A DNA stretch of 64,000 nucleotides from Aquificota bacterium. GTDB lineage: Bacteria; Aquificota; Aquificia; Aquificales; Hydrogenothermaceae. A program made the position numbers and the translations under genes. Position 1 is the stretch's first letter. Each line of letters starts with the position of its first letter. Shown here piece after piece: positions 1 through 64,000 of the stretch. Location: contig JAADDZ010000016.1 of the NCBI GenBank assembly GCA_013153635.1, positions 1 to 64,000 on the forward strand. Reading direction: 5' to 3'. The notes under the pieces are model-generated. The model saw only the letters and a program-made list of their open reading frames with translations, did not search any database and was not told the origin of the DNA.

Positions 1-553
1 TTATAGGTCCATCTATCAGTGGAACTTTTATCATCTCTTCTAAGGTTTCTAAAGTGTTTATAAGTTCAGAGTTGTCTAAAAATTTTGCTTTCTTTATGGC
101 TTTTTTTAGTAAAAGGTACACTTCTTGATAGTTGTTTAGATTTCCAGATATTTCTTCTATGTATATACGCAGTGTCTCTAAATCTTCTGTATAGTTTTCA
201 TCAGGAAAGAATCTGTATCTTTTTTTTAAAGCTTCTATCTGCCTGTGGACTAGATAAGATGGAGAGTGCTGTCGTGCTTCATTTAGAAAAAATATCGCTC
301 CGTCAATATATGAGTATGTCTCTTTGAGGATTATCCTTCTTCTGTGAAGAGATGAGTATGCATCAAGGATAAGGTTTAAAGCTCTAGTAGTGTATACTTT
401 GATGTTGTGTATCTGGTCTTCTGTTAAACCTTCTGTAAGTATGATTATTCTTTCTTTTTCTTTTGGGATAAATAAAAATTCGTTTTCTGTCGTTATACTC
501 GCATGTGATACTGCAAACAAAATAAGTATTAGTGGTTTAATCAATAGTTTCAA
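1..553 (-). CDS. Exported helical protein of unknown function, 3' end cut by the window
   Basis: An open frame runs from a TTG at 553 to the window edge without a stop, giving about 184 residues. A GAGAGGGG ribosome-binding site sits just upstream of the TTG, inside the end of sbcC, so the two genes overlap by 17 bp and are probably co-transcribed. The N-terminus (MKLLIKPLILILFAVSHA) is a clear signal peptide with an Ala cleavage site. The rest is charged and mostly helical, with no Cys motif and no recognised catalytic residues. The general shape (short exported helical protein ending in a VPLID-like segment) faintly recalls YfdX-type proteins, but this is only an impression. Function unknown; probably periplasmic. 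Confidence 0.7.
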   Translation of the reverse strand, partial: MKLLIKPLILILFAVSHASITTENEFLFIPKEKERIIILTEGLTEDQIHNIKVYTTRALNLILDAYSSLHRRRIILKETYSYIDGAIFFLNEARQHSPSYLVHRQIEALKKRYRFFPDENYTEDLETLRIYIEEISGNLNNYQEVYLLLKKAIKKAKFLDNSELINTLETLEEMIKVPLIDGPI

Positions 554-3224
554 CGTTCCCCTCTCTAATAAAGTATATTATGTCTGCTACGTCTTCTAGT
601 TCTTTGTCATGGGTTATTATTATAAGCTGTTTTACATATTCGTTTTCTTTTAATGAAATCATCATAGATATGAGGTCTTCTCTTCTTTGTTGGTCTAGAT
701 GAATTGTTGGTTCGTCTAGTATCATAAAGTCTGTTTTGCTAGATAGTAGGTTACCTATAGCTATTCTCAAGGCTAGCCCTAGAGCAACTTTTTGTCCTCC
801 ACTTATTGAGGATACGTTTATATATCTATCTTCTCTTTCTACTGTAGGAGCGAGAAGTAGTATGTCGAAATTATCTGTTAGTTTTATCTGTTTAAAAGGG
901 AAGTCAAATTGGGAGAATATGTTGTTCATTATGATAGGGAGCTGGGATAAGGCTTGGTTTCTGATTATTAGCTGTATGCCATCTTTTCCTAAGGAAAATT
1001 CTAATTTTTGGTATTTTTTTATTTTTTCTTCTATCTGTTCTATTTTTTTTATCGTTTTTTCTTGTTGGTCTTTTTGTCTTTGTTTTTCTTTTATTATCGT
1101 TGATGTGTGAGTGTACTGTGTATTTAGGTCTAATATCTTTTCTTGTATTGTGGATAGGGTCTGTTTTAGTCTATCTTGTTCCTTTTTTAGCTGGTCTATT
1201 TTGTTTTGTATTGCTTTTGGGTCTTTTATTTCTGGTTTTAGGGTCTTTATCTGGTTTTCTAGAGTTTTTATTGTTTCTTGTGTGGCTTTTAGCTCTTTTT
1301 TTAATCTGTCTTCGTTTTCTATAACTGTTTTTGTTTTTATAAACATCTCTTTTTTTTCTTTTAGAGATTGTATCTGTTTTTTTAGATTTGGTTCTTCTAT
1401 GTTCTTTAGCTCTTTTCTTAGAGTTTTTGCTGTATCTTCTAGTTTTTTTAATTCTTGGGATAGGGATTTTATGTCTTCTTTTTGGAGCATTCTCTTGGCT
1501 TGTCTAAAAAGCTCTATTTTTTCCCTATTTTTTTGGAGAAAGGTTTGGACTTGTTCTACTTCTTTTTCTGTTTGCTCTTTGTTTTTTAAATTTCTCTCCA
1601 AAATCGCTAATCTGGACTGTACTTTTTCTTTTTCTTTTTTCTCTTTTAGATGGTTTTCATATGCATTTTTGAAATTGGTTAACAGTTCTTTTATCTCTTT
1701 TTCGTGTTTTATCTTCTCTTGGTATGTGTTTAGCTGTTTTTGGATTTTTTTGTATTGTTTTCTAAGGCTTTCTATCTGGGTTTGTATCTCTTTTAGTACT
1801 TCTTCCTTTGAGTGTTCGCTTAGAGGTCTTTCGCAGGTAGGACATTTTCCGTGTAGTTTCTCTATATTTTTTAATTTTTCCTTTAACTCTATGCCTTTTT
1901 GTTTTGTGTACTCTTCTTCTGCTAATAGTTTTTTTATTTTTTCTTCTAATTTTTGAATGTCTTCTTCGTTGTTTTTTATAAATTGGTCTATCAAAACTGG
2001 GTTCAGCTCTAAAGTTTTGTATATCTGTTTGTAAGTTTGGAGTTGTTTTGCGGTCTGGTACGCTTCTTTTTTTGTCTGTTTTAACTTTTGTGTGATGTTG
2101 TTTAACTCTTCTTCTAGGACTGTCTTTTCTCCTTCTTGTTTTTTTAGTAGTAGGAGTTTTTGCTGTAAGTGGTGTAGTTGGTTTTCTTTTTCTTTATACT
2201 CTTTTTCTAATGGTTCTAACTGTTGCAATGTCTTTTGGTACTCTTTTATCTGCTTTTCTCTTTCTTTTAGGTCTTGTAGTTTTTGTGTAAGGAGTTTTAG
2301 CTCTTGGAATTTTTGTAGCTGAAGCTCTTTTTCTTCTAACTGCTGTATGTAGGGTTTTAGTTTTTCTAGCTCTTTTTTTGCATCTTCTATCTGTTTTAGT
2401 TGGTCTTGGATTTTTTGTTGGATTTGTTTTTGCTGGTCTATTTTCTGCTCTAGTAGTTTTAGCTGGGATAGTTTTTTTTCGTTCTCGTGTAAGGTCTGTA
2501 TGTTTTCTTCTAGCTGTTTTTCTAGCTGTTTTAAACTGGTCTCTAGTTCTTTTTTGGTTTCTTTTTGTTTCTCTAGCTGGGTTTTTAGTTTAGATGCCTC
2601 TTTTTGGTAGTGTTTTAGCTCTTCTTCTATCTGTTGTAAATTCTGTAGAGTAGTAAGTAATGTTTCTTTTTCTATATCTAATTCTTTTCTCTTCTTCCCG
2701 TATGTCTCTGACAAGAGCTGGTACATAGTTAGGTCTAGGAGGTCTTCAAAAACTTTTGCTCTTTCTTTAGGGGATAGGTCTATAAGTCCTTCTATCTCTC
2801 CTTGTTTTACTAGAGAAGACCTTGAAAATACTCTATATGTTAGTTTTGTCAGTTTTGTTAGCTCTTTATCTATGTTTTTTTGTATGTCTAATATGAATCT
2901 GCCGTCTTTTTCTACCTGTATCTGGGCGGTTGATGTGGCTCTTTTACCAACTACTTCTATCGTTCTGTCTATTTTGTACCTTTTGTCTCCTAGTCTTATA
3001 TACAGCTCTATCTGGGCTTGTTTTGTACCCCACCTTACATAATCTATCAGATTTCTTTTTTTGTCTTTTCTTGCACCAAACAAGGCAAAGGTTATCCCTT
3101 CTACTATTGAGCTTTTCCCTGCTCCATTGTCTCCTATAAAGGCTGTTATCCCGTTAGGAGCAAACTCTATCTGTGTATCTTTGTGAATAAGAAAATTTTT
3201 TAGTTTTAATTTTTCTAATATCAT
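537..3224 (-). CDS. sbcC: SbcC/Rad50-type SMC-like DNA repair ATPase
   Basis: This is the ATPase subunit of the Mre11-Rad50 (SbcCD) complex, which tethers and resects DNA ends. The 895-aa protein has an N-terminal Walker A motif (GDNGAGKSS, about residues 31-39). A very long Glu/Lys/Gln/Leu-rich coiled coil is broken near residue 456 by a zinc hook (CPTC). The C-terminal half-ATPase has the signature SGGQKVALGLALR (about 803-815) and Walker B with D-loop (MILDEPTIHLD, about 837-847). The ATG overlaps the TGA of the upstream gene by 4 bp. No sbcD/mre11 is visible in the window; if partnered, it lies elsewhere. The coiled-coil region produces several spurious antisense frames. Confidence 0.95.
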   Translation of the reverse strand: MILEKLKLKNFLIHKDTQIEFAPNGITAFIGDNGAGKSSIVEGITFALFGARKDKKRNLIDYVRWGTKQAQIELYIRLGDKRYKIDRTIEVVGKRATSTAQIQVEKDGRFILDIQKNIDKELTKLTKLTYRVFSRSSLVKQGEIEGLIDLSPKERAKVFEDLLDLTMYQLLSETYGKKRKELDIEKETLLTTLQNLQQIEEELKHYQKEASKLKTQLEKQKETKKELETSLKQLEKQLEENIQTLHENEKKLSQLKLLEQKIDQQKQIQQKIQDQLKQIEDAKKELEKLKPYIQQLEEKELQLQKFQELKLLTQKLQDLKEREKQIKEYQKTLQQLEPLEKEYKEKENQLHHLQQKLLLLKKQEGEKTVLEEELNNITQKLKQTKKEAYQTAKQLQTYKQIYKTLELNPVLIDQFIKNNEEDIQKLEEKIKKLLAEEEYTKQKGIELKEKLKNIEKLHGKCPTCERPLSEHSKEEVLKEIQTQIESLRKQYKKIQKQLNTYQEKIKHEKEIKELLTNFKNAYENHLKEKKEKEKVQSRLAILERNLKNKEQTEKEVEQVQTFLQKNREKIELFRQAKRMLQKEDIKSLSQELKKLEDTAKTLRKELKNIEEPNLKKQIQSLKEKKEMFIKTKTVIENEDRLKKELKATQETIKTLENQIKTLKPEIKDPKAIQNKIDQLKKEQDRLKQTLSTIQEKILDLNTQYTHTSTIIKEKQRQKDQQEKTIKKIEQIEEKIKKYQKLEFSLGKDGIQLIIRNQALSQLPIIMNNIFSQFDFPFKQIKLTDNFDILLLAPTVEREDRYINVSSISGGQKVALGLALRIAIGNLLSSKTDFMILDEPTIHLDQQRREDLISMMISLKENEYVKQLIIITHDKELEDVADIIYFIREGNVETID

Positions 3225-3535
3225 TTTTGTACTTCTTTACCAAGCCTTTTCTCCACAGATTCTATCTTTTGTTTTAATCTGCCTGTTTTTCCTTTTCTTA
3301 TGTCTAATTTTATTGTGGAATAGACTCTGTTACAGTCTGGTTCTAACTGTTTGTACGCTTTTGCTATTATGCTCATCGCTTCGTCTATGGTTTGTGCTTC
3401 GAAAACAGTACCCATTGGGGTTAGTTTGTAGGGTACTCCGCTTTCATCTATCATTTTTATTATTCTGCTTACATAAGCACTTACACTCTCTCCTTTGTCT
3501 GTTGGGAACATTGCAAAGTCTACTAGTACTGACAT
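3221..3535 (-). CDS. MTH1187-family (YqgV-like, UPF0045) thiamine-binding-type protein
   Basis: This 104-aa protein matches the small cytosolic MTH1187/YqgV family, which forms tetramers of ferredoxin-like folds and is annotated as thiamine- or hydroxymethylpyrimidine-binding. Family features include the N-terminal strand (VLVDFAMFP), the segment ending in SGVPYKLTPMGTVFE and the helix after IDEAMSII. The start ATG has a strong AAAGGAGGG site 5 bp upstream. It is the first gene of a unit with sbcC, overlapping it by 4 bp. The link to sbcC gives no functional clue. Ligand binding is inferred from the family only. Confidence 0.85.
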   Translation of the reverse strand: MSVLVDFAMFPTDKGESVSAYVSRIIKMIDESGVPYKLTPMGTVFEAQTIDEAMSIIAKAYKQLEPDCNRVYSTIKLDIRKGKTGRLKQKIESVEKRLGKEVQK

Positions 3536-3592
3536 TTTTCCCTCCTTTGTAAAAAAATAACTATGTATATTACAGCAGATTTTAGCTTAGTT

Positions 3593-4047
3593 TCAATATA
3601 GTTCAAAAAATATGTCTATCTGTTTTAAAATCTCTTCTAGTGTTTGGTATTGTTCTACTCCTTGAATTTTGTGGGTTTTGTACCCAAGTACTCTTTTTGA
3701 GAGTATTAGACTGTAAGCTATCTCTGAAAGAGTACCGTAATTTCCTCCTATTGCTACGATTATTTGTCCAGTGGCTACTACTATGGGATTCCTGTTCCAG
3801 CTCATACCTGTATTTATCTTTATGTCTACAAAAGGATTTGCTTCTGTTCCATCATAAGAAGGCATTATACCTATGGTTAAGCCTCCTCTTTCCTTTGCAC
3901 CTTTACATACAGCTTCCATAATCCCTGTTCTCCCGCCGGACACTATTACTATATCTCTTTTTGCAAGCTCTATGCCTAAATTGTAGGCTAACCTGTACTC
4001 ATCAGAGTTTTCTTTAGCCTGTGAGCTTCCTATGACTGACACTACTT

Positions 4048-4051
<4 letters not shown>
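3593..4051 (-). CDS. LOG/TIGR00725-like Rossmann-fold protein
   Basis: This 152-aa protein resembles the TIGR00725 branch of the lysine-decarboxylase-like (LOG) superfamily. Visible motifs are an N-terminal VIGSS nucleotide-binding turn, the SGGRTGIMEAVCKGA loop and the GGNYGTLSEIAYSL segment, the latter replacing the GGxGTxxE motif of true LOG phosphoribohydrolases. A longer frame exists upstream, but the ATG at 4051 has AAAGGAGGAAAA directly before it and overlaps the previous gene's stop as ATGA, so it is chosen. Cytokinin-riboside-monophosphate-type hydrolysis is possible but unproven for this branch. It sits in an apparent operon with ahcY and a membrane protein. Confidence 0.85.
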
Positions 4052-6629
<2,578 letters not shown>

Positions 6630-6684
6630 AACCTTTTTATCTACTGCCGAAAAGCTAAAAAACTTTCTTTTCAATAGTTAGGTT

Positions 6685-8352
6685 ATGGAGAAAAAACCGA
6701 TAGGTCAGCTTCTAAAAGAGTTAGGGTATGTTACAGAGGAACAGATACATATAGCCTTAGAAGTGAAAAAGATAAAAGGGGGACTTTTAGGAGAGATTTT
6801 AGTGGCTTTGGCTTTTGTTTCTCCTATAGAAGTAGCAGAGGCTATAGCTATCCAAGCAGGAAAACCATTTATAGACTTGGCTGAATACCCTCCTGACAAA
6901 GAAGCTCTTGGTCTAATAAACAAAGAATTGGCTCTCCAGTTAGAGATAATCCCGCTGAAAAAAAGGGGAGATGTTTTAGATATTGCGATGACAAATCCAT
7001 ACGATATAAACGCAGTAGATATTGTTAGAAGAAGAACTGGACTAGATATAAATATATTTGTAACAGATAAAGAATCTTTGAAAAAAGCTATCGAGATAAA
7101 TTATTTTCTCTTGGAACACCCTATAGAAAGTGAAATAGAAAACATTATCCAGAATGTAAAAAAAGGGAATATCACTTCGTACATACCAAGATTAGTAAAT
7201 CTAATAATAGACAAAGCTATAATAGAGAGAGCTACAGATATACACATCTCTCCAGAAAATCTAGCTACTCACATCTTTTACCGGATTGACGGTATTATGA
7301 GACACTTTTTTTCCCTTCCTTCCTCTGTCCATTCTGCGATTGCATCTCGGATAAAGGTTTTAGCAGGATTAGATATAGCAGAACAAAGACTACCTCAAGA
7401 TGGCTCTTTTTCTTACGAGTTCTTCAATGAAGAGTATGATTTTAGAGTGTCAACTGTTCTTACCGCTTATGGAGAAAACATCGTTCTAAGGATTTTGTAC
7501 AAAAATATCTCTCTGTTTAACTTAAAAAAACTTGGATTCGAAGAGTATCTGTACAAAAAAATAGAAAACGCCCTAGAAAAACCCCAAGGTATATTCTTGG
7601 TAACAGGTCCCACTGGTTCTGGAAAAACAACAACGCTATATGCTTCTTTAAGGAGGATTAACTCTCTACATAGAAACATACTTGCGGTAGAAGACCCTAT
7701 AGAGTATAAATTTCCATTTATAAAACAGACCCAAGTTAACGAAAAAGCAGGATTTACTTTTGCTAGAGCTATAAAAGCTTTTTTAAGGCAAGACCCAGAT
7801 GTGATACTTGTAGGAGAGATTAGAGACAAAGAAACAGCCGAGATGGCTATAAGAGCATCAATAACAGGACATCTTGTTCTATCAACTCTACATACAAATG
7901 ATGCGGTAAGTGCCATTCCTAGATTGACAGACATAGGGATAAAAGAGTATATGGTTGCGGCTGGTGTATATAGGATATTAGCCCAGAGATTGATAAGAAA
8001 GGTATGTAACTTCTGTAAAGAAGAAATCCAAATACCTATAAAAAAACTGATAGAGTTAGGTTTTGATAGAGAATTTATACAACAGCATACAGAAGGAAAA
8101 GACCACATAAAAATAAATCGTGGAAAAGGCTGTGATTATTGCAATAATACAGGTTTTTTAGGAAGAGTAGCTATAGGAGAGCTACTGGTTATAGATGATG
8201 AGATAGGAGATATGATAATAAGAAAAGAGCCTCCTCTTTCTATATTGTACAAAGCAAAAAACAAAGGAATGCTAACCTTAAAAGAAGATGGTTTTTTAAA
8301 GGTGATAAAAGGTTTAACCACTCCAGAAGAAGTCATTAGGGTAGTAGGATAA
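6685..8352 (+). CDS. pilB: Type IV pilus / type II secretion assembly ATPase PilB/GspE
   Basis: This 555-aa hexameric ATPase powers pilus extension or pseudopilus assembly at the inner membrane. The N-terminal MshEN/GspE-N region (about 1-150) has the typical GQLLKELGYVTEEQI start. The ATPase core has Walker A (GPTGSGKTTT, about 307-316), the Asp box around DPIEYKF, Walker B (VILVGEIRD) and the His box (HLVLSTLHTN). A four-Cys zinc site is present (CNFC near 441 and CDYC near 482). Its stop overlaps the start of pilC (TAATG). PilB rather than GspE is chosen because it is paired only with pilC and a pilT retraction ATPase is present in the window. Confidence 0.9.
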   Translation: MEKKPIGQLLKELGYVTEEQIHIALEVKKIKGGLLGEILVALAFVSPIEVAEAIAIQAGKPFIDLAEYPPDKEALGLINKELALQLEIIPLKKRGDVLDIAMTNPYDINAVDIVRRRTGLDINIFVTDKESLKKAIEINYFLLEHPIESEIENIIQNVKKGNITSYIPRLVNLIIDKAIIERATDIHISPENLATHIFYRIDGIMRHFFSLPSSVHSAIASRIKVLAGLDIAEQRLPQDGSFSYEFFNEEYDFRVSTVLTAYGENIVLRILYKNISLFNLKKLGFEEYLYKKIENALEKPQGIFLVTGPTGSGKTTTLYASLRRINSLHRNILAVEDPIEYKFPFIKQTQVNEKAGFTFARAIKAFLRQDPDVILVGEIRDKETAEMAIRASITGHLVLSTLHTNDAVSAIPRLTDIGIKEYMVAAGVYRILAQRLIRKVCNFCKEEIQIPIKKLIELGFDREFIQQHTEGKDHIKINRGKGCDYCNNTGFLGRVAIGELLVIDDEIGDMIIRKEPPLSILYKAKNKGMLTLKEDGFLKVIKGLTTPEEVIRVVG

Positions 8353-9566
8353 TGGCTGTATATCTAGTAGAAGCTGTAGATACCAAAGGTAACAAAATAA
8401 AAAAACTTCTCAATATAGAAGAAGATTCATTACTGTCCTATTTAGAATTTTCTCACCTTACTCCTATAAAGATTCGCCAGTTACCAGATTTTGTTAAACA
8501 TCTTGATTTTAAAATATCAAAAAAGAAAATAAAAAGAGTCCATATAATAGAGATATTAGAAAATCTACATCTTATTGTTAAATCAGGAATCCCGCTAAAT
8601 GTAGGAATCATAGATTTAGCAGAAGATACCCAAAATCCTTTCCTAAAGGACATGCTCTATGAGATAGCTTTTAAGATACAAGGAGGAATGCTACTATCTC
8701 AAGCAGTAGAGAAATACCGCCAGTATTTTACTGATGTTGTTATTGCATTGTTCAAAATAGGAGAAGAAACTGGAAATCTAGACAAAACCCTAAAAGATGC
8801 GGCAGAACACCTAAAAAGGATAGATGATATTTTTTCAAAGACAAAACAAGCTCTTTTATACCCAACAATAGCAGTTACCGCTATACTATCAGCTATTATA
8901 TTTTGGGTAGTTTATGTATTTCCAAAGCTTACAAAACTGTTCAAAGATTTAGGTATAGAGTTGCCTGTAATCACTGAATATTTTTTGGCTGTATCTCAAT
9001 TTGTGATAGATTATGGACTGATATTCATCACCACCTTAATCATAGTAATAATACTCATAAAAGTAGCCAGAGAAAGAAACACAAAATTTAGACTGTACAC
9101 AGACAAAATCATACTAAAGATACCTGTTATAAGTCCTGTTTTAAAAAATTTTTATTATGCCTTCTTTTGTGAATACCTTAGATTTATGATAAAAGTAGGT
9201 CTACCAATAAACAGAGCATTAGAGATTCTATCTTCTAGTATAAAAAACTCTGTTTTTAAAGAAGCTATAAAACACACAAAATCAAAAATAGAAGAAGGGT
9301 ATAGCCTAGCCCAAGCACTAAAAGAGGAAAAGATATTCCCCCCTTTGATAATCAGAATGTTATCTATAGGAGAGCAGACAGGAGGCTTAGAAAGTCAATT
9401 AGAGTACATATCCTCATACTACTATACAAAAGTAGATTATACGTCTCAAAATATAGCAAAAACTATAGAACCTGCAATCATTATGTTAGTTGGGATATTT
9501 CTCCTCGTGGTAATTATAAGTATACTTAGCCCTATCTATGACCTAATAACAAAATTAACAGAATAA
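8352..9566 (+). CDS. pilC: Type IV pilus inner-membrane platform protein PilC/GspF
   Basis: A 404-aa protein of the GspF/PilC family, the integral membrane platform that PilB and PilT act on. It contains two homologous cytoplasmic helical domains: first about 65-190 with GEETGNLDKTL, second about 270-380 with GEQTGGLESQL. Three membrane segments lie near residues 170-195, 215-240 and 375-398. The ATG overlaps the pilB stop by 1 bp, so translation is probably coupled. The pilin, prepilin peptidase and secretin genes are not in this window. Confidence 0.9.
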   Translation: MAVYLVEAVDTKGNKIKKLLNIEEDSLLSYLEFSHLTPIKIRQLPDFVKHLDFKISKKKIKRVHIIEILENLHLIVKSGIPLNVGIIDLAEDTQNPFLKDMLYEIAFKIQGGMLLSQAVEKYRQYFTDVVIALFKIGEETGNLDKTLKDAAEHLKRIDDIFSKTKQALLYPTIAVTAILSAIIFWVVYVFPKLTKLFKDLGIELPVITEYFLAVSQFVIDYGLIFITTLIIVIILIKVARERNTKFRLYTDKIILKIPVISPVLKNFYYAFFCEYLRFMIKVGLPINRALEILSSSIKNSVFKEAIKHTKSKIEEGYSLAQALKEEKIFPPLIIRMLSIGEQTGGLESQLEYISSYYYTKVDYTSQNIAKTIEPAIIMLVGIFLLVVIISILSPIYDLITKLTE

Positions 9567-9567
9567 T

Positions 9568-10848
9568 TTACTTCTTTAAAGACTCAAAGGCAGTTTCTCT
9601 AAGAGTAAAAGCTATAATCAAAGCAATAACAGAAGCTATTATCAGGTAATAAGCAGGTGCAAGAATGTCTCCTGTCACTTTTATAAGATAAGTAACAACC
9701 AAAGGTGCAGTCCCCCCAAATAAAGCCAAAGACAGATTATAACCTACAGAATAAGCAGTATTCCTAATCTTTGTAGGGAACATCTCTACCAAGACAGTAG
9801 GAACTGTACCCATAAAACCAGAAGTCAAAAAAGCAAAACAGATATGAGCAAACAGTATTTTTGAAATATCTCCAGAAGAAATCAATAAAAACAGAGGATA
9901 CGAAAAAACGGCAACAGGCAAAATAGAACTTATTATAACTTTTTTCCTTCCTACTAAATCAGACAGAAAAGCCATAACAGGAATAAAAACAACAAGAACA
10001 ATCATGCTAACAGTATTTATAGCAAGAGCCTTAGAAAAAGGTATACCTAATATCTTAGAATAATAAGTAGTCAAATACACAAAAAGTACATAAAAAGAGA
10101 CAGCTTGGAGAGTAGACAGACCTACATTTTTTAGAAACTCTTTAGGGGCTATTTTCAAAGTCTCAATCAAAGGAAATTTTGATATGCTCTGTTCCTGCTT
10201 AATCTGTGTAAAATCAGGTGTTTCCTCTATTTTCCTTCTTATATAAAAACCCAAAATTCCAAGAGGAATACCTACAAGAAAGGCTATCCTCCAGCCATAA
10301 CTGTAAAGAGCCTCCTTATCTAAAAAACCAGTAAGAACTGCTCCAACAGCAGACCCTAGCAGTATACCCAAAACAGCTCCAAACAGACCAAAACTCCCTA
10401 TAGTCCCTCTTCTGTTAGGAGGTGCATGTTCTACCAAAAAAGATACAGAGGTTGTATATTCACCTCCTACAGATAAACCTTGAAATAATCTAAGTATAGT
10501 AAGAAGAACAGCCGCCCATATACCTATCTGCTGATAGGTAGGAAGCAAACCTATCAATGTAGTTGCTATAGCCATAACCAAGATAGATAAAGCAAGGGCT
10601 TGTTTTCTTCCAAACTTATCTCCAATATGTCCAAAAATCAAAGAGCCTAAAGGTCTCATAAAAAAACCTGCGGCAAACACTCCAAAAGTCTTAATAAGAG
10701 ATATAGTTGGATTATCCGAAGGGAAAAACAAATCAGCTATGATAGGAGCAAGATACCCATAAAGAGCAAAATCATACCATTCTAAAACATTACCAATAGC
10801 CCCAGCAGAGATAGTTTTTATCAGATTCTTATTGTATATCGTAGCCAC
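9568..10848 (-). CDS. MFS transporter, metabolite:H+ symporter (MHS) family
   Basis: This 426-aa protein has about 12 membrane segments and the hallmark MHS N-terminus (IGNVLEWYDFALYGYLAP), the MFS loop GHIGDKFGRKQAL and the LSVGGEY segment, like ProP and KgtP. Substrates of the family are organic acids or zwitterions (proline, betaine, 2-oxoglutarate, citrate); the sequence does not let me choose. The start is a GTG at 10846-10848 with TTGGGGTG upstream. It converges with pilC with almost no gap and is divergent from the copper-type ATPase. It appears monocistronic. Confidence 0.88.
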   Translation of the reverse strand: MATIYNKNLIKTISAGAIGNVLEWYDFALYGYLAPIIADLFFPSDNPTISLIKTFGVFAAGFFMRPLGSLIFGHIGDKFGRKQALALSILVMAIATTLIGLLPTYQQIGIWAAVLLTILRLFQGLSVGGEYTTSVSFLVEHAPPNRRGTIGSFGLFGAVLGILLGSAVGAVLTGFLDKEALYSYGWRIAFLVGIPLGILGFYIRRKIEETPDFTQIKQEQSISKFPLIETLKIAPKEFLKNVGLSTLQAVSFYVLFVYLTTYYSKILGIPFSKALAINTVSMIVLVVFIPVMAFLSDLVGRKKVIISSILPVAVFSYPLFLLISSGDISKILFAHICFAFLTSGFMGTVPTVLVEMFPTKIRNTAYSVGYNLSLALFGGTAPLVVTYLIKVTGDILAPAYYLIIASVIALIIAFTLRETAFESLKK

Positions 10849-10967
10849 AAAAACACCCCAAACAAAATTTTAAAGATATTATTATAACTAAAACTTATTA
10901 GATTTATACCTTGTAAAGCTGTTATTTAGAGTTTATATTTTTCTAAAAATTTATAAAAGGGATTTTT

Positions 10968-13088
10968 ATGGAAAAAGAGCTAAAATCACCAATATCCATC
11001 TCTTGTGAATGTAGTACAGACATCACTCAAGCAAAAGAATGTTTCCAATGTGGAATACCTATCACTGGTAAACCTGTAACCTATCAGTTAGAAGGAAAAC
11101 AGGAAAACTTCTGCTGTTTTGGTTGTTATCTTATCTATAAAACTACAGGCTTAAAGGGAGACGAAGGTATAGCGGTTGCTTTTTTAGGAAGATTTGGAGT
11201 TGGTTATTTTTTAGCTATGATAGTGTTCATGCTATCTACATATCTATATGGTGCTTCTTTTACACCAGAAGATAAAGAAGCGATGATGTTTACCAATTTT
11301 GTAAAATACATAATCCTAATACTAGCCACTCCTGTTATGCTTATTCTTGGAATACCTATACTCAAAAACGCTTTTAACGGTGGGAAAATAAATCTAAACA
11401 CAGATATGTTAATAGCGATAGGAGCGTTTTCCGCATACCTACTATCTGTATACTCTGTCTTCACCTCAAAAGAGGCTATATACTTTGAAACAGCTACTAT
11501 GATACTAGTACTTGTTACATTTGGAAGATATTTAGAAACTTCCTCTAGAGCAAAAGCCTCAAACTTCATGAAAGAACTTTTAAAACTGTCCCCAGAAAAA
11601 GCAGTAGTCCTAAAAAATAATGAGGAAGTTCTAGTACCTATAGAAGAAATCAAAGTAGGAGATATTATCATCATAAAACCCGGAGACAAAATTTCAGCAG
11701 ACGGCATCATAATAAAAGGAAAAGGACATATAGACGAATCATTACTCACAGGAGAAGTAAAACCTGTACTAAAAAAAGAGGGAGACGAAGTGTACACAGG
11801 CACTACAAACATAGATGGTAGTTTCCAGATAAAAGTAAATAAACCTTCACAAGATTGGACATTAAACAGATTTATAAAAATAATGAAGGAGATAAGAGCT
11901 ACAAAAGCCCCCATAAACAGAATAACAGATACAATAGCTACCTTTTTTATACCTTTAGTAGTAACTCTTGCAGTAGGAGCATTTTTTTACTGGTATTACC
12001 AAGAAGGTTTTGAAAAAGCCCTTATAGTTTCTATGTCTGTTTTGCTTATATCTTGTCCTTGTGCATTTAGTATTGGCGCTCCTTTAGCCCTATGGATAGG
12101 TTTAGGAGAAGCTATGAGAGAAGGGATAATAGTAAAAGGGGCAGACGTTCTTGAAAAGATAGCCTCTGTAAAGACTGTATTTTTTGACAAAACAGGAACA
12201 ATCACAGAGAGAATGATGAAAGTCTCAAGTATTCATATCCCTGAAGAGCTACTACCATTAGTATGTGCTGTAGAAAAATATTCAGAACACCCCTTAGCAA
12301 AAAGCTTTATAGAACATTGTAAAGATAAAAATATAGACCAAAACTTAGAAGTAGATGATTTTAAAGTTCATTTTGGACTTGGTGTAGAAGGAATCATAGA
12401 TAACAAAAAGATTTATATCGGAAGCAAAAATCTTATGAAAGAGTTAGGTTTTAAGATACCTAAAACATACGAACAGACCTACAAAAAGGCTGAAGAGCAA
12501 GGGAAGATAGCAGTTTTTGTAGCTACAGAAGAAGGGGTAAAAGGTATCGTAACCTTTGCCCAAAAAATAAGAAAAGAAGCAAAAATAGCTATAAAGGCTC
12601 TAAAAAAACTAAAAATAAAAACTGGGATATTAACAGGAGATAGTAAAGTTTTTGCCCAAGCGGTAAAAAAAGAGCTAGAGATAGATATGATAAAAGCAGA
12701 ATTGATGCCAGAAGATAAACTAAACATAATAAACCAAGAAAAAGCCACAGGGAAAACAGTTTCAATGGTAGGAGACGGTATAAACGATGCACCTGCCTTG
12801 ATAAAAGCAGACATAGGAATAGCCATGGGTTGTGGAACAGACCTAACAAGAGAGTCTGCGAATGTATCTTTAATAAGTGATGACCTTAGAAAAATACCCC
12901 TTTTAATTATACTTGCCAAAAAAGTAAAAAAGGTGATATACACTAATATGTTCTGGGCATTTATATATAACATAGTAGGGATAGGGCTAGCATTAACCGG
13001 AAACTTAAGTCCTATCTTTGCGGCATTTGCTATGGTTTTGAGTAGTGCTTTTGTTATAGCAAACTCTATAAGGGTTAAGAACTGGTAA
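10968..13088 (+). CDS. Copper-type P1B ATPase (CcoI/CopA-like)
   Basis: A 706-aa heavy-metal P-type ATPase. The N-terminus (about residues 14-62) is a Cys-rich metal-binding region with pairs CEC, CFQC and CCFGC, as in CcoI/FixI proteins; the classical ferredoxin-like HMA domain with CxxC is absent. Transmembrane metal site CPCA is in SCPCAFSIG. The late helices carry YN (FWAFIYN) and MVLSS, the pattern of Cu+ P1B-1 pumps. Catalytic motifs are LTGEVKP, FFDKTGTIT, the SEHPLA His-Pro motif and GDGINDAPAL. A role in copper export or cytochrome oxidase assembly is inferred; no oxidase genes are adjacent. The murE start follows the stop by 1 bp. Confidence 0.9.
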   Translation: MEKELKSPISISCECSTDITQAKECFQCGIPITGKPVTYQLEGKQENFCCFGCYLIYKTTGLKGDEGIAVAFLGRFGVGYFLAMIVFMLSTYLYGASFTPEDKEAMMFTNFVKYIILILATPVMLILGIPILKNAFNGGKINLNTDMLIAIGAFSAYLLSVYSVFTSKEAIYFETATMILVLVTFGRYLETSSRAKASNFMKELLKLSPEKAVVLKNNEEVLVPIEEIKVGDIIIIKPGDKISADGIIIKGKGHIDESLLTGEVKPVLKKEGDEVYTGTTNIDGSFQIKVNKPSQDWTLNRFIKIMKEIRATKAPINRITDTIATFFIPLVVTLAVGAFFYWYYQEGFEKALIVSMSVLLISCPCAFSIGAPLALWIGLGEAMREGIIVKGADVLEKIASVKTVFFDKTGTITERMMKVSSIHIPEELLPLVCAVEKYSEHPLAKSFIEHCKDKNIDQNLEVDDFKVHFGLGVEGIIDNKKIYIGSKNLMKELGFKIPKTYEQTYKKAEEQGKIAVFVATEEGVKGIVTFAQKIRKEAKIAIKALKKLKIKTGILTGDSKVFAQAVKKELEIDMIKAELMPEDKLNIINQEKATGKTVSMVGDGINDAPALIKADIGIAMGCGTDLTRESANVSLISDDLRKIPLLIILAKKVKKVIYTNMFWAFIYNIVGIGLALTGNLSPIFAAFAMVLSSAFVIANSIRVKNW

Positions 13089-13089
13089 G

Positions 13090-14568
13090 ATGAAAAAACT
13101 ATACCAGCTGTTCAACCAAGAAGAATTTATCCAAAAAGGGAAAAGTAACATTATAAAAGGAATCTCCAACAACACAGAAGAGATAAAACGAGATTACATA
13201 TTCTTTGCTGTAAAAGGGAACAAATTTGACGGTAACTCTTTTATAGAAAAAGCAATCCAAAAAGGAGCTATATGCATAGTTTCAGATAATAGAGAAAAGT
13301 TATACAAGATAAAGCAAAACTACCCAGATATAACTTTCGTATACACCCCAGACGTTAGAAAAAAAGTAGCGTTAACAGCTCAAAAATTCTTTGACTATCC
13401 AGACAAAGAGCTAAAAATCATAGGAATCACAGGAACAAACGGCAAAACATCTACAGCAAATATAACAGCCCAATACTTAAAAAATCTAGGCTTTAGAGTA
13501 GCAACAATAGGAACGATAGGATACGAATTCGAAGACAGATTCTTTGGGAACGGTATGACAACTCCTGACCCTATTAAATGGTACTTTCTCCTACACAGTT
13601 TTAGAAAACTTGGAGCAGACTATGTAGTTAGTGAAATATCCTCCCATGCAACAAACCAAAGCAGATTTTATGGGACTAGATTCTACGGAGGCATATTTAC
13701 CAATCTGACCCAGGACCATCTAGACTACCATAAAGATATGGAAAACTACTTTAACTCCAAAAAGAGGTTCATCGAGTATGTATTGCAAAATAATCCAAGC
13801 TCTGTAGTGTCTACAAATTGGGACTGTACCTATGGAAGGAGAATATACAGCCAAGCCAAAGATAAAAACAGAATCATACGATACGGATACAGCAGTGGAG
13901 ACTTTAAAATACTATCCTCTAAGATAAGTATACACGGAACTACCATCAGATACACCTACGCAGACAAAGAAGGAACTATAAACACAAAACTTTTAGGAGA
14001 ATTTAATATATACAACGTATCTGCGTCTTTCTCTTTACTTTTAAAACTTGGATTTCCGTCAAAAGAACTAGAAAACATTTCTCCTAGGCTATTGCCAATC
14101 AAGGGTAGATTTGAGATAGTGAGTAACAACGGATTTTTGGTAATAAACGACTATGCTCATACTCCAGATGCTCTAGAAAAAATACTTAAAAGTTTGTCAA
14201 AGTTTAAGAAAAACAGAATAATCTCTGTGTTTGGAGCTGGTGGAGATAGAGATAGGACAAAAAGACCTCTTATGGGAGAAGTAGCAGACAGATACTCGGA
14301 CACTATAATACTAACCTCTGATAATCCTCGTTCAGAAAAAGCCGAAAATATTATCCAACAGATAAAAGAAGGTATAAAAAACAAAGACAAAGTTATAATA
14401 ATAATCGATAGAGAAATGGCAATAAAGCAAGCTATAGAAACAGCACATAAAGGGGACATTATCTTGATAGCAGGAAAGGGGCATGAAACATACCAGATAA
14501 TAGGAAATCAAGTATACAAATTTGATGACTCTGATATAGCAAAAAAATACCTAAAAAATGATGTTTAA
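13090..14568 (+). CDS. murE: UDP-MurNAc-L-Ala-D-Glu:meso-diaminopimelate ligase
   Basis: This 492-aa enzyme adds the third amino acid of the peptidoglycan stem. It has the ATP loop GITGTNGKTSTA (about residues 115-126), the UDP-binding N-terminal domain, the central segment TTPDP and the C-terminal ligase domain. The motif DNPR (SDNPRSEKA, about 417-425) is the signature of meso-diaminopimelate rather than lysine specificity. Other mur genes are not adjacent. The gene directly follows the metal ATPase (1 bp) and its last 11 bp overlap slt, which joins peptidoglycan synthesis and turnover in one transcript. Confidence 0.95.
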   Translation: MKKLYQLFNQEEFIQKGKSNIIKGISNNTEEIKRDYIFFAVKGNKFDGNSFIEKAIQKGAICIVSDNREKLYKIKQNYPDITFVYTPDVRKKVALTAQKFFDYPDKELKIIGITGTNGKTSTANITAQYLKNLGFRVATIGTIGYEFEDRFFGNGMTTPDPIKWYFLLHSFRKLGADYVVSEISSHATNQSRFYGTRFYGGIFTNLTQDHLDYHKDMENYFNSKKRFIEYVLQNNPSSVVSTNWDCTYGRRIYSQAKDKNRIIRYGYSSGDFKILSSKISIHGTTIRYTYADKEGTINTKLLGEFNIYNVSASFSLLLKLGFPSKELENISPRLLPIKGRFEIVSNNGFLVINDYAHTPDALEKILKSLSKFKKNRIISVFGAGGDRDRTKRPLMGEVADRYSDTIILTSDNPRSEKAENIIQQIKEGIKNKDKVIIIIDREMAIKQAIETAHKGDIILIAGKGHETYQIIGNQVYKFDDSDIAKKYLKNDV

Positions 14569-16345
14569 AGCGGTTTTCCTAGTTCTTTTTGCAGTATCAA
14601 TAGCCAAAGCAGACACCTTCAAACAAGGTTTAAAAGAGCTATCAAAAGCAAACATAGAAAAGGCTACCCACATCTTTTGTCAGATAGGCAAAAACTCTAT
14701 TATGTACAATTATGCAGACTATTACTGTACCTTACTAACATCAATAAAAAAAGACCCAAAAATACCACCTAACTACAGCCCTAAGTTAGCTATAGACCAC
14801 TACAAACTCTTCTTTTTATCTAAATACTACATGGACAAAAATCTAAAACTAGCCTACAGTATCTTCAAAAAAATCGACAAAAAAGCCCTCCACAAAGAAG
14901 ACCTTCCAGAATATACATATCTACACTATAAACTCTCAAATAAAAAAGAAGAACCTCTAAAAACCCTTATCACCGACTTTGTATATGACGAGCTGTATGG
15001 ATTCCCTCTTTTAAAGAAACATATAGACCATCTACCAGAGAATCAGCTATACAAAGCAGTAAATAAGCTAATTTTTCATAGAAAATTTGATAACGCTCTT
15101 TATGTACTAGATAGACTAAAAGATACAGATAGAAAATTTTTCTACAAAAGCTCAATTTTTTTAAAAAAAAGAAAATATAAAAAAGCAGAAGAACAATTTA
15201 GGCAGATACACAAAGATTCTAGATACTATCTCCTTGGACTTTACAAGCTAACCACCGGATTAAGAAACTTTGAAAAACAAAAACAGTACTTTAGTAAACT
15301 CTCAAAACTCCAAAACACCAAATATACAGAAAAAGCATCTTATATTTTAATGAAAAAAAGCTTTTTCAAAGGAAGATGGAAAGAGTTTAAATTTTTCTCA
15401 AAAAAGATAGATAAAAATTCCAAATACTATTCAGAAAAGATATGGTTAGATATTCTATACAGATACAAAACAGAAGATTATATAGGTGCGTACCTTCTTT
15501 TAGAAGAGAACAAAAAAATGTTTCCTAGCTCTAAAGTTTATTACTGGCTTTACTTAATATCTAAAAAAGCAAAACTTAAAAACAGTACAAAATTTTTAAA
15601 AAAAGCGACTAACTCTAAAGCATTGAACTTCTACTCTCTATACTCAAGAGAGATACTAAAACTAAACAACAAAAACCAAAAATTTACCCCTAAAGTAGAA
15701 GATGTTAACTTAGACACAGACACCCTCTTGATTAAAAAGCTAAAGAACTTAAAACTTTACAGATGGGCATACATAGAAGGAAAATATCTCCTAAAGAAAA
15801 AAAGAGGAAAAGAAGAACTAAAACAGCTATACAAAGCATTACCAGAATTAACTGCTAAAAAGTTTGCCCTTATTGGGGCGGTATACGAAAGTTTCCCTAA
15901 ACCTTTTTCTATCCCTACTTACTCTAGTTTTAAAGATTTTGAGGAATTAACCTTTGCGGTGATGAGACAAGAGAGCTTTTTTGACTACTACGCACTTTCT
16001 ATATCAAACGCAATGGGTCTAATGCAGATAATACCTCCCACAGCAAAATGGATAGCAAAAATAAGAAACAAAGAACTAACAAACCTAAAGCTCCTATTTA
16101 ATCCAGAAATAAATATAGATTTCGGTAGCTGGTATTTAGCTTACCTTCTAAAGATTTTTAACAACAACCTTTTTTATACAGTTGCTTCTTATAACGCAGG
16201 ACCAAATGCGGTAAAAAGATTTTTGAAAAAAAACCCAATCACTGATATAGCAGAATTTGTAGAGTTTTTTCCGTATGAAGAAACTAGAAATTACACAAAA
16301 AAAGTTATCAGGAACTACTTAGTTTACAAATATTTGCTAAAATAA
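14558..16345 (+). CDS. slt: Soluble-type lytic murein transglycosylase
   Basis: A 595-aa exported protein. A signal peptide occupies about residues 1-18 (VLFAVSIAKA). A long Lys-rich helical superhelix (about 20-430, TPR-like U-domain of Slt70) leads to a C-terminal SLT catalytic domain (about 450-590). The catalytic Glu lies in MRQESFFD, followed by SNAMGLMQIIPPTA and ASYNAGPNAVKRF, all standard for family GH23. It cleaves the MurNAc-GlcNAc bond in the periplasm, forming 1,6-anhydro ends. Two ATGs (14558 and 14561) are possible; neither has a clear ribosome-binding site, which fits coupling to the overlapping murE. The helical part is strongly diverged. Confidence 0.88.
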   Translation: MMFKAVFLVLFAVSIAKADTFKQGLKELSKANIEKATHIFCQIGKNSIMYNYADYYCTLLTSIKKDPKIPPNYSPKLAIDHYKLFFLSKYYMDKNLKLAYSIFKKIDKKALHKEDLPEYTYLHYKLSNKKEEPLKTLITDFVYDELYGFPLLKKHIDHLPENQLYKAVNKLIFHRKFDNALYVLDRLKDTDRKFFYKSSIFLKKRKYKKAEEQFRQIHKDSRYYLLGLYKLTTGLRNFEKQKQYFSKLSKLQNTKYTEKASYILMKKSFFKGRWKEFKFFSKKIDKNSKYYSEKIWLDILYRYKTEDYIGAYLLLEENKKMFPSSKVYYWLYLISKKAKLKNSTKFLKKATNSKALNFYSLYSREILKLNNKNQKFTPKVEDVNLDTDTLLIKKLKNLKLYRWAYIEGKYLLKKKRGKEELKQLYKALPELTAKKFALIGAVYESFPKPFSIPTYSSFKDFEELTFAVMRQESFFDYYALSISNAMGLMQIIPPTAKWIAKIRNKELTNLKLLFNPEINIDFGSWYLAYLLKIFNNNLFYTVASYNAGPNAVKRFLKKNPITDIAEFVEFFPYEETRNYTKKVIRNYLVYKYLLK

Positions 16346-16352
16346 AACTACT

Positions 16353-16979
16353 ATGTTTACTGGACTTATAGAAGAAACAGGAAAAATAGTATCTTTAGAT
16401 TATCTACAAGATGGGCTTAATCTTGTGGTAAAAGCTGAAAAAGTCATACAAGACACCAAAATCGGAGATAGTATAGCTATAAACGGCATATGCTTAACAG
16501 TTACAGAGATTTCTGATAAAAAGTTGTCTTTTGATGTATCTAAGGAAACTATCCAAAGAACTAACCTAAAAACAGCCAAAGTTGGAGATTTTGTAAATCT
16601 TGAAAGAGCCTTAAAAGTAAGTGATAGATTAGGAGGACATATAGTCCAAGGACATATAGATACGACTGTAGAGATAAAAAACTTCTATCCCTATCAAAAA
16701 CATTGGTATCTAGAAATAGAGATACCCTCCACTTATAGAGATTTGGTTGTAGAAAAAGGCTCAATAGCACTAGATGGAATAAGCCTAACTATAAACTACA
16801 TAGAAAACTACACTATCCAGATAAACATAATACCCCACACGAGGGAAAATACAAATCTAAAATATCGAAAAACTGGAGATACTCTTAATGTAGAATTTGA
16901 CATAGTTGGAAAGTATGTAAAAGAGATAGTATACCCCTACAAACAAAAGAGATTAAAAGACCTATTGGATAACTTTTAA
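16353..16979 (+). CDS. ribE: Riboflavin synthase, alpha subunit
   Basis: A 208-aa enzyme that dismutates two 6,7-dimethyl-8-ribityllumazines to riboflavin. The diagnostic N-terminus MFTGLIEETG begins two homologous lumazine-binding barrels (about 1-95 and 96-190), marked by IAINGICLTV in the first and IALDGISLTI in the second. GGHIVQGHID is also typical. The length is normal. It lies 7 bp after slt and 2 bp before the potassium channel gene. I see no FMN riboswitch in the short upstream gap, so regulation must come from further upstream. Confidence 0.95.
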   Translation: MFTGLIEETGKIVSLDYLQDGLNLVVKAEKVIQDTKIGDSIAINGICLTVTEISDKKLSFDVSKETIQRTNLKTAKVGDFVNLERALKVSDRLGGHIVQGHIDTTVEIKNFYPYQKHWYLEIEIPSTYRDLVVEKGSIALDGISLTINYIENYTIQINIIPHTRENTNLKYRKTGDTLNVEFDIVGKYVKEIVYPYKQKRLKDLLDNF

Positions 16980-16981
16980 CC

Positions 16982-18136
16982 ATGGAAAAGAAAAAAAAGA
17001 AAAAAAATGTACCATACGGATATGTAAAACCTACAAATTATAGAGCTATATACGAAGAACAGTTCTATGAGATTCTCTCTCGTCTTCGTTTCCCTCTTAT
17101 GATAGTCATACTGTCAACTATGGTAGGTGTTTTAGGTCTTATGATAATAAACAATAAAAGTGACGGGATAAGTGTTCTTAACTACTTATTTCATGTAGTT
17201 ATAACCTTCTCTACTATCGGATATACAGAAGGGTACGTCGATAACATTCCTATAAATAGAGCCTTTATTGTAGTGTTTATCATGCTTACCTTCCCCCTTG
17301 TATATCTGTACGGACTTGTTACTATGGTAAATGTGTTTGCGGCATCAAACATAAACGAAATATATAGATACTGGAGGATGTATAAAAAAATGGAAACTTT
17401 AGAGGGACATTACATTATTTGTCGTTTTAACGGTATTACAAAAGAAGTTATGAAGAACCTAAGAAAAAGGAGAATGAAATTCGTCCTTATAGAACCAGAC
17501 AGAAACTTGGAACAAGACATCAGAGAATTCGGGATAGAGTTCTATGTTATTGATGAACCTCACAAAAGGAGTACCCTGCTTGGAGTAGGGATAGATAGAG
17601 CTATAGGATTAGTATCTGCATTTGAAGAAAACACCCAAGATTTATCTGTGATAGTTACAGCTAGGCTTCTTAGACCTGATAAAGACAAGTTCCATATATT
17701 CGCAACCGCAACCACAGAAGGAGCCGCAGAAAAAATGAAACTACTAGGGGCTAACGAAGTTATTGTTCCAGACGTTGCCATCGGTAGAAGGATAACCTCT
17801 TTTATACTACATGCTCCAAACCCAACGGTAAGTGGCTTTTTAGAAAAGATAGCATACGGAGAGAGAACAGATATAGACATAATGGAAGTAAAAGTAGAAC
17901 CTGATTCTGAACTAGTAGGAAAAAAGCTCAAAGACATTCAGATGAGACAAGAAACAGGAACTACAGTAGTAGCTATAGTTAGAGAAGATGGAAAGATGAA
18001 GATAGCCCCCTCTGGAGAAACCACTATAGAAGAAGGAGATACCCTCCTTATACTTGGACACCCTAAAGCCTTAAAAAGAGCCCAAAAGTTTGTAAAAGAA
18101 TATGTAGAAAAACATAAAGGAGAAGAGGTGAAATGA
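16982..18136 (+). CDS. Two-helix potassium channel with RCK/TrkA domains, atypical filter
   Basis: This 384-aa protein has a Lys-rich N-terminus, TM1 (about 36-57), a pore helix and filter (about 66-90), TM2 (about 93-116), an RCK Rossmann domain (about 134-255, starting GHYIICRFNGITKEV) and a TrkA-C domain (about 290-375). The selectivity filter reads T78-I-G-Y-T-E83, so the second Gly of the usual GYG is Thr. The Rossmann loop also lacks the usual GxGxxG. A K+-selective channel gated by a cytoplasmic ligand is the family expectation; selectivity of this variant is uncertain. The 3' end overlaps the next small membrane gene as ATGA, suggesting a functional pair. Confidence 0.85.
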   Translation: MEKKKKKKNVPYGYVKPTNYRAIYEEQFYEILSRLRFPLMIVILSTMVGVLGLMIINNKSDGISVLNYLFHVVITFSTIGYTEGYVDNIPINRAFIVVFIMLTFPLVYLYGLVTMVNVFAASNINEIYRYWRMYKKMETLEGHYIICRFNGITKEVMKNLRKRRMKFVLIEPDRNLEQDIREFGIEFYVIDEPHKRSTLLGVGIDRAIGLVSAFEENTQDLSVIVTARLLRPDKDKFHIFATATTEGAAEKMKLLGANEVIVPDVAIGRRITSFILHAPNPTVSGFLEKIAYGERTDIDIMEVKVEPDSELVGKKLKDIQMRQETGTTVVAIVREDGKMKIAPSGETTIEEGDTLLILGHPKALKRAQKFVKEYVEKHKGEEVK

Positions 18137-18489
18137 TAAACTGGGGAAAAGTATGGTCTGATTTCTTTATATTTTTAGCTCTTACTAGTAATGTTGGATT
18201 TATATTTAGTAACGACCCATATCAGCTTGTAGTAGCAGTGGGAGTTAACCTTGTAGCAACTGTACTAAAATTTGGGGCAAAAAAGATATTTTCTGCAGAA
18301 CTTCTCGCAACCGCCTTAGTGGCTGACTTACATCTTATACCTTCAGCTATACTGTACTTTTCGAATATACATGTTCAGTTGGCGGTAGGCTTAGCTATAG
18401 GAGCGGCTGTAGCCAATGTTATATCCATTATCTTACTTATTATAGAGATGATTTTTGAATATATAAGAGAACAAGAAGAAGAATACTAA
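18133..18489 (+). CDS. Small membrane protein paired with the channel (possibly DUF6394)
   Basis: A 118-aa protein with three or four hydrophobic helices (about 8-25, 30-48, 62-80 and 86-110) and an acidic tail (EYIREQEEEY). It starts inside the stop of the potassium channel gene, with GAAGAGGTGAA upstream, so the two are translationally coupled. I think it belongs to the small DUF6394 family found beside channel genes, but I could not check this. It could be an accessory or regulatory subunit of the channel; that is inference from context. It converges with the siroheme gene, overlapping by 4 bp. Confidence 0.75.
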   Translation: MINWGKVWSDFFIFLALTSNVGFIFSNDPYQLVVAVGVNLVATVLKFGAKKIFSAELLATALVADLHLIPSAILYFSNIHVQLAVGLAIGAAVANVISIILLIIEMIFEYIREQEEEY

Positions 18490-19046
18490 TCCTCAAAGAG
18501 TTTTTCTATAAGTTGGAGTATCTTTCTTTGTCTACCTTCACCTTTTGGAGTGCTTTCTCTTACCTGATATAGCTGTTCTAAGAGGCTCTCTATCTCTTGA
18601 GGTAAACACTTCTCTATATGTTTTCTAACTTTTGCAGATAGCCCGGGGACTTTGCCAGAAGTAGATATACCTATCACAAGGTCTCCTCTTACTATTAACG
18701 CAGGAAATATGAAAGTACAGTAATCAGGACTGTCTACAGAGTTTATAGGAATGTTCCTCTTTTTACACTCCTTGTATATCTCTTCTTGGAGATTTACATC
18801 ATCTACAGCAACAATAACCATATCTTTATCTTCAATATCAGAAAATTCAAAAGCTCTTTCGTAAAGAGTGATGTTTTTATAACTTTTCTTTAACTCTTTT
18901 ATCTGCTCATTTATCTTTTTTCCTACTACATACAAATTTGGATTAAAATCTACTAACTTTTCTATTTTTCTTTGGGCAACATTGCCACCACCAACGATAA
19001 GTATATCTTTTCCTTTTATATCCACAAATGTAGGGAAAAGGGGCAT
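18486..19046 (-). CDS. Precorrin-2 dehydrogenase / sirohydrochlorin ferrochelatase (Met8-like)
   Basis: A 186-aa stand-alone version of the CysG N-terminal half. It oxidises precorrin-2 with NAD+ and may insert iron to make sirohaem, the cofactor of sulfite and nitrite reductases. The N-terminus has a Rossmann loop (ILIVGGGNVAQRKIEKL, about 15-31), then AVDD, and the NSVDSPDYCTFIFPA segment with the catalytic-type Asp seen in Met8p/CysG; GISTSGKVPGLS follows. No methyltransferase (cobA) domain is attached. The gene stands alone, divergent from the hemerythrin gene. Confidence 0.9.
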   Translation of the reverse strand: MPLFPTFVDIKGKDILIVGGGNVAQRKIEKLVDFNPNLYVVGKKINEQIKELKKSYKNITLYERAFEFSDIEDKDMVIVAVDDVNLQEEIYKECKKRNIPINSVDSPDYCTFIFPALIVRGDLVIGISTSGKVPGLSAKVRKHIEKCLPQEIESLLEQLYQVRESTPKGEGRQRKILQLIEKLFED

Positions 19047-19113
19047 TTTTCTTTCCTCTCAACTAAAATTTCATTTAAAATTTTAACATTATAAAAATTT
19101 TGAAGGTTTAAAA

Positions 19114-19608
19114 TTGGAATACGACATAATAGATTTGCTATTTGTAGAGCATAAAAATCACTTAGACAGTATTGATACCTTAGAGACTTTGTTTAAAACA
19201 GCAAGAGAATCTCTAAACCTAAAGGCTCTTGATATGTTTGAACGAAAAATAAAAGAGGTATGCTTAGAGTTAGACCTCCACTTTAAAAAAGAAGAGGAAG
19301 GACTATTTATATTCCTATACGAGAAAACACAGGATAGAGACGGTCTTATCAAATCACTGATAGTAGAACATAGACAGATAAAAGACCTATGCAAAGATAT
19401 ACTCTCCCTCGTAGAAGAGATAAAACAAAACAATAACAAATGGTTAGAGTTGAGAAACTCTCTAAATAGTCTACTACACCAGATAAACGACCATGTGCTA
19501 AAAGAGAATATGCCCCTCTTAAAGATTGCATCGCAAGAGTTAGACAAAGAAACACTGATAAAAGGCTATTACATTGCGGAAGATATTGAAAAGAAATTTT
19601 TTAGCTAG
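19114..19608 (+). CDS. Hemerythrin-like (HHE) domain protein
   Basis: A 164-aa four-helix-bundle protein. His and Glu residues expected to bind a di-iron centre lie in EHKNHLD, LDLHFKKEEEGLF, VEHRQIK and LHQINDHVLKENMPLL. Proteins of this family bind oxygen or nitric oxide, or act in iron-sulfur repair. The start is TTG, with GAAGG about 10 bp upstream; no ATG is available before the first conserved His. It is followed 45 bp later by the unknown 458-aa gene on the same strand, so a shared transcript is plausible. Confidence 0.85.
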   Translation: MEYDIIDLLFVEHKNHLDSIDTLETLFKTARESLNLKALDMFERKIKEVCLELDLHFKKEEEGLFIFLYEKTQDRDGLIKSLIVEHRQIKDLCKDILSLVEEIKQNNNKWLELRNSLNSLLHQINDHVLKENMPLLKIASQELDKETLIKGYYIAEDIEKKFFS

Positions 19609-19653
19609 AAATTTAAAATTATAGTTAGGATAAACCCAAAGAGGTATAAAATT

Positions 19654-21030
19654 ATGAATCATATAGATTTAAGTATAAAAAACCTGATAAAAACACCTGT
19701 CTGCCCCTCGATAAAAAGCTCAAATATAAATGGTATAAAATTTCAGCAAAACCTATCAGAAAGTACCCATTCCCTAGAAATTATAACTACCAACCCTTTT
19801 AGCGATGAGAGAAAATCCTACTACAAAATCATACAGGATTTCATCGATGAGTATCAAAAAGATTCAGAAAATATATTTCAAGAAGCCTTATATACAGAAT
19901 GTATATCAGAGATTACAGGAGCATTAGCCCCTTACTTCGTAATAATCAAAAATCTAGGGTTAAACATTTCCCTAAAAGGAAGTGAAAAAAAGTTAGACAA
20001 AAATACTGTCAGAATAATAAATACCGCCCTTACTTTGGGATACATAGACATAAAATCCACAGATATAGACATAAACTATCTAACGAAGTTAGCACAAGAA
20101 ATCAAAAATGAGCCAGTAAATATATATTTCTATAACTACTGGGACTTGGCAGAGTACAACATCTTTTTTAACAAAGAAGATGAAGAGATAGAGTACTACG
20201 ATGTTAAACATAGAGAATCTACGATAGATAAGCTGTGGATAGATTTGGACAGGCTTTACACATATTTTTGGAATGCTGGCTCTAGATATTACAGGTATAA
20301 ACCTGTCCTTTATCTGGACACTCCGATAACAAGGAAACTAAAAGATATTTGGCTGTCTTTTAAAAAGGAATATCAAAAAAACCCAATAACAGACGACTTT
20401 GGAGATATATCTATAGAGCTAGATTTTAAGAATCTAAAAGTTAAGATAAAAATATTAGATGAAAATATAAGAAAATTTATCCTGTTTGACCTATCTTCAA
20501 AAAGGGTAAAAAGTTGGGACGAAATTAGAGAGATATTTTTTGAAGCAGAAGACAATATATTCAAGTATTTGCTACATCACCCTTTTAACAAAAGGTTTGT
20601 AAAAATAGAAAGTCTAAACGAAACGATAAAAGAAAAAGCGGTGTTCTGTAGGATAGAAAGTAATGAGTTTGGTACCGCCTTTGAAAACCCAAAAGAAGAT
20701 TTTAACCTTTTAAAGGTTCATACAGATGCAGACTATTTTGACTTTATCAAAATATACCAATATGGAGACCTTAATCTGTATTTTGTACAAGGAAACAGCT
20801 CAAAACGGTCAGTAAACTTTGGAGCTTTTTTTGTAGACATAAACCCAAAGGAGATAGAAATCCTAAAATTTTTAGAAGAACAGTATCTTTCTCTATTGAC
20901 CACTAACTCCATCAAAAATTATGAATCTTTTTATACTCAAAAACTAAACCATCTACTTCCAACATTAAGCCCAAGTCATATCGCCTTACAACTAGTAAAA
21001 GAGCTTCCAAGAATAAGGAAAGCTAAATGA
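19654..21030 (+). CDS. Conserved-looking hypothetical protein, 458 aa
   Basis: I do not recognise this protein. It is acidic and aromatic-rich with no signal peptide, no membrane segment and only three Cys scattered through the chain, so it looks soluble. It seems to have at least two domains: a helical N-terminal part (about 1-200) and a mixed alpha/beta part (about 240-430) with segments such as FGDISIELDFKNLKVKIKILDEN. A good AGAGGT site precedes the ATG. It lies between the hemerythrin gene and an amino-acid permease with its own extended -10 promoter, so it may form a two-gene unit with the hemerythrin. Codon use looks like that of its neighbours. Confidence 0.7.
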   Translation: MNHIDLSIKNLIKTPVCPSIKSSNINGIKFQQNLSESTHSLEIITTNPFSDERKSYYKIIQDFIDEYQKDSENIFQEALYTECISEITGALAPYFVIIKNLGLNISLKGSEKKLDKNTVRIINTALTLGYIDIKSTDIDINYLTKLAQEIKNEPVNIYFYNYWDLAEYNIFFNKEDEEIEYYDVKHRESTIDKLWIDLDRLYTYFWNAGSRYYRYKPVLYLDTPITRKLKDIWLSFKKEYQKNPITDDFGDISIELDFKNLKVKIKILDENIRKFILFDLSSKRVKSWDEIREIFFEAEDNIFKYLLHHPFNKRFVKIESLNETIKEKAVFCRIESNEFGTAFENPKEDFNLLKVHTDADYFDFIKIYQYGDLNLYFVQGNSSKRSVNFGAFFVDINPKEIEILKFLEEQYLSLLTTNSIKNYESFYTQKLNHLLPTLSPSHIALQLVKELPRIRKAK

Positions 21031-21040
21031 CACAATCTTT

Positions 21041-21049
21041 TGCTATAAT
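21041..21049 (+). promoter_or_regulatory. Extended -10 promoter for the amino-acid permease
   Basis: The sequence TGCTATAAT is a perfect extended -10 element (TG-n-TATAAT). It lies 29 bp before the GTG start of the permease and just after the stop of the previous gene. No good -35 hexamer is visible 17 bp upstream, as is common for extended -10 promoters. Confidence 0.45.
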
Positions 21050-21077
21050 ATCTAAAACAAAAGCATAGCTGGAATAA

Positions 21078-22661
21078 GTGAAAAAGATAGGTTTTTGGGA
21101 GGCTTACTCTATAGGCGTTGGCGGAATGATAGGAGGGGGCATCTTTGCTGTTCTTGGACTTACCATACTACTAGCAAAAGGAGCGGCTCCCATAGCCTTT
21201 ATTTTTGCCGGGTTAATTGCGTTACTAACCTCGTATTCATACGCAAAACTATCTGTAAGATACCCTTCAGAAGGAGGAACTGTAGAATTTCTCGTTAGAG
21301 CTTTTGGAAACAATATATTTACAGCATACCTAAACACATTGTTACTTGCTAGTTATATAATAATGCTTTCTTTGTATTCTTACGCTTTTGGGAGTTATGC
21401 TTCTGCTTTGTTCTTTGGACATGAGATAGCGATTTTTAAAAAGTTATTCATAGTTCTAGTTATCAGCTTCTTCACGATTTTAAATTTTTTAGGAGCATAC
21501 ATAAGCGGGAAAGCCGAAGATATTATGGTGTTTTTAAAGGTTGGGATTCTACTGTTTTTTTCTGGGTTAGGGCTTTTAACTGGTGACTTTTCTAAACTAT
21601 CTCCAGAAAACTGGGAAAGCCTAATAAAGATAATGACAGGAGGCTTGATTATATTCCTAGCTTACGAAGGATTCGAACTTATTGCAAATACAGCTCAAGA
21701 TGTAGAAGACCCAGAAAGAACACTTCCCAAAGCTTTCTACTGTGCAGTCTCTACTGTGATTTTGGTGTATGTCTTAGTTTCTGCTGTAGCAGTTGCTAAT
21801 CTAACTTACGAAGAAGTTCAAAAGTACAAAGACTACGCCTTAGCTATAGCCGCAAAACCGTTTCTAGGTGATGCTGGGTTTGTCCTTATAGGAATTGCGG
21901 CTTTACTTTCAACCGCTTCAGCGATAAATGCTACTCTCTACGGAAGTGCAAGAGTAAGTTATCTAGTAGCGAAATTTGGAGCTTTACCTAAAGAGATAAC
22001 TAAACATATATGGAAAAATGGAACAGAAGGTCTTTTAATCCTTGCTGTCCTTACTATCGTGTTTTCTTTGAGTTTTAACTTAGAAAATATCTCTATAGCT
22101 GGCAGTCTTGGATTTTTGATAATCTTTGCTAGTGTTAATCTGGCTAATGTTAAGTTAGCTTATTACACAGATTCAAACAGATTTATATCTTTTACAGCCT
22201 TTGTTTTATGCAGTATCTCTATTTTTGTACTTATCTTTTATAATCTTAAAACAAACCCTAAAAGTTTAATATCTTCTTTCATTGTATTAGTTTTGACACT
22301 TGTCTTTGAGATATTTTACAGACTTTTAACTAACGTAAGGCTAAAAGAGTATATAGATTGGAGACTAGAAGAAAGGGAAAAAGCTATTAAAGAGTATGAA
22401 AATACCATTCCCAGCATAGTAAAAACAGTTCAAAAAAATTATGAAAACGCCCAGATTTTCCTCACAGGAAAGCTAGCAATAAAAGATAAAGATAAAGCAG
22501 GACACATAAACATAACTGTAGTCACAAAAAATCCTCCCAAAAACTGGTACGAAGAAGAAAAACGGATAAAACAGATTTTAAAATTAGGCTTTCATTTTCC
22601 TCTAAATATAAAGTTTATATCTTCCAAAGAAAAACTACCAAAAGATGCCAAAGAATTATGA
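21078..22661 (+). CDS. APC-family amino-acid permease with a C-terminal soluble domain
   Basis: A 527-aa transporter. The first ~410 residues hold about 12 membrane helices with APC features: GVGGMIGGGIFAVLG at helix 1 and FLAYEGFELIANTAQDVEDPERTLPKA at helix 6 and its loop (split here: the family helix-6 glycine-rich turn is replaced by AYEGFE). The last ~100 residues are soluble: a helix (about 425-450) and an alpha/beta part with FLTGKLA and HINITVV, which I read as a degenerate nucleotidyltransferase-like fold (low confidence). The start is GTG, with GGAATAA before it. Substrate unknown. It converges with the sirtuin, with the two stop codons directly abutting. Confidence 0.85.
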   Translation: MKKIGFWEAYSIGVGGMIGGGIFAVLGLTILLAKGAAPIAFIFAGLIALLTSYSYAKLSVRYPSEGGTVEFLVRAFGNNIFTAYLNTLLLASYIIMLSLYSYAFGSYASALFFGHEIAIFKKLFIVLVISFFTILNFLGAYISGKAEDIMVFLKVGILLFFSGLGLLTGDFSKLSPENWESLIKIMTGGLIIFLAYEGFELIANTAQDVEDPERTLPKAFYCAVSTVILVYVLVSAVAVANLTYEEVQKYKDYALAIAAKPFLGDAGFVLIGIAALLSTASAINATLYGSARVSYLVAKFGALPKEITKHIWKNGTEGLLILAVLTIVFSLSFNLENISIAGSLGFLIIFASVNLANVKLAYYTDSNRFISFTAFVLCSISIFVLIFYNLKTNPKSLISSFIVLVLTLVFEIFYRLLTNVRLKEYIDWRLEEREKAIKEYENTIPSIVKTVQKNYENAQIFLTGKLAIKDKDKAGHINITVVTKNPPKNWYEEEKRIKQILKLGFHFPLNIKFISSKEKLPKDAKEL

Positions 22662-23501
22662 TTAGACAATACCTTGGGTTATTCTTTTTATCCCCTCTAA
22701 ACCACCAAGAGCTATAGAGATATGACCTTTTGGCACCTGATAATCTCTAGGATTTATTCTGATAAGCGTTCCTCCTAGTTTTTCTGCCACATTTTCAGAC
22801 TGATACCTAACTGTTGGTACAGATGTACCTGCTCCTATTTCTATGATAGCTAACTTGTAGTTTTTAGCCTTTATGTAACTTAACCACCTTTGGTACATAT
22901 AAAGCTGGTCATCTGTCCTGTCAGAAATCCATTCCCAATCTCCAAACATAAGTATGTTTGGTCTTGCCAATCTACCACAGTATTTACAGGTAGGTAACGG
23001 TTCTAAAGCCTCGAATCTCTCCATATCCACCTGAACAGATACATTATCCGCAGACCATATCTCATTAGAACAAGGCAAACTACACTGAAGATAATGGATA
23101 GAACCATGAATCTCAACGATTCTCCTTTCAGAATATCCTGCCTTTTGAAATTGACCGTCTACATTAGAAGTAAACACAAAATATTTTCCCTCTTTAGATT
23201 CCCCAACTTTCTTAAGAATCTTAAAACCCTCATGAGGCTTAGTTTTCCTATATAGGTTTAGTCTGTGTCCATAAAAAGCCCATGCTAATTTTGGATTCGT
23301 TTTAAACCAGCTAGGATTTGCTAGCTCTTCAAATCTAAGTCCTAACTTCTTTGCAATGGGATAGGCTCTCCAAAAACCTTCTGTTCCTCTAAAATCTGGA
23401 AGACCACTGTCCACTCCCATTCCTGCACCAGCCGTTATCAATACAGCATCACTTTCTTTTAAGACTTCTTGTGCTTTTTTAATCTCTTTGTCTAAATTCA
23501 T
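22662..23501 (-). CDS. SIR2-family NAD-dependent protein deacylase (sirtuin)
   Basis: A 279-aa cytosolic sirtuin. Motifs are TAGAGMGVDSGLPDFRG (NAD loop, with GMGVDSGL instead of the usual GIS-x-SGI), TSNVDGQF (usually TQNVDGLH), the catalytic His in EIHGS and a zinc site from Cys pairs (CSLPC and CKYC). It ends with the expected GTS and IRINPRD nucleotide-binding segments. The unusual loop residues mark a divergent bacterial subgroup; lysine deacylation is likely but ADP-ribosylation cannot be excluded. The gene appears to be transcribed alone or after truD (35 bp gap to it). Confidence 0.88.
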   Translation of the reverse strand: MNLDKEIKKAQEVLKESDAVLITAGAGMGVDSGLPDFRGTEGFWRAYPIAKKLGLRFEELANPSWFKTNPKLAWAFYGHRLNLYRKTKPHEGFKILKKVGESKEGKYFVFTSNVDGQFQKAGYSERRIVEIHGSIHYLQCSLPCSNEIWSADNVSVQVDMERFEALEPLPTCKYCGRLARPNILMFGDWEWISDRTDDQLYMYQRWLSYIKAKNYKLAIIEIGAGTSVPTVRYQSENVAEKLGGTLIRINPRDYQVPKGHISIALGGLEGIKRITQGIV

Positions 23502-23536
23502 CTTTCTTCAATTGATATATCTATCTTGATGTTGAG

Positions 23537-24463
23537 TCATATTTTATCACTTTTATTTTTCTTGGCGTAAGTATTGAGATAAAGATGTTTTAAAAACATT
23601 GTTGCATAACTTCCCTTTGGTAGTTCAAACTGTATATATCTATCATCAATACATATCTCATCTACCTTTATAAAGGTTTTTCTATAGTCTCCTTTTATCT
23701 TTAGTCTGTTTAACAAGTCTATAAAGTCTTCTAAAACAAAGCCTTCATCTTTCAAAACTTGGGTGTAATATTTTTTCGTTTTTCCTAAATCTACCTTATA
23801 ACCTAGTATAGTCCAATATCTAGGAACAGATTCTTTTACTGTGTGATATTCTATCAGCGGTAAAAAAAATAAAACATCATCTTCTTGTACATATATCCCT
23901 TTAAACCTTTCTTTTAAAAACAGCTCTACAGACTTATTCCATAGATAGCTCAAATATGCATCTATCAAAAAGTTTTCTGTCCATGATAACTTTTTTCGAG
24001 TTTTATTTTTGTTTTTTATATCTTCTATAAGCTTTTTTCCTCGTTGATAGTTATTTTTTATCCGTTGTGTGTCGTAATAATTGATAAACCAATCTGTGAG
24101 TATAATATCTCTTAGATTTAACTTTATCCAAAATCTGTTACCTAGGAGTCTTCCTAACTTTATCTTTTTTCTTGTCCTTCCTACAAAGGAAAATCTATAA
24201 AACCTATCTTTACGGATATACTCAAAAGTATCTCCTACAAATCTATCAAAAGAAACGTACTGGCGGGTTATTCCTACTTTGTCTTTCAATCCTGCGTAAC
24301 TAAAATTGTACAAATTAGCTAGCTCTCTTGTAGTAAAATTTTTCTTTTCTAAGATGTATAAGAAATGTTCTCCACTGTTATCAATCTGGTGCTTGGCTAT
24401 CTCTTCTACCACAAAATCTTCTGGTTTTTCTTTTATATTCCAAGTAAAATATAATTTTTTCAT
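23537..24463 (-). CDS. truD: tRNA pseudouridine(13) synthase
   Basis: This is a TruD-family enzyme that isomerises uridine 13 of tRNA. The catalytic Asp lies in YAGLKDKVGITRQY, the family signature. Typical flanking segments are KPEDFVVEEI near the N-terminus and LGNRFWIKL after the catalytic loop. From the ATG at 24463 it has 308 aa, short for TruD and compatible with a reduced insertion (TRUD) domain. A TTG at 24490 is an alternative start adding nine residues; neither has a good ribosome-binding site. The middle part is Lys/Tyr-rich and poorly conserved. Confidence 0.88.
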   Translation of the reverse strand: MKKLYFTWNIKEKPEDFVVEEIAKHQIDNSGEHFLYILEKKNFTTRELANLYNFSYAGLKDKVGITRQYVSFDRFVGDTFEYIRKDRFYRFSFVGRTRKKIKLGRLLGNRFWIKLNLRDIILTDWFINYYDTQRIKNNYQRGKKLIEDIKNKNKTRKKLSWTENFLIDAYLSYLWNKSVELFLKERFKGIYVQEDDVLFFLPLIEYHTVKESVPRYWTILGYKVDLGKTKKYYTQVLKDEGFVLEDFIDLLNRLKIKGDYRKTFIKVDEICIDDRYIQFELPKGSYATMFLKHLYLNTYAKKNKSDKI

Positions 24464-24544
24464 ATGCTTTGAGTATGTAACTTTTTGCAAAAGAGTATAA
24501 ATTTAAACATAATTTAAACCAAAAATTAAAAAGTAGGTAATATC

Positions 24545-24787
24545 ATGAATAATTTAATCACAAAAATATGGATTTTTCTTTTAGCGTCTATCATTATTGT
24601 CTTAGGAATCCTTGTCTCTATCTTCTTCTTGGTTGCTTTACTGTTTATCGTTATAATCACTGTACCTTATGTGTTGTACCTTAGATGGAAGGCAAAGAAA
24701 GAGTTTGACAGATATTATAGTGATATTAAAATTGAAAAGAAGTACCTAAAAGATAACTATTTGGAGAGTGATGATGGAAGACCTTGA
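24545..24787 (+). CDS. Small membrane protein, 80 aa
   Basis: The protein has a short N-terminal tail, one long or two closely spaced hydrophobic helices (about 8-46, very Ile/Leu/Val-rich) and a basic then acidic soluble tail (LRWKAKKEFDRYY onwards). No family is recognised. A TAGGTAA site precedes the ATG. Its last 14 bp overlap the ferritin-like gene, which argues for coupled expression, perhaps as a membrane partner of that protein; this is inference. Confidence 0.6.
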   Translation: MNNLITKIWIFLLASIIIVLGILVSIFFLVALLFIVIITVPYVLYLRWKAKKEFDRYYSDIKIEKKYLKDNYLESDDGRP

Positions 24788-25682
24788 AAGGAAAAAGATA
24801 ATAAACTATTTCAATTACAATATATCTTTAGAACATTCAGCTATAGTGCAGTACCTATTCCACGCCTACACATTAGGAGAGTGTGAAATAGAAGGAGAAC
24901 TTGAAGAGATAGCAAGAGAAGAGATGAAACATCTAAGAGCTTTTGCACATAAGGTAGTTCAGCTAGGAGGTAAGCCTAGCATAGATAAAAGAGCTTCTGT
25001 ATTCCTCCATGCTCCTACACCTTTAGAGCTTATAAAACTAGATGAAGAAGCAGAAGAGTTAGCTATAAAAGAGTACAAAAACCAGTACAAAGACCTAAAA
25101 GATGAAACTGCAAAAAAAATCCTAGAAAGGGCTATCGATGATGAAACCTCTCATAAAGAGATTTTTAAACATCTCCAAACAAAACTAAAAGAAAAAAATA
25201 CAAAAGCAATTTTTGATGAAAACAAACAAAAGATAATCTCTATCCTAAACACAGTGCTACAAGACCAGTATGCGAAAATATTAGAACATCTATATCAATC
25301 CTTTATCCTTAAATTCAAAAATCCTCACCTAAGTGATGAGCTAGAACAAAAAGCTATAGACCAGATGAAACATTTTGGTTGGTTAGCAGAAGAGGTGTCC
25401 CATATGGGAGGGGAACCAAGTTTTGATTTAAAACCTATAAAAAAACTAGAAGACCCTAAACAGATAGTAGAAGAAACAAAAAAAGAAGAAAAAGAACAGA
25501 AAGAAAAATTCTCTAAGCTAGCTCGAGAGATTGAGGACAAAAATCTTCAATGGATTTTAGAAAGAATAGCAAAAAGAGAGATACACTACACAGAACTTGA
25601 AGAGTTTTTATCAAAAGATAAACATAAAAACAGAAGATATGGTAAAAATAATCTCTGCACTCACAGTAGGAAGCCTATTTAA
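24774..25682 (+). CDS. Two-domain ferritin-like (rubrerythrin/bacterioferritin-type) protein
   Basis: About 302 residues with two tandem four-helix ferritin-like domains. Domain 1 (about 10-135) has metal-ligand patterns LEHSAIVQYL, EEMKHL and DDETSHKEI. Domain 2 (about 145-280) has QDQYAKILEHLYQ, DQMKHFGWLAEE and KREIHYTELEEF. A Lys/Glu-rich linker lies near 230-250. Di-iron binding and iron or peroxide handling are inferred. Starts at 24768 (GTG) and 24771 are possible; the ATG at 24774 has the best spacing to GGAGAG. The last ~17 residues, basic and unlike the rest, may come from a frameshift: the +1 frame reads through to a stop directly before ispA. Confidence 0.8.
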   Translation: MEDLERKKIINYFNYNISLEHSAIVQYLFHAYTLGECEIEGELEEIAREEMKHLRAFAHKVVQLGGKPSIDKRASVFLHAPTPLELIKLDEEAEELAIKEYKNQYKDLKDETAKKILERAIDDETSHKEIFKHLQTKLKEKNTKAIFDENKQKIISILNTVLQDQYAKILEHLYQSFILKFKNPHLSDELEQKAIDQMKHFGWLAEEVSHMGGEPSFDLKPIKKLEDPKQIVEETKKEEKEQKEKFSKLAREIEDKNLQWILERIAKREIHYTELEEFLSKDKHKNRRYGKNNLCTHSRKPI

Positions 25683-25692
25683 AGGAAAGTAA
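25639..25692 (+). other. Overlapping +1 frame: micro-ORF or true C-terminus of the ferritin gene
   Basis: In the +1 frame, an ATG at 25639 opens a 17-aa reading frame (MVKIISALTVGSLFKGK) whose TAA lies directly against the ATG of ispA. The frame is also open upstream (…KTEDMVKII). This sequence looks more like a natural protein tail than the basic end of the annotated ferritin frame. Either the ferritin gene carries a frameshift near the A-runs at 25615-25635 (real or sequencing error), or this is a tiny overlapping gene. Confidence 0.35.
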
Positions 25693-26565
25693 ATGGATAT
25701 AAAACAGTATCTAAAAAATTACACCGAGTTTATCGACCAAAACATTGACAGATTTTTACCAAAAGGTAAACCTAGTATACTATTTGAAGCTATGGAGTAC
25801 AGTGTAAAAGCCGGAGGCAAAAGGCTAAGACCTATACTAGTTCTCGAATCTGCTAAAGCACTAGGAAAAAACGATATAAACGACATCATCGATATAGCTG
25901 TAGCCACAGAATTTCTGCACACGTATTCTCTTATACATGATGATTTGCCAGCTATGGACGATGACGGTTTAAGAAGAGGAAAGCCTACATCTCACATTGT
26001 TTACGGGGAAGCAATTGCTATACTAGCTGGAGATGGTCTTCAATCTTATGCTTTTGAGTTAATATCTAAAAATGAAAAGATACACCCTAAAAAACTTATA
26101 AAGGTTATAAACCTCCTAGCTCATGGTACAGGTGTATTTGGAATGGTTGCTGGGCAGACAGCAGACATTCTACATGAGAAGGAAGGCACTTTTGATGATA
26201 TTGAGTTTATTCATATACATAAAACAGCAAAATTTATACAGGTATGTTGCCACATAGGGGCGATTTTGGCTGATGCATCACAAGAAGAGCAAGAAGCTCT
26301 TGCAAATTATGGGCTAAATATAGGAATATCTTTTCAGATACAAGATGATATTTTAGACATCGAAGGAGAGGAAGAAAAACTTGGAAAAAAAGTGAGAAAA
26401 GATATAGAAAAGTCTAAATTGACCTATCCTCTCGTTTATGGATTAGAAGAATCTAAGAAGCTTGCCAAAAAACATGTACAGGAAGCTATCTCTAGTATAG
26501 AAAAAATCAAAAATCCTGAAGTTTTAATAAACCTTGCAAAGTTTATAATAAATAGAGATGTATAA
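25693..26565 (+). CDS. ispA: Farnesyl/geranylgeranyl diphosphate synthase
   Basis: A 290-aa trans-prenyltransferase that condenses isopentenyl diphosphate with allylic diphosphates. The first Asp-rich motif is DDLPAMDDD, within LIHDDLPAMDDDGLRRG, and the second is DDILDIEG. GGKRLRP binds the diphosphate. The two-residue insertion in the first Asp motif marks the bacterial FPP/GGPP type; chain length is not certain. AAAGGAAAG precedes the ATG. It is downstream of the ferritin-like gene. Confidence 0.93.
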   Translation: MDIKQYLKNYTEFIDQNIDRFLPKGKPSILFEAMEYSVKAGGKRLRPILVLESAKALGKNDINDIIDIAVATEFLHTYSLIHDDLPAMDDDGLRRGKPTSHIVYGEAIAILAGDGLQSYAFELISKNEKIHPKKLIKVINLLAHGTGVFGMVAGQTADILHEKEGTFDDIEFIHIHKTAKFIQVCCHIGAILADASQEEQEALANYGLNIGISFQIQDDILDIEGEEEKLGKKVRKDIEKSKLTYPLVYGLEESKKLAKKHVQEAISSIEKIKNPEVLINLAKFIINRDV

Positions 26566-26648
26566 ATCAGAATTTTTACTAAATTTTTCTAAAATAAATA
26601 AATCTTTCTTATATAGTGAACTTATAGATAGTACTAAGGAGGAGTTAT

Positions 26649-27032
26649 ATGTCCACCAAAAACTTAAAATATGGAGAAAAAGAGATTTTAGAAGCAAAAT
26701 TAGAACCATGGGAGAACCCTTATCCTGATAGAGATTATGAGATAGAGATAACCTTTCCTGAATTTTCTTGCCTGTGTCCTCGTTCTGGTTACCCAGATTA
26801 CGCTGTAATCAAGATAAAATACATTCCAGATAAATACATAGTAGAGCTAAAATCTTTGAAGCTCTATCTAAACAAATACAGAAATCAGTACATATCTCAC
26901 GAAGAAGCTACAAACAAGATATTTGATGAGCTGTACTATACTCTAAAACCTAGGTTTTTGGAAGTGATTGGGGACTGGAATCCTAGAGGAAATGTAAAAA
27001 CGATAATCAAAGTTTCTAAAGAACAAAGATAA
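26649..27032 (+). CDS. queF: NADPH-dependent 7-cyano-7-deazaguanine reductase
   Basis: A 127-aa unimodular (Bacillus-type) QueF, reducing preQ0 to preQ1 for queuosine. The catalytic Cys is expected at C43 in [10 protein letters not shown], with the general-acid Asp at D50. The family substrate motif [14 protein letters not shown] is followed by SHEEA. GWNPRG-type sequence (GDWNPRGN) is near the end. A strong AAGGAGGAG site precedes the ATG. I looked for a preQ1 riboswitch in the 83-bp upstream gap and saw none. It converges with the RNase R gene. Confidence 0.95.
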
Positions 27033-27048
27033 AAAGGCGGAAGTTAGG

Positions 27049-29160
27049 CTATTTTGAGGCTTTTTGTACAAAAGAAAGGTCTAACTTTTTCAAATCTTCG
27101 TCTACCTTCTCTATTTTTACCATTATCTTATCTCCCAGTCTAAAAGATTGGTCTTCAGATACTAACCGCTGATTTAACTCATCATATTTAAACTGCCCCG
27201 GCAGTGACGAAATAGGTATCAAACCTTCTATCAAATATCTACTTATCTCTACAAATAATCCAAATGAAACAACCCCTGTTATGATTCCTTCAAACTCTTC
27301 TCCTATATGTCCACTAAGAATCCTTAACTTCAGCATATCAAGAGCGTCTCTCTCTGCCTCTTCTGCAACTCTTTCCATAGTAGAACACTGCTGGGCTACT
27401 GGCTTTAACTTCTCTGGTAATTTTTGCAGGTCTCTTTTGGTAAACTTTTTCTTTATAGCTTTTTTTAATAGTCTGTGAACTACAAGGTCTGCATATCTCC
27501 TTATAGGAGACGTAAAATGGGTGTAAGTCTGAAGAGCTAACCCAAAATGCCCTATATTCTCTACAGTATATTTTGCCTGCTTCATAGTCCTAAGAGCCAT
27601 AAATCTCACAAGGTTTTCTTCTGGAGTCCCAGCTACCTTTTTTAGTAAATTTTGAACAAAATGGGGAGTTATTTTCTCTGGATAAGAGACTTGATAGCCA
27701 AGACCAGATACCAAATCAACGAACTTTACCACTTTATCCAAGTCAGGTTGTTCGTGAGTTCTGTATATAAAAGGATACCCTTTCTCTTCCATAAAGCTCG
27801 CAACTGTTTTATTGGCAAGTATCATAAATTCTTCTATAATCTGATGAGTAAAATGTCTCTCATAAGGTACTACATCATAAGGGTCTCCTGTTTCAGTAAA
27901 TAGAATCTTTGATTCAGGAAGGTCAAAATCTATGCTCCCCCTTTTTTCTCTTTCTTTAAGAAGTGTTTTTGTTAGCTCTTCCATAAGTCTAAGAGGATAG
28001 ACTACAAACGGAAATTTCTCTTCTAGCTCTGGGTCTCCTAGTATTATTCTTAACGCTTGGTCATAGGTGAGCCTCGCTTTACTCTCAATCACACTTTCAT
28101 AAATATCATAATCTATCACTTTCCCTTCTGGGTTTATAAGCATCTCACAGGTAAAAGCGTATTTTCTCTCTTTTGGTCTTAGGCTACACAGATTTGCTGA
28201 TAGTTTTTCTGGCAACATGTGCAAGGCTCTTTCTGGTAGATAATAAGTGTTTCCTCTTTCATAAGCTTCCTTATCTATGATAGAGCCTTCTTTCACATAG
28301 TAAGAGACATCAGCGATATGAACGAAGAGTCTGTAGTTTTCTTGTTCTTTTTGTATCGCAACTGCATCATCGAAATCTCTTGCGCTTTCTGGGTCTATAG
28401 TAAAACATATTTGATTTGTAAGGTCTTTTCTATTTTTGGTAACTCGTACTACTGGATATATCTTTTCTGCTTCTTCTATCGCTTCTTTAGAATGCTCCAT
28501 AGGAAGATTGTACTTTCGTGCTACTATCTCTGCCACTGTTAGAGTGTTCTTTGTCTTTCCTAAGACTTTTATTATCTTTCCTTTTGCCTCTGGTTTCCCT
28601 TTTTCTGGATATTGAGTAATCTCAACTACCACATAGTAACCTACCTTTGCATTCTTACTTTTGACATTTCTCTTGGATACATTTACTTTGTGAGGTATCG
28701 GCATATCTGCAAGGAGTACATAATATCCCTTTTTACCTTTTTTTAAAATACCTACAGCAGTTTTTAATGCTCTTTGGAGAACTTTTACTATTTTTGCTTC
28801 GTCTTTTCTCTTTCTTTTAATAGGTTTTGCAAGAACTATATCCCCATCAAAGAGGTATTTCATCTCTGGAGGTGGGATAAATAGGTCTTCTACATCTTCT
28901 CCTACTATCAAAAAACCATAACCACTTGGGTGAGATTCTACCTTACCTTTTATTAAGCCTTGCTCTTCTTCTATCTGGGCAAGGATATATTTTCCTTTTA
29001 TGTATTTTATTACTCCTTTTTTTACTAAGCGTTTTAAAAGTCTTCGAAGTACCTTTTTTTCTGTTTTAGGTACTCCCAGCTTACGCATAATCATCTTGAA
29101 GTAAGCTGGTTTCCCTCTTCTTTTTAAGAAGTCTACTATATCTTTTTCTGTAACAACCAT
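27049..29160 (-). CDS. rnr: Ribonuclease R family 3'-5' exoribonuclease
   Basis: A 703-aa RNase II/R family enzyme. In order: an N-terminal winged-helix region (about 1-60), cold-shock OB folds (about 65-220) with GYGFLIV, the RNB catalytic domain (about 250-580) with the metal-binding Asp cluster in DPESARDFDDAVAI, the segments HFTSPIRRYADLVVHR, and a C-terminal S1 domain (about 620-700). Winged helix plus S1 fits RNase R better than RNase II. It degrades structured RNA. The stop of the upstream outer-membrane gene shares its last base with this gene's ATG. Confidence 0.93.
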   Translation of the reverse strand: MVVTEKDIVDFLKRRGKPAYFKMIMRKLGVPKTEKKVLRRLLKRLVKKGVIKYIKGKYILAQIEEEQGLIKGKVESHPSGYGFLIVGEDVEDLFIPPPEMKYLFDGDIVLAKPIKRKRKDEAKIVKVLQRALKTAVGILKKGKKGYYVLLADMPIPHKVNVSKRNVKSKNAKVGYYVVVEITQYPEKGKPEAKGKIIKVLGKTKNTLTVAEIVARKYNLPMEHSKEAIEEAEKIYPVVRVTKNRKDLTNQICFTIDPESARDFDDAVAIQKEQENYRLFVHIADVSYYVKEGSIIDKEAYERGNTYYLPERALHMLPEKLSANLCSLRPKERKYAFTCEMLINPEGKVIDYDIYESVIESKARLTYDQALRIILGDPELEEKFPFVVYPLRLMEELTKTLLKEREKRGSIDFDLPESKILFTETGDPYDVVPYERHFTHQIIEEFMILANKTVASFMEEKGYPFIYRTHEQPDLDKVVKFVDLVSGLGYQVSYPEKITPHFVQNLLKKVAGTPEENLVRFMALRTMKQAKYTVENIGHFGLALQTYTHFTSPIRRYADLVVHRLLKKAIKKKFTKRDLQKLPEKLKPVAQQCSTMERVAEEAERDALDMLKLRILSGHIGEEFEGIITGVVSFGLFVEISRYLIEGLIPISSLPGQFKYDELNQRLVSEDQSFRLGDKIMVKIEKVDEDLKKLDLSFVQKASK

Positions 29161-29957
29161 TAAAATTCTATTCCAACCTCTCCTAAAAATCCTTGAACTT
29201 TTATATCAGAGTTAAACGTTTTATCGTCCACCTCTAAGTCATCTAATTTTAGTCTTAGGTATTTGTATCCTACACCAGCAAATAGACTACCTACCAAAGG
29301 TACTCTCAATAATTTTACTTTTCCAAGTACTTTAAGGTCTGTTATAGAATGTCCATCGTAACCTACCCACTTCCCTTCTACATCAAAAATTATGTCTGAT
29401 ATTTTTGGAATCAGAGGGATTCTAATGTCAGCACCTAAATATACCATAGGTATTGGAAGGGTGATGTCTGCTTTTTCTGAATTAAGAGGGTTATTCAAAT
29501 CTCTAACCTCTACACAACCGTCTAGATATTTTACAGTAATTCCAAATTTTGGGTGTATGAAAGGAATAGGAAGACCGTAATACAAGGATATATCATATTG
29601 GTCAAAATTCACATCTGTATATACGCGAGTACTTGTAGGAAAAGTAACATTACCAAATGTTATGCTTGTGTTTACTACACCTGTACCATCAAACTGGAAC
29701 GGCATGTATTCTACTTTCAGAGCTGGAAGTATTGGAAAATCAATTATCCCGTAGAAGTAAGCTTTCTTTGAATCCCCTAAGTTAAGGTCATCTTCCAAAT
29801 CAAGACTGCTTGCAGTATTTGGGTCTCCATATTCTAGATAACCTGAAGGTGATAGGCTATTGTATCCTATACCAAAAACTGCATCTATCGCTGGAAGAGC
29901 AGAAGCTATTGATATAGATGATAGAGTGAGTAACGAAGAAAAGATAAGTTTTTTCAT
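29160..29957 (-). CDS. TIGR04219-type outer-membrane beta-barrel protein (copy 1)
   Basis: A 265-aa exported protein. The signal peptide (about 1-20) ends in ASALPAID. The mature part has alternating strands and typical TIGR04219 features: DLEDDLNLGD, a FDGTG segment and VKYLDGCVEV, and it ends in a strand with terminal Phe (LGEVGIEF), the C-terminal signal for barrel assembly. Function of the family is unknown. It is the third of three tandem paralogues transcribed toward rnr, and it is the one closest to the family norm. Confidence 0.85.
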   Translation of the reverse strand: MKKLIFSSLLTLSSISIASALPAIDAVFGIGYNSLSPSGYLEYGDPNTASSLDLEDDLNLGDSKKAYFYGIIDFPILPALKVEYMPFQFDGTGVVNTSITFGNVTFPTSTRVYTDVNFDQYDISLYYGLPIPFIHPKFGITVKYLDGCVEVRDLNNPLNSEKADITLPIPMVYLGADIRIPLIPKISDIIFDVEGKWVGYDGHSITDLKVLGKVKLLRVPLVGSLFAGVGYKYLRLKLDDLEVDDKTFNSDIKVQGFLGEVGIEF

Positions 29958-29974
29958 AATTAAACCCCCTTTTA

Positions 29975-30772
29975 TTAAAATTCTATTCCTAACTCAAGAT
30001 ACGTTCCTTCCCATTCTATATTCATTTCTGGGTCTGACTCACTTCCATCAGGAAGTTTCTTTAGAACCAAATGCCAGTATCTATACCCCATTCCTGCATA
30101 GATTATACCAATTTCTCTAAATGTTGTTAATTTTAATTTTCCCATAGCCTTTAAGTCTAAGAAAAATGAGTTATAAAAAGCTATTCCCTTTAGTTCTAAA
30201 TCTAATGCCAAGTCAAACAAAAAAGGGATAAAAGGGATATTCGTTTCATTTCCTACATACAAAAGAGGAAGCAAAGTCTCTACATCATTTCTCTCTTCTT
30301 GATTAAATCTCTCTGCCTTTGCATAGAGATACCCACTTATAAACTTTACCGCAAATCCAAGTTTTGGGTTTATATATGGAAAATCAAGGTCATAGTAGAT
30401 GATAAAATCGTTATTCTGGTTAAATACCACTTTAGAAGTAACTTTGTCGTATGCGCTAAACTTTATACCGAAGATACCTGTATCTACAGGTATCTTTACA
30501 ACATTTTTTCCATAATGCTCAAAAGGTAGAGATTCAAACTTGAAATTAGGAAGAATAGGTAAACCTATGTCTATATAAAAGTGGGTTTTTTCTGTTCCTT
30601 TTAGTCCAAAAGTTCCATCTAAGGTGTATGTTTTCCCATCTGTCTTAAAGTACCCTGTTACGTCCATCTTCGGTTTTGAAAAACCAGCCTTTAGGTGCAT
30701 AAAAGGTTTGGCATATGAAATCGTAGTAGTAAGCAAAAGTATCAAGGTAGCTGTTATCTTTTTCACATTCAC
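29975..30772 (-). CDS. Outer-membrane beta-barrel paralogue (copy 2)
   Basis: A 265-aa protein with a signal peptide (cleavage near TISYAKPF). It shares with copy 3 the blocks HLKAGFSKPKMDVTGYF, FGLKGTEKTHFYIDIGLPILPN, GIFGIKFSAYDKV and GYRYWHLVLKKLPDG. The C-terminus ends TYLELGIEF. It is much closer to copy 3 than to copy 1, so these two probably arose by a later duplication. Outer membrane location is inferred from the signal peptide and terminal Phe strand. Confidence 0.8.
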   Translation of the reverse strand: MNVKKITATLILLLTTTISYAKPFMHLKAGFSKPKMDVTGYFKTDGKTYTLDGTFGLKGTEKTHFYIDIGLPILPNFKFESLPFEHYGKNVVKIPVDTGIFGIKFSAYDKVTSKVVFNQNNDFIIYYDLDFPYINPKLGFAVKFISGYLYAKAERFNQEERNDVETLLPLLYVGNETNIPFIPFLFDLALDLELKGIAFYNSFFLDLKAMGKLKLTTFREIGIIYAGMGYRYWHLVLKKLPDGSESDPEMNIEWEGTYLELGIEF

Positions 30773-30779
30773 CTTCCTT

Positions 30780-31589
30780 TTAAAATTCTATACCTAATTC
30801 GGTAAAATAATCGTCCATCTTAATATCCATCTGGGGGTCGGCAGGCTCTCCATTTGGCAGTTTTTTTAGAACCATGTGCCAGTATTTGTACCCTACTCCC
30901 CAGTATATAACACCTATATTTCTAAAAGCGGTTAGTTTTAACTTTGTTATAGCTTTTATGTCTACATACCAAGTATTAAGGTATGCAAAACCTTTAAAAT
31001 CTGTTTCTAATCCTAAACTAAAAATATATACCAACGGCAACTCTGTCTCAAATCCTAAATAAAAAGCTCCTCCCATTGTGTTTATATATTTTTTTTCTTC
31101 TTGTTTTAATTTTATTGCCTTTCCGTACATCCAGCCTTTTAACCATTTTACAAGTATACCCGGTTTTACTTTTAGTGTGGTAAAAAACAACGGTACTTTT
31201 ATATCATAATAAAATGTTACATCATAGTTTATATGAAATACTATTTCTGCTTGAACTTTGTCGTATGCTTCAAAATTTATCCCAAATAATTCTACACCCT
31301 TTGGAAACTTCATCCACTTTTTACCGTAAACTGCGAATGGTTGATTTTCTATCTTTACATTCGGGAGAAAGGGGATTCCTATATCTACATACCAATGGTC
31401 TGTCTCTACAGGTTTGAATCCAAAATGTCTCTTTGCATAGAATTTGTAATCAAACTCTCCAACGATAAAATACCCGTCCATATCCAATCTTGGTTTTGCA
31501 TAACCAGCTTTTAGATGCCAAGTTACCGCTGGATATGCTGTGGTAGCTATGCTTATAGTAAGAAAAATAAATATAAGAATTTTCTTCAT
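30780..31589 (-). CDS. Outer-membrane beta-barrel paralogue (copy 3)
   Basis: A 269-aa protein with a signal peptide (cleavage near TTAYPAVTW). Shared blocks with copy 2 include HLKAGYAKPRLDMDGYF, VDIGIPFLPN, FGINFEAYDKV and VGYKYWHMVLKKLPNG; the C-terminus is FTELGIEF. The spacing between copies is short (7 and 17 bp), consistent with one transcript. The ATG overlaps the stop of argD by 4 bp, so the outer-membrane genes continue the lpxB-argD transcript. Function unknown. Confidence 0.8.
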   Translation of the reverse strand: MKKILIFIFLTISIATTAYPAVTWHLKAGYAKPRLDMDGYFIVGEFDYKFYAKRHFGFKPVETDHWYVDIGIPFLPNVKIENQPFAVYGKKWMKFPKGVELFGINFEAYDKVQAEIVFHINYDVTFYYDIKVPLFFTTLKVKPGILVKWLKGWMYGKAIKLKQEEKKYINTMGGAFYLGFETELPLVYIFSLGLETDFKGFAYLNTWYVDIKAITKLKLTAFRNIGVIYWGVGYKYWHMVLKKLPNGEPADPQMDIKMDDYFTELGIEF

Positions 31590-32749
31590 CTTATTATTAG
31601 TTTTAGTTTTTCTACAGCTTCGTCAATATGATTTTTCTGAACAATCAAAGGAGGTACAAATCTCAATGTATTTTTCCCTGCTGTTCCTATAATCAGTCCC
31701 TTTTTTAGAGATTCTTTGGCTATATCTTTTGCTTCTATGTGAGAAGGTAGCTCTAAACCTATCATCAATCCTAATCCTTTTACTTTGAAACCAAAGGTTT
31801 CTTTTAATTTTTGTTTAAAATATTCTCCTTTCTCTGATACTTCTTCTAAGAAATCTTTCTGGTTTACGATTTTTAATACCTGTTTTGCAACTTCTGTCGC
31901 TAGGTAGTTTCCTCCAAAAGTAGAGCCGTGAGTACCAGCAGAGAAGGTGGAAGATACATTATCTTTAGCTACTACAGCACCGATGGGGACTCCTCCCCCA
32001 AGGGCTTTTGCTGTAGTGATTATATCTGGATTTAAGTCAAAGTGCTGGAAAGCAAAAAGCTTCCCGGTTCTTCCTATACCTGTTTGAACTTCGTCTACTA
32101 TCAGTAGAATATTCTTTTCTCTACACAAGTTTTGAAGGTCTTGTAGGAATTCCTTTTTGGCTGGATTTATACCTCCTTCTCCTTGCACTATTTCAATCAT
32201 GACTCCAGCTGTTTTTTCATTTACTTTGTCCAAAACAGAATCTATACTGTTAAACTCTGCATACCTAAAACCTTCTAAAAGAGGTTTAAATCCTTCTTGA
32301 TATTCAGGTGTGAATGTTGCAGATAATGCCCCAAGAGTTCTTCCATGAAAACCACCTTTGAATGTTATGATTTCGTATCTGTTTTCTCCTTTTGTAAAAA
32401 AGTATCTTCTAGCTAACTTTATCGCTGTTTCGTTAGCTTCTGCACCACTATTGCAGAAAAATACTTTACCTTTTATTGTGTTCTCTACTAAGATTTTGGC
32501 TAGTTCTATCTGGGGTTTTATGTAAAAAAGATTTGAGGTATGTATTAATTTCTTTGCTTGCTGACATATTGCTTTTGTTATCGCAGGGTGACTATAACCT
32601 AACACATTTACAGCGATTCCTGCTAGCATATCTAAATATATGTTTCCTTTTTCGTCATACAGATAGACCCCTTCTCCTTTCTCAAAGAGGATAGGATACC
32701 TAGCATAGTTAGGCATGAGATACTTACTTCCTTCTTCTAGCCAGTTCAT
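31586..32749 (-). CDS. argD: Acetylornithine aminotransferase
   Basis: A 387-aa class-III pyridoxal-phosphate aminotransferase for arginine synthesis, possibly also acting on N-succinyl-diaminopimelate. Signatures are NVLGYSHPAI, FFCNSGAEANE, IIVDEVQTGIGRTGKLFA and the PLP lysine in TAKALGGGVPIGA. The C-terminal LRFVPPLIV is typical. It overlaps lpxB at its start (4 bp) and the outer-membrane gene at its end (4 bp). A specific ArgD assignment over other class-III enzymes is strong but not absolute. Confidence 0.92.
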   Translation of the reverse strand: MNWLEEGSKYLMPNYARYPILFEKGEGVYLYDEKGNIYLDMLAGIAVNVLGYSHPAITKAICQQAKKLIHTSNLFYIKPQIELAKILVENTIKGKVFFCNSGAEANETAIKLARRYFFTKGENRYEIITFKGGFHGRTLGALSATFTPEYQEGFKPLLEGFRYAEFNSIDSVLDKVNEKTAGVMIEIVQGEGGINPAKKEFLQDLQNLCREKNILLIVDEVQTGIGRTGKLFAFQHFDLNPDIITTAKALGGGVPIGAVVAKDNVSSTFSAGTHGSTFGGNYLATEVAKQVLKIVNQKDFLEEVSEKGEYFKQKLKETFGFKVKGLGLMIGLELPSHIEAKDIAKESLKKGLIIGTAGKNTLRFVPPLIVQKNHIDEAVEKLKLIIR

Positions 32750-33894
32750 ATCTGTAGCTCCTGTTTTATTAATTTTGCTGTTTTATCCAAAGCTCCTTTT
32801 TCTCCTAATCTGTTTTTAACTTTATCTTTTAGCTGAATCTTTGTCTTCATGTATAAATCTTTATCAAAGATATATTTTAGACTCCAATTTGCTAAGTTTA
32901 TAGGGGTACATTTATCTTGGATAAGTTCTTTTACTATTTCCTCTTGGGCTATTATGTTTGGAAGGCTTATATAAGGTATTTTTATAAGCATCTTTCCTAG
33001 CATGTATGTTAAGGGACTAACTTTGTAAACTACTATAAATGGGTTTGTAAATATAGAAGCTTCTAAAGTGGCTGTTCCGGAAGTTATTATAGAAAAAAAA
33101 GCGTTATTCATCGTTTCATAGTTTGGATACTCAAAAACTGTATTATCTACAGTTTTCAAAGGTAAGTCGTACTGTTTTACAAAATCATTTACAGTTTCTT
33201 TTAGATTCTGCGTAACTGGAAGTACAAAATGTAAGGTTTTATCAGCTTTGTATATTAACTCACCAGCCTTTAGCATTATAGGAAGTATATGTTTTATTTC
33301 GTTTTCTCTACTTCCGGGAAATAGACCTATTATTTTTTTGTTTTGAGGTATCTGTAATTTTTCTCTAAAACTCTCTTTAGTGTGTGTTGTTCTGATAATG
33401 TCCAAAATAGGGTGTCCTACAAACTCTACTTTAAAATTGTCTGTTTGATATGGTTTATACAGGTCTTTCTCAAAAGGCCAGATAGCAATCAATAGGTCAG
33501 TATATTTGACTATAGTTTTTATCCTTTTTTCTCCCCAAGCCCAAACTTGTGGGGCTATAAAATAGACTGTCTTGATACCGAGTTTTTTGGCTTCCTTTAA
33601 TAGTTTTAGGTTAAATCCGGGATAATCAACCACTATAAGCATATCTACATCTTGTTTTAGTGTTTGAACAGCTTTATTGAAAACTTTTCTTATATGAAGA
33701 TATTTTGGGATAATTTCGGTTATACCTACTACAGAGAGATTTTCTATAGTTTCTATAGGTTTACACCCTGCTTGTCTCATTTTGGGACCTGCTATTCCTA
33801 CCCATTCTATCTCTGGTAGTTTCTTTATAAGTTCTGATGCGTAGTTATCTGCCGAAATCTCTCCTACACTTATAAATACTCTCTTTTCTCTCAT
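32746..33894 (-). CDS. lpxB: Lipid-A-disaccharide synthase
   Basis: A 382-aa GT19 glycosyltransferase making the lipid A disaccharide from UDP-diacylglucosamine and lipid X at the inner membrane. The N-terminal GEISADNYASELI, the WVGIAGPKM segment, APQVWAWGEKRI, GHPILD and LFPGSRENEI are the expected motifs, and TSGTATLEA is present in the C-terminal half. This is direct evidence for a lipid A outer membrane. It begins a minus-strand unit lpxB-argD-outer-membrane genes-rnr. No clear ribosome-binding site is visible. Confidence 0.95.
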   Translation of the reverse strand: MREKRVFISVGEISADNYASELIKKLPEIEWVGIAGPKMRQAGCKPIETIENLSVVGITEIIPKYLHIRKVFNKAVQTLKQDVDMLIVVDYPGFNLKLLKEAKKLGIKTVYFIAPQVWAWGEKRIKTIVKYTDLLIAIWPFEKDLYKPYQTDNFKVEFVGHPILDIIRTTHTKESFREKLQIPQNKKIIGLFPGSRENEIKHILPIMLKAGELIYKADKTLHFVLPVTQNLKETVNDFVKQYDLPLKTVDNTVFEYPNYETMNNAFFSIITSGTATLEASIFTNPFIVVYKVSPLTYMLGKMLIKIPYISLPNIIAQEEIVKELIQDKCTPINLANWSLKYIFDKDLYMKTKIQLKDKVKNRLGEKGALDKTAKLIKQELQI

Positions 33895-33924
33895 CTTTTT
33901 CCAATGTTCTCCAGATTGTATAAT

Positions 33925-34017
33925 TTTAAAAACTATTTTGAGGTCTATATTGTAGATTAGATACTATCTTATCCTAATTTTATTGCTTTTTTCATTGGTA
34001 TGGAATTTAGGTATTTT
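33925..34017. repeat. 93-bp direct repeat, left (decayed) copy
   Basis: This stretch matches 34824-34916 over 93 bp with three differences, all C/T changes. It corresponds to the 5' coding part of the downstream glycosyltransferase gene. In this copy the reading frame is broken by a TAG where the right copy has CAG, so it is a non-functional fragment. The two copies flank the toxin-antitoxin pair. Confidence 0.9.
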
Positions 34018-34065
34018 ACTTTCATAAGTATACTTTTAGCTTTTTGACTATCTGTTTGTGTAGAT

Positions 34066-34515
34066 TCAAAGTTCGAAATCTTTTGCACTTTTTATTAGCT
34101 GTATATCTTCATTCTTAGCAACCTCTTCAAAATCTCTATCAAAAGATACTAATTTAGGTATGTTGTAGTACTTACACGTAGATAAAATCAAAGCATCGTT
34201 TGTAAGCAGATTGTACCTATGCATATAGTTAAGAGATATTCTTAGAATATCTTTTGTCTCTCCCAAGACATTAAACAGCAAAAGCAGATTTGAATAATCT
34301 TTTAGTTCTTTTATTAGTGGAGATACTGATTTTTGACTTCTAAGAGTCAATGGAGATTTCCCAGATTTTAGAGCTAACAATTTAAAAATAACTTCTGAAA
34401 ATACAATGCTATTTATACAAATATCAATTGCTACTTCTAATATTTCTTTTGCGGTACTGTTTCCTTTGAAGTTTTCAATAAAAATAGAGCTGTCTATAAA
34501 TATTTTATTGTTCAT
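34066..34515 (-). CDS. PIN-domain toxin (VapC-like ribonuclease)
   Basis: A 149-aa PIN-domain protein. Acidic residues expected to bind Mg2+ are D8 (FIDSSIF), E41 (FSEVIF), D107 (LTNDALIL) and D126/D128 (SFDRDF), the usual VapC arrangement. VapC toxins cleave tRNA or rRNA. Its start lies inside the upstream small gene (11 bp overlap), the normal antitoxin-toxin layout. The module is bounded by a 93-bp direct repeat, a sign of recent insertion. Confidence 0.88.
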   Translation of the reverse strand: MNNKIFIDSSIFIENFKGNSTAKEILEVAIDICINSIVFSEVIFKLLALKSGKSPLTLRSQKSVSPLIKELKDYSNLLLLFNVLGETKDILRISLNYMHRYNLLTNDALILSTCKYYNIPKLVSFDRDFEEVAKNEDIQLIKSAKDFEL

Positions 34516-34705
34516 ACCACTGTTCTTCTGACAACCTTTCTAAGTTTTTGCTTTCTTTTAGTGTCCCAAATGTAGCTTCTACAAGCTTTTTTGCTTTTTC
34601 TTTCTTTTCTATTTCTTTGACGAGATTTTCTATCTGTTTTGAGGTTAAAGATGTTCTTATTTTTAATTCTCTTTCATCAAGCGTTTCTATTATAACTCTA
34701 CCCAT
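34505..34705 (-). CDS. Antitoxin of the VapBC-like pair
   Basis: A 66-aa, highly charged protein directly upstream of the PIN toxin and overlapping it by 11 bp. The N-terminus (MGRVIIETLDERELKIR) could form a strand, followed by a helix (SLTSKQIENLVKEIEKKEKAKK) and a tail ending in SEEQWYEQ, which probably wraps the toxin. No sequence family is recognised beyond the general pattern. AAAAGGGTG precedes the ATG. Autorepression by the pair is expected from the family; no operator was identified. Confidence 0.8.
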   Translation of the reverse strand: MGRVIIETLDERELKIRTSLTSKQIENLVKEIEKKEKAKKLVEATFGTLKESKNLERLSEEQWYEQ

Positions 34706-34818
34706 GATAACACCCTTTTAAATCTTTTGTTATAAATAGAATATAAAATTTAGAAGTATTTTTACCATATGACAAATTCATAGTAATCTATTATTAAGAT
34801 ACTCTTTTTCTAAATGTT

Positions 34819-36444
34819 TTGAATTTAAAAACTATTTTGAGGTCTATATTGCAGATTAGATATTATCTTATCCTAATTTTATTGCTTTTTTCACTGGTAT
34901 GGAATTTAGGTATTTTCCCTCTATACTTAGAAGAACCGAGAAGAGCTGTTGTTGCCCTAGAGATGCTGTTAACAGGAAATTTTATAGTCCCTACTATCAT
35001 GGGGGAGCTGTATTTTGCAAAACCTCCTTTGTTTAACTGGATTTTGATACTTTCAGCAAAGCTTTTGAACGGATTTTCCGAGCTAGCTGTAAGATTACCA
35101 ACGGTCGTATCTGTTCTCTTTATAGGACTGTTCCATTATTTAATCTCATCAAATTTCTTAGACAAACGTATAGCTTTTTTCTCTTCGTTACTGTTTATTA
35201 CTAGTGGCACTATCTTATTTTATTTCTCTCTTCTTGGGGAGATTGATATTTTTTACTCTTTTATCACTTATTTGAGTATAGTTTCTATATTTTGGTTCTT
35301 TTATAAAAATCAAAGATTGATTTCTGTTTTTCCTTTTGTTTTTGCTAGTGCAGGCTTTTTAACAAAAGGTTTTCCTTCGATACTATTTTTGTACATCACT
35401 TTAATATCTTTTTTGTTTTTTGAAAGAAAGTTAAAACTTCTCTTTTCTATATGGCATTTTATCGGGATTATTATCTTCTTAACTACTGTAGGCTCTTATC
35501 TATATCTGTACAACCAGTATGCTCCTGTAGAAGATTACCTTAGATTTCTATGGAAAGAATCTAGCCAAAGAACTGTTATGGAGAATCCTACTTTTGATTT
35601 CTTTTTTCATATTGTAAATTTTCCCCTTAAAAGTTTGATAGCTCTGTTTCCTTGGTCTTTTTTGGTAATTTTCCTTTTTAGAAAGGAACTTTTCTCTGTT
35701 TTTAAAGATAACAGGTTTCTTAGATTTTCTATGATAGCTTTTGTTTTTAATTACTCTGTATATTGGATTTCTCCCGGTGCAAATCAAAGGTATATCTATA
35801 TGCTATTTCCTTTTTTAATTACACTGTTTGTGTATATGTATTTTTATAGTGATAGCTCATTTAAAAGAAAACTTATAAAGTTTGTATATTTTTTCTTATT
35901 GATAGGTCTATCTGGAATATCTTTTGCTCTTTTGGTCATCAGGTATACAAGAGATGTAGAATACATAAGCTTTATCTCTTTAATTTTTGGACTTTTGTTT
36001 TTGGTTTTAGCTTTTAGAGTATGGAAAAAACCTATCTACTATATGGCTATCGGTTTGATATGGTTTAGAATACTGTTTGATATAGTTTATCTACCTATAA
36101 AAGCTGTATCTGGGAACTCTTTCCTTGAGAAGAAATACGGTATAGTAGTAGCAGACATCACGAAAGATAATAAACTTTTTTATTTTGGGAAAGATAGATT
36201 AAGCTATGGTCTTTTATTTTATATAGAAAGAGAAAGAGAGGATATTCTAAAAAGAGATTTACGTCTAGAGTACTGCTCTTTTTATCTAGCAAAAAGGGAG
36301 TTTTTGGATTTTAAGGTTTTAGAAATCCTAAGGTTTAAAACCAAAGATGAATACATCTTATTTAAAAAGATAAGTAACCCCAGCAGTTATAATCCCATCA
36401 AATCTACCTTTCCAAAGGTAGAAGCCTCTCACGGAAATATCTAA
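34819..36444 (+). CDS. GT39/ArnT-like membrane glycosyltransferase
   Basis: A 541-aa polytopic protein of the PMT/ArnT superfamily, which transfers sugars from polyprenyl-phosphate donors at the periplasmic face. The first loop has LEEPRRAVVALEMLLTGNF and GELYFAKPPLFNW, matching the ArnT-type EPRYAE and KPPL motifs. About 12 membrane helices follow. The acceptor is unknown (lipid A or protein). The start is uncertain: a TTG at 34819 has no good ribosome-binding site, and a TTG at 34837 is equally possible; the upstream sequence was probably altered by the toxin-antitoxin insertion. The last ~28 codons overlap an antisense gene remnant. Confidence 0.8.
   Translation: MNLKTILRSILQIRYYLILILLLFSLVWNLGIFPLYLEEPRRAVVALEMLLTGNFIVPTIMGELYFAKPPLFNWILILSAKLLNGFSELAVRLPTVVSVLFIGLFHYLISSNFLDKRIAFFSSLLFITSGTILFYFSLLGEIDIFYSFITYLSIVSIFWFFYKNQRLISVFPFVFASAGFLTKGFPSILFLYITLISFLFFERKLKLLFSIWHFIGIIIFLTTVGSYLYLYNQYAPVEDYLRFLWKESSQRTVMENPTFDFFFHIVNFPLKSLIALFPWSFLVIFLFRKELFSVFKDNRFLRFSMIAFVFNYSVYWISPGANQRYIYMLFPFLITLFVYMYFYSDSSFKRKLIKFVYFFLLIGLSGISFALLVIRYTRDVEYISFISLIFGLLFLVLAFRVWKKPIYYMAIGLIWFRILFDIVYLPIKAVSGNSFLEKKYGIVVADITKDNKLFYFGKDRLSYGLLFYIEREREDILKRDLRLEYCSFYLAKREFLDFKVLEILRFKTKDEYILFKKISNPSSYNPIKSTFPKVEASHGNI
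34824..34916. repeat. 93-bp direct repeat, right (coding) copy
   Basis: This copy is the intact 5' coding region of the glycosyltransferase gene (codons about 3-33). Its partner at 33925-34017 lies 899 bp upstream with three transitions. The unit between the copies carries the toxin-antitoxin genes. Confidence 0.9.
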
Positions 36445-36579
36445 GGCGATTTTTTCCTTAATGAAATGTTTAAGTCCAAAACCTCCAGTAAATCCAAAGA
36501 GAAAACCGATATGCTTATTACCTCCAACTCCATATATTATGTACGGTCTTGCATATTCTCTTTGTTTGATTTTATCAAC
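36358..36579 (-). pseudogene. C-terminal remnant of an outer-membrane beta-barrel gene
   Basis: On the minus strand, a frame after a TAG at 36580-36582 reads about 73 residues to a TAA at 36358-36360. It contains RPYIIYGVGGNKHIGF, GGFGLKHFIKEKIALDI and SVRGFYLWKGRF and ends in ITAGVTYLFK: alternating hydrophobic and Gly/aromatic strands as in the last hairpins of OmpA/OmpW-like barrels. There is no ATG, GTG or TTG start in a sensible place, so it looks like a 5'-truncated relic. It overlaps the 3' end of the glycosyltransferase antisense by about 87 bp. Confidence 0.6.
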
Positions 36580-36647
36580 CTATAATAAATATTCGATTAT
36601 AGTAAAATTATACAACGTATCTACGACTAATAGGGGGTTTAAATAAA

Positions 36648-37838
36648 TTGATAGATAAAGATTTCACTCCAGAAGAGAGAAAGGCTACACTAGGTTTAGC
36701 TGGTATCTTCTCTTTAAGAATGTTAGGACTTTTCTTAGTATTACCTGTACTAAGTATATATGCTTCCGAATTTCCGGGGGCTACTTCATTTTTAGTTGGT
36801 TTAGCTATAGGAGCATATGGGCTTACCCAAGCCTTCTTCCAGATTCCCTATGGGCTATGGAGTGATAAATACGGAAGAATCCCTATCCTTGTGTTATCTA
36901 CTATTATATTTTTCTCAGGTAGCGGACTTGCGGCTTATGCATCTTATAATCAAGATATTTATCTCCTTATCATAGGGAGATTTTTACAAGGTATGGGAGC
37001 GGTATCTTCTGTAGTTATAGCACTAATAGCTGACTTAACAAGAGAAGAAGTTAGAACAAGAGCTATGGCAACCATTGGTGCTTCTATAGGTATGGCTTTT
37101 GCTTTTGGCATGGTGTTAGGTCCTTGGATAGCCGCACATTTTGGATTAGGTGGTGTATTTACCTTTACCGCTATTTTAGCTTTAATTTCTCTACCGTATA
37201 TCATATGGGGAATTCCAAGACCTAAGATTATCGTCCATCATGATGATGCTGAATTTACAGCTTCTTATCTAGGTACTGTTTTAAGAGATAAAAATCTTCT
37301 CAAAATGGATTTTGGTATGTTTACTCTTCACATGGGATTAACTGCTGTATTTACAGTAGCCCCACTTATCCTAAAAAACTTTATGTCTCCAAAAGATTTA
37401 TGGAAAGTATATCTTGTTATGTTCTTGGTTGGTCTTACTATTATGGTACCTAGTACTATCATTGCAGAGAAAAAAGGTCTTATAAAACAAGTAAAAATAG
37501 CGGCTATTATAGTTCTTATAATTTCTTTTACCATGTTCATGTTTTTGACAGACCGTTTCTTGTTTGCGATTATTTCAATAATCGTGTACTTTACAGGTTT
37601 TATGATGTTAGAACCTATTATGCCTTCACTAATGAGTAGATACGCAAAACCCCAAGTAAAAGGTACCGCTTCTGGGGTCTTTAATACAGCCCAATTCTTA
37701 GGAGCTTTTGTTGGAGGGGTAAGTGCAGGATACCTACTAAAATTTGGGTTTATGACCGTTTTTATATTTTTGTCAGTTATAACATTACTGTGGCTTGTTG
37801 TGGTTCTATCCATGGAAATGCCACAGAAAAAAGCATAA
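36648..37838 (+). CDS. MFS transporter (YajR-like drug or metabolite exporter type)
   Basis: A 396-aa protein with 12 predicted helices. The MFS motif A is GLWSDKYGRIPIL and the motif C-like segment is GMVLGPWIAAH, typical of proton-coupled antiporters. The general pattern resembles YajR-type exporters, but without the C-terminal soluble domain. The start is TTG with AGGGGG 11 bp upstream. The substrate is unknown. The gene is separated by 32 bp from the iron-sulfur protein gene downstream. Confidence 0.85.
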   Translation: MIDKDFTPEERKATLGLAGIFSLRMLGLFLVLPVLSIYASEFPGATSFLVGLAIGAYGLTQAFFQIPYGLWSDKYGRIPILVLSTIIFFSGSGLAAYASYNQDIYLLIIGRFLQGMGAVSSVVIALIADLTREEVRTRAMATIGASIGMAFAFGMVLGPWIAAHFGLGGVFTFTAILALISLPYIIWGIPRPKIIVHHDDAEFTASYLGTVLRDKNLLKMDFGMFTLHMGLTAVFTVAPLILKNFMSPKDLWKVYLVMFLVGLTIMVPSTIIAEKKGLIKQVKIAAIIVLIISFTMFMFLTDRFLFAIISIIVYFTGFMMLEPIMPSLMSRYAKPQVKGTASGVFNTAQFLGAFVGGVSAGYLLKFGFMTVFIFLSVITLLWLVVVLSMEMPQKKA

Positions 37839-37870
37839 TTTGTTTTTTTAAAAAATAAAGAGGGTGTAAA

Positions 37871-38953
37871 ATGGCAAGGCTGTTTTTTGATATATATTCT
37901 TGTGTACATACATACTACAAACCTTCTTCTTGTAGTAGATGTACTGATGTTTGTCCTATTGACGGTGTTATTTCCCTAGAGAACGATAAAATCCAGCTAA
38001 ATTCAGATAACTGTGTATCTTGTGGAGCTTGTGTTGGAATCTGCCCTACAGAGAGCTTTTCTTTAAACGGTTTTGACCCAAAAGAGTTTTTTGATAATTT
38101 CTGTGATAGAAAATGGGACTTTGTAAGCTGTAAGCTAAATGTTCCATGTTTAGCTTCGATAGATTCTCAATATCTAATATCCTTAGCCTTAAAAAGAGAA
38201 GAAGATATAGTCCTAGACATGGGACACTGTGACAGCTGTTTTATTGGAAAACTAAAATCAAGGATAACAGAAGCGGTACAAGAAGCAAACTATGTACTAG
38301 GAAAACTAGAAGTACCATACGAAATAAAATTAGAAAACATCTCTTATAAACCAGAAAAAAAAGAAGAACCTTCTAGAAGGTCTTTTCTAAAGAAATTTAC
38401 AAAAACTACAGCATCATTAGCTTTTTGGGCAGTATCCCCAAATCTACCGATAAACGAACAAGACCAAGAAATAGAGCAAGCACCAAAGAATATAGTTGAA
38501 GAAAAAGTAAACCCAACCAAAAGAAAAGTACTGTTAGACACACTAAAAGAAAAACAGTTAGACCTCAAAGACAAATATGTAGAAGTTGATAAGATAACTT
38601 TTAGTTCTCAAAAATGGATAGAATGGGAAAAATGTACAAACTGTTTTATTTGCTACAATATATGCCCTACAGGTGCTTTAGATGGGGGACAGGATAGATT
38701 AGAGATACTATTTAAACCCTCGTTGTGTATAAAATGCCGAATCTGTCATGAAGTTTGTCCAGAACAGTGTTTACACTTAGAAGAGAAACTAAATCTAGAA
38801 GATTTCGTATACAAAACAAAGTCCCTTATACAGCATGTAATGATACCCTGTGCAGAATGTATGGTTCCTTTCTCCTACAAAAATGATGGAGAGTACATAT
38901 GCCCTCGATGTAAAAAACTAGATGAAGAAGTAAAGGAGTTGTTAGGTCTTTGA
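37871..38953 (+). CDS. Multi-cluster iron-sulfur protein with internal twin-arginine motif
   Basis: A 360-aa Cys-rich protein. Residues 21-58 form a ferredoxin-like part (CSRCTDVCP and CVSCGACVGICP). Residues 78-123 add CDR, SCK, PCLA and HCDSC. A mid-protein SRRSFLKKF (168-176) followed by a hydrophobic stretch (about 180-192) resembles a Tat signal. A second ferredoxin (about 251-297, CTNCFICYNICP and CIKCRICHEVCP) is followed by a C-terminal zinc-ribbon-like part (CAEC…CPRC). The protein could carry electrons in an oxidoreductase complex. Family name not recognised; related proteins accompany formate dehydrogenase or molybdoenzyme loci (recollection, unchecked). It overlaps sfsA at the stop. 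Confidence 0.8.
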   Translation: MARLFFDIYSCVHTYYKPSSCSRCTDVCPIDGVISLENDKIQLNSDNCVSCGACVGICPTESFSLNGFDPKEFFDNFCDRKWDFVSCKLNVPCLASIDSQYLISLALKREEDIVLDMGHCDSCFIGKLKSRITEAVQEANYVLGKLEVPYEIKLENISYKPEKKEEPSRRSFLKKFTKTTASLAFWAVSPNLPINEQDQEIEQAPKNIVEEKVNPTKRKVLLDTLKEKQLDLKDKYVEVDKITFSSQKWIEWEKCTNCFICYNICPTGALDGGQDRLEILFKPSLCIKCRICHEVCPEQCLHLEEKLNLEDFVYKTKSLIQHVMIPCAECMVPFSYKNDGEYICPRCKKLDEEVKELLGL

Positions 38954-39660
38954 TACCCCTTTTCGATTTACAAAAGTTAGGAAAAATTGAAGAAGGTATA
39001 TTTATAGATAGACCAAATAGGTTTGTAGGATTGTGCCAGATAGATAAAAAAGTAGTAAAATGCCACATAGCAGACCCGGGCAGACTAAAAGAGCTACTAA
39101 CAAAAAATAGAAAAATATTCGCAGTTAAAAACCCAAAAGGTTACAAAACAGATTACAAATTGGTAGCTGTAGAATCAGACAAAGAAATAATATTACTAAA
39201 CACATCGATACACTCAAAAATAGGATACGAAGCTATAAAAAATGGAGTTCTTGGATTTTATCCAGAAAAAATAAAAAAAGAAGTTACCTTCGGAAAAAGC
39301 CGAATAGACTATCTGATAAATGACAAAATATTTGTAGAGCTAAAAGGTTGCAATCTAAAATCAGAGGCGAAATGCTTATTTCCAGATGCACCTACAAAAA
39401 GAGGAGAAAAACATCTAAAAGAACTTATTGAAGCCGTAAACAAAGGCTATCAAGCCTATATTTTAATTTTGATTCTTAGAGAATGTACATGTTTTTCACC
39501 TAATTTTAAACTAGATAAAAATTTTTCAAACACATTTGTAAAAGCTCTCTCAAGAGGAGTGAAATTTAGAGCTTTTAAAATAAAAATCAAAAATTTTAAA
39601 ATCTTCCTAGAAAAAGAGATACCTCTTTGTGAAAACATTTTACAAAAAAGAAAAAGTTAG
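38950..39660 (+). CDS. sfsA: SfsA-family protein (sugar fermentation stimulation homologue)
   Basis: A 236-aa protein of the SfsA family, which has an OB-like N-terminal part and a PD-(D/E)XK nuclease-like C-terminal part. Signatures are [13 protein letters not shown], the nuclease-like SRIDYLI and FVELKGC segments, and [21 protein letters not shown] and a C-terminal Asp/Asn region follow. The biochemical role is not settled. The TTG start overlaps the TGA of the iron-sulfur gene (TTGA), so translation is probably coupled. Confidence 0.9.
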
Positions 39661-39698
39661 CATATATTATTTGGAAATTTTTACAATTGGGGTACAAA

Positions 39699-42455
39699 AT
39701 GGATAAAATTGTTATACATGGAGCAAGACAGCACAACTTAAAGAACATAGACTTAGAACTACCTAAAAACAAACTGATAGTGATAACTGGACCTTCAGGT
39801 TCAGGTAAATCCTCTTTAGCCTTTGACACTATCTATGCAGAAGGGCAAAGGCGTTATGTAGAGAGCCTCTCTGCATACGCAAGACAGTTTTTAGGACTTA
39901 TGGAAAAACCAGATGTAGACAGTATAGATGGTCTTTCCCCGGCTATAGCCATTGACCAAAAAACCACTTCTAAAAATCCCCGTTCCACAGTAGGCACAGT
40001 AACAGAAATTTATGACTATTTGAGACTCCTGTTTGCAAGAGTAGGAAAACCTCACTGTCCAGAATGTAACAACCTAATATCTTCCCAATCTCCAGAAGAG
40101 ATAGGAGAACAGATACTAAAACTACCCCAAGGAACAAAACTCCAGATACTAGCTCCTATAATAAGAGGAAAAAAAGGAGAACACCGAGATATATTAGACA
40201 AAATAAACAAAATGGGATACCCAAGGGTACGGATAGACGGCAAAATCTACATGATAGAAGAAGCTCCAAAACTAGAAAAAAACAAAAAACACACAATAGA
40301 GATAGTAGTAGACAGAATTGTAATAAAAGAAGGGATAAGAACAAGACTTATTGACAGTATAGAACAAGCCCTAAAACTTGGAGAAGGACTTATAATCGTA
40401 AACAACCTATCTGAAAATAAAGATTATCTGTACAGTGAAAAATTCGCATGCCCAGAACACAACTTTTCAATAGCAGAACTCTCCCCTAGACTATTTTCCT
40501 TTAACAGTCCATATGGAGCTTGTCCAGAGTGTAAAGGTCTTGGAGTTATACACAAAATAGATGTAGAAACCCTTGTAGATTACAACCGTTCTGTTATAGA
40601 AGCTTTTAGGATAACAGACAGCTTTTATTTTAAGTACATAAAAGGAATGATTTTCGACATACTCTATTACTACTCTATAGACAGATATACAAAATTTAAA
40701 GACCTTCCACAAGACATAAAAAATGAACTTCTCTTAGAGATAATACCTCATTTAGAGAGAAAATATCTTGAAACAGAAAACGAAAAACAAAGAGAAGAGC
40801 TTGAAAAATTTATAAAAGAAGTAACCTGTCCAGTATGTCATGGAGCTAGGCTAAAAAGAGAGTCCCTCTACGTACTTATAAACAAAAAATCTATCTGGGA
40901 CATAGTACAGATGAACATAAAGAAAGCTTACCACTTCTTTGAAGAGTTTGAAAAATCGCCAAAACCGGAAAAAGACAGAATAATAGGAGAAAAGATAATA
41001 AAAGAGATAAAAGAAAGATTAAAATTTTTGTTAGATGTAGGGCTAGATTACCTAACATTAGAGCGTTCAGCTACCACTTTATCTGGAGGAGAAGCCCAAA
41101 GGATAAGACTAGCTACCCAAATAGGCTCAAAACTATCTGGTGTACTGTACGTTTTAGATGAACCATCTATAGGTCTTCACCCTAGAGATACAGCCAAATT
41201 AATAAATACTCTAAAAGAGTTAAGAGATTTGGATAACACTGTTATAGTAGTAGAACATGACCCAGAAACGATAGAAGAAGCTGACCTTATCGTTGACATG
41301 GGTCCCGGCAGTGGAATATACGGGGGAGAAATAGTTGCTGTAGGAACACCAGAAGAGATAAAAGAAAATGAAAACTCCTTAACAGGCAAGTATCTAAGTG
41401 GTAAATTAAATATACCAATACCAAAAGAGAGAAGAACTCCCCAACCAGACAAAAAACTCATCATAAAAGGAGCAAAAGAACATAACCTAAAAAATATAGA
41501 TGTAGAAATACCCCTTGGTCTATTTGTAGCAGTTACAGGGGTATCTGGCTCTGGAAAATCATCTCTTATCTACGATATACTCTGGCAAGCTTCTAAAAAT
41601 AGATTTCACCACAGAAATGAATATGTAGGAAAACATCAAACTATAGAAGGTTGGGAACATATAGACAAGGTCATAAATGTAGACCAATCCCCAATAGGAA
41701 GGACTCCTCGCTCTAACCCTGCCACATACACAAAAGTTTTTGACAGTATCAGAAATATATTTGCGGCTTTACCAGAGGCAAAATTAAGAGGTTATACCCC
41801 GGGAAGATTCTCTTTCAATGTGAAAGGAGGTAGATGCGAAGCTTGTAAAGGCGATGGAGTTGTAAAAATAGAGATGCACTTCTTACCAGATGTATACGTA
41901 ACATGTGAAGTCTGCAGAGGAAAAAGATACAACAAAGAGACTCTCACCGTAGAATACAAGGGTAAAAACATAGCAGACGTTCTAGATATGAGCGTTGCAG
42001 AAGCATTAGAATTTTTTAAAAATGTACCATCAATCAAAAATAAATTAAAAGTTCTGTACGATGTAGGATTAGACTACATAAAATTAGGACAGCCAGCTAC
42101 CACTTTATCTGGAGGAGAAGCCCAAAGGATAAAACTAACAAGAGAGCTATCAAAAAGAGATACAGGAAGAACCTTATACCTTCTTGACGAACCTACTACA
42201 GGACTCCACTCTCACGATGTAGGAAAACTAATAAAAGTACTAAATAAACTTGTAGAAAAAGGAAACACAGTAGTAGTAATAGAACATAACCTAGACGTAA
42301 TCAAAAATGCAGATTGGATTATAGATTTAGGAATAGAAGGAGGAGAAAGAGGAGGAGAAATAGTTGCAGTAGGAACTCCTGAAGAGATAGCAGAAAACGA
42401 AAACTCGTACACAGGAAAGTTTTTGAAAAAGTATCTTGAACCTGTGAAAGTTTAA
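39699..42455 (+). CDS. uvrA: Excinuclease ABC subunit A
   Basis: The damage-recognition ATPase of nucleotide excision repair, 918 aa. Two ABC modules: Walker [13 protein letters not shown] (about 28-39) and [12 protein letters not shown] (about 613-624), and two LSGGEAQRI signatures. Zinc-binding Cys sets lie in CPECNN, CPEC near [14 protein letters not shown] and [15 protein letters not shown]. An upstream in-frame TTG exists, but the ATG at 39699 has GGGG 8 bp before it and begins the canonical [16 protein letters not shown]. It converges with recX, overlapping by 4 bp. A 39-bp DNA stretch is identical between its two ATPase halves. Confidence 0.97.
41068..41106 (+). repeat. 39-bp perfect internal repeat in uvrA, first copy
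   Basis: This stretch encodes [12 protein letters not shown] of the first ATPase module and is identical at the DNA level to 42094-42132. Confidence 0.9.
42094..42132 (+). repeat. 39-bp perfect internal repeat in uvrA, second copy
   Basis: This stretch encodes the same signature motif in the second ATPase module. Identity over all 39 bases, including synonymous sites, suggests gene conversion between the halves or strong codon constraint. Confidence 0.9.
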
Positions 42456-42865
42456 TCTTTTAGATAGATGTTTGATGCCTCTTTTGCTACAGAATAACTA
42501 AAGCCTCTATTTATGAGAAATTTTAGTATAGATTTAAACTCTTTTTCTTTCTTGTACTTATTGTTTAACAGGTTTAGAGCTGATTGAAGTTCTTCTTCAT
42601 AGGATAACTCTAACGCCTCTATCCCTTTTTGATATAGCTTTTTCTTTAGAGCTAATTTAGATTTTCCTTTCTGTATCGCTAACTCTTTGTACCTTTCTTT
42701 TAGTTTTTCATCATGTATGTACTCTTCTTTCACTAAAAAATCTATAACTTCATCAATATCTTTTTCTTCAAAACCTTTTTGAAGAAGTTTTCTTTTTAGT
42801 TCTCCTGAAAAATAATCCCTTTTAGAGATAAGTTTAAAAGCTTCCTTTTTTACCTGTTCATTCAT
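42452..42865 (-). CDS. recX: RecA regulatory protein RecX
   Basis: A 137-aa helical protein with the RecX three-helix repeats: [47 protein letters not shown], and a last repeat ending in [10 protein letters not shown]. RecX modulates RecA filament growth. The ATG at 42865 is preferred because it overlaps the end of pilT by only 8 bp; an ATG at 42892 would add nine residues. Its place at the end of a recA-pilT-recX unit supports the assignment. Confidence 0.88.
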
Positions 42866-43973
42866 TCTGCCCGAAGAAAAGGTCTTCTCCATAAGTTTCT
42901 GAACGGATTCCTTTTATTTTCAAATCAACATCAGTTGGATTTGTAGCATAGTTAAGCGCATCTTTGTAGCTTATAAGACCCCTATTGTACAAATCCAAGA
43001 TAGCTTGGTCAAAGCTTTGCATTCCATACTGCTGGCTACCCTTTTCTATATACTCATTTATCATAGGGAATTTATCCAAGTCTAAGATAGCATCTTTTAT
43101 AGCTCCAGCATTGACAAGTACTTCAACAGCAGGAATAACCCCTGTTCCATCAGACCTTGGGATTAACCTTTGGGAGATAATAGCTTTTAAAGTAGTAGAT
43201 AGAAGTATTCTAATCTGTCTTTGAGATTCGTAAGGGAACATATCGATAATCCTGTTTATAGTCTCTTTTGCATCATTTGTGTGAAGAGTAGAAAATACTA
43301 GATGACCTGTTTCTGCCGCTCTTAAAGCTGTTTCTATAGTCTCTATATCTCTCATCTCTCCAACCATAATAACATCAGGGTCTTCTCTTAGTGCCGCTTT
43401 AAGTGCTGAAGAGAACTCTTCTGCATCTATACCAACTTCCCTTTGGACTATATAGCAGTTTCTATCTGAAAATAGATATTCAATAGGGTCTTCAATAGTT
43501 ATAATCACATCATCTTTGTTCCTGTTCCTATAATCTATCATAGAAGCCAACGTTGTAGATTTACCAGAACCGGTAGGACCGGTAACTAATACAAGACCTC
43601 TAGACTCTAGAGCTATGTCATACAGTTTCTTTGGTAGACCTAACTCTTCTATAGATTTAACTTGAGTTTTGATAACCCGAAATGCAAAAGCATAAGTAGT
43701 CCTTTGTCTGAAAATGTTTACCCTAAAGCGTCCTACCCTATGAATCGAATAAGATATATCTAAATGCCCTTCTCTTTCTAACTTTTCTCTCTTTTTAGAG
43801 GATTTTACAATAATATCTATAAAATCCTCCATATCATCTTCAGTAATCTTAGAAAAGTGGTCTAAGGTTCTAAGCCTTCTGTGAACTCTTATAGTAGGTG
43901 GTCTTCCCACTTTGATGTGAATGTCAGATGCTTCTTTTTCTACTGCATATTTGAGTATTTCGTCAAGTTCCAT
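42858..43973 (-). CDS. pilT: Type IV pilus retraction ATPase PilT
   Basis: A 371-aa hexameric ATPase of the PilT family. The N-terminal PAS-like domain begins [20 protein letters not shown]. The core has Walker A ([10 protein letters not shown]), the Asp box (IEDPIEY), Walker B (VIMVGEMRD), the His box (HLVFSTLHT) and the PilT AIRNLIRE-equivalent near the end ([10 protein letters not shown]). It drives pilus retraction for twitching and DNA uptake. The gene overlaps both neighbours, recA (11 bp) and recX (8 bp), in an unusual recA-pilT-recX order. Confidence 0.95.
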
Positions 43974-44985
43974 TATTGTTTAATTCCTGTAATATTTTTT
44001 CCTTGATTTCTTCGGTAATATCAGGGTTTATCTTTAAGAATTCTTTTGCTTTTTCCCTTCCCTGTCCTAATTTCATATCACCGTAAGAATACCAAGCCCC
44101 ACTCTTTTTTATTATACCAAATTTTTCTCCAAGGTCTAATATTTCTCCTTCTGTAGATATACCTTCTCCATAGATAATGTCAAACTCTGCTTCCTTAAAA
44201 GGTGGTGCCAACTTATTCTTTACAATTTTAACTTTTACTCTACTTCCTACTCTCTCTCCAGCATCTTTAATATCTGATTTTCTAACCTCCATTCTCATAT
44301 CAGCAAAGAATTTTATAGCTCTACCACCGGTAGTAGTTTCTGGATTTCCAAACATAACTCCTACTTTTTCTCTAACTTGATTTATAAGAATGAGAGAAGT
44401 ATTACTTTTGTTTACTGCCCCCTTTAAAAGCCTCATAGCCTTAGACATCAGCCTAGCATGGAGACCTATATTTGAATCATCAAAATCCCCTTCTAGTTCA
44501 GCCTTTGGTACCAAAGCGGCTACTGAATCTATAATAATAACATCTACAGCACCACTCCTTATAAGCGTCTCTGCTATTTCTAAGGCTTGCTCTCCATAGT
44601 CAGGTTGAGAGATGATTAAATCATCAAGGTTCACACCAATAGCTTTTGCATATTTAGGGTCAAAAGCATGCTCCGCATCTATAAATACCGCTTTGCCTCC
44701 ATTTTTTTGGGTCTGGGCAATTATATGCAAAGTTAGAGTTGTTTTCCCTGAAGATTCAGGTCCGTATATCTCTACAACCCGACCTTTTGGAACTCCACCA
44801 ACTCCAGTAGCAATATCAAGTGATAGAGAACCAGTAGAGATAGTCTCCACAGATTTTACAGCTTCAGAAGAAAAGGTCATAACAGACCCTTTTCCATACT
44901 TTTTCTCAATCTGCGTTAAAGCAGTTTCTAATGCTTTTTTTCTTGCTTCTAACTCTTTCACGTCTTTTTCTACAGTGTCGCCCAT
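43963..44985 (-). CDS. recA: Recombinase RecA
   Basis: The 340-aa strand-exchange protein. Motifs are the N-terminal polymerisation helix, Walker [31 protein letters not shown], the L1 and L2 loop regions and GGRAIKFF. The ATG at 44985 has GGAGG 8 bp upstream; an in-frame TTG at 45000 would place the ribosome-binding site inside the gene and is rejected. It leads the recA-pilT-recX unit. No LexA-type operator was recognised upstream. The gene follows gatC by 50 bp. Confidence 0.98.
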
Positions 44986-45034
44986 TAATAGTGCCTCCAA
45001 GAAAATTTAAAAGTGAAAGTAATATATACTTGAG

Positions 45035-45325
45035 TTAATCTTTTTCAACAACCCGAGGAACTACAAAGAAGCCATTTTCCGCCTCTGGTGCGTTAGATAG
45101 CGCCTGCTCTTGAGTTAAACCCTTTTGCGGAATATCCTCCCTCAAAGGAGTAGTTTTTTCTATAACTTCATAAAAAGGTTTTACATCTTCAGTATCTAAC
45201 TCACTTAGTTTTTCTACAAAACTCACAATTTGAGGAAGCTGTTTTGAAAACAGCTCTATTTCCTCCTCTTTTAACCTCAATTTTGCCAATTGAGCAACCT
45301 TTATCACATCTTCTTTTTTTAACAT
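45035..45325 (-). CDS. gatC: Aspartyl/glutamyl-tRNA amidotransferase subunit C
   Basis: A 96-aa small subunit of GatCAB, which converts Glu-tRNA(Gln) or Asp-tRNA(Asn) to the amide form. Typical features are VIKVAQLAKLRL, the LPQIVSFVEKLSELD helix, TTPLREDIP and the terminal NGFFVVPRVVE. The gatA and gatB genes are not in the window. The ATG has GGGGAGTT upstream. It may share a transcript with recA. Confidence 0.95.
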   Translation of the reverse strand: MLKKEDVIKVAQLAKLRLKEEEIELFSKQLPQIVSFVEKLSELDTEDVKPFYEVIEKTTPLREDIPQKGLTQEQALSNAPEAENGFFVVPRVVEKD

Positions 45326-45403
45326 TAAACTCCCCAGAAAAGTTAAGGATTTTTAGTAAAATAATAAATCAAATTTGTTTAAAATTCTATACCAATATTT
45401 GGG

Positions 45404-45409
45404 TATAAT
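45404..45409 (+). promoter_or_regulatory. Likely -10 element for mtnA
   Basis: A perfect TATAAT hexamer, preceded by GGG, lies 38 bp before the mtnA TTG, in the divergent gap with gatC. No good -35 hexamer is visible at the normal distance. The same GGGTATAAT string occurs at 55354-55362 before the 94-aa membrane protein gene. Confidence 0.4.
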
Positions 45410-45446
45410 AATAGTTGAAATCCAAATATATTATAGGTGAACATGA

Positions 45447-46508
45447 TTGAAATTATTAAGAGATATTAGACCTATCAAAGTAGAAAACTACAAGCTTTTA
45501 GTTCTAAATCAGCTAAAACTTCCATTCCAAGAAGAGTGGCTAGAATTAAAAGACTATCTCCAAGTAGCAAAAGCTATAAAAGATATGATAATAAGAGGCG
45601 CTCCACTTATAGGTATAGTAGGAGCTTACGGCTTTGCAATGGGCATAAAACAGTACAAAAATCAAAATCCTGATTCCTTAAAAGTAAAAGCAGACCAGAT
45701 ATATAACACCCTGATAAACAGCAGACCTACAGCGGTAAATCTATCTTGGGCTTTAGACAGAATGACTACAAAATTCAAAAACCTTACCCAAAAAGGGATA
45801 TATGGTAGTAAACTTGTAGATGAGCTTTTTACAGAAGCAAAAAGGATAGACCTAGAAGATTTCCATGCAAATAAAGCTATCGGTGGATATGGAGAAGTTC
45901 TCATAAAAGAAAACTCAAGAATACTTACTCACTGTAACACTGGAGCATTAGCTACCTCTGGGTGGGGAACAGCCTTAGGAGTCATTAGGACTGCATACGA
46001 AAACGAGAAAAACATATTTGTGTATGTAGATGAAACCCGACCATATTTACAAGGTTCTAGGCTTACAGCATGGGAACTTTTACAAGAAGGAATCCCCTAT
46101 CAGATAATAGTAGACTCCTGTGCAGGTTTTTTGATGAAACAGGGAAAGATAGATGCAGTAATAGTAGGAGCAGATAGAATAACTCTCAATGGAGATGTAG
46201 CAAACAAAATAGGTACCTACTCTCTATCTGTTTTAGCAAAACAGCACAATATTCCATTTTATGTAGCCGCTCCCACCTCTTCCTTTGACCTTAATTTGGA
46301 AAAAGGAGAAGATATTATTATAGAAATAAGAGATAAAAAAGAGATAACACACTGCGGTAACTGTCCAGTTGCACCACAAGAGTCAGATGCCTTAAACTTA
46401 TCTTTTGATATAACTCCTGCAGAAAATATCAGTACAATAATAACTGAAAGAGGACTTATTACCGAAGTAAACAGAGAAAAAATATTGAAATTTTTCAATA
46501 AAAGTTGA
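45447..46508 (+). CDS. mtnA: S-methyl-5-thioribose-1-phosphate isomerase
   Basis: A 353-aa enzyme of methionine salvage that converts methylthioribose-1-phosphate to the ribulose form. The catalytic Cys lies in [18 protein letters not shown] and the catalytic Asp in [31 protein letters not shown] is the third signature. The start is TTG, with TAGGTGA about 7 bp upstream; a nearby ATG (45443) is in another frame and gives only a short peptide. It opens a long plus-strand series. Downstream mtn genes are not adjacent, so the isomerase may also serve ribose salvage. Confidence 0.93.
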
Positions 46509-46541
46509 TATTAAATGAAAGTTTATTTAAAGAGGTAAAAG

Positions 46542-47525
46542 ATGAAAGTTGTAACTATTGGCGGGGGTACAGGGTTATCTTCTCTATTAAGAGGCTTAAA
46601 ACATCTTGTACCACAAAAGATAGAAGATTTATCAGCAATAGTTACCGTCGCAGATAACGGAGGTAGTTCTGGGAGAATCCGCAGAGAACTACATATACCT
46701 CCTCCGGGAGATGTGAGAAACTGTATAGTAGCTCTTGCCGAAGACGAAGCCATACTATCCCAAGCCTTTCAGTACAGATTTGAAGAAGGAGAAGGTCTAA
46801 AAGGACACAGCTTTGGGAATCTCTTTTTAACTGTTCTCACAAAAATAACAGGAAGTTTTATAGAAGCTATAGAGATAACCTCGAGTATCCTAAAGATAAA
46901 AGGAAAGATTATCCCTTCAACTGCTGAATTAGTAAATCTTGTAGCAGAGTTTACAGATGGAAAAATCATAGAAGGAGAAACAGAGATAACAGAATACGGA
47001 AAACAGCTAAAAGCAAAAATCAAAAAGATATGGTTAGAACCTTCGAATATAAAAGCTCCCAAAGAAGCGGTAGAAAAAATACTAAACGCAGACTTTATTA
47101 TATTAGGACCTGGAAGTTTATACACAAGCATAATACCAAACCTCCTTGTAAAAGACATAGCAAAAACACTCCTAAAAACCAAAGCCAAAAAAATATACAT
47201 AGTAAACGTAATGACCCAATACGGAGAGACAGACAAATTCACCGCTTCTGACCATGTCAAAGCTCTATACAATGTAGTAGGAAAACCATTCATAGATGCA
47301 GTTATCGTAAATACCACTCTACCTCCAGACGAAGTACTAAAAAGATACCTAAAAGAGCATTCTGAACCAGTAGTAGCAGATGCAGGAAACTTATCTGAAA
47401 TGGGTCTTATGGTATGCTCTGGAGACCTGATAGACAAAGGAACATACGCAAGACACAACCCCCAAAAACTAGCAGACACCTTGATAAAGCTTTTCGAAAA
47501 ACTAAAAGAGCCAACAATCGTTTGA
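46542..47525 (+). CDS. yvcK: YvcK/CofD-like gluconeogenesis factor
   Basis: A 327-aa protein of the YvcK (UPF0052) family. The N-terminus IGGGTGLSSLLRGLK, then TVADNGGSSGRIRRE, PPGDVRNCIVAL and GHSFGNLFLT, are family signatures. It binds UDP-sugars and affects cell-wall precursor use and carbon metabolism in other bacteria. AAAGAGGT precedes the ATG. The stop overlaps the ATG of nadB (ATGA). Confidence 0.93.
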   Translation: MKVVTIGGGTGLSSLLRGLKHLVPQKIEDLSAIVTVADNGGSSGRIRRELHIPPPGDVRNCIVALAEDEAILSQAFQYRFEEGEGLKGHSFGNLFLTVLTKITGSFIEAIEITSSILKIKGKIIPSTAELVNLVAEFTDGKIIEGETEITEYGKQLKAKIKKIWLEPSNIKAPKEAVEKILNADFIILGPGSLYTSIIPNLLVKDIAKTLLKTKAKKIYIVNVMTQYGETDKFTASDHVKALYNVVGKPFIDAVIVNTTLPPDEVLKRYLKEHSEPVVADAGNLSEMGLMVCSGDLIDKGTYARHNPQKLADTLIKLFEKLKEPTIV

Positions 47526-49084
47526 TGAAAAGATACATCACTGACTTTGACCTAAGCACAATACCTGAAGAAAAAGTAGAAGTAATTATCATTGGTGCAG
47601 GTATAGCAGGTCTTTCTACAGCATTACAACTTACGAATCTTGGGATAAAACCTCTGATAATTTCACAAACAACTGTAGGAAAATCCAACTCCTTCCTAGC
47701 ACAAGGAGGAATAGCCGCCTCAATCAGCAAAGATGACAATCCACAGTACCATTATCTAGATACGATAAAAGCAGGAAAAGGCTTATGCATAGACAAAAAT
47801 GTTAGAATCCTTGTAGAAGAAGGAGTAGAAAGAGTTATAGACCTTATAAGGTACGGCGTCCCCTTTGATACAGAAAAAGGAAAACTAAAACTCACAAAAG
47901 AAGGAGCGCACTCAAAAAGGAGAGTACTCCATGTAAAAGATAAAACAGGAAGCGCCATAGGGAAGACCCTTTGGGAAAAAATAAGTACCCAAAATATACA
48001 TATAGGACTAGAATACAAACTAGAAGAGATTATCACTGTAGACAATAAAATAGCAGGAGTAATAATATCAAAAAAAGGAAGCAAATTTTTCATAAAAACA
48101 AAAGCGGTTATCCTAGCCACAGGTGGATATAGCTCTATTTTCAGCAGAAATACCTCCCAATACTACATATCTGGAAACACAATCTTTACAGCATATAGGT
48201 CAGGAGCTACATTAATGGACTTAGAATTTGTACAATTCCACCCCACAGCGCTAAATATAGAAGGATACCCAGCGTACCTTATTTCTGAAGCAGTTAGAGG
48301 AGAAGGTGCAATTTTGATAGACAGTAAAGGAGAGCGATTTATAGACGAACTAAAACCTAGAGATGAAGTAGCAAGAGCCATATTCAAAAAACTACTTCAA
48401 GGAGAAAAAGTGTACCTAGACATAACTCCCCTAAAAGAAAAAGGTATCATATTCGAAAACAGATTCCCGAGTATAGCAAACATGTTAAACCATGTAGGAC
48501 TTTCTGGTATAACAAAAATCCCAGTAAGTCCTGCGGCTCACTACACAATAGGCGGAATAAAAGCTCAAGCAGACGGCAAAACAAAAATAGATGGACTTTT
48601 TGCCGTTGGAGAAGTATCTTGTACAGGTGTACACGGAGCAAACAGACTAGCAAGTAACTCATTATTAGAATGTATAGTGTTTGGTTTCAAGACAGCTTAT
48701 TCAGTTTTTGTTTATAATATGAATAATAACTTTGTTAACATTAGTAAAATTACTAACAAAACAAGCTCTAACATAGGAGCAAAAATTGAGGATAAAAATA
48801 TCGTCAAACAACTAAAAAAAATTATGTGGGAAAAAGTAGGACTAATCAGAGATAAAAATACTCTTCAAGAAGCAATCAAAAACCTTGAACAATTAGAAGA
48901 AAGCACCAATAATAATTACCTAAAAGATATTATAAACTTATCAAAAGCAGTAACAATATCTGCATTAGGTAGAGAAGAAAGTAGAGGAGTACACTATAGA
49001 AAAGACTTTCCACAAGAACAAAAAGAATTTAAAAAACATACGATTTTAAATAAAAACCTAAAAATAAACTTGGAGGTAAGCTAG
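47525..49084 (+). CDS. nadB: L-aspartate oxidase
   Basis: A 519-aa flavoprotein of de novo NAD synthesis, making iminoaspartate. FAD motifs are IGAGIAGLSTALQL near the N-terminus and CTGVHGANRLASNSLLE late in the chain. The substrate loop has SFLAQGGIAAS and the fumarate-reductase-like LEFVQFHPTAL. The ATG at 47525 overlaps the yvcK stop; a longer upstream frame lies inside yvcK and is rejected. The C-terminal helical domain is AT-rich and weakly conserved. The last codons contain the GGAGG used by infC. Confidence 0.94.
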   Translation: MKRYITDFDLSTIPEEKVEVIIIGAGIAGLSTALQLTNLGIKPLIISQTTVGKSNSFLAQGGIAASISKDDNPQYHYLDTIKAGKGLCIDKNVRILVEEGVERVIDLIRYGVPFDTEKGKLKLTKEGAHSKRRVLHVKDKTGSAIGKTLWEKISTQNIHIGLEYKLEEIITVDNKIAGVIISKKGSKFFIKTKAVILATGGYSSIFSRNTSQYYISGNTIFTAYRSGATLMDLEFVQFHPTALNIEGYPAYLISEAVRGEGAILIDSKGERFIDELKPRDEVARAIFKKLLQGEKVYLDITPLKEKGIIFENRFPSIANMLNHVGLSGITKIPVSPAAHYTIGGIKAQADGKTKIDGLFAVGEVSCTGVHGANRLASNSLLECIVFGFKTAYSVFVYNMNNNFVNISKITNKTSSNIGAKIEDKNIVKQLKKIMWEKVGLIRDKNTLQEAIKNLEQLEESTNNNYLKDIINLSKAVTISALGREESRGVHYRKDFPQEQKEFKKHTILNKNLKINLEVS

Positions 49085-49089
49085 TTATC
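49072..49089 (+). promoter_or_regulatory. Ribosome-binding site and AUC start of infC
   Basis: GGAGG at 49072-49076 is followed by ATC at 49087-49089, 10 bp on. No ATG, GTG or TTG occurs in the infC frame between this site and codon 16 of the protein. Escherichia coli infC starts at AUU and is autoregulated through this rare codon; the same logic probably applies here. Confidence 0.6.
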
Positions 49090-49602
49090 GTAGCAGAGCT
49101 AAGAATCAACGAAAAAATAAGAGCAAGACAAGTGCGTCTAATAGACGACACAGGAAAAAATATAGGAATCGTTCCTGTAGAAGAAGCCTTAAAACTAGCC
49201 AGAGAAAAAGAACTCGACCTAGTAGAAGTATCCCCAAACGCCAATCCCCCTGTATGCAAAATCATGGACTACGGAAAATACAAATTCCAACAAAAGAAAA
49301 AAGAAAAAGAAGCAAAGAAAAAACAAAAAGTACAACATGTAAAAGAGATAAAATTCAAACTAAACATAGAAGACCACGACTACAAAACAAAACTAAAACA
49401 CATACGAGAGTTCATACAAAACGGAGACAAAGTTAGAGTATGGATTTGGTTTAGAGGTAGAGAAAATGTACACCCAGAACTTGGAGAAAAGTTAGCCAAC
49501 AAAATAATACAAGACTCTATAGATATAGCAGATGTAGAGAAAAAACCAGTAAAAGAAGGAAGAAACATGCTGTTTACACTAATCCCAAAAAGAAAAAAAT
49601 AA
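49087..49602 (+). CDS. infC: Translation initiation factor IF-3, rare AUC start
   Basis: IF-3 prevents premature 30S-50S joining and rejects wrong start codons. Starting at AUC the protein has 171 aa, normal for the family, and includes the conserved RINEKIRARQVRLID. A start at the GTG 49132 would remove 15 residues, including that motif, and has no ribosome-binding site. The IF3-N domain with NPPVCKIMDYGKYKF is followed by a Lys-rich linker and IF3-C with HDYKTKLKHIREF and FRGRE. Nearby GGAGG lies in the end of nadB. The usual downstream rpmI-rplT are absent: a DNA glycosylase gene follows instead. Confidence 0.88.
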   Translation: MVAELRINEKIRARQVRLIDDTGKNIGIVPVEEALKLAREKELDLVEVSPNANPPVCKIMDYGKYKFQQKKKEKEAKKKQKVQHVKEIKFKLNIEDHDYKTKLKHIREFIQNGDKVRVWIWFRGRENVHPELGEKLANKIIQDSIDIADVEKKPVKEGRNMLFTLIPKRKK

Positions 49603-49603
49603 A

Positions 49604-50233
49604 TTGATACTAAAGATATACGACACCCTACTCAAAACTTACGGTTACCAAGACTGGTGGCCAGTTAGTACAACAGCAGACCCCTTTTTAGAAATATCAT
49701 TAGGAGCTATACTCACCCAGAATACAAATTGGAAAAATGTAGAAAAAGCTCTCCAAAACCTCCAAACCAAAAAAGTTTTAAACTGGAAAACCTTACAAAA
49801 GATAAATATCTCCATACTTCAAGAGCTGATAAAACCAGCAGGTTTCTACAAAAGAAAATCAACAACTATAAAAAACTTCGTAAAAACGATAAATCCTCAA
49901 AAAAAAGAAAACATAACAAGACAGACCCTACTAAACATCAAAGGTATAGGAAAAGAAACAGCAGACTCAATACTTTTATATGGATTAGAAAAACCTATAT
50001 TTGTAGTAGACACCTATACAAAAAGATTATTTAGCAGGTTAGGTCTAACAAAAAAAGATATAAAATACGACGAACTCCAAAAACTCATTCAAGACAAAAT
50101 ACCCAAAAATACCCATATCTATCAAGAATACCATGCCCTTATAGTCAAACACGCAAAAGAACACTGCAAAAAAAAGCCAATATGTACAAAATGCCCTCTA
50201 GAAAGCCTATGCAATAAAAATGTTATAATTTAA
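49604..50233 (+). CDS. Endonuclease III-like DNA glycosylase (MagIII-like subgroup)
   Basis: A 209-aa HhH-GPD base-excision protein. It has GAILTQNTNWKNVEKAL, the SGF-type GFYKRK segment, the helix-hairpin-helix LLNIKGIGKETADSILLY with Glu in place of the catalytic Lys of EndoIII, the catalytic Asp in VVDTYTKR, and a 4Fe-4S site (CKKKPICTKCPLESLC). The Glu and the WWP-type N-terminus recall Helicobacter MagIII, a 3-methyladenine glycosylase, so monofunctional alkyl-base excision is likely (inference). The start is TTG, 1 bp after infC, with no clear ribosome-binding site, which suggests coupling. Confidence 0.85.
   Translation: MILKIYDTLLKTYGYQDWWPVSTTADPFLEISLGAILTQNTNWKNVEKALQNLQTKKVLNWKTLQKINISILQELIKPAGFYKRKSTTIKNFVKTINPQKKENITRQTLLNIKGIGKETADSILLYGLEKPIFVVDTYTKRLFSRLGLTKKDIKYDELQKLIQDKIPKNTHIYQEYHALIVKHAKEHCKKKPICTKCPLESLCNKNVII
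50221..50229 (+). promoter_or_regulatory. Extended -10 promoter before plsC
   Basis: TGTTATAAT matches the extended -10 consensus and lies 30 bp before the plsC ATG, overlapping the last codons of the glycosylase gene. It could give plsC-ispH-rpsA an internal promoter within the long series. No -35 hexamer is evident. Confidence 0.4.
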
Positions 50234-50258
50234 AAAATATCTGAATCTCTGGACGCAT

Positions 50259-50870
50259 ATGGATAAATATTACTCACAAGCAGGATATAAGATTTTTTTC
50301 AAACTAAAACCTGCAATAAAAAAAGTACTAAAAATTAAAGTAAAAGGAATAGAAAACATACCCCTACAAACAAGCTGTATACTTGCCGCAAATCACAAGA
50401 GCCATCTAGACCCATTAGTACTTAACACCATATCCCCAAGACCAGTCCTATTCCTAGCCAAAGAAGAACTGTTCAAAATTCCTATACTAGGCAGTCTTAT
50501 AAAAAAAGCAGGAGCGATACCTGTAAGCAGAGACAAAAAAGACATCAAATCTCTAAAAAAAGCCCTAAAAGCCCTAAAAAACAACCAATGTATAGGAATA
50601 TTCCCAGAAGGAAGAAGAATGCCTCCAGACAGATTTGGAAAAGCACAAAGCGGAGTAGGACTCCTCGCAACTAGAACAGCATCACCAGTGATACCAATCC
50701 TTATACAAGGAACAGAAAAAATTTTGCCAAGAGGCAATAAATTCCCTAAATTATTTAAGTATGATATAAATATAATTATCGGAAAGCCTATTATTTTTGA
50801 TAAAAACACAGACTACAAACAAGCATCACAAGAGATAATGGAAAAAATCAAAAAGTTAAAAGAGGTATAA
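50259..50870 (+). CDS. plsC: 1-acyl-sn-glycerol-3-phosphate acyltransferase
   Basis: A 203-aa membrane-associated acyltransferase of phospholipid synthesis. The catalytic HX4D box is NHKSHLD and the glycerol-3-phosphate pocket is FPEGRR. VPVSRDKKD-like sequence (IPVSRDKKD) is also typical. GGACGCAT directly precedes the ATG. The order plsC-ispH-rpsA is a conserved bacterial arrangement, which supports all three assignments. Confidence 0.92.
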   Translation: MDKYYSQAGYKIFFKLKPAIKKVLKIKVKGIENIPLQTSCILAANHKSHLDPLVLNTISPRPVLFLAKEELFKIPILGSLIKKAGAIPVSRDKKDIKSLKKALKALKNNQCIGIFPEGRRMPPDRFGKAQSGVGLLATRTASPVIPILIQGTEKILPRGNKFPKLFKYDINIIIGKPIIFDKNTDYKQASQEIMEKIKKLKEV

Positions 50871-50873
50871 ACC

Positions 50874-51740
50874 ATGGTTAACATAAAAGTCGCAAACTCT
50901 GCTGGTTTTTGTTTTGGAGTAAAAATCGCTGTAGATATGGCAAAAGAAGCAGGAGAAAAGCTTGGAGGAGCATACACAAACGGACCTATTATACACAACA
51001 AACAAGTAGTTCAATTCCTTGAAACTCTAAACATAAAAGAGCTAAAAAATAAAACCCAGCTAAAAAAAGGAGATACAGTTATAATAAGGTCTCATGGAGT
51101 ACCACCATCAGTAGAAAAAGACCTCCAACAAAAAGGAGTAAATATACTAGATGCAACCTGCCCCTTTGTAAAGAAAGTACATGACAAAGTTCGCCAATTA
51201 GTCCAAGAAGGATATTTTATAGTTATAATCGGAGAAGAAGGACACCCAGAAGTGATAGGAACATTAGGACATCTCGAAGAAGCTGGAGGAAAAGGCATAG
51301 TAGTAGAAAACATGGAAGACCTTATAAAAAAACTCCCAAAGAGAAACAAAATAGGAATCGTCGCACAAACCACCCAAAATGAAGACTTCTTCGAAAAAGC
51401 GGTAGGCTACATAGCATCAAACGCAGAAGAAGTAAAAATATTCAATACTATCTGTGATGCAACATCTGTAAGACAAGAAGAAGTAAAAAAACTAGCTCCA
51501 AAAGTTGACATAATGATAATTATCGGAGGAAAACATAGCGGAAATACTAACAGATTAGCCCAAATATCAAAAGCCTTAAACCCAAACACCTTCCACATAG
51601 AAAAAGCAGACGAACTAGATTCAAAATGGTTTAAAAATGTAAAAAATGTAGGAGTAAGTGCAGGAGCATCAACCCCTGATTGGATAATAAACCAAGTAGT
51701 AGAAACAATAAAACAGATAACAAACTCTAAAAGAGGTTAA
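50874..51740 (+). CDS. ispH: 4-hydroxy-3-methylbut-2-enyl diphosphate reductase
   Basis: A 288-aa 4Fe-4S enzyme, the last step of the MEP isoprenoid pathway. Cluster cysteines are C13 (AGFCFGVK), about C97 (DATCPFVKKVH) and about C193 (NTICDATSVRQEE). SHGVPP and GGKHSGNTNRLAQ are further signatures. Its product feeds the prenyl synthase encoded at 25693. It lies 3 bp after plsC and 8 bp before rpsA. Confidence 0.96.
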   Translation: MVNIKVANSAGFCFGVKIAVDMAKEAGEKLGGAYTNGPIIHNKQVVQFLETLNIKELKNKTQLKKGDTVIIRSHGVPPSVEKDLQQKGVNILDATCPFVKKVHDKVRQLVQEGYFIVIIGEEGHPEVIGTLGHLEEAGGKGIVVENMEDLIKKLPKRNKIGIVAQTTQNEDFFEKAVGYIASNAEEVKIFNTICDATSVRQEEVKKLAPKVDIMIIIGGKHSGNTNRLAQISKALNPNTFHIEKADELDSKWFKNVKNVGVSAGASTPDWIINQVVETIKQITNSKRG

Positions 51741-51748
51741 AAAATAAA

Positions 51749-53386
51749 ATGGAGAACTTTGAACAAGAACTAGAAAAATACCTTACCTTACAAACCAACA
51801 TCAAAAAAGGAAGTACAGTAACAGGAAAAATAGTAAAAATAAGTGGAGATACAGCATTTGTAGACATAGGAATGAAATCTGAAGCGGCACTTCCCTTAGG
51901 AGACGAACAGCTAACAGAAGGACAAGAGATAAAAGCGGTATTCACAGGAAAAAGAAACAAAGAAGGATATTTCCTCCTCACAAGAAAACCTCTTTTATTC
52001 AGAGAAAAACTAGAATCCCTAAAACAAGCCTATCAGAACAACCAAAAAGTAAAAGCAACAATAGAAAAGCCGTTAGAAAAAGGGTATATAGTAGACCTCC
52101 AAGGCATAAAAGCATTTATGCCCCTATCAGAAAGTAAAATAAAGAAAGAAGAAAAACTACCAGAAGGTTTCTCAACAGAAGTGTACATACTCAACATAGA
52201 CGAAAAAAGAAAAACACCAAACATAGTAGTATCCAGAAAAAAAGTATTACAAGAAGAAAAAGAAAAAGAAAAAGAAAAAATACTCTCACTACTAGAAGAA
52301 GGAAAAACAGTTAAAGCGAAAATCAAAAAAATAACAGAAAAAGGGCTAGTTTTATCAATAGATGACCTTATAACAGGTTTTCTACCAGTTTCCCTTCTAT
52401 CTTGGAAAAAAGGAGTATCCCCCTTTTCCTTCACAGAAGGAGAAGAAATAGAAGTGATAATTAAACAGTTAGACAAAGACAGTAACAAAATCATATTTAG
52501 CAAAAGAGACTTAGAACCAAACCCTTGGCAACAGTTTCCACATGAAAAAGAAGACACAGTAACAGCCTCAATAAAAGAGATAAACGACTACGGTTTAGTA
52601 GTAAAAGTAGGAGAGCTAGAAGGTTTCATACACAAATCAGAGACAGACCACCTACACCCTGAAAAATACAAAGAAAACTTTAAAATAGGACAGAAAATAG
52701 ACGCAAAAATCATAGAACTAGATAGAGAAAACAGAAGATTAAAACTAAGTATAAAAAAAGCAAAACCCCACCCATTAGAAGAATTTCTAAAAGAGCATCA
52801 AGAAGGTTCAGTAATAGATGCAAAAATAAAAGAGATAAAAAACAAAGTAGCGATTTTAGACCTTGGAAAAGTAGAAGGAGTCCTATATGTAGAAGACGCA
52901 ACATGGAATCCAAAGATAAAAAACATATCCCAAATACTAAAAGGAAAAACAAACCTAAAAGTAAAAGTACTAGGCATAGACAGAAACAAAATAAAAGTCG
53001 GTCTAAAACAGTTCAAAGAAGACCCTTGGAAAGAATTCACTCAAAAATACAAAAAAGGAGACAACATCACTGTAACAGTAAAAAAACTGATAAATAGAGG
53101 CGCTTTCGTTGACATTTTCGAAGACCTAGAAGGCTTCATACCCTTAAACGAAATATCAAAAGAAAAAATCAAAATCCCTAGTGATGTACTATCTCTAAAG
53201 CAAGAAGTCACTGCCAAAATAATATCAATAGACCCAAAAACCAAAACCATTGTACTTAGCATAAAAGCAGTAGAGAAAGAAAAAGAAAAACAAGAATTAA
53301 AAGAAGTTATAGAAAAAGTAAAATCAAAAGGAGACGGACTAGCAACATTAGGAGAAATCCTAAAACAGAAACTAAATAAGGGGTAG
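51749..53386 (+). CDS. rpsA: Ribosomal protein S1, six S1 repeats
   Basis: A 545-aa S1-type RNA-binding protein. Six OB-fold repeats can be seen, starting near residues 24, 99, 186, 268, 350 and 432. The last has the strong signature GAFVDIFEDLEGFIPLNEIS. S1 docks on the small subunit and helps unwind messenger leaders. Repeats 2 and 5 are divergent (KGYIVDLQGIKAFMPLSESK and NKVAILDLGKVEGVLYVED). It directly follows ispH, a conserved link that is a fusion in some Clostridia. Confidence 0.92.
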   Translation: MENFEQELEKYLTLQTNIKKGSTVTGKIVKISGDTAFVDIGMKSEAALPLGDEQLTEGQEIKAVFTGKRNKEGYFLLTRKPLLFREKLESLKQAYQNNQKVKATIEKPLEKGYIVDLQGIKAFMPLSESKIKKEEKLPEGFSTEVYILNIDEKRKTPNIVVSRKKVLQEEKEKEKEKILSLLEEGKTVKAKIKKITEKGLVLSIDDLITGFLPVSLLSWKKGVSPFSFTEGEEIEVIIKQLDKDSNKIIFSKRDLEPNPWQQFPHEKEDTVTASIKEINDYGLVVKVGELEGFIHKSETDHLHPEKYKENFKIGQKIDAKIIELDRENRRLKLSIKKAKPHPLEEFLKEHQEGSVIDAKIKEIKNKVAILDLGKVEGVLYVEDATWNPKIKNISQILKGKTNLKVKVLGIDRNKIKVGLKQFKEDPWKEFTQKYKKGDNITVTVKKLINRGAFVDIFEDLEGFIPLNEISKEKIKIPSDVLSLKQEVTAKIISIDPKTKTIVLSIKAVEKEKEKQELKEVIEKVKSKGDGLATLGEILKQKLNKG

Positions 53387-53389
53387 ATT

Positions 53390-54385
53390 TTGATATTTGA
53401 CATAGCACTATTCATAATAGGTCTATTTCTCATTCTAGTAGCCGCAGAACTATTTACAAATGGAATAGAATACCTTGGACATAGACTCCAAGTATCCCAA
53501 GGTTTCACTGGAAGTGTCCTTGCGGCAGTAGGAACAGCCCTTCCAGAAACAATACTCCCAATAATAGCCATCTTATTTTTTGCAGACAACGCCGGTCATG
53601 AGATAGGAGTAGGAGCTATACTTGGCGCACCCTTTATGCTTTCAACATTAGCCTTTCCTTTGATAGGTATTACAGCCCTAATAGCATACCTCCTAAAAAG
53701 AAGAGAGCTTGGGCTGAACATCGAAGCAGATACATTAAGAAGGGATACTATATTTTTCTTGTTTGCATACTCTATAGCCTTATTTATTGTACCTTATGAG
53801 AACCATACCTTAAGGATATTCACAGCGATATTTCTAGTAATACTCTACATAATATACGTGATAATCACCCTAAAAAGTGAAAGTAGTGAAATGGAAGAAG
53901 TAGAGCATCTGTACTTTTTACCGAAATCTCAAAACCCCCCAACATTCTTGATAATCTTCCAAGTCATAGTGGCGCTAAGCATAATGATTTTTGGAGCGCA
54001 CTTATTTGTACATGGACTAGAGACCCTATCTCACTTAGTTGGAATATCTCCACTCATTTTCTCACTATTGATTGCACCGGTAGCAACAGAACTCCCAGAA
54101 AAAATAAACAGTGTCATATGGATATGGAAAAACAAAGATGTATTAGCGATAGGAAACGTTTCTGGTGCTATGGTTTTCCAAAGTACCATACCTGTAAGCT
54201 TTGGGATAATATTTACCCAATGGGATATAACAGGTTTAGCCTTTGTTTCAGGAGTATTTGCGATAGTAGCATCATTTATCGCCCTTACTAGCTCCTTTAT
54301 AACAAAAAAACTAGTACCATTTGGTTTCACAATAGGAATAATCTTTTACATAGTTTATATTTATCTAGTAATAAAACAGTTTTAG
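53390..54385 (+). CDS. Sodium/calcium exchanger family transporter (YrbG-like)
   Basis: A 331-aa CaCA-family antiporter with two inverted repeats of about five helices. Repeat signatures are GTALPETILPI (alpha-1, about 44-54) and APVATELPEKINSV (alpha-2, about 224-237), where the acidic residues bind the cation. The central loop holds a Glu-rich stretch (SESSEMEEVEHLYF). Direction and ion are not certain. The start is TTG with AAGGGGT before it, 3 bp after rpsA. Confidence 0.88.
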   Translation: MIFDIALFIIGLFLILVAAELFTNGIEYLGHRLQVSQGFTGSVLAAVGTALPETILPIIAILFFADNAGHEIGVGAILGAPFMLSTLAFPLIGITALIAYLLKRRELGLNIEADTLRRDTIFFLFAYSIALFIVPYENHTLRIFTAIFLVILYIIYVIITLKSESSEMEEVEHLYFLPKSQNPPTFLIIFQVIVALSIMIFGAHLFVHGLETLSHLVGISPLIFSLLIAPVATELPEKINSVIWIWKNKDVLAIGNVSGAMVFQSTIPVSFGIIFTQWDITGLAFVSGVFAIVASFIALTSSFITKKLVPFGFTIGIIFYIVYIYLVIKQF

Positions 54386-54394
54386 AGGGGAAAG

Positions 54395-55354
54395 ATGGAA
54401 AACACAAAAATGGATATAGAACAAGAACTTCAAAAACTATCAAACAGAATAGAATTTTTAAGAGAAAAGATAAAAAAAGGAGAAAAACACAGAATCCCAG
54501 AACTAGTAGAACTAAGAAGAAAATTCAAAAAACTAGCACGACAAAAGATGTCTTCCCTCTCTGCATGGGAAAAAGTCCAACTTGCTAGACACCCTAAGAG
54601 ACCACATACCATAGACTATATCCAAAACATATTTACAGATTTTATAGAATTACACGGAGATAGAAAATATGGAGATGACAAGGCAATAATAGCAGGTTTT
54701 GCCTATTTTGAAGGAGAACCTGTAGCAGTAATAGGTCACGAAAAAGGAAGAGACACAAAAGAAAAAATAGAGCGAAACTTTGGAATGCCACACCCAGAAG
54801 GATACAGAAAAGCTATCAGAGTTATGAAATTAGCAGAAAAGTTTAGAAGACCGATATTAACCTTTATAGACACCCCCGGGGCTTTTCCGGGAGTAGGAGC
54901 AGAAGAGAGAGGTCAATCTCAAGCCATAGCAGAAAGCTTAATGATTATGGGAGAACTCAAAGTCCCAATCATAGCAACAGTGATAGGAGAAGGAGGTAGT
55001 GGAGGAGCGTTGGCTCTAGGAGTAGCCGACAGAGTACTCATGCTAGAAAACGCAGTATATTCTGTAATATCTCCAGAAGGCTGTGCGGCAATACTGTTCA
55101 AATCCCAAGAAAACGCCCCACAAGCGGCAGAAAGCCTAAAAATAACCGCTGAACATCTAAAAAAACTTAAAGTGATAGATGAAATAGTAAAAGAGCCTCT
55201 AGGAGGAGCCCATCTACAGCCAAAAAAAATGTACAGACTCCTAAAAAGAACCCTTAGAACAAACCTTAGATGTTTAAAAAGAATATCCACATCTAAGTTA
55301 GTCAAAAAAAGGCAAGAAAAATTTTACTCAATAGGAATTTTTCAAGAAGCTTAG
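54395..55354 (+). CDS. accA: Acetyl-CoA carboxylase carboxyltransferase, alpha subunit
   Basis: A 319-aa subunit of the malonyl-CoA-forming enzyme. Signatures are RHPKRPHTIDYIQNIFTDF, HGDRKYGDDKAI, TFIDTPGAFPGVGAEERGQ, IGEGGSGGALALGVAD and YSVISPEGCAAILF. The length is normal. AGAGGGGAAAG precedes the ATG. A biotin carboxylase-type gene appears at the right edge of the window, but it is far from accA and may belong to another carboxylase. Confidence 0.96.
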   Translation: MENTKMDIEQELQKLSNRIEFLREKIKKGEKHRIPELVELRRKFKKLARQKMSSLSAWEKVQLARHPKRPHTIDYIQNIFTDFIELHGDRKYGDDKAIIAGFAYFEGEPVAVIGHEKGRDTKEKIERNFGMPHPEGYRKAIRVMKLAEKFRRPILTFIDTPGAFPGVGAEERGQSQAIAESLMIMGELKVPIIATVIGEGGSGGALALGVADRVLMLENAVYSVISPEGCAAILFKSQENAPQAAESLKITAEHLKKLKVIDEIVKEPLGGAHLQPKKMYRLLKRTLRTNLRCLKRISTSKLVKKRQEKFYSIGIFQEA

Positions 55355-55394
55355 GGTATAATTAATTCCCTACAAACAATTTAGAGGTGAAACA

Positions 55395-55679
55395 ATGCTA
55401 GCCCAATTTTTAATGAAATACTGGAAATTTATATTACCTGTAGGTGTCGTTCTAGTGATAGGTGCTTTATTTATACAGAACCAGATTTTATCTAAAATTG
55501 TAGAGATAACAGGATTTGCGATATTAGCCATTCTTGCATATGTACTTGGATACAAAAATGCTACCGAAGACGCAGAAAAAATGATGAAAACAGAACTAGA
55601 AAAATTAGCAAAACAGGACATCAGGTACAAATTCGCATCTGACAGAATATTTAAACAGATGAAAGGCAAACTAAAATAA
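55395..55679 (+). CDS. Small membrane protein, 94 aa
   Basis: Two hydrophobic helices (about 9-29 and 34-52) are followed by a charged helix rich in Lys/Glu (about 55-94). No family is recognised. AGAGGTGAAA precedes the ATG, and GGGTATAAT at 55354-55362, inside the end of accA, may be its promoter. It converges with a 36-aa membrane protein gene, ending 2 bp from it. Confidence 0.65.
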   Translation: MLAQFLMKYWKFILPVGVVLVIGALFIQNQILSKIVEITGFAILAILAYVLGYKNATEDAEKMMKTELEKLAKQDIRYKFASDRIFKQMKGKLK

Positions 55680-55681
55680 GG

Positions 55682-55792
55682 TTATCCTGCCTTTATATAC
55701 AGATAAGCCATAACAGCAAGTAAAGCAAGAGGAACGATTATCAAAATGTATTTTATGTTTCTCTCATAAATCTCGTATAGTTTATCTATCAT
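55682..55792 (-). CDS. Single-helix membrane protein, 36 aa
   Basis: A short gene with a strong AAAGGAGAAAG site 2-3 bp before the ATG at 55792. The product begins MIDKLYEIYERNIKY and has one transmembrane helix (about 16-32) ending in a short basic tail. It lies 23 bp downstream of the ferredoxin gene on the same strand, so the two may form a unit in which the peptide tethers or assists a membrane redox partner. That role is inference. Confidence 0.65.
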   Translation of the reverse strand: MIDKLYEIYERNIKYILIIVPLALLAVMAYLYIKAG

Positions 55793-55815
55793 AACTTTCT
55801 CCTTTATTCTTAAAA

Positions 55816-56103
55816 TTACGGATACAACTGCTCACCTGTTTCAGGGTCGTAGATAAAAATCGCATCTACAGGACAAGCTTCTGCCGCTCTAAAAATCTCT
55901 TCTTCTTCGTCATCTGTCAAATCAAGAATAACTTCCTGTCTTCTCTTTTCTGCAACCTCTTCAAACAGTTTCTCTTTATCCTTTCCCGGTTCAAGGATAA
56001 CCGCCTTATGTCTTTTATCTAACTCTATATATTTTGTCTCCTCTGCACAAGGACCAATACCCTCACACAGAATCCTATCTATAACAACCTTTAACTTACC
56101 CAT
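55816..56103 (-). CDS. Three-cysteine ferredoxin
   Basis: A 95-aa single-cluster ferredoxin. The Cys pattern is C13-x5-C19 and C77-Pro (CEGIGPC and ACPVDAIF). The usual second Cys of CxxCxxC is Ile16, so only three cluster ligands are available; such proteins carry a 3Fe-4S cluster or a 4Fe-4S cluster with a non-Cys ligand. An acidic insertion (about 41-72) separates the halves. TAGGAGGATAGT precedes the ATG. The likely role is a soluble electron carrier for oxidoreductases; partners are not shown here. Confidence 0.85.
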   Translation of the reverse strand: MGKLKVVIDRILCEGIGPCAEETKYIELDKRHKAVILEPGKDKEKLFEEVAEKRRQEVILDLTDDEEEEIFRAAEACPVDAIFIYDPETGEQLYP

Positions 56104-56177
56104 ACTATCCTCCTAACAACCAGTTTAAGAGGTAATTATAATTTACTTTATCCAAAAATTAAAGCAACTTAAAAAGT

Positions 56178-56191
56178 TATCATTTGTGATA
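56178..56191. promoter_or_regulatory. Possible operator: 5-bp inverted repeat overlapping a -10-like element
   Basis: TATCA-TTTG-TGATA is a perfect inverted repeat with a 4-bp spacer. It overlaps a -10-like TAGAAT (56190-56195) upstream of the 56212 gene. It is not the TTGAT-N4-ATCAA box of FNR/Crp relatives. A repeat of this size can arise by chance in AT-rich DNA. Confidence 0.25.
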
Positions 56192-56211
56192 GAATTTTTA
56201 AGATACAAATT

Positions 56212-56721
56212 ATGGAGAGCTTTCAAATTATGGAAAAAGTTATTATAGAATGGAGCGAGCCATTAAACTTATTTAAACCCGGTACTTACAACACAGAAGG
56301 AAAATTTATAGAACACCTAAGAAAAGCTATATACAAAAACAAAAATCCTATATTAGACCAAACAGGAATCTTTATGTTTCTCTCGGGAGAGATAAAACCA
56401 AAAGAAAGACTATCCATCGTAATTATAGAAGGAACAGCAGACCACTCTATAAAAGAACATATAACAAGAAAAAAAGGACATATAAGAGAGTTCAAATGCT
56501 TATACAAAAACTATAAAAATGAAGAGCTGTACCTCAAAGTAGGAAAACTAAAAAATATAGAAGAGACACCAGACAGTATAAAAACTACCGTTTGTGCATT
56601 AATAGAGTACACCTCCCCCTCTTGTGTCCAGCCATGCAAAAACCAAAAAGTAGACCTTATCATACAAAATACAGGTAACTACACCCCTTTAAAAGAAATC
56701 TACCCACAAGAAGAAGAATAA
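56212..56721 (+). CDS. Hypothetical soluble protein, 169 aa
   Basis: A soluble protein with mixed alpha/beta composition, not recognised. It contains a segment rich in basic residues in the middle (KEHITRKKGHIREFKC) and a short CVQPCKNQK pair near residue 140 that might bind metal. Two starts are possible: ATG at 56212, and ATG at 56230, which has GGAGAG about 10 bp upstream. The gene lies 12 bp before rpiB on the same strand. Confidence 0.65.
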   Translation: MESFQIMEKVIIEWSEPLNLFKPGTYNTEGKFIEHLRKAIYKNKNPILDQTGIFMFLSGEIKPKERLSIVIIEGTADHSIKEHITRKKGHIREFKCLYKNYKNEELYLKVGKLKNIEETPDSIKTTVCALIEYTSPSCVQPCKNQKVDLIIQNTGNYTPLKEIYPQEEE

Positions 56722-56733
56722 GGGAGGAAATCT

Positions 56734-57180
56734 ATGAAGATAGCGATTGGTAGTGACCATGCAGGTTACGACTATAAAGAAAATATAAAAAACCATCTCA
56801 TCTCCCTAGGACACGAGGTTATAGACAAAGGGACATACTCAAAAGAATCTACAGATTATCCAATCTACGCAAAAGCAGTAGCAGAAGAAGTAGCATGTAA
56901 AAAGGCAGATAGAGGAATCGTTATTTGCGGAACTGGTATAGGAGTATCAATAACAGCAAACAAAGTATCTGGAATAAGAGCCGCACTATGTACAAATGAG
57001 TTTATGGCAAGACTGTCTAGACAGCATAACGATGCCAATGTTATTGCGGTAGGTGCCAGAGTTATAGGCTTAGAACACGCTATAGCTATTATAGAAACTT
57101 TTCTTAACACATCTTTCGAAGGAGGAAGACACGAAAGAAGAATCCATCTCATAGAAGACATAAAGAATTTAAAATGCTAA
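56734..57180 (+). CDS. rpiB: Ribose-5-phosphate isomerase B
   Basis: A 148-aa enzyme that interconverts ribose-5-phosphate and ribulose-5-phosphate. Signatures are IAIGSDHAGYDYKE at the N-terminus, DYPIYAKAVAE, GIVICGTGIGVSI with the catalytic Cys, and CTNEFMARLSRQHNDANV. GGGAGGAAA precedes the ATG. It is followed by hldD (13 bp), a pairing that makes sense because both handle pentose or heptose phosphates. Confidence 0.96.
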   Translation: MKIAIGSDHAGYDYKENIKNHLISLGHEVIDKGTYSKESTDYPIYAKAVAEEVACKKADRGIVICGTGIGVSITANKVSGIRAALCTNEFMARLSRQHNDANVIAVGARVIGLEHAIAIIETFLNTSFEGGRHERRIHLIEDIKNLKC

Positions 57181-57193
57181 AGAGGTTAGAAAA

Positions 57194-58138
57194 ATGGAAA
57201 ATATCCTCATAACTGGTGGGTCAGGGTTCATAGGTTCGAACCTCACTCTTAGACTTCAAGAAAAGTACCCTAACGCAAAAATATTAGTACTAGATGATTT
57301 TTCCAGTGCAAACTTTAAAAACCTAAAAAAATTCAAAGGAGAAGTTCTAGCCTGTGATGTATCCTCTGACGAAGTGTTTTTCAAAGTCGAAGAGTTTAAA
57401 CCAGACATAATCTTTCATCTAGCCTCTATTACTGATACTACAGTAACAGACCAAGAATTAATGATGAGAAAAAATGTCGATGGATTCAAAAATCTATTAG
57501 AAATTGCAGAAGAAAATGGAGCTACAGTAGTTTATGCATCTTCCGCCTCTGTATACGGAATAGTAAAAGAAAAAGTACCCCTAAAAGAAGACAGAGAAAA
57601 ATCCCCTGAAAATGTATACGCATTTTCAAAATACATAATGGACAATATCGCACAAGAATTTTCTGAAGAAACAGGGATAAAAGCGGTAGGAGTTAGATAC
57701 TTTAATGTCTACGGACCCGGAGAAGCCCACAAAGAAAAATTTGCAAGTATGATTTATCAGCTATACAAACAGATGAAAGAAGGGAAAAGACCAAGAATCT
57801 TTAAATGGGGAGAGCAGAAAAGAGACTTTGTCTATGTCAAAGATGCGGTAGAAGCAACAATCATAGCATCAAAAGCTCCTACCACCACTGTATACAATGT
57901 AGGTAGTGGACAGGCAAGGTCTTTTAACGAAGTAATCCAGATACTAAACAAAGCCTTAGGAACATCTTACGAACCAGAATACTTCGACTGCCCCTACGAT
58001 TTTTATCAAGAGTACACCCAAGCAGATATGACAAAAATGAAAAAAGAGTTAGGCTTTGTACCTAAATTTTCCCTAGAAGAAGGAATAAAAGAGTACGTAG
58101 GGATTCTAGAAGGAAAAATAGACTACCCAATAAAATGA
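57194..58138 (+). CDS. hldD: ADP-L-glycero-D-manno-heptose 6-epimerase
   Basis: A 314-aa SDR-family epimerase. The NAD loop is TGGSGFIGSNL, the catalytic Tyr-Lys pair is YAFSK, and the HldD-type segment RYFNVYGPGEAHKEKFASM is followed by RDFVYVKD and YDFYQEYTQADMTKMKKELGF-type C-terminal sequence. This pattern separates it from UDP-glucose 4-epimerase. It makes the heptose of the lipopolysaccharide core, in line with lpxB. AAAGAGGTT precedes the ATG. Its stop overlaps the thrB start (ATGA). Confidence 0.88.
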   Translation: MENILITGGSGFIGSNLTLRLQEKYPNAKILVLDDFSSANFKNLKKFKGEVLACDVSSDEVFFKVEEFKPDIIFHLASITDTTVTDQELMMRKNVDGFKNLLEIAEENGATVVYASSASVYGIVKEKVPLKEDREKSPENVYAFSKYIMDNIAQEFSEETGIKAVGVRYFNVYGPGEAHKEKFASMIYQLYKQMKEGKRPRIFKWGEQKRDFVYVKDAVEATIIASKAPTTTVYNVGSGQARSFNEVIQILNKALGTSYEPEYFDCPYDFYQEYTQADMTKMKKELGFVPKFSLEEGIKEYVGILEGKIDYPIK

Positions 58139-59034
58139 TAAAAATAAAAGTTCCAGCAACTACCGCCAACTTAGGAGCAGGTTTTGATACATTTGGACTT
58201 GCACTTTCTCTTTATAACGAATTCTTTATAGAAGAGTCTCATAGGTTTACTATAGAAACAAACCCAAAAGACAGATTTTTAGAAAATCCAGAAAACAACC
58301 TTTTCATAAAAGTACTAAAACATATATACAGCAGAGAAAACAAAAAACTCCCTCCACTTCACATAAGACAGATTACCAACATACCTGTAGCAAGAGGACT
58401 AGGTAGTAGTGCTACTGCAATTACCGCTGGAATACTTGCAGGCTTTTATCTACTAGACAAACCTCTTACAGAAGAAGAATTCTTTGATATTGCATACAGA
58501 TTTGAACCTCACCCAGATAACTTACTCCCCTCTTGGAAAGGAAACTTTATCACAGCCGTAAAACATGAAAAAGGAACAGTATATCAGCAGATAGATTTCC
58601 CTACAGATATTAAAGCGGTAGTATTAACACCAGAGATTAAACTATCGACCCAAGAAGCAAGACAAGTACTCCCAAAACAGATACCCCTAGAAGATGCAGT
58701 TTTTAACATACAAAGAGCCTCCCTATTTATTTCTGCATTAATGAACAAAAATTACAAACTCTTAAAAATAGCAATGGAAGACAAACTACATCAACCATAC
58801 AGAAAAAAACTAATCCCTTGTTTTGACAACATAGTCCAAAATGGATACGAAGAAGGAGCTTTAGGAGTATCTATAAGTGGTGCAGGTACATCTATAGTAG
58901 CTCTAGCTACAGAAAATTTTGAAAACATAGGAAAACAGATGCTAAAAGCTTTAAATAAATGCAAAATAAAAGGCAACATCTACACACTTAATATAGATAA
59001 AAAAGGAGCTATTCTTCAAACAGCAAACACCTAA
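58135..59034 (+). CDS. thrB: Homoserine kinase
   Basis: A 299-aa GHMP kinase that phosphorylates homoserine on the threonine branch. Signatures are VPATTANLGAGFDTFGLAL, the ATP loop PVARGLGSSATAITAG and the C-terminal LGVSISGAGTSIVALA. It works with the aspartokinase at 62204. Its ATG overlaps the hldD stop by 4 bp. Confidence 0.95.
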   Translation: MIKIKVPATTANLGAGFDTFGLALSLYNEFFIEESHRFTIETNPKDRFLENPENNLFIKVLKHIYSRENKKLPPLHIRQITNIPVARGLGSSATAITAGILAGFYLLDKPLTEEEFFDIAYRFEPHPDNLLPSWKGNFITAVKHEKGTVYQQIDFPTDIKAVVLTPEIKLSTQEARQVLPKQIPLEDAVFNIQRASLFISALMNKNYKLLKIAMEDKLHQPYRKKLIPCFDNIVQNGYEEGALGVSISGAGTSIVALATENFENIGKQMLKALNKCKIKGNIYTLNIDKKGAILQTANT

Positions 59035-59044
59035 GGAGGGTAAA

Positions 59045-59968
59045 ATGAGATTTTTATACATAATTTTGATAACTTTAATTATGTCTACCGCTTACTCACA
59101 AGAAGACATACATCACCTACTAAAACATGACAGATTTTACAAAGCCAAGAATATTATCATGCAAGGCAAACAGATAAACAAACTCAATGCAAAAAAAGAT
59201 ACTCCTCTACACACAGCCGCATGGAAAGGAAATATCGAAATCGTAAAACTTCTCATAGAAAAAGGTGCTAACGTTAATGCCAAAAACAGATTTGGAGATA
59301 CACCTCTCCATTATGCAGTAAAAGGAGGTAAATTACAGATAATCAAAATATTAATAGAACACGGAGCTAATATAAACGCCAAAAATAGACTAGGACAAAC
59401 CCCTTTACACATAGCCGCATGGAAAGGAAACCCTCATATAACAAAATTTCTTATACAAAAAGGAGCAAAGATAGACCAAAAAGATATATACGAAAAAACG
59501 CCTCTACATGAAGCGTCTTTTTGGGGAAATCTAGAAGTAGTAAAGATACTTGTACAAAAAGGAGCAAAGATAAATACACAAAAGATAACCCCTTTACACC
59601 TAGCATCTCTCAAAGGACATAAAGAAGTCGTTGAATACCTTATATCAAAAGGAGCAAAAGTAGATAGCACAGACCAAAGAGGACATACCCCTTTAGAATA
59701 TGCAATAACAGAAGGAAGAACCGAGGTAGTAAAACTCCTTTTAAGAAAAGGAGCTAACCCTAATAAAAAAGACCCAAAAGGTTTTACTCCTCTACATATA
59801 GCGGTAGATTATGGAGAAAAAGAGATAGTCAAAACACTACTAGAACATGGAGCAAAAACCGATGTGAAAACATCAGAAGGAAAAAAACCTATAGATTTTG
59901 CAAAAGACCAAGAAATAAAAAAACTCCTAATAAATACTAGTCCTGTTTCTAATAAGAATCCTTTATAA
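59045..59968 (+). CDS. Exported ankyrin-repeat protein
   Basis: A 307-aa protein with a signal peptide (about 1-18, cleavage near STAYSQ). From about residue 50 to 295 it holds seven or eight ankyrin repeats, for example TPLHTAAWKGNIEIVKLLIE and TPLHYAVKGGKLQIIKILIE. Ankyrin repeats mediate protein contacts; here in the periplasm or at the cell surface. AAGGAGGGT precedes the ATG, 10 bp after thrB. The partner is unknown. Confidence 0.88.
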   Translation: MRFLYIILITLIMSTAYSQEDIHHLLKHDRFYKAKNIIMQGKQINKLNAKKDTPLHTAAWKGNIEIVKLLIEKGANVNAKNRFGDTPLHYAVKGGKLQIIKILIEHGANINAKNRLGQTPLHIAAWKGNPHITKFLIQKGAKIDQKDIYEKTPLHEASFWGNLEVVKILVQKGAKINTQKITPLHLASLKGHKEVVEYLISKGAKVDSTDQRGHTPLEYAITEGRTEVVKLLLRKGANPNKKDPKGFTPLHIAVDYGEKEIVKTLLEHGAKTDVKTSEGKKPIDFAKDQEIKKLLINTSPVSNKNPL

Positions 59969-60007
59969 TAGATAACAATCTTAAAATAAATATTCTTGAG
60001 GTAGTAA

Positions 60008-61183
60008 ATGGAATTATCAAAAAGAGCAAAAAATCTAAAACCATCACCTACCCTTATGATTACAGCAAAGGCAAAAGAATTAAAAGCAAAGGGTATAGAT
60101 ATTATCGGTTTTGGTGCAGGAGAGCCAGACTTTGATACACCAAGCTATGTAAAAGAAGGAGCAATAAAAGCTCTAAAAGAAGGGAAAACGAAATACACCC
60201 CCGCCGCAGGAATACCAGAACTTAGAGAAGCAATAACTCAAAAACTAAAGCTTAAGAACAAAATAGATTACGTGGTATCTGAAGTAGTTGTAGTACCCGG
60301 AGCAAAGATGGGACTTTACGAAATATTTGCATCAATCCTTGACGAAAAAGACGAGGTGATAGTCCCCTCTCCTTACTGGGTGTCATATCCAGAACAGATA
60401 GAACTGTGTGACGGAAAACCTGTGTTTTTAGAACTTTCCGAAAAAGAAAACTTTATACTAACAGCTGAAAAATTAAAAACCGTAATAACAAAAAAAACAA
60501 AAGCTCTAGTCCTAAACACACCCTCTAACCCAACAGGAGCAGTAATACCACAAGAAGAACTAGAAAAAATAGCCGATTTATGTCTACAAAACAATATATT
60601 GATTATCTCTGACGAATGTTACGAAGAATTTACATATGAAAAACCTCATACGAGTATAGCATCTCTATCCCCAGAGGTTAAAGCTATAACATTTACCGTA
60701 GGTGCCTTTTCAAAATCATATTCAATGACTGGGTGGAGACTAGGCTGGGTTGCGGCACCACAAACCTACACTCAAGCAATAATAAACATACAAAGCCAGA
60801 CAATATCAAATCCCACATCTTTTGCCCAATACGGTGCATTAGAAGCCCTAAAAGACAACGGAGAATTTCCTAAAATGATGAGACAAGAATTTAGAAAAAG
60901 AAGAGATTATCTACTATCCGAACTAGCAGACATACAAGGGGTCACATGTCCAAAACCTGAAGGAGCTTTTTATGCATTTCCAAACCTCTCATACTATATA
61001 AAAGGAAAAATTAAAAACGACCTAGACTTGGTATCTTATCTGTTAGAAGAAGCAAAAATAGCGGTAGTACCCGGTTCAGCTTTTGGGAAAGAGGGATATA
61101 TTAGAATGTCATATGCCACTTCTATGGAAAACATCAAAGAAGGGCTAAAGAGAATGAAACAAGCACTAAAAAAACTACTCTAG
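60008..61183 (+). CDS. aspC: Aspartate aminotransferase (class I)
   Basis: A 391-aa pyridoxal-phosphate enzyme of the bacterial type-Ib class. Signatures are LSKRAKNLKPSPTL, GFGAGEPDFDTP, the loop NTPSNPTGAV, the Tyr/Asp-type ISDECYEEFTYE, and the PLP lysine in SKSYSMTGWRLGW. It makes aspartate from oxaloacetate, feeding the aspartokinase and threonine genes nearby and aspartate oxidase; prephenate activity is possible in this subgroup. TTGAGGTAGT precedes the ATG. Confidence 0.9.
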   Translation: MELSKRAKNLKPSPTLMITAKAKELKAKGIDIIGFGAGEPDFDTPSYVKEGAIKALKEGKTKYTPAAGIPELREAITQKLKLKNKIDYVVSEVVVVPGAKMGLYEIFASILDEKDEVIVPSPYWVSYPEQIELCDGKPVFLELSEKENFILTAEKLKTVITKKTKALVLNTPSNPTGAVIPQEELEKIADLCLQNNILIISDECYEEFTYEKPHTSIASLSPEVKAITFTVGAFSKSYSMTGWRLGWVAAPQTYTQAIINIQSQTISNPTSFAQYGALEALKDNGEFPKMMRQEFRKRRDYLLSELADIQGVTCPKPEGAFYAFPNLSYYIKGKIKNDLDLVSYLLEEAKIAVVPGSAFGKEGYIRMSYATSMENIKEGLKRMKQALKKLL

Positions 61184-61196
61184 AAGGAGAAATGTT

Positions 61197-61721
61197 ATGA
61201 GATATATACTGTTTATATCGTTAGTTTTGATAAGCTTCACGATATTTGGGTGTAACAAGCAAAAAGAAGAAACCACCTCTGATAAATTTACAGTAGACCC
61301 ATATCCAGTAATAAAAAAAGCGATGGAACAGGGTAAATATCTCATAATAATTTTTGAGTCAGAATCTTGCAAATACTGTGAAAAGCTAAATAAAGAAGTC
61401 CTTTCTGACCTAAAAGTAAAAGAAGCAATGATAAAAAATAATGTAGAAATAGCCATAGTAAACGCAAACGGAAACAGAACAGTCATAGACCCTCCCCAAA
61501 AAAAAGAGGTAAACGAGCAGATATTAGCATACCTTTACAGAATAAGAGGTTATCCTACAATAATAGTATTTGACAAAGACAACAACTATAGAGTTTTGTA
61601 TAAAATACCCGGATATATAGATAAAGAGAGTTTTTTAGACCTTTTGTATTACCTAGGAACAGGCTGTTACAAGAAAAACATAGACATTAGAAAATTTAGA
61701 GAGATGGGAAGGAAATGTTAG
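61197..61721 (+). CDS. Thioredoxin-like lipoprotein
   Basis: A 174-aa protein with a lipoprotein signal (lipobox IFGC, Cys at about 19) followed by a thioredoxin-like fold. The active-site motif is CKYC (SESCKYCEKL), and the cis-Pro segment is RGYPTIIVFD. A second Cys (GCYKKN) lies near the end. The pattern is like SoxW/thioredoxin_2-type periplasmic reductases that keep cofactors or cytochromes reduced. GAAGGAGAA precedes the ATG. The stop overlaps moaE by 7 bp. Confidence 0.88.
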   Translation: MRYILFISLVLISFTIFGCNKQKEETTSDKFTVDPYPVIKKAMEQGKYLIIIFESESCKYCEKLNKEVLSDLKVKEAMIKNNVEIAIVNANGNRTVIDPPQKKEVNEQILAYLYRIRGYPTIIVFDKDNNYRVLYKIPGYIDKESFLDLLYYLGTGCYKKNIDIRKFREMGRKC

Positions 61722-62143
61722 AAAAAAACTCTAATATCCCACAGATATACATAGGAGAAAACTGGTTTGACTTACAGTTAATCTTAGATTCCTACAAAGA
61801 CCAAACCTGTGGAGCGGTTGATATATTCATTGGAATTCCCCGTTCCTCTATAGAAGACGGTGATGTAAAAGAGCTACACTACGAAGCATATACCTCTATG
61901 GCACAAAAACTGATACAAGAGATAATCCAAGAAGCAAAAGAAAAATATAATATAAAGCACGCTGTAGTCCATCACAGAACAGGTATAGTTCCTGTCACTG
62001 TTCCTTCATTTTTAGTTGCTGTATGGGCAGGTCATAGACAAGAAGCATTCATAGCTTGTAGATACATCGTAGACAACGTAAAAGCGAGAGTCCCTATATG
62101 GAAAAAAGAAGTATTCAAAACAGGAAAAGAAAGCTGGAAATAA
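61715..62143 (+). CDS. moaE: Molybdopterin synthase catalytic subunit
   Basis: A 142-aa subunit that transfers sulfur to precursor Z in molybdopterin synthesis. Signatures are CGAVDIFIGIPRSS, LHYEAYTSMA, VVHHRTGIVPV and the catalytic Lys pair region ARVPIWKKEVF. MoaD is not adjacent. An ATG lies inside the end of the thioredoxin gene, with GATGGGAAGGAA before it. It implies molybdoenzymes in the organism. Confidence 0.93.
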   Translation: MLEKNSNIPQIYIGENWFDLQLILDSYKDQTCGAVDIFIGIPRSSIEDGDVKELHYEAYTSMAQKLIQEIIQEAKEKYNIKHAVVHHRTGIVPVTVPSFLVAVWAGHRQEAFIACRYIVDNVKARVPIWKKEVFKTGKESWK

Positions 62144-62203
62144 TCACCTACGATATTCTGTTAAAATATATAATTTACAATTAAAAGTAGTTGGAGGTAT
62201 ATA

Positions 62204-63439
62204 TTGCCCTTAATAGTTCAAAAATTTGGTGGGACTTCTGTAGGAAGTATAGAAAGAATCAAAAATGTGGCAAAAAGAGTAAAGAAAGCTGTAGAGCAAG
62301 GAAACCAAGTAGTAGTTGTTTCTTCAGCGATGAGTGGAGAAACAGATAGATTACTAGCATTAACCAGAGAACTTTCACCAAATCCTGAACCAAGAGAACA
62401 AGACCAAGTAGTATCAACAGGAGAACAGGTGGCGATAGGATTAATAGCTATAGCCCTCAAAGATTTAGGTGTCGAAGCTGTTAGCTTCACAGGTTGGCAA
62501 GTCCCTATATACACAGACAACATATACACAAAAGCAAGGATAAAAAAGATAGATACTCACAGAATAAGAAAAGCTTTAGATTCTGGAAAAGTAGTAATAG
62601 TAGCAGGATTTCAAGGCATAGACAGTCATGGAAATATAACCACATTAGGAAGAGGTGGTTCAGATACCACAGCGGTAGCTTTAGCCGCCGCACTAAACGC
62701 AGATGTATGTGAGATATATACAGATGTTTCAGGGGTATACACAGCTGACCCAAGAATAGTAGAAAACGCAAAAAAGATTCCTGTTATCTCTTATGAAGAG
62801 ATGATGGAGATGGCATCTTTAGGTGCAAAAGTTATGCAGATAAGGTCAGTTGAATTTGCCGCTAAATATGGTGTAAAAATACATGTCAAATCTTCTTTCT
62901 TACAAGAAGATGGAACATGGATAGTGGAGGAAAACGAAGATATGGAAGATATAGTAGTCAGAGGAATAAGCCACGACCTTAAAGAATCAAGAATAACAGT
63001 TGTTAGAGTTCCTGACGAGCCGGGAATAGCCGCAAAACTCTTTAAAGCATTAGGAGATAACAATATAGTAGTAGACATGATAGTTCAAAATGTATCACAC
63101 AAAGGTCACACAGACATCTCATTTACAGTTAATAAAATCGATGCTGACATCGCTGAAGAGATAGCTAGAAAAGTAGCCCAAGAGATAGGAGCTGAAGACG
63201 TGGAAAGAAATGATAAAATAGCAAAAATATCAGTGGTTGGTTTAGGTATGAAAACCCACGCAGGAACAGCCGCAAAGATGTTTGAAACATTATACAAAGA
63301 AGGCATAAATATATACGCAATATCAACATCAGAGATAAAAATATCTTGCCTAATAGATGAAAAGTATGCAGAATTAGCTGTAAGAGCGCTCCATGAAACT
63401 TTTATCGAAAATCTAGAAGGAGAAATCCAGTATGAATAA
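62204..63439 (+). CDS. lysC: Aspartokinase
   Basis: A 411-aa kinase that starts the aspartate amino-acid family (lysine, threonine, methionine). The N-terminus has [11 protein letters not shown]; the kinase domain includes [15 protein letters not shown]. Two ACT domains (about 265-335 with [17 protein letters not shown], and 345-405 with [16 protein letters not shown]) give allosteric control. The start is TTG with TTGGAGGTATATA before it. It overlaps the biotin carboxylase gene by 8 bp. Confidence 0.95.
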
Positions 63440-64000
63440 AGAGATAAAAAGAGTTCTTATAGCAAACAGAGGTGAGGTAGCAACAAGAATAATAAGAGCA
63501 TGTAAAGAATTAGACATAGAAACAGTAGCTATATACTCTGAAGCAGACTCCAAAGGAATCTGGGTAAAGAAAGCTGATGAAGCTTATATGATACCCGGAG
63601 ACCCAATACAAGCTTATCTTAATTTTTATAAAATAGTAGACTTAGCTAAACAAACTAGGTGTGATGCTATCCACCCGGGATATGGATTTTTATCAGAAAA
63701 CGCCGATTTTGCAAATTACTGTGCTGAAAAAGGGATAATATTCATAGGACCAAAACCAGAACATATAGCCTTGTTTGGAGATAAACTGTCTGCAAAAAAA
63801 GTTATGAGAGAAGTAGGAGTACCAGTACTTCCGGGTACTGACGAACCAATTACAGACCTAGAAGAAGCAAAAATAATAGCAAAAGAGATAGGATTCCCGG
63901 TAATTATAAAAGCCGCTTACGGCGGTGGCGGTAGAGGAATGAGAATCGTCTATGAGCCTGATGAGTTTGAAACTGCTTTTCAATCAGCTACAGCGGAAGC
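63432..64000 (+). CDS. Biotin carboxylase subunit, N-terminal part (cut by window)
   Basis: About 189 residues of a biotin carboxylase run off the right edge. Signatures are [36 protein letters not shown], the [14 protein letters not shown]-grasp segment and the glycine-rich GGGGRGMRI. It could be AccC, pyruvate carboxylase subunit A, or CfiB of the 2-oxoglutarate carboxylase used in the reverse TCA cycle of Aquificota; the missing part cannot settle this. AAGGAGAAA precedes the ATG, and it overlaps lysC by 8 bp. Confidence 0.9.

Follow-up and report, generated by a model that had tools for sequence, protein, structure and literature searches.

How clusters are delivered to apo-molybdoenzymes before Tat export, and how these enzymes are then handed over to the translocon, is not settled. 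For the Tat-exported Mo-bisPGD enzyme NapA, the Fe-S accessory protein is NapF, which a review describes as cytoplasmic, with labile [4Fe-4S] clusters at four tetra-cysteine motifs; according to the same source NapF is a binding partner of NapA in E. coli and was required to reconstitute the clusters of Rhodobacter sphaeroides NapA in vitro, and its actual role has been questioned (PMC10609526). Chaperones of the TorD kind are reported to bind Tat signals in a manner orchestrated by the hydrophobic core of the signal (PMC3316669). A ‘fer4’ protein encoded in TorD-fdh operons has been described (PMC4464133), and internal Tat motifs are reported for longer Fe-S/Mo proteins with dual Sec-Tat insertion i.e., an actinobacterial Rieske protein, the polyferredoxin PFD of MLMS-1 and Sco3746, in which Sec-inserted helices precede the Tat motif (PMC5449189).

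The stretch of DNA analyzed here (the window) comprises 64,000 nucleotides of a Hydrogenothermaceae genome (Aquificota; contig JAADDZ010000016.1, positions 1 to 64,000). A single ORF at 37871-38953 on the plus strand, as are all features of the protein given below, starts with ATG, has no internal stop and encodes a 360-residue polyferredoxin with an internal Tat-signal-like segment. Thirty full-length family sequences were aligned, the homologues being 50-72% identical to the query; this alignment omits four of the 34 genomes with the protein (G084, G092, G089 and G093, of which the last two hold incomplete copies). Twenty-five cysteines are identical in all 30 sequences, that of the window protein included, and the window protein would have capacity for up to four [4Fe-4S] clusters.

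The N-terminal 2x[4Fe-4S] ferredoxin module (residues ~1-66; 37871-38068) was recognized by Pfam Fer4 families and by PDB structure matches over residues 1-66, and its eight cysteines (C11, C21, C24, C28, C48, C51, C54, C58) are invariant. The C-terminal 2x[4Fe-4S] module (residues ~250-305; 38618-38785) matched Fer4_9 at residues 254-300. Formate hydrogenlyase subunit 6 (7z0t_F) matched the C-terminal half over residues 245-354 (Z 9.2, rmsd 5.7, 109 residues aligned), with neither the N-terminal half nor the Tat-like segment aligned; the shared fold is a general ferredoxin one. Between this module and the segment lies a KNIVEEKV..P.KR..LL element (residues 205-228; 38483-38554), in which K206, N207, V209, E211, K212 and R218 are invariant. 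The initial annotation had described the end of the protein as zinc-ribbon-like and had pointed to extra cysteines in its front half. The former description holds: in the zinc-ribbon/rubredoxin-like end (residues 325-348; 38843-38914), C327, C330, C344 and C347 are present in all 30 family sequences and in all 24 of the wider alignment described below. As to the latter, C87, C93, C120 and C123 are kept throughout the family, but C78 of the ‘CDR’ motif is found in one of 30 sequences.

These four conserved cysteines belong to a small alpha/beta domain (residues 80-152; 38108-38326) that was modelled with a pLDDT of 90.5 when residues 66-152 were submitted alone. The Pfam FlpD profile (PF02662) matched 10 of 26 family members weakly (best E 0.0056; 26 of the 30 rows were tallied), and it gave no match to the window’s own four-Cys stretch up to E 5. 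Comparison of the model with PDB structures placed 8rvu_F and 5odh_D in the two top rows with Z-scores of only 4.4 and 4.2; Foldseek returned no confident match for the domain (5odh_D ranked 38th, E 6), and a PDB sequence search with it returned no real match. The complexes of these two chains are listed as Elp-Hdr and heterodisulfide reductase/[NiFe]-hydrogenase, and we take the chains to be their FlpD/MvhD subunits. The FlpD/MvhD subunit relays electrons. The weak profile matches and the two top structure rows suggest, as a lead and with no membership claimed, that the domain is perhaps MvhD/FlpD-like with a possible extra metal site.

Like NapF, the window protein is an Fe-S protein with a twin-arginine motif, and BLASTP aligned both of its ferredoxin pairs with E. 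coli NapF (residues 16-64 and 212-298; E 7e-6 and 2e-5). The two proteins differ, however, in that the pairs come in opposite order, the motif of NapF (ASRRGIL) lies near its N-terminus, and the MvhD-like and zinc-ribbon-like parts are found only in the window protein. Moreover, BLASTP placed the N-terminus of NapF on the KNIVEEKV..P.KR..LL element, so that SRRGIL falls on PTKRKVLL and not on RR169. The C-terminal part reached 24.7 bits with the NapF model TIGR00402, whose cut-off is 102.2; this places the protein outside that family. In hhalign comparisons NapH reached a probability of 90.1 and NapF 89-90; the likeness to NapF is thus not specific, and generic ferredoxin similarity contributes to it. 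The ‘fer4’ protein, presumably the same as the alphaproteobacterial fusions compared below, shares with the window protein two ferredoxin pairs and a four-Cys end, but carries ~250 extra N-terminal residues and has neither RR nor a hydrophobic segment at the site. NapG is a Tat-exported ferredoxin whose signal RRRFLRDVVRTAGGLA aligns with the internal segment, although that signal is N-terminal and NapG has no four-Cys end like that of the window protein. The molybdoenzyme-linked polyferredoxin is of a known kind; here it carries a conserved internal Tat-signal look-alike. Judged from titles and the opening lines of abstracts, none of the papers among the matches listed dealt with this protein, which is no proof of absence, and none came up on internal twin-arginine motifs.

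The Tat-like segment RRSFLKKFTKTTASLAFWAVSPNL (residues 169-192; 38375-38446) lies between the two ferredoxin modules, with a charged linker before it and an acidic one after it. SRRSFLKKF spans residues 168-176 and RRSFLK residues 169-174, followed by TKTTASLAFWAVSPNLP. R169, R170, L173, K174, F185 and W186 were identical in all 30 sequences, and F172 was found in 28; the G092 copy (locus L078), read separately, also carries the motif. This invariance indicates that the motif is more than chance. Mean pairwise identity was 0.36 for residues 151-168, 0.71 for 169-187 and 0.29 for 188-205, i.e., the segment forms a conserved island within poorly conserved linkers. Among the 60 non-overlapping ORFs of at least 100 residues in the window, the pattern RR.[FIL]LK occurred in the polyferredoxin and in one other, which is truncated by the window edge and reads RRIILK. 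In the AlphaFold model (30-row alignment, mean pLDDT 79.4), residues 169-187 form a helix at a pLDDT of about 50 or less, with values below 50 at residues 165-167 and 178-209 and about 50 between them. The segment is therefore probably exposed, outside either fold, and a motif buried in a folded domain, which the initial annotation would have counted against a Tat signal, is unsupported by these values. The twin-arginine segment reported there thus proved to be both real and conserved.

The motif lies at residue 165-171 of all 30 aligned stretches, far from the N-terminal position usual for Tat signals. Hydropathy and length disfavor a bilayer-spanning anchor, one of the readings first offered: the uncharged run is 9-17 residues, and 29 of the 30 sequences have no 19-residue stretch at the level conventional for a membrane helix (a hydropathy of at least 1.6), as judged from hydropathy averages rather than a topology prediction. 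The one sequence that reaches this level peaks at residue 88, inside the four-Cys domain.

By sequence, the segment does resemble a Tat signal. An hhalign profile of nine C-terminal halves (nine of the 30 family rows) aligned with the E. coli NapG Tat signal over 30 columns around RR, with a probability of 77 and an E-value of 2.1e-5, which is a single-comparison value; the same alignment was obtained by BLASTP and with the full-length hhalign profile, the hhalign probabilities spanning 74-77. The Pfam TAT_signal profile (PF10518) gave no match to the window protein up to E 1, but it is weak as a control, scoring the N-terminal signal of a linked molybdoenzyme at 20.9 bits against a cut-off of 22.7 (E 3.3e-4). 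We compared the internal segments with 21 distinct signals of the linked molybdoenzyme and with ten other molybdoenzyme signals. The uncharged run was 12 residues in all 21 linked signals and 12-26 in the other ten, and mean 15-residue hydropathy was 1.16 for the internal segments, 1.63 for the linked enzymes and 1.14 for the others. AxA was found in 12 of 30 internal segments, compared with 20 of 21 linked-enzyme signals and 6 of 10 others, and is absent from the window protein’s own segment. Tryptophan was present in all 30 segments and in none of the 31 signals, and the net charge behind the segment was strongly acidic (-3.8), compared with 0.0 for the linked enzymes and +1.1 for the others. 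Conservation, core length and hydropathy do not discriminate between export and docking; since several of these measures take values that real Tat signals also show, Tat-dependent export of the C-terminal half retains a place among the readings weighed below.

A scan of the genome collection yielded one near relative. Outside the Hydrogenothermaceae, plasmid-encoded relatives were found in Sulfurovum (35.7% identity over 98%), Azoarcus and Sulfuricella. Others occur in two further Aquificota families (f2 and f3) and in alphaproteobacteria, where they are ~650-residue fusions in formate dehydrogenase operons. A search for additional plasmid copies related to those of Azoarcus and Sulfurovum brought up nothing new. 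A wide alignment of 24 proteins was built from eight of the 30 family sequences and 16 from outside i.e., four f2, seven f3, two alphaproteobacterial (trimmed of ~250 N-terminal residues), and one each from Sulfurovum, Azoarcus and Sulfuricella. Both ferredoxin pairs are present in all 24, as is the four-Cys end, with one N-terminal cluster degenerate in Sulfurovum. The Sulfurovum homologue (L062 8995-10131) has lost the MvhD-like cysteines as well as part of that cluster; a Met lies two positions ahead of its RRSFL.

Homologues without the twin arginines, which the initial annotation had named as grounds against its idea, do exist, all of them outside the family: RR is retained in all 30 family sequences, in the three plasmid copies (SRRSFLGNASLKG in Sulfurovum, GRRQLFRRLLGRG in Azoarcus, GRRAFFSFLAGKA in Sulfuricella) and in one of seven f3 proteins (DRREFLSALFGEEE), and is missing from the remaining six f3, all four f2 and both alphaproteobacterial proteins, i.e., from 12 of the 16. 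The FW hydrophobic segment was found in none of the 16, including the four that have RR plus F/L. From this we conclude that the architecture is independent of export and that the protein can work without the segment. Judged from few non-family sequences, the Tat-like form appears to be a linker helix that was elaborated in this lineage specifically.

The plasmid operon of Sulfurovum has the order TtrB-like, NrfD, molybdoenzyme, TorD, polyferredoxin, the same as in Hydrogenothermaceae, with the molybdoenzyme reading in two overlapping frames (L062 5004-8172). In Azoarcus, Sulfuricella and the two alphaproteobacteria the gene is near molybdoenzyme and TorD genes, and in the f2 genome G033 it is downstream of a psrABC-like operon. 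The f3 copies whose surroundings were read are not in a TorD/molybdoenzyme operon. Molybdoenzymes occur in all 11 f2 and f3 genomes; TorD was found in all seven f3 genomes, one of which has RR in the polyferredoxin, and in two of four f2 genomes, none of which has it. By these tallies TorD is an imperfect predictor of RR.

Within the Hydrogenothermaceae, the protein was found in 34 of 41 genomes. Of these 34, 30 have a TorD-family gene (PF02613) on the same strand, 128-182 bases upstream as measured from the Pfam match. Where the cluster was read, its order is DMSOR type II alpha (Tat)-beta-gamma, TtrB-like, NrfD, a second molybdoenzyme (Tat), TorD and the polyferredoxin. The second Tat-type molybdoenzyme (~1071-1098 residues) reaches no curated cut-off; in G075, of the same genus as the window’s genome, the type II DMSO-reductase-family complex has its beta subunit above the curated cut-off and its alpha subunit below it. 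Adjacency to TorD is lacking in G075, in the window’s own genome (G000), in G076 and in G095 (69% complete), where TorD was not found. In the first two the gene lies inside a block of MFS transporter gene, polyferredoxin gene, sfsA and uvrA, and in G076 it likewise adjoins the MFS gene. The window’s genome has the cluster on a separate contig (L096), where it ends with TorD; the polyferredoxin gene has moved away. L096 itself encodes two Tat-type molybdoenzymes: one is a type II DMSO-reductase-family complex, the other an unclassified enzyme of ~1090 residues with TtrB-like and NrfD subunits.

Matches to molybdoenzymes, TorD and TatC were found in 39, 37 and 34 of the 41 family genomes, respectively. 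G104 (99% complete) is the only one of them in which neither molybdoenzyme nor TorD was found; the polyferredoxin is absent there too, and TatC is present. The other six genomes without a polyferredoxin match are G073 (85% complete) and G085 (70%), in which TorD was not found either, G074, G070, G094 and G096. G074 has TorD but lacks the neighboring sfsA along with the polyferredoxin gene, which makes an assembly gap likely. TorD and a molybdoenzyme without a polyferredoxin match were seen in G096 (97% complete), G070 and G094, and G096 is a counter-example to co-occurrence unless it is fragmented. In G093 (55% complete), contigs C31 and C38 hold split matches to the protein with stops, which are either decayed copies or assembly errors.

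We consider it about as likely as not that the window protein is a cytoplasmic, NapF-like maturation polyferredoxin for Tat-exported molybdoenzymes, with an internal look-alike that docks and is not itself translocated. In such a scheme, the polyferredoxin would supply electrons or [4Fe-4S] clusters to an apo-molybdoenzyme before its export, as NapF may do for NapA, and the internal RRxFLK with its hydrophobic segment, exposed in the linker, would serve for docking, with TorD, TatBC or the membrane surface as the partner. It is mainly the operon linkage that points to loading or reduction of the linked enzyme’s clusters in the cytoplasm, and given such a role the internal peptide would be best explained as a docking element. 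What was observed is the sequence, its conservation, the flexible position of the segment, the operon linkage and the lack of the hydrophobic segment outside the family; location, role and docking partner we infer. In addition to the linkage, we counted in favor of this scheme the joint absence in G104, the relatives without the segment, the lack of a transmembrane-length stretch in 29 of the 30 sequences, the lower AxA frequency than in linked-enzyme signals and the precedent of NapF. Counted against it were the alignment with NapG, the overlap with real signals in core length and hydropathy, the mismatch between TorD and RR, the sub-threshold NapF score, the unspecific likeness to NapF, and G096, G070 and G094. 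A putative maturation ferredoxin with its own Tat look-alike would be a candidate for connecting cluster loading with the TorD chaperone and with TatBC.

The segment could instead be a Tat signal that genuinely works from an internal position. The N-terminal Fe-S half would then stay inside, and Tat alone would export the C-terminal ferredoxin and zinc ribbon, to give a two-sided protein or, if cleaved, a periplasmic ferredoxin. The RRxFLK-type motif with its hydrophobic core in every family member, the flexible position, the NapG alignment, a core within the range of molybdoenzyme signals and TatC in 34 of 41 genomes all suit this reading. Internal Tat signals function in the dual Sec-Tat proteins, a polyferredoxin included, but there they follow Sec-inserted helices (PMC5449189), of which 29 of the 30 sequences here show no equivalent. 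In the structure of TatBC the n-region of the signal is described as peripheral (PMC13323110), from which an N-terminal extension looks possible. An uncharged run of 12 residues or fewer in 18 of the 30 sequences is nevertheless short for a stable spanning helix, the AxA frequency is well below that of the linked enzymes, the invariant tryptophan is foreign to molybdoenzyme signals, and relatives from comparable operons lack the hydrophobic segment. On balance we consider a genuine internal signal unlikely, if the least so of the alternatives. Slightly less probable still is its strict form, a signal working without any Sec-inserted helix while the folded N-terminal Fe-S domain stays cytoplasmic and the C-terminal ferredoxin and zinc ribbon cross in folded form. 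To our knowledge, export of a C-terminal half by Tat alone, without help from Sec, would be new; if the segment is truly exported, Tat would accept a signal placed behind a folded domain.

Peripheral attachment, in which the hydrophobic helix and nearby lysines hold a cytoplasmic protein on the inner membrane and RR goes unrecognized, would make use of the predicted helix at 169-187 with its invariant K174 and F185-W186. It would also accommodate the f3 proteins, which at this site keep a short FLxxLF-like helix without RR (EEEFLKELFGEEE, EDILSELFEG). Invariant RR, L and K at exact Tat spacing, however, exceed what lipid binding needs, and the four non-family relatives with RR plus F/L but no FW hydrophobic part do not fit; we regard attachment of this kind as doubtful. 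Two proteins made from one message, with an internal start near residue 160 yielding a short Tat-exported ferredoxin, had been proposed in the initial annotation and would agree with the Met that precedes RRSFL in Sulfurovum. No start-like codon occurs at residues 131-175 of the window protein, though, and at no column between 121 and 173 of the family alignment is one present in more than four of 30 sequences, which makes this proposal highly improbable. Overall, the internal segment of this putative maturation polyferredoxin is more likely an intracellular docking handle than a working export signal.

Elsewhere in the window, two adjacent ORFs on the minus strand (29975-31589; 265 and 269 residues) resemble a tandem pair of paralogues for a protein that is secreted or resides in the outer membrane. 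Similar ORFs were seen in a near relative (L001, at 712-1509 and 1519-2331), with a further ORF beside them.
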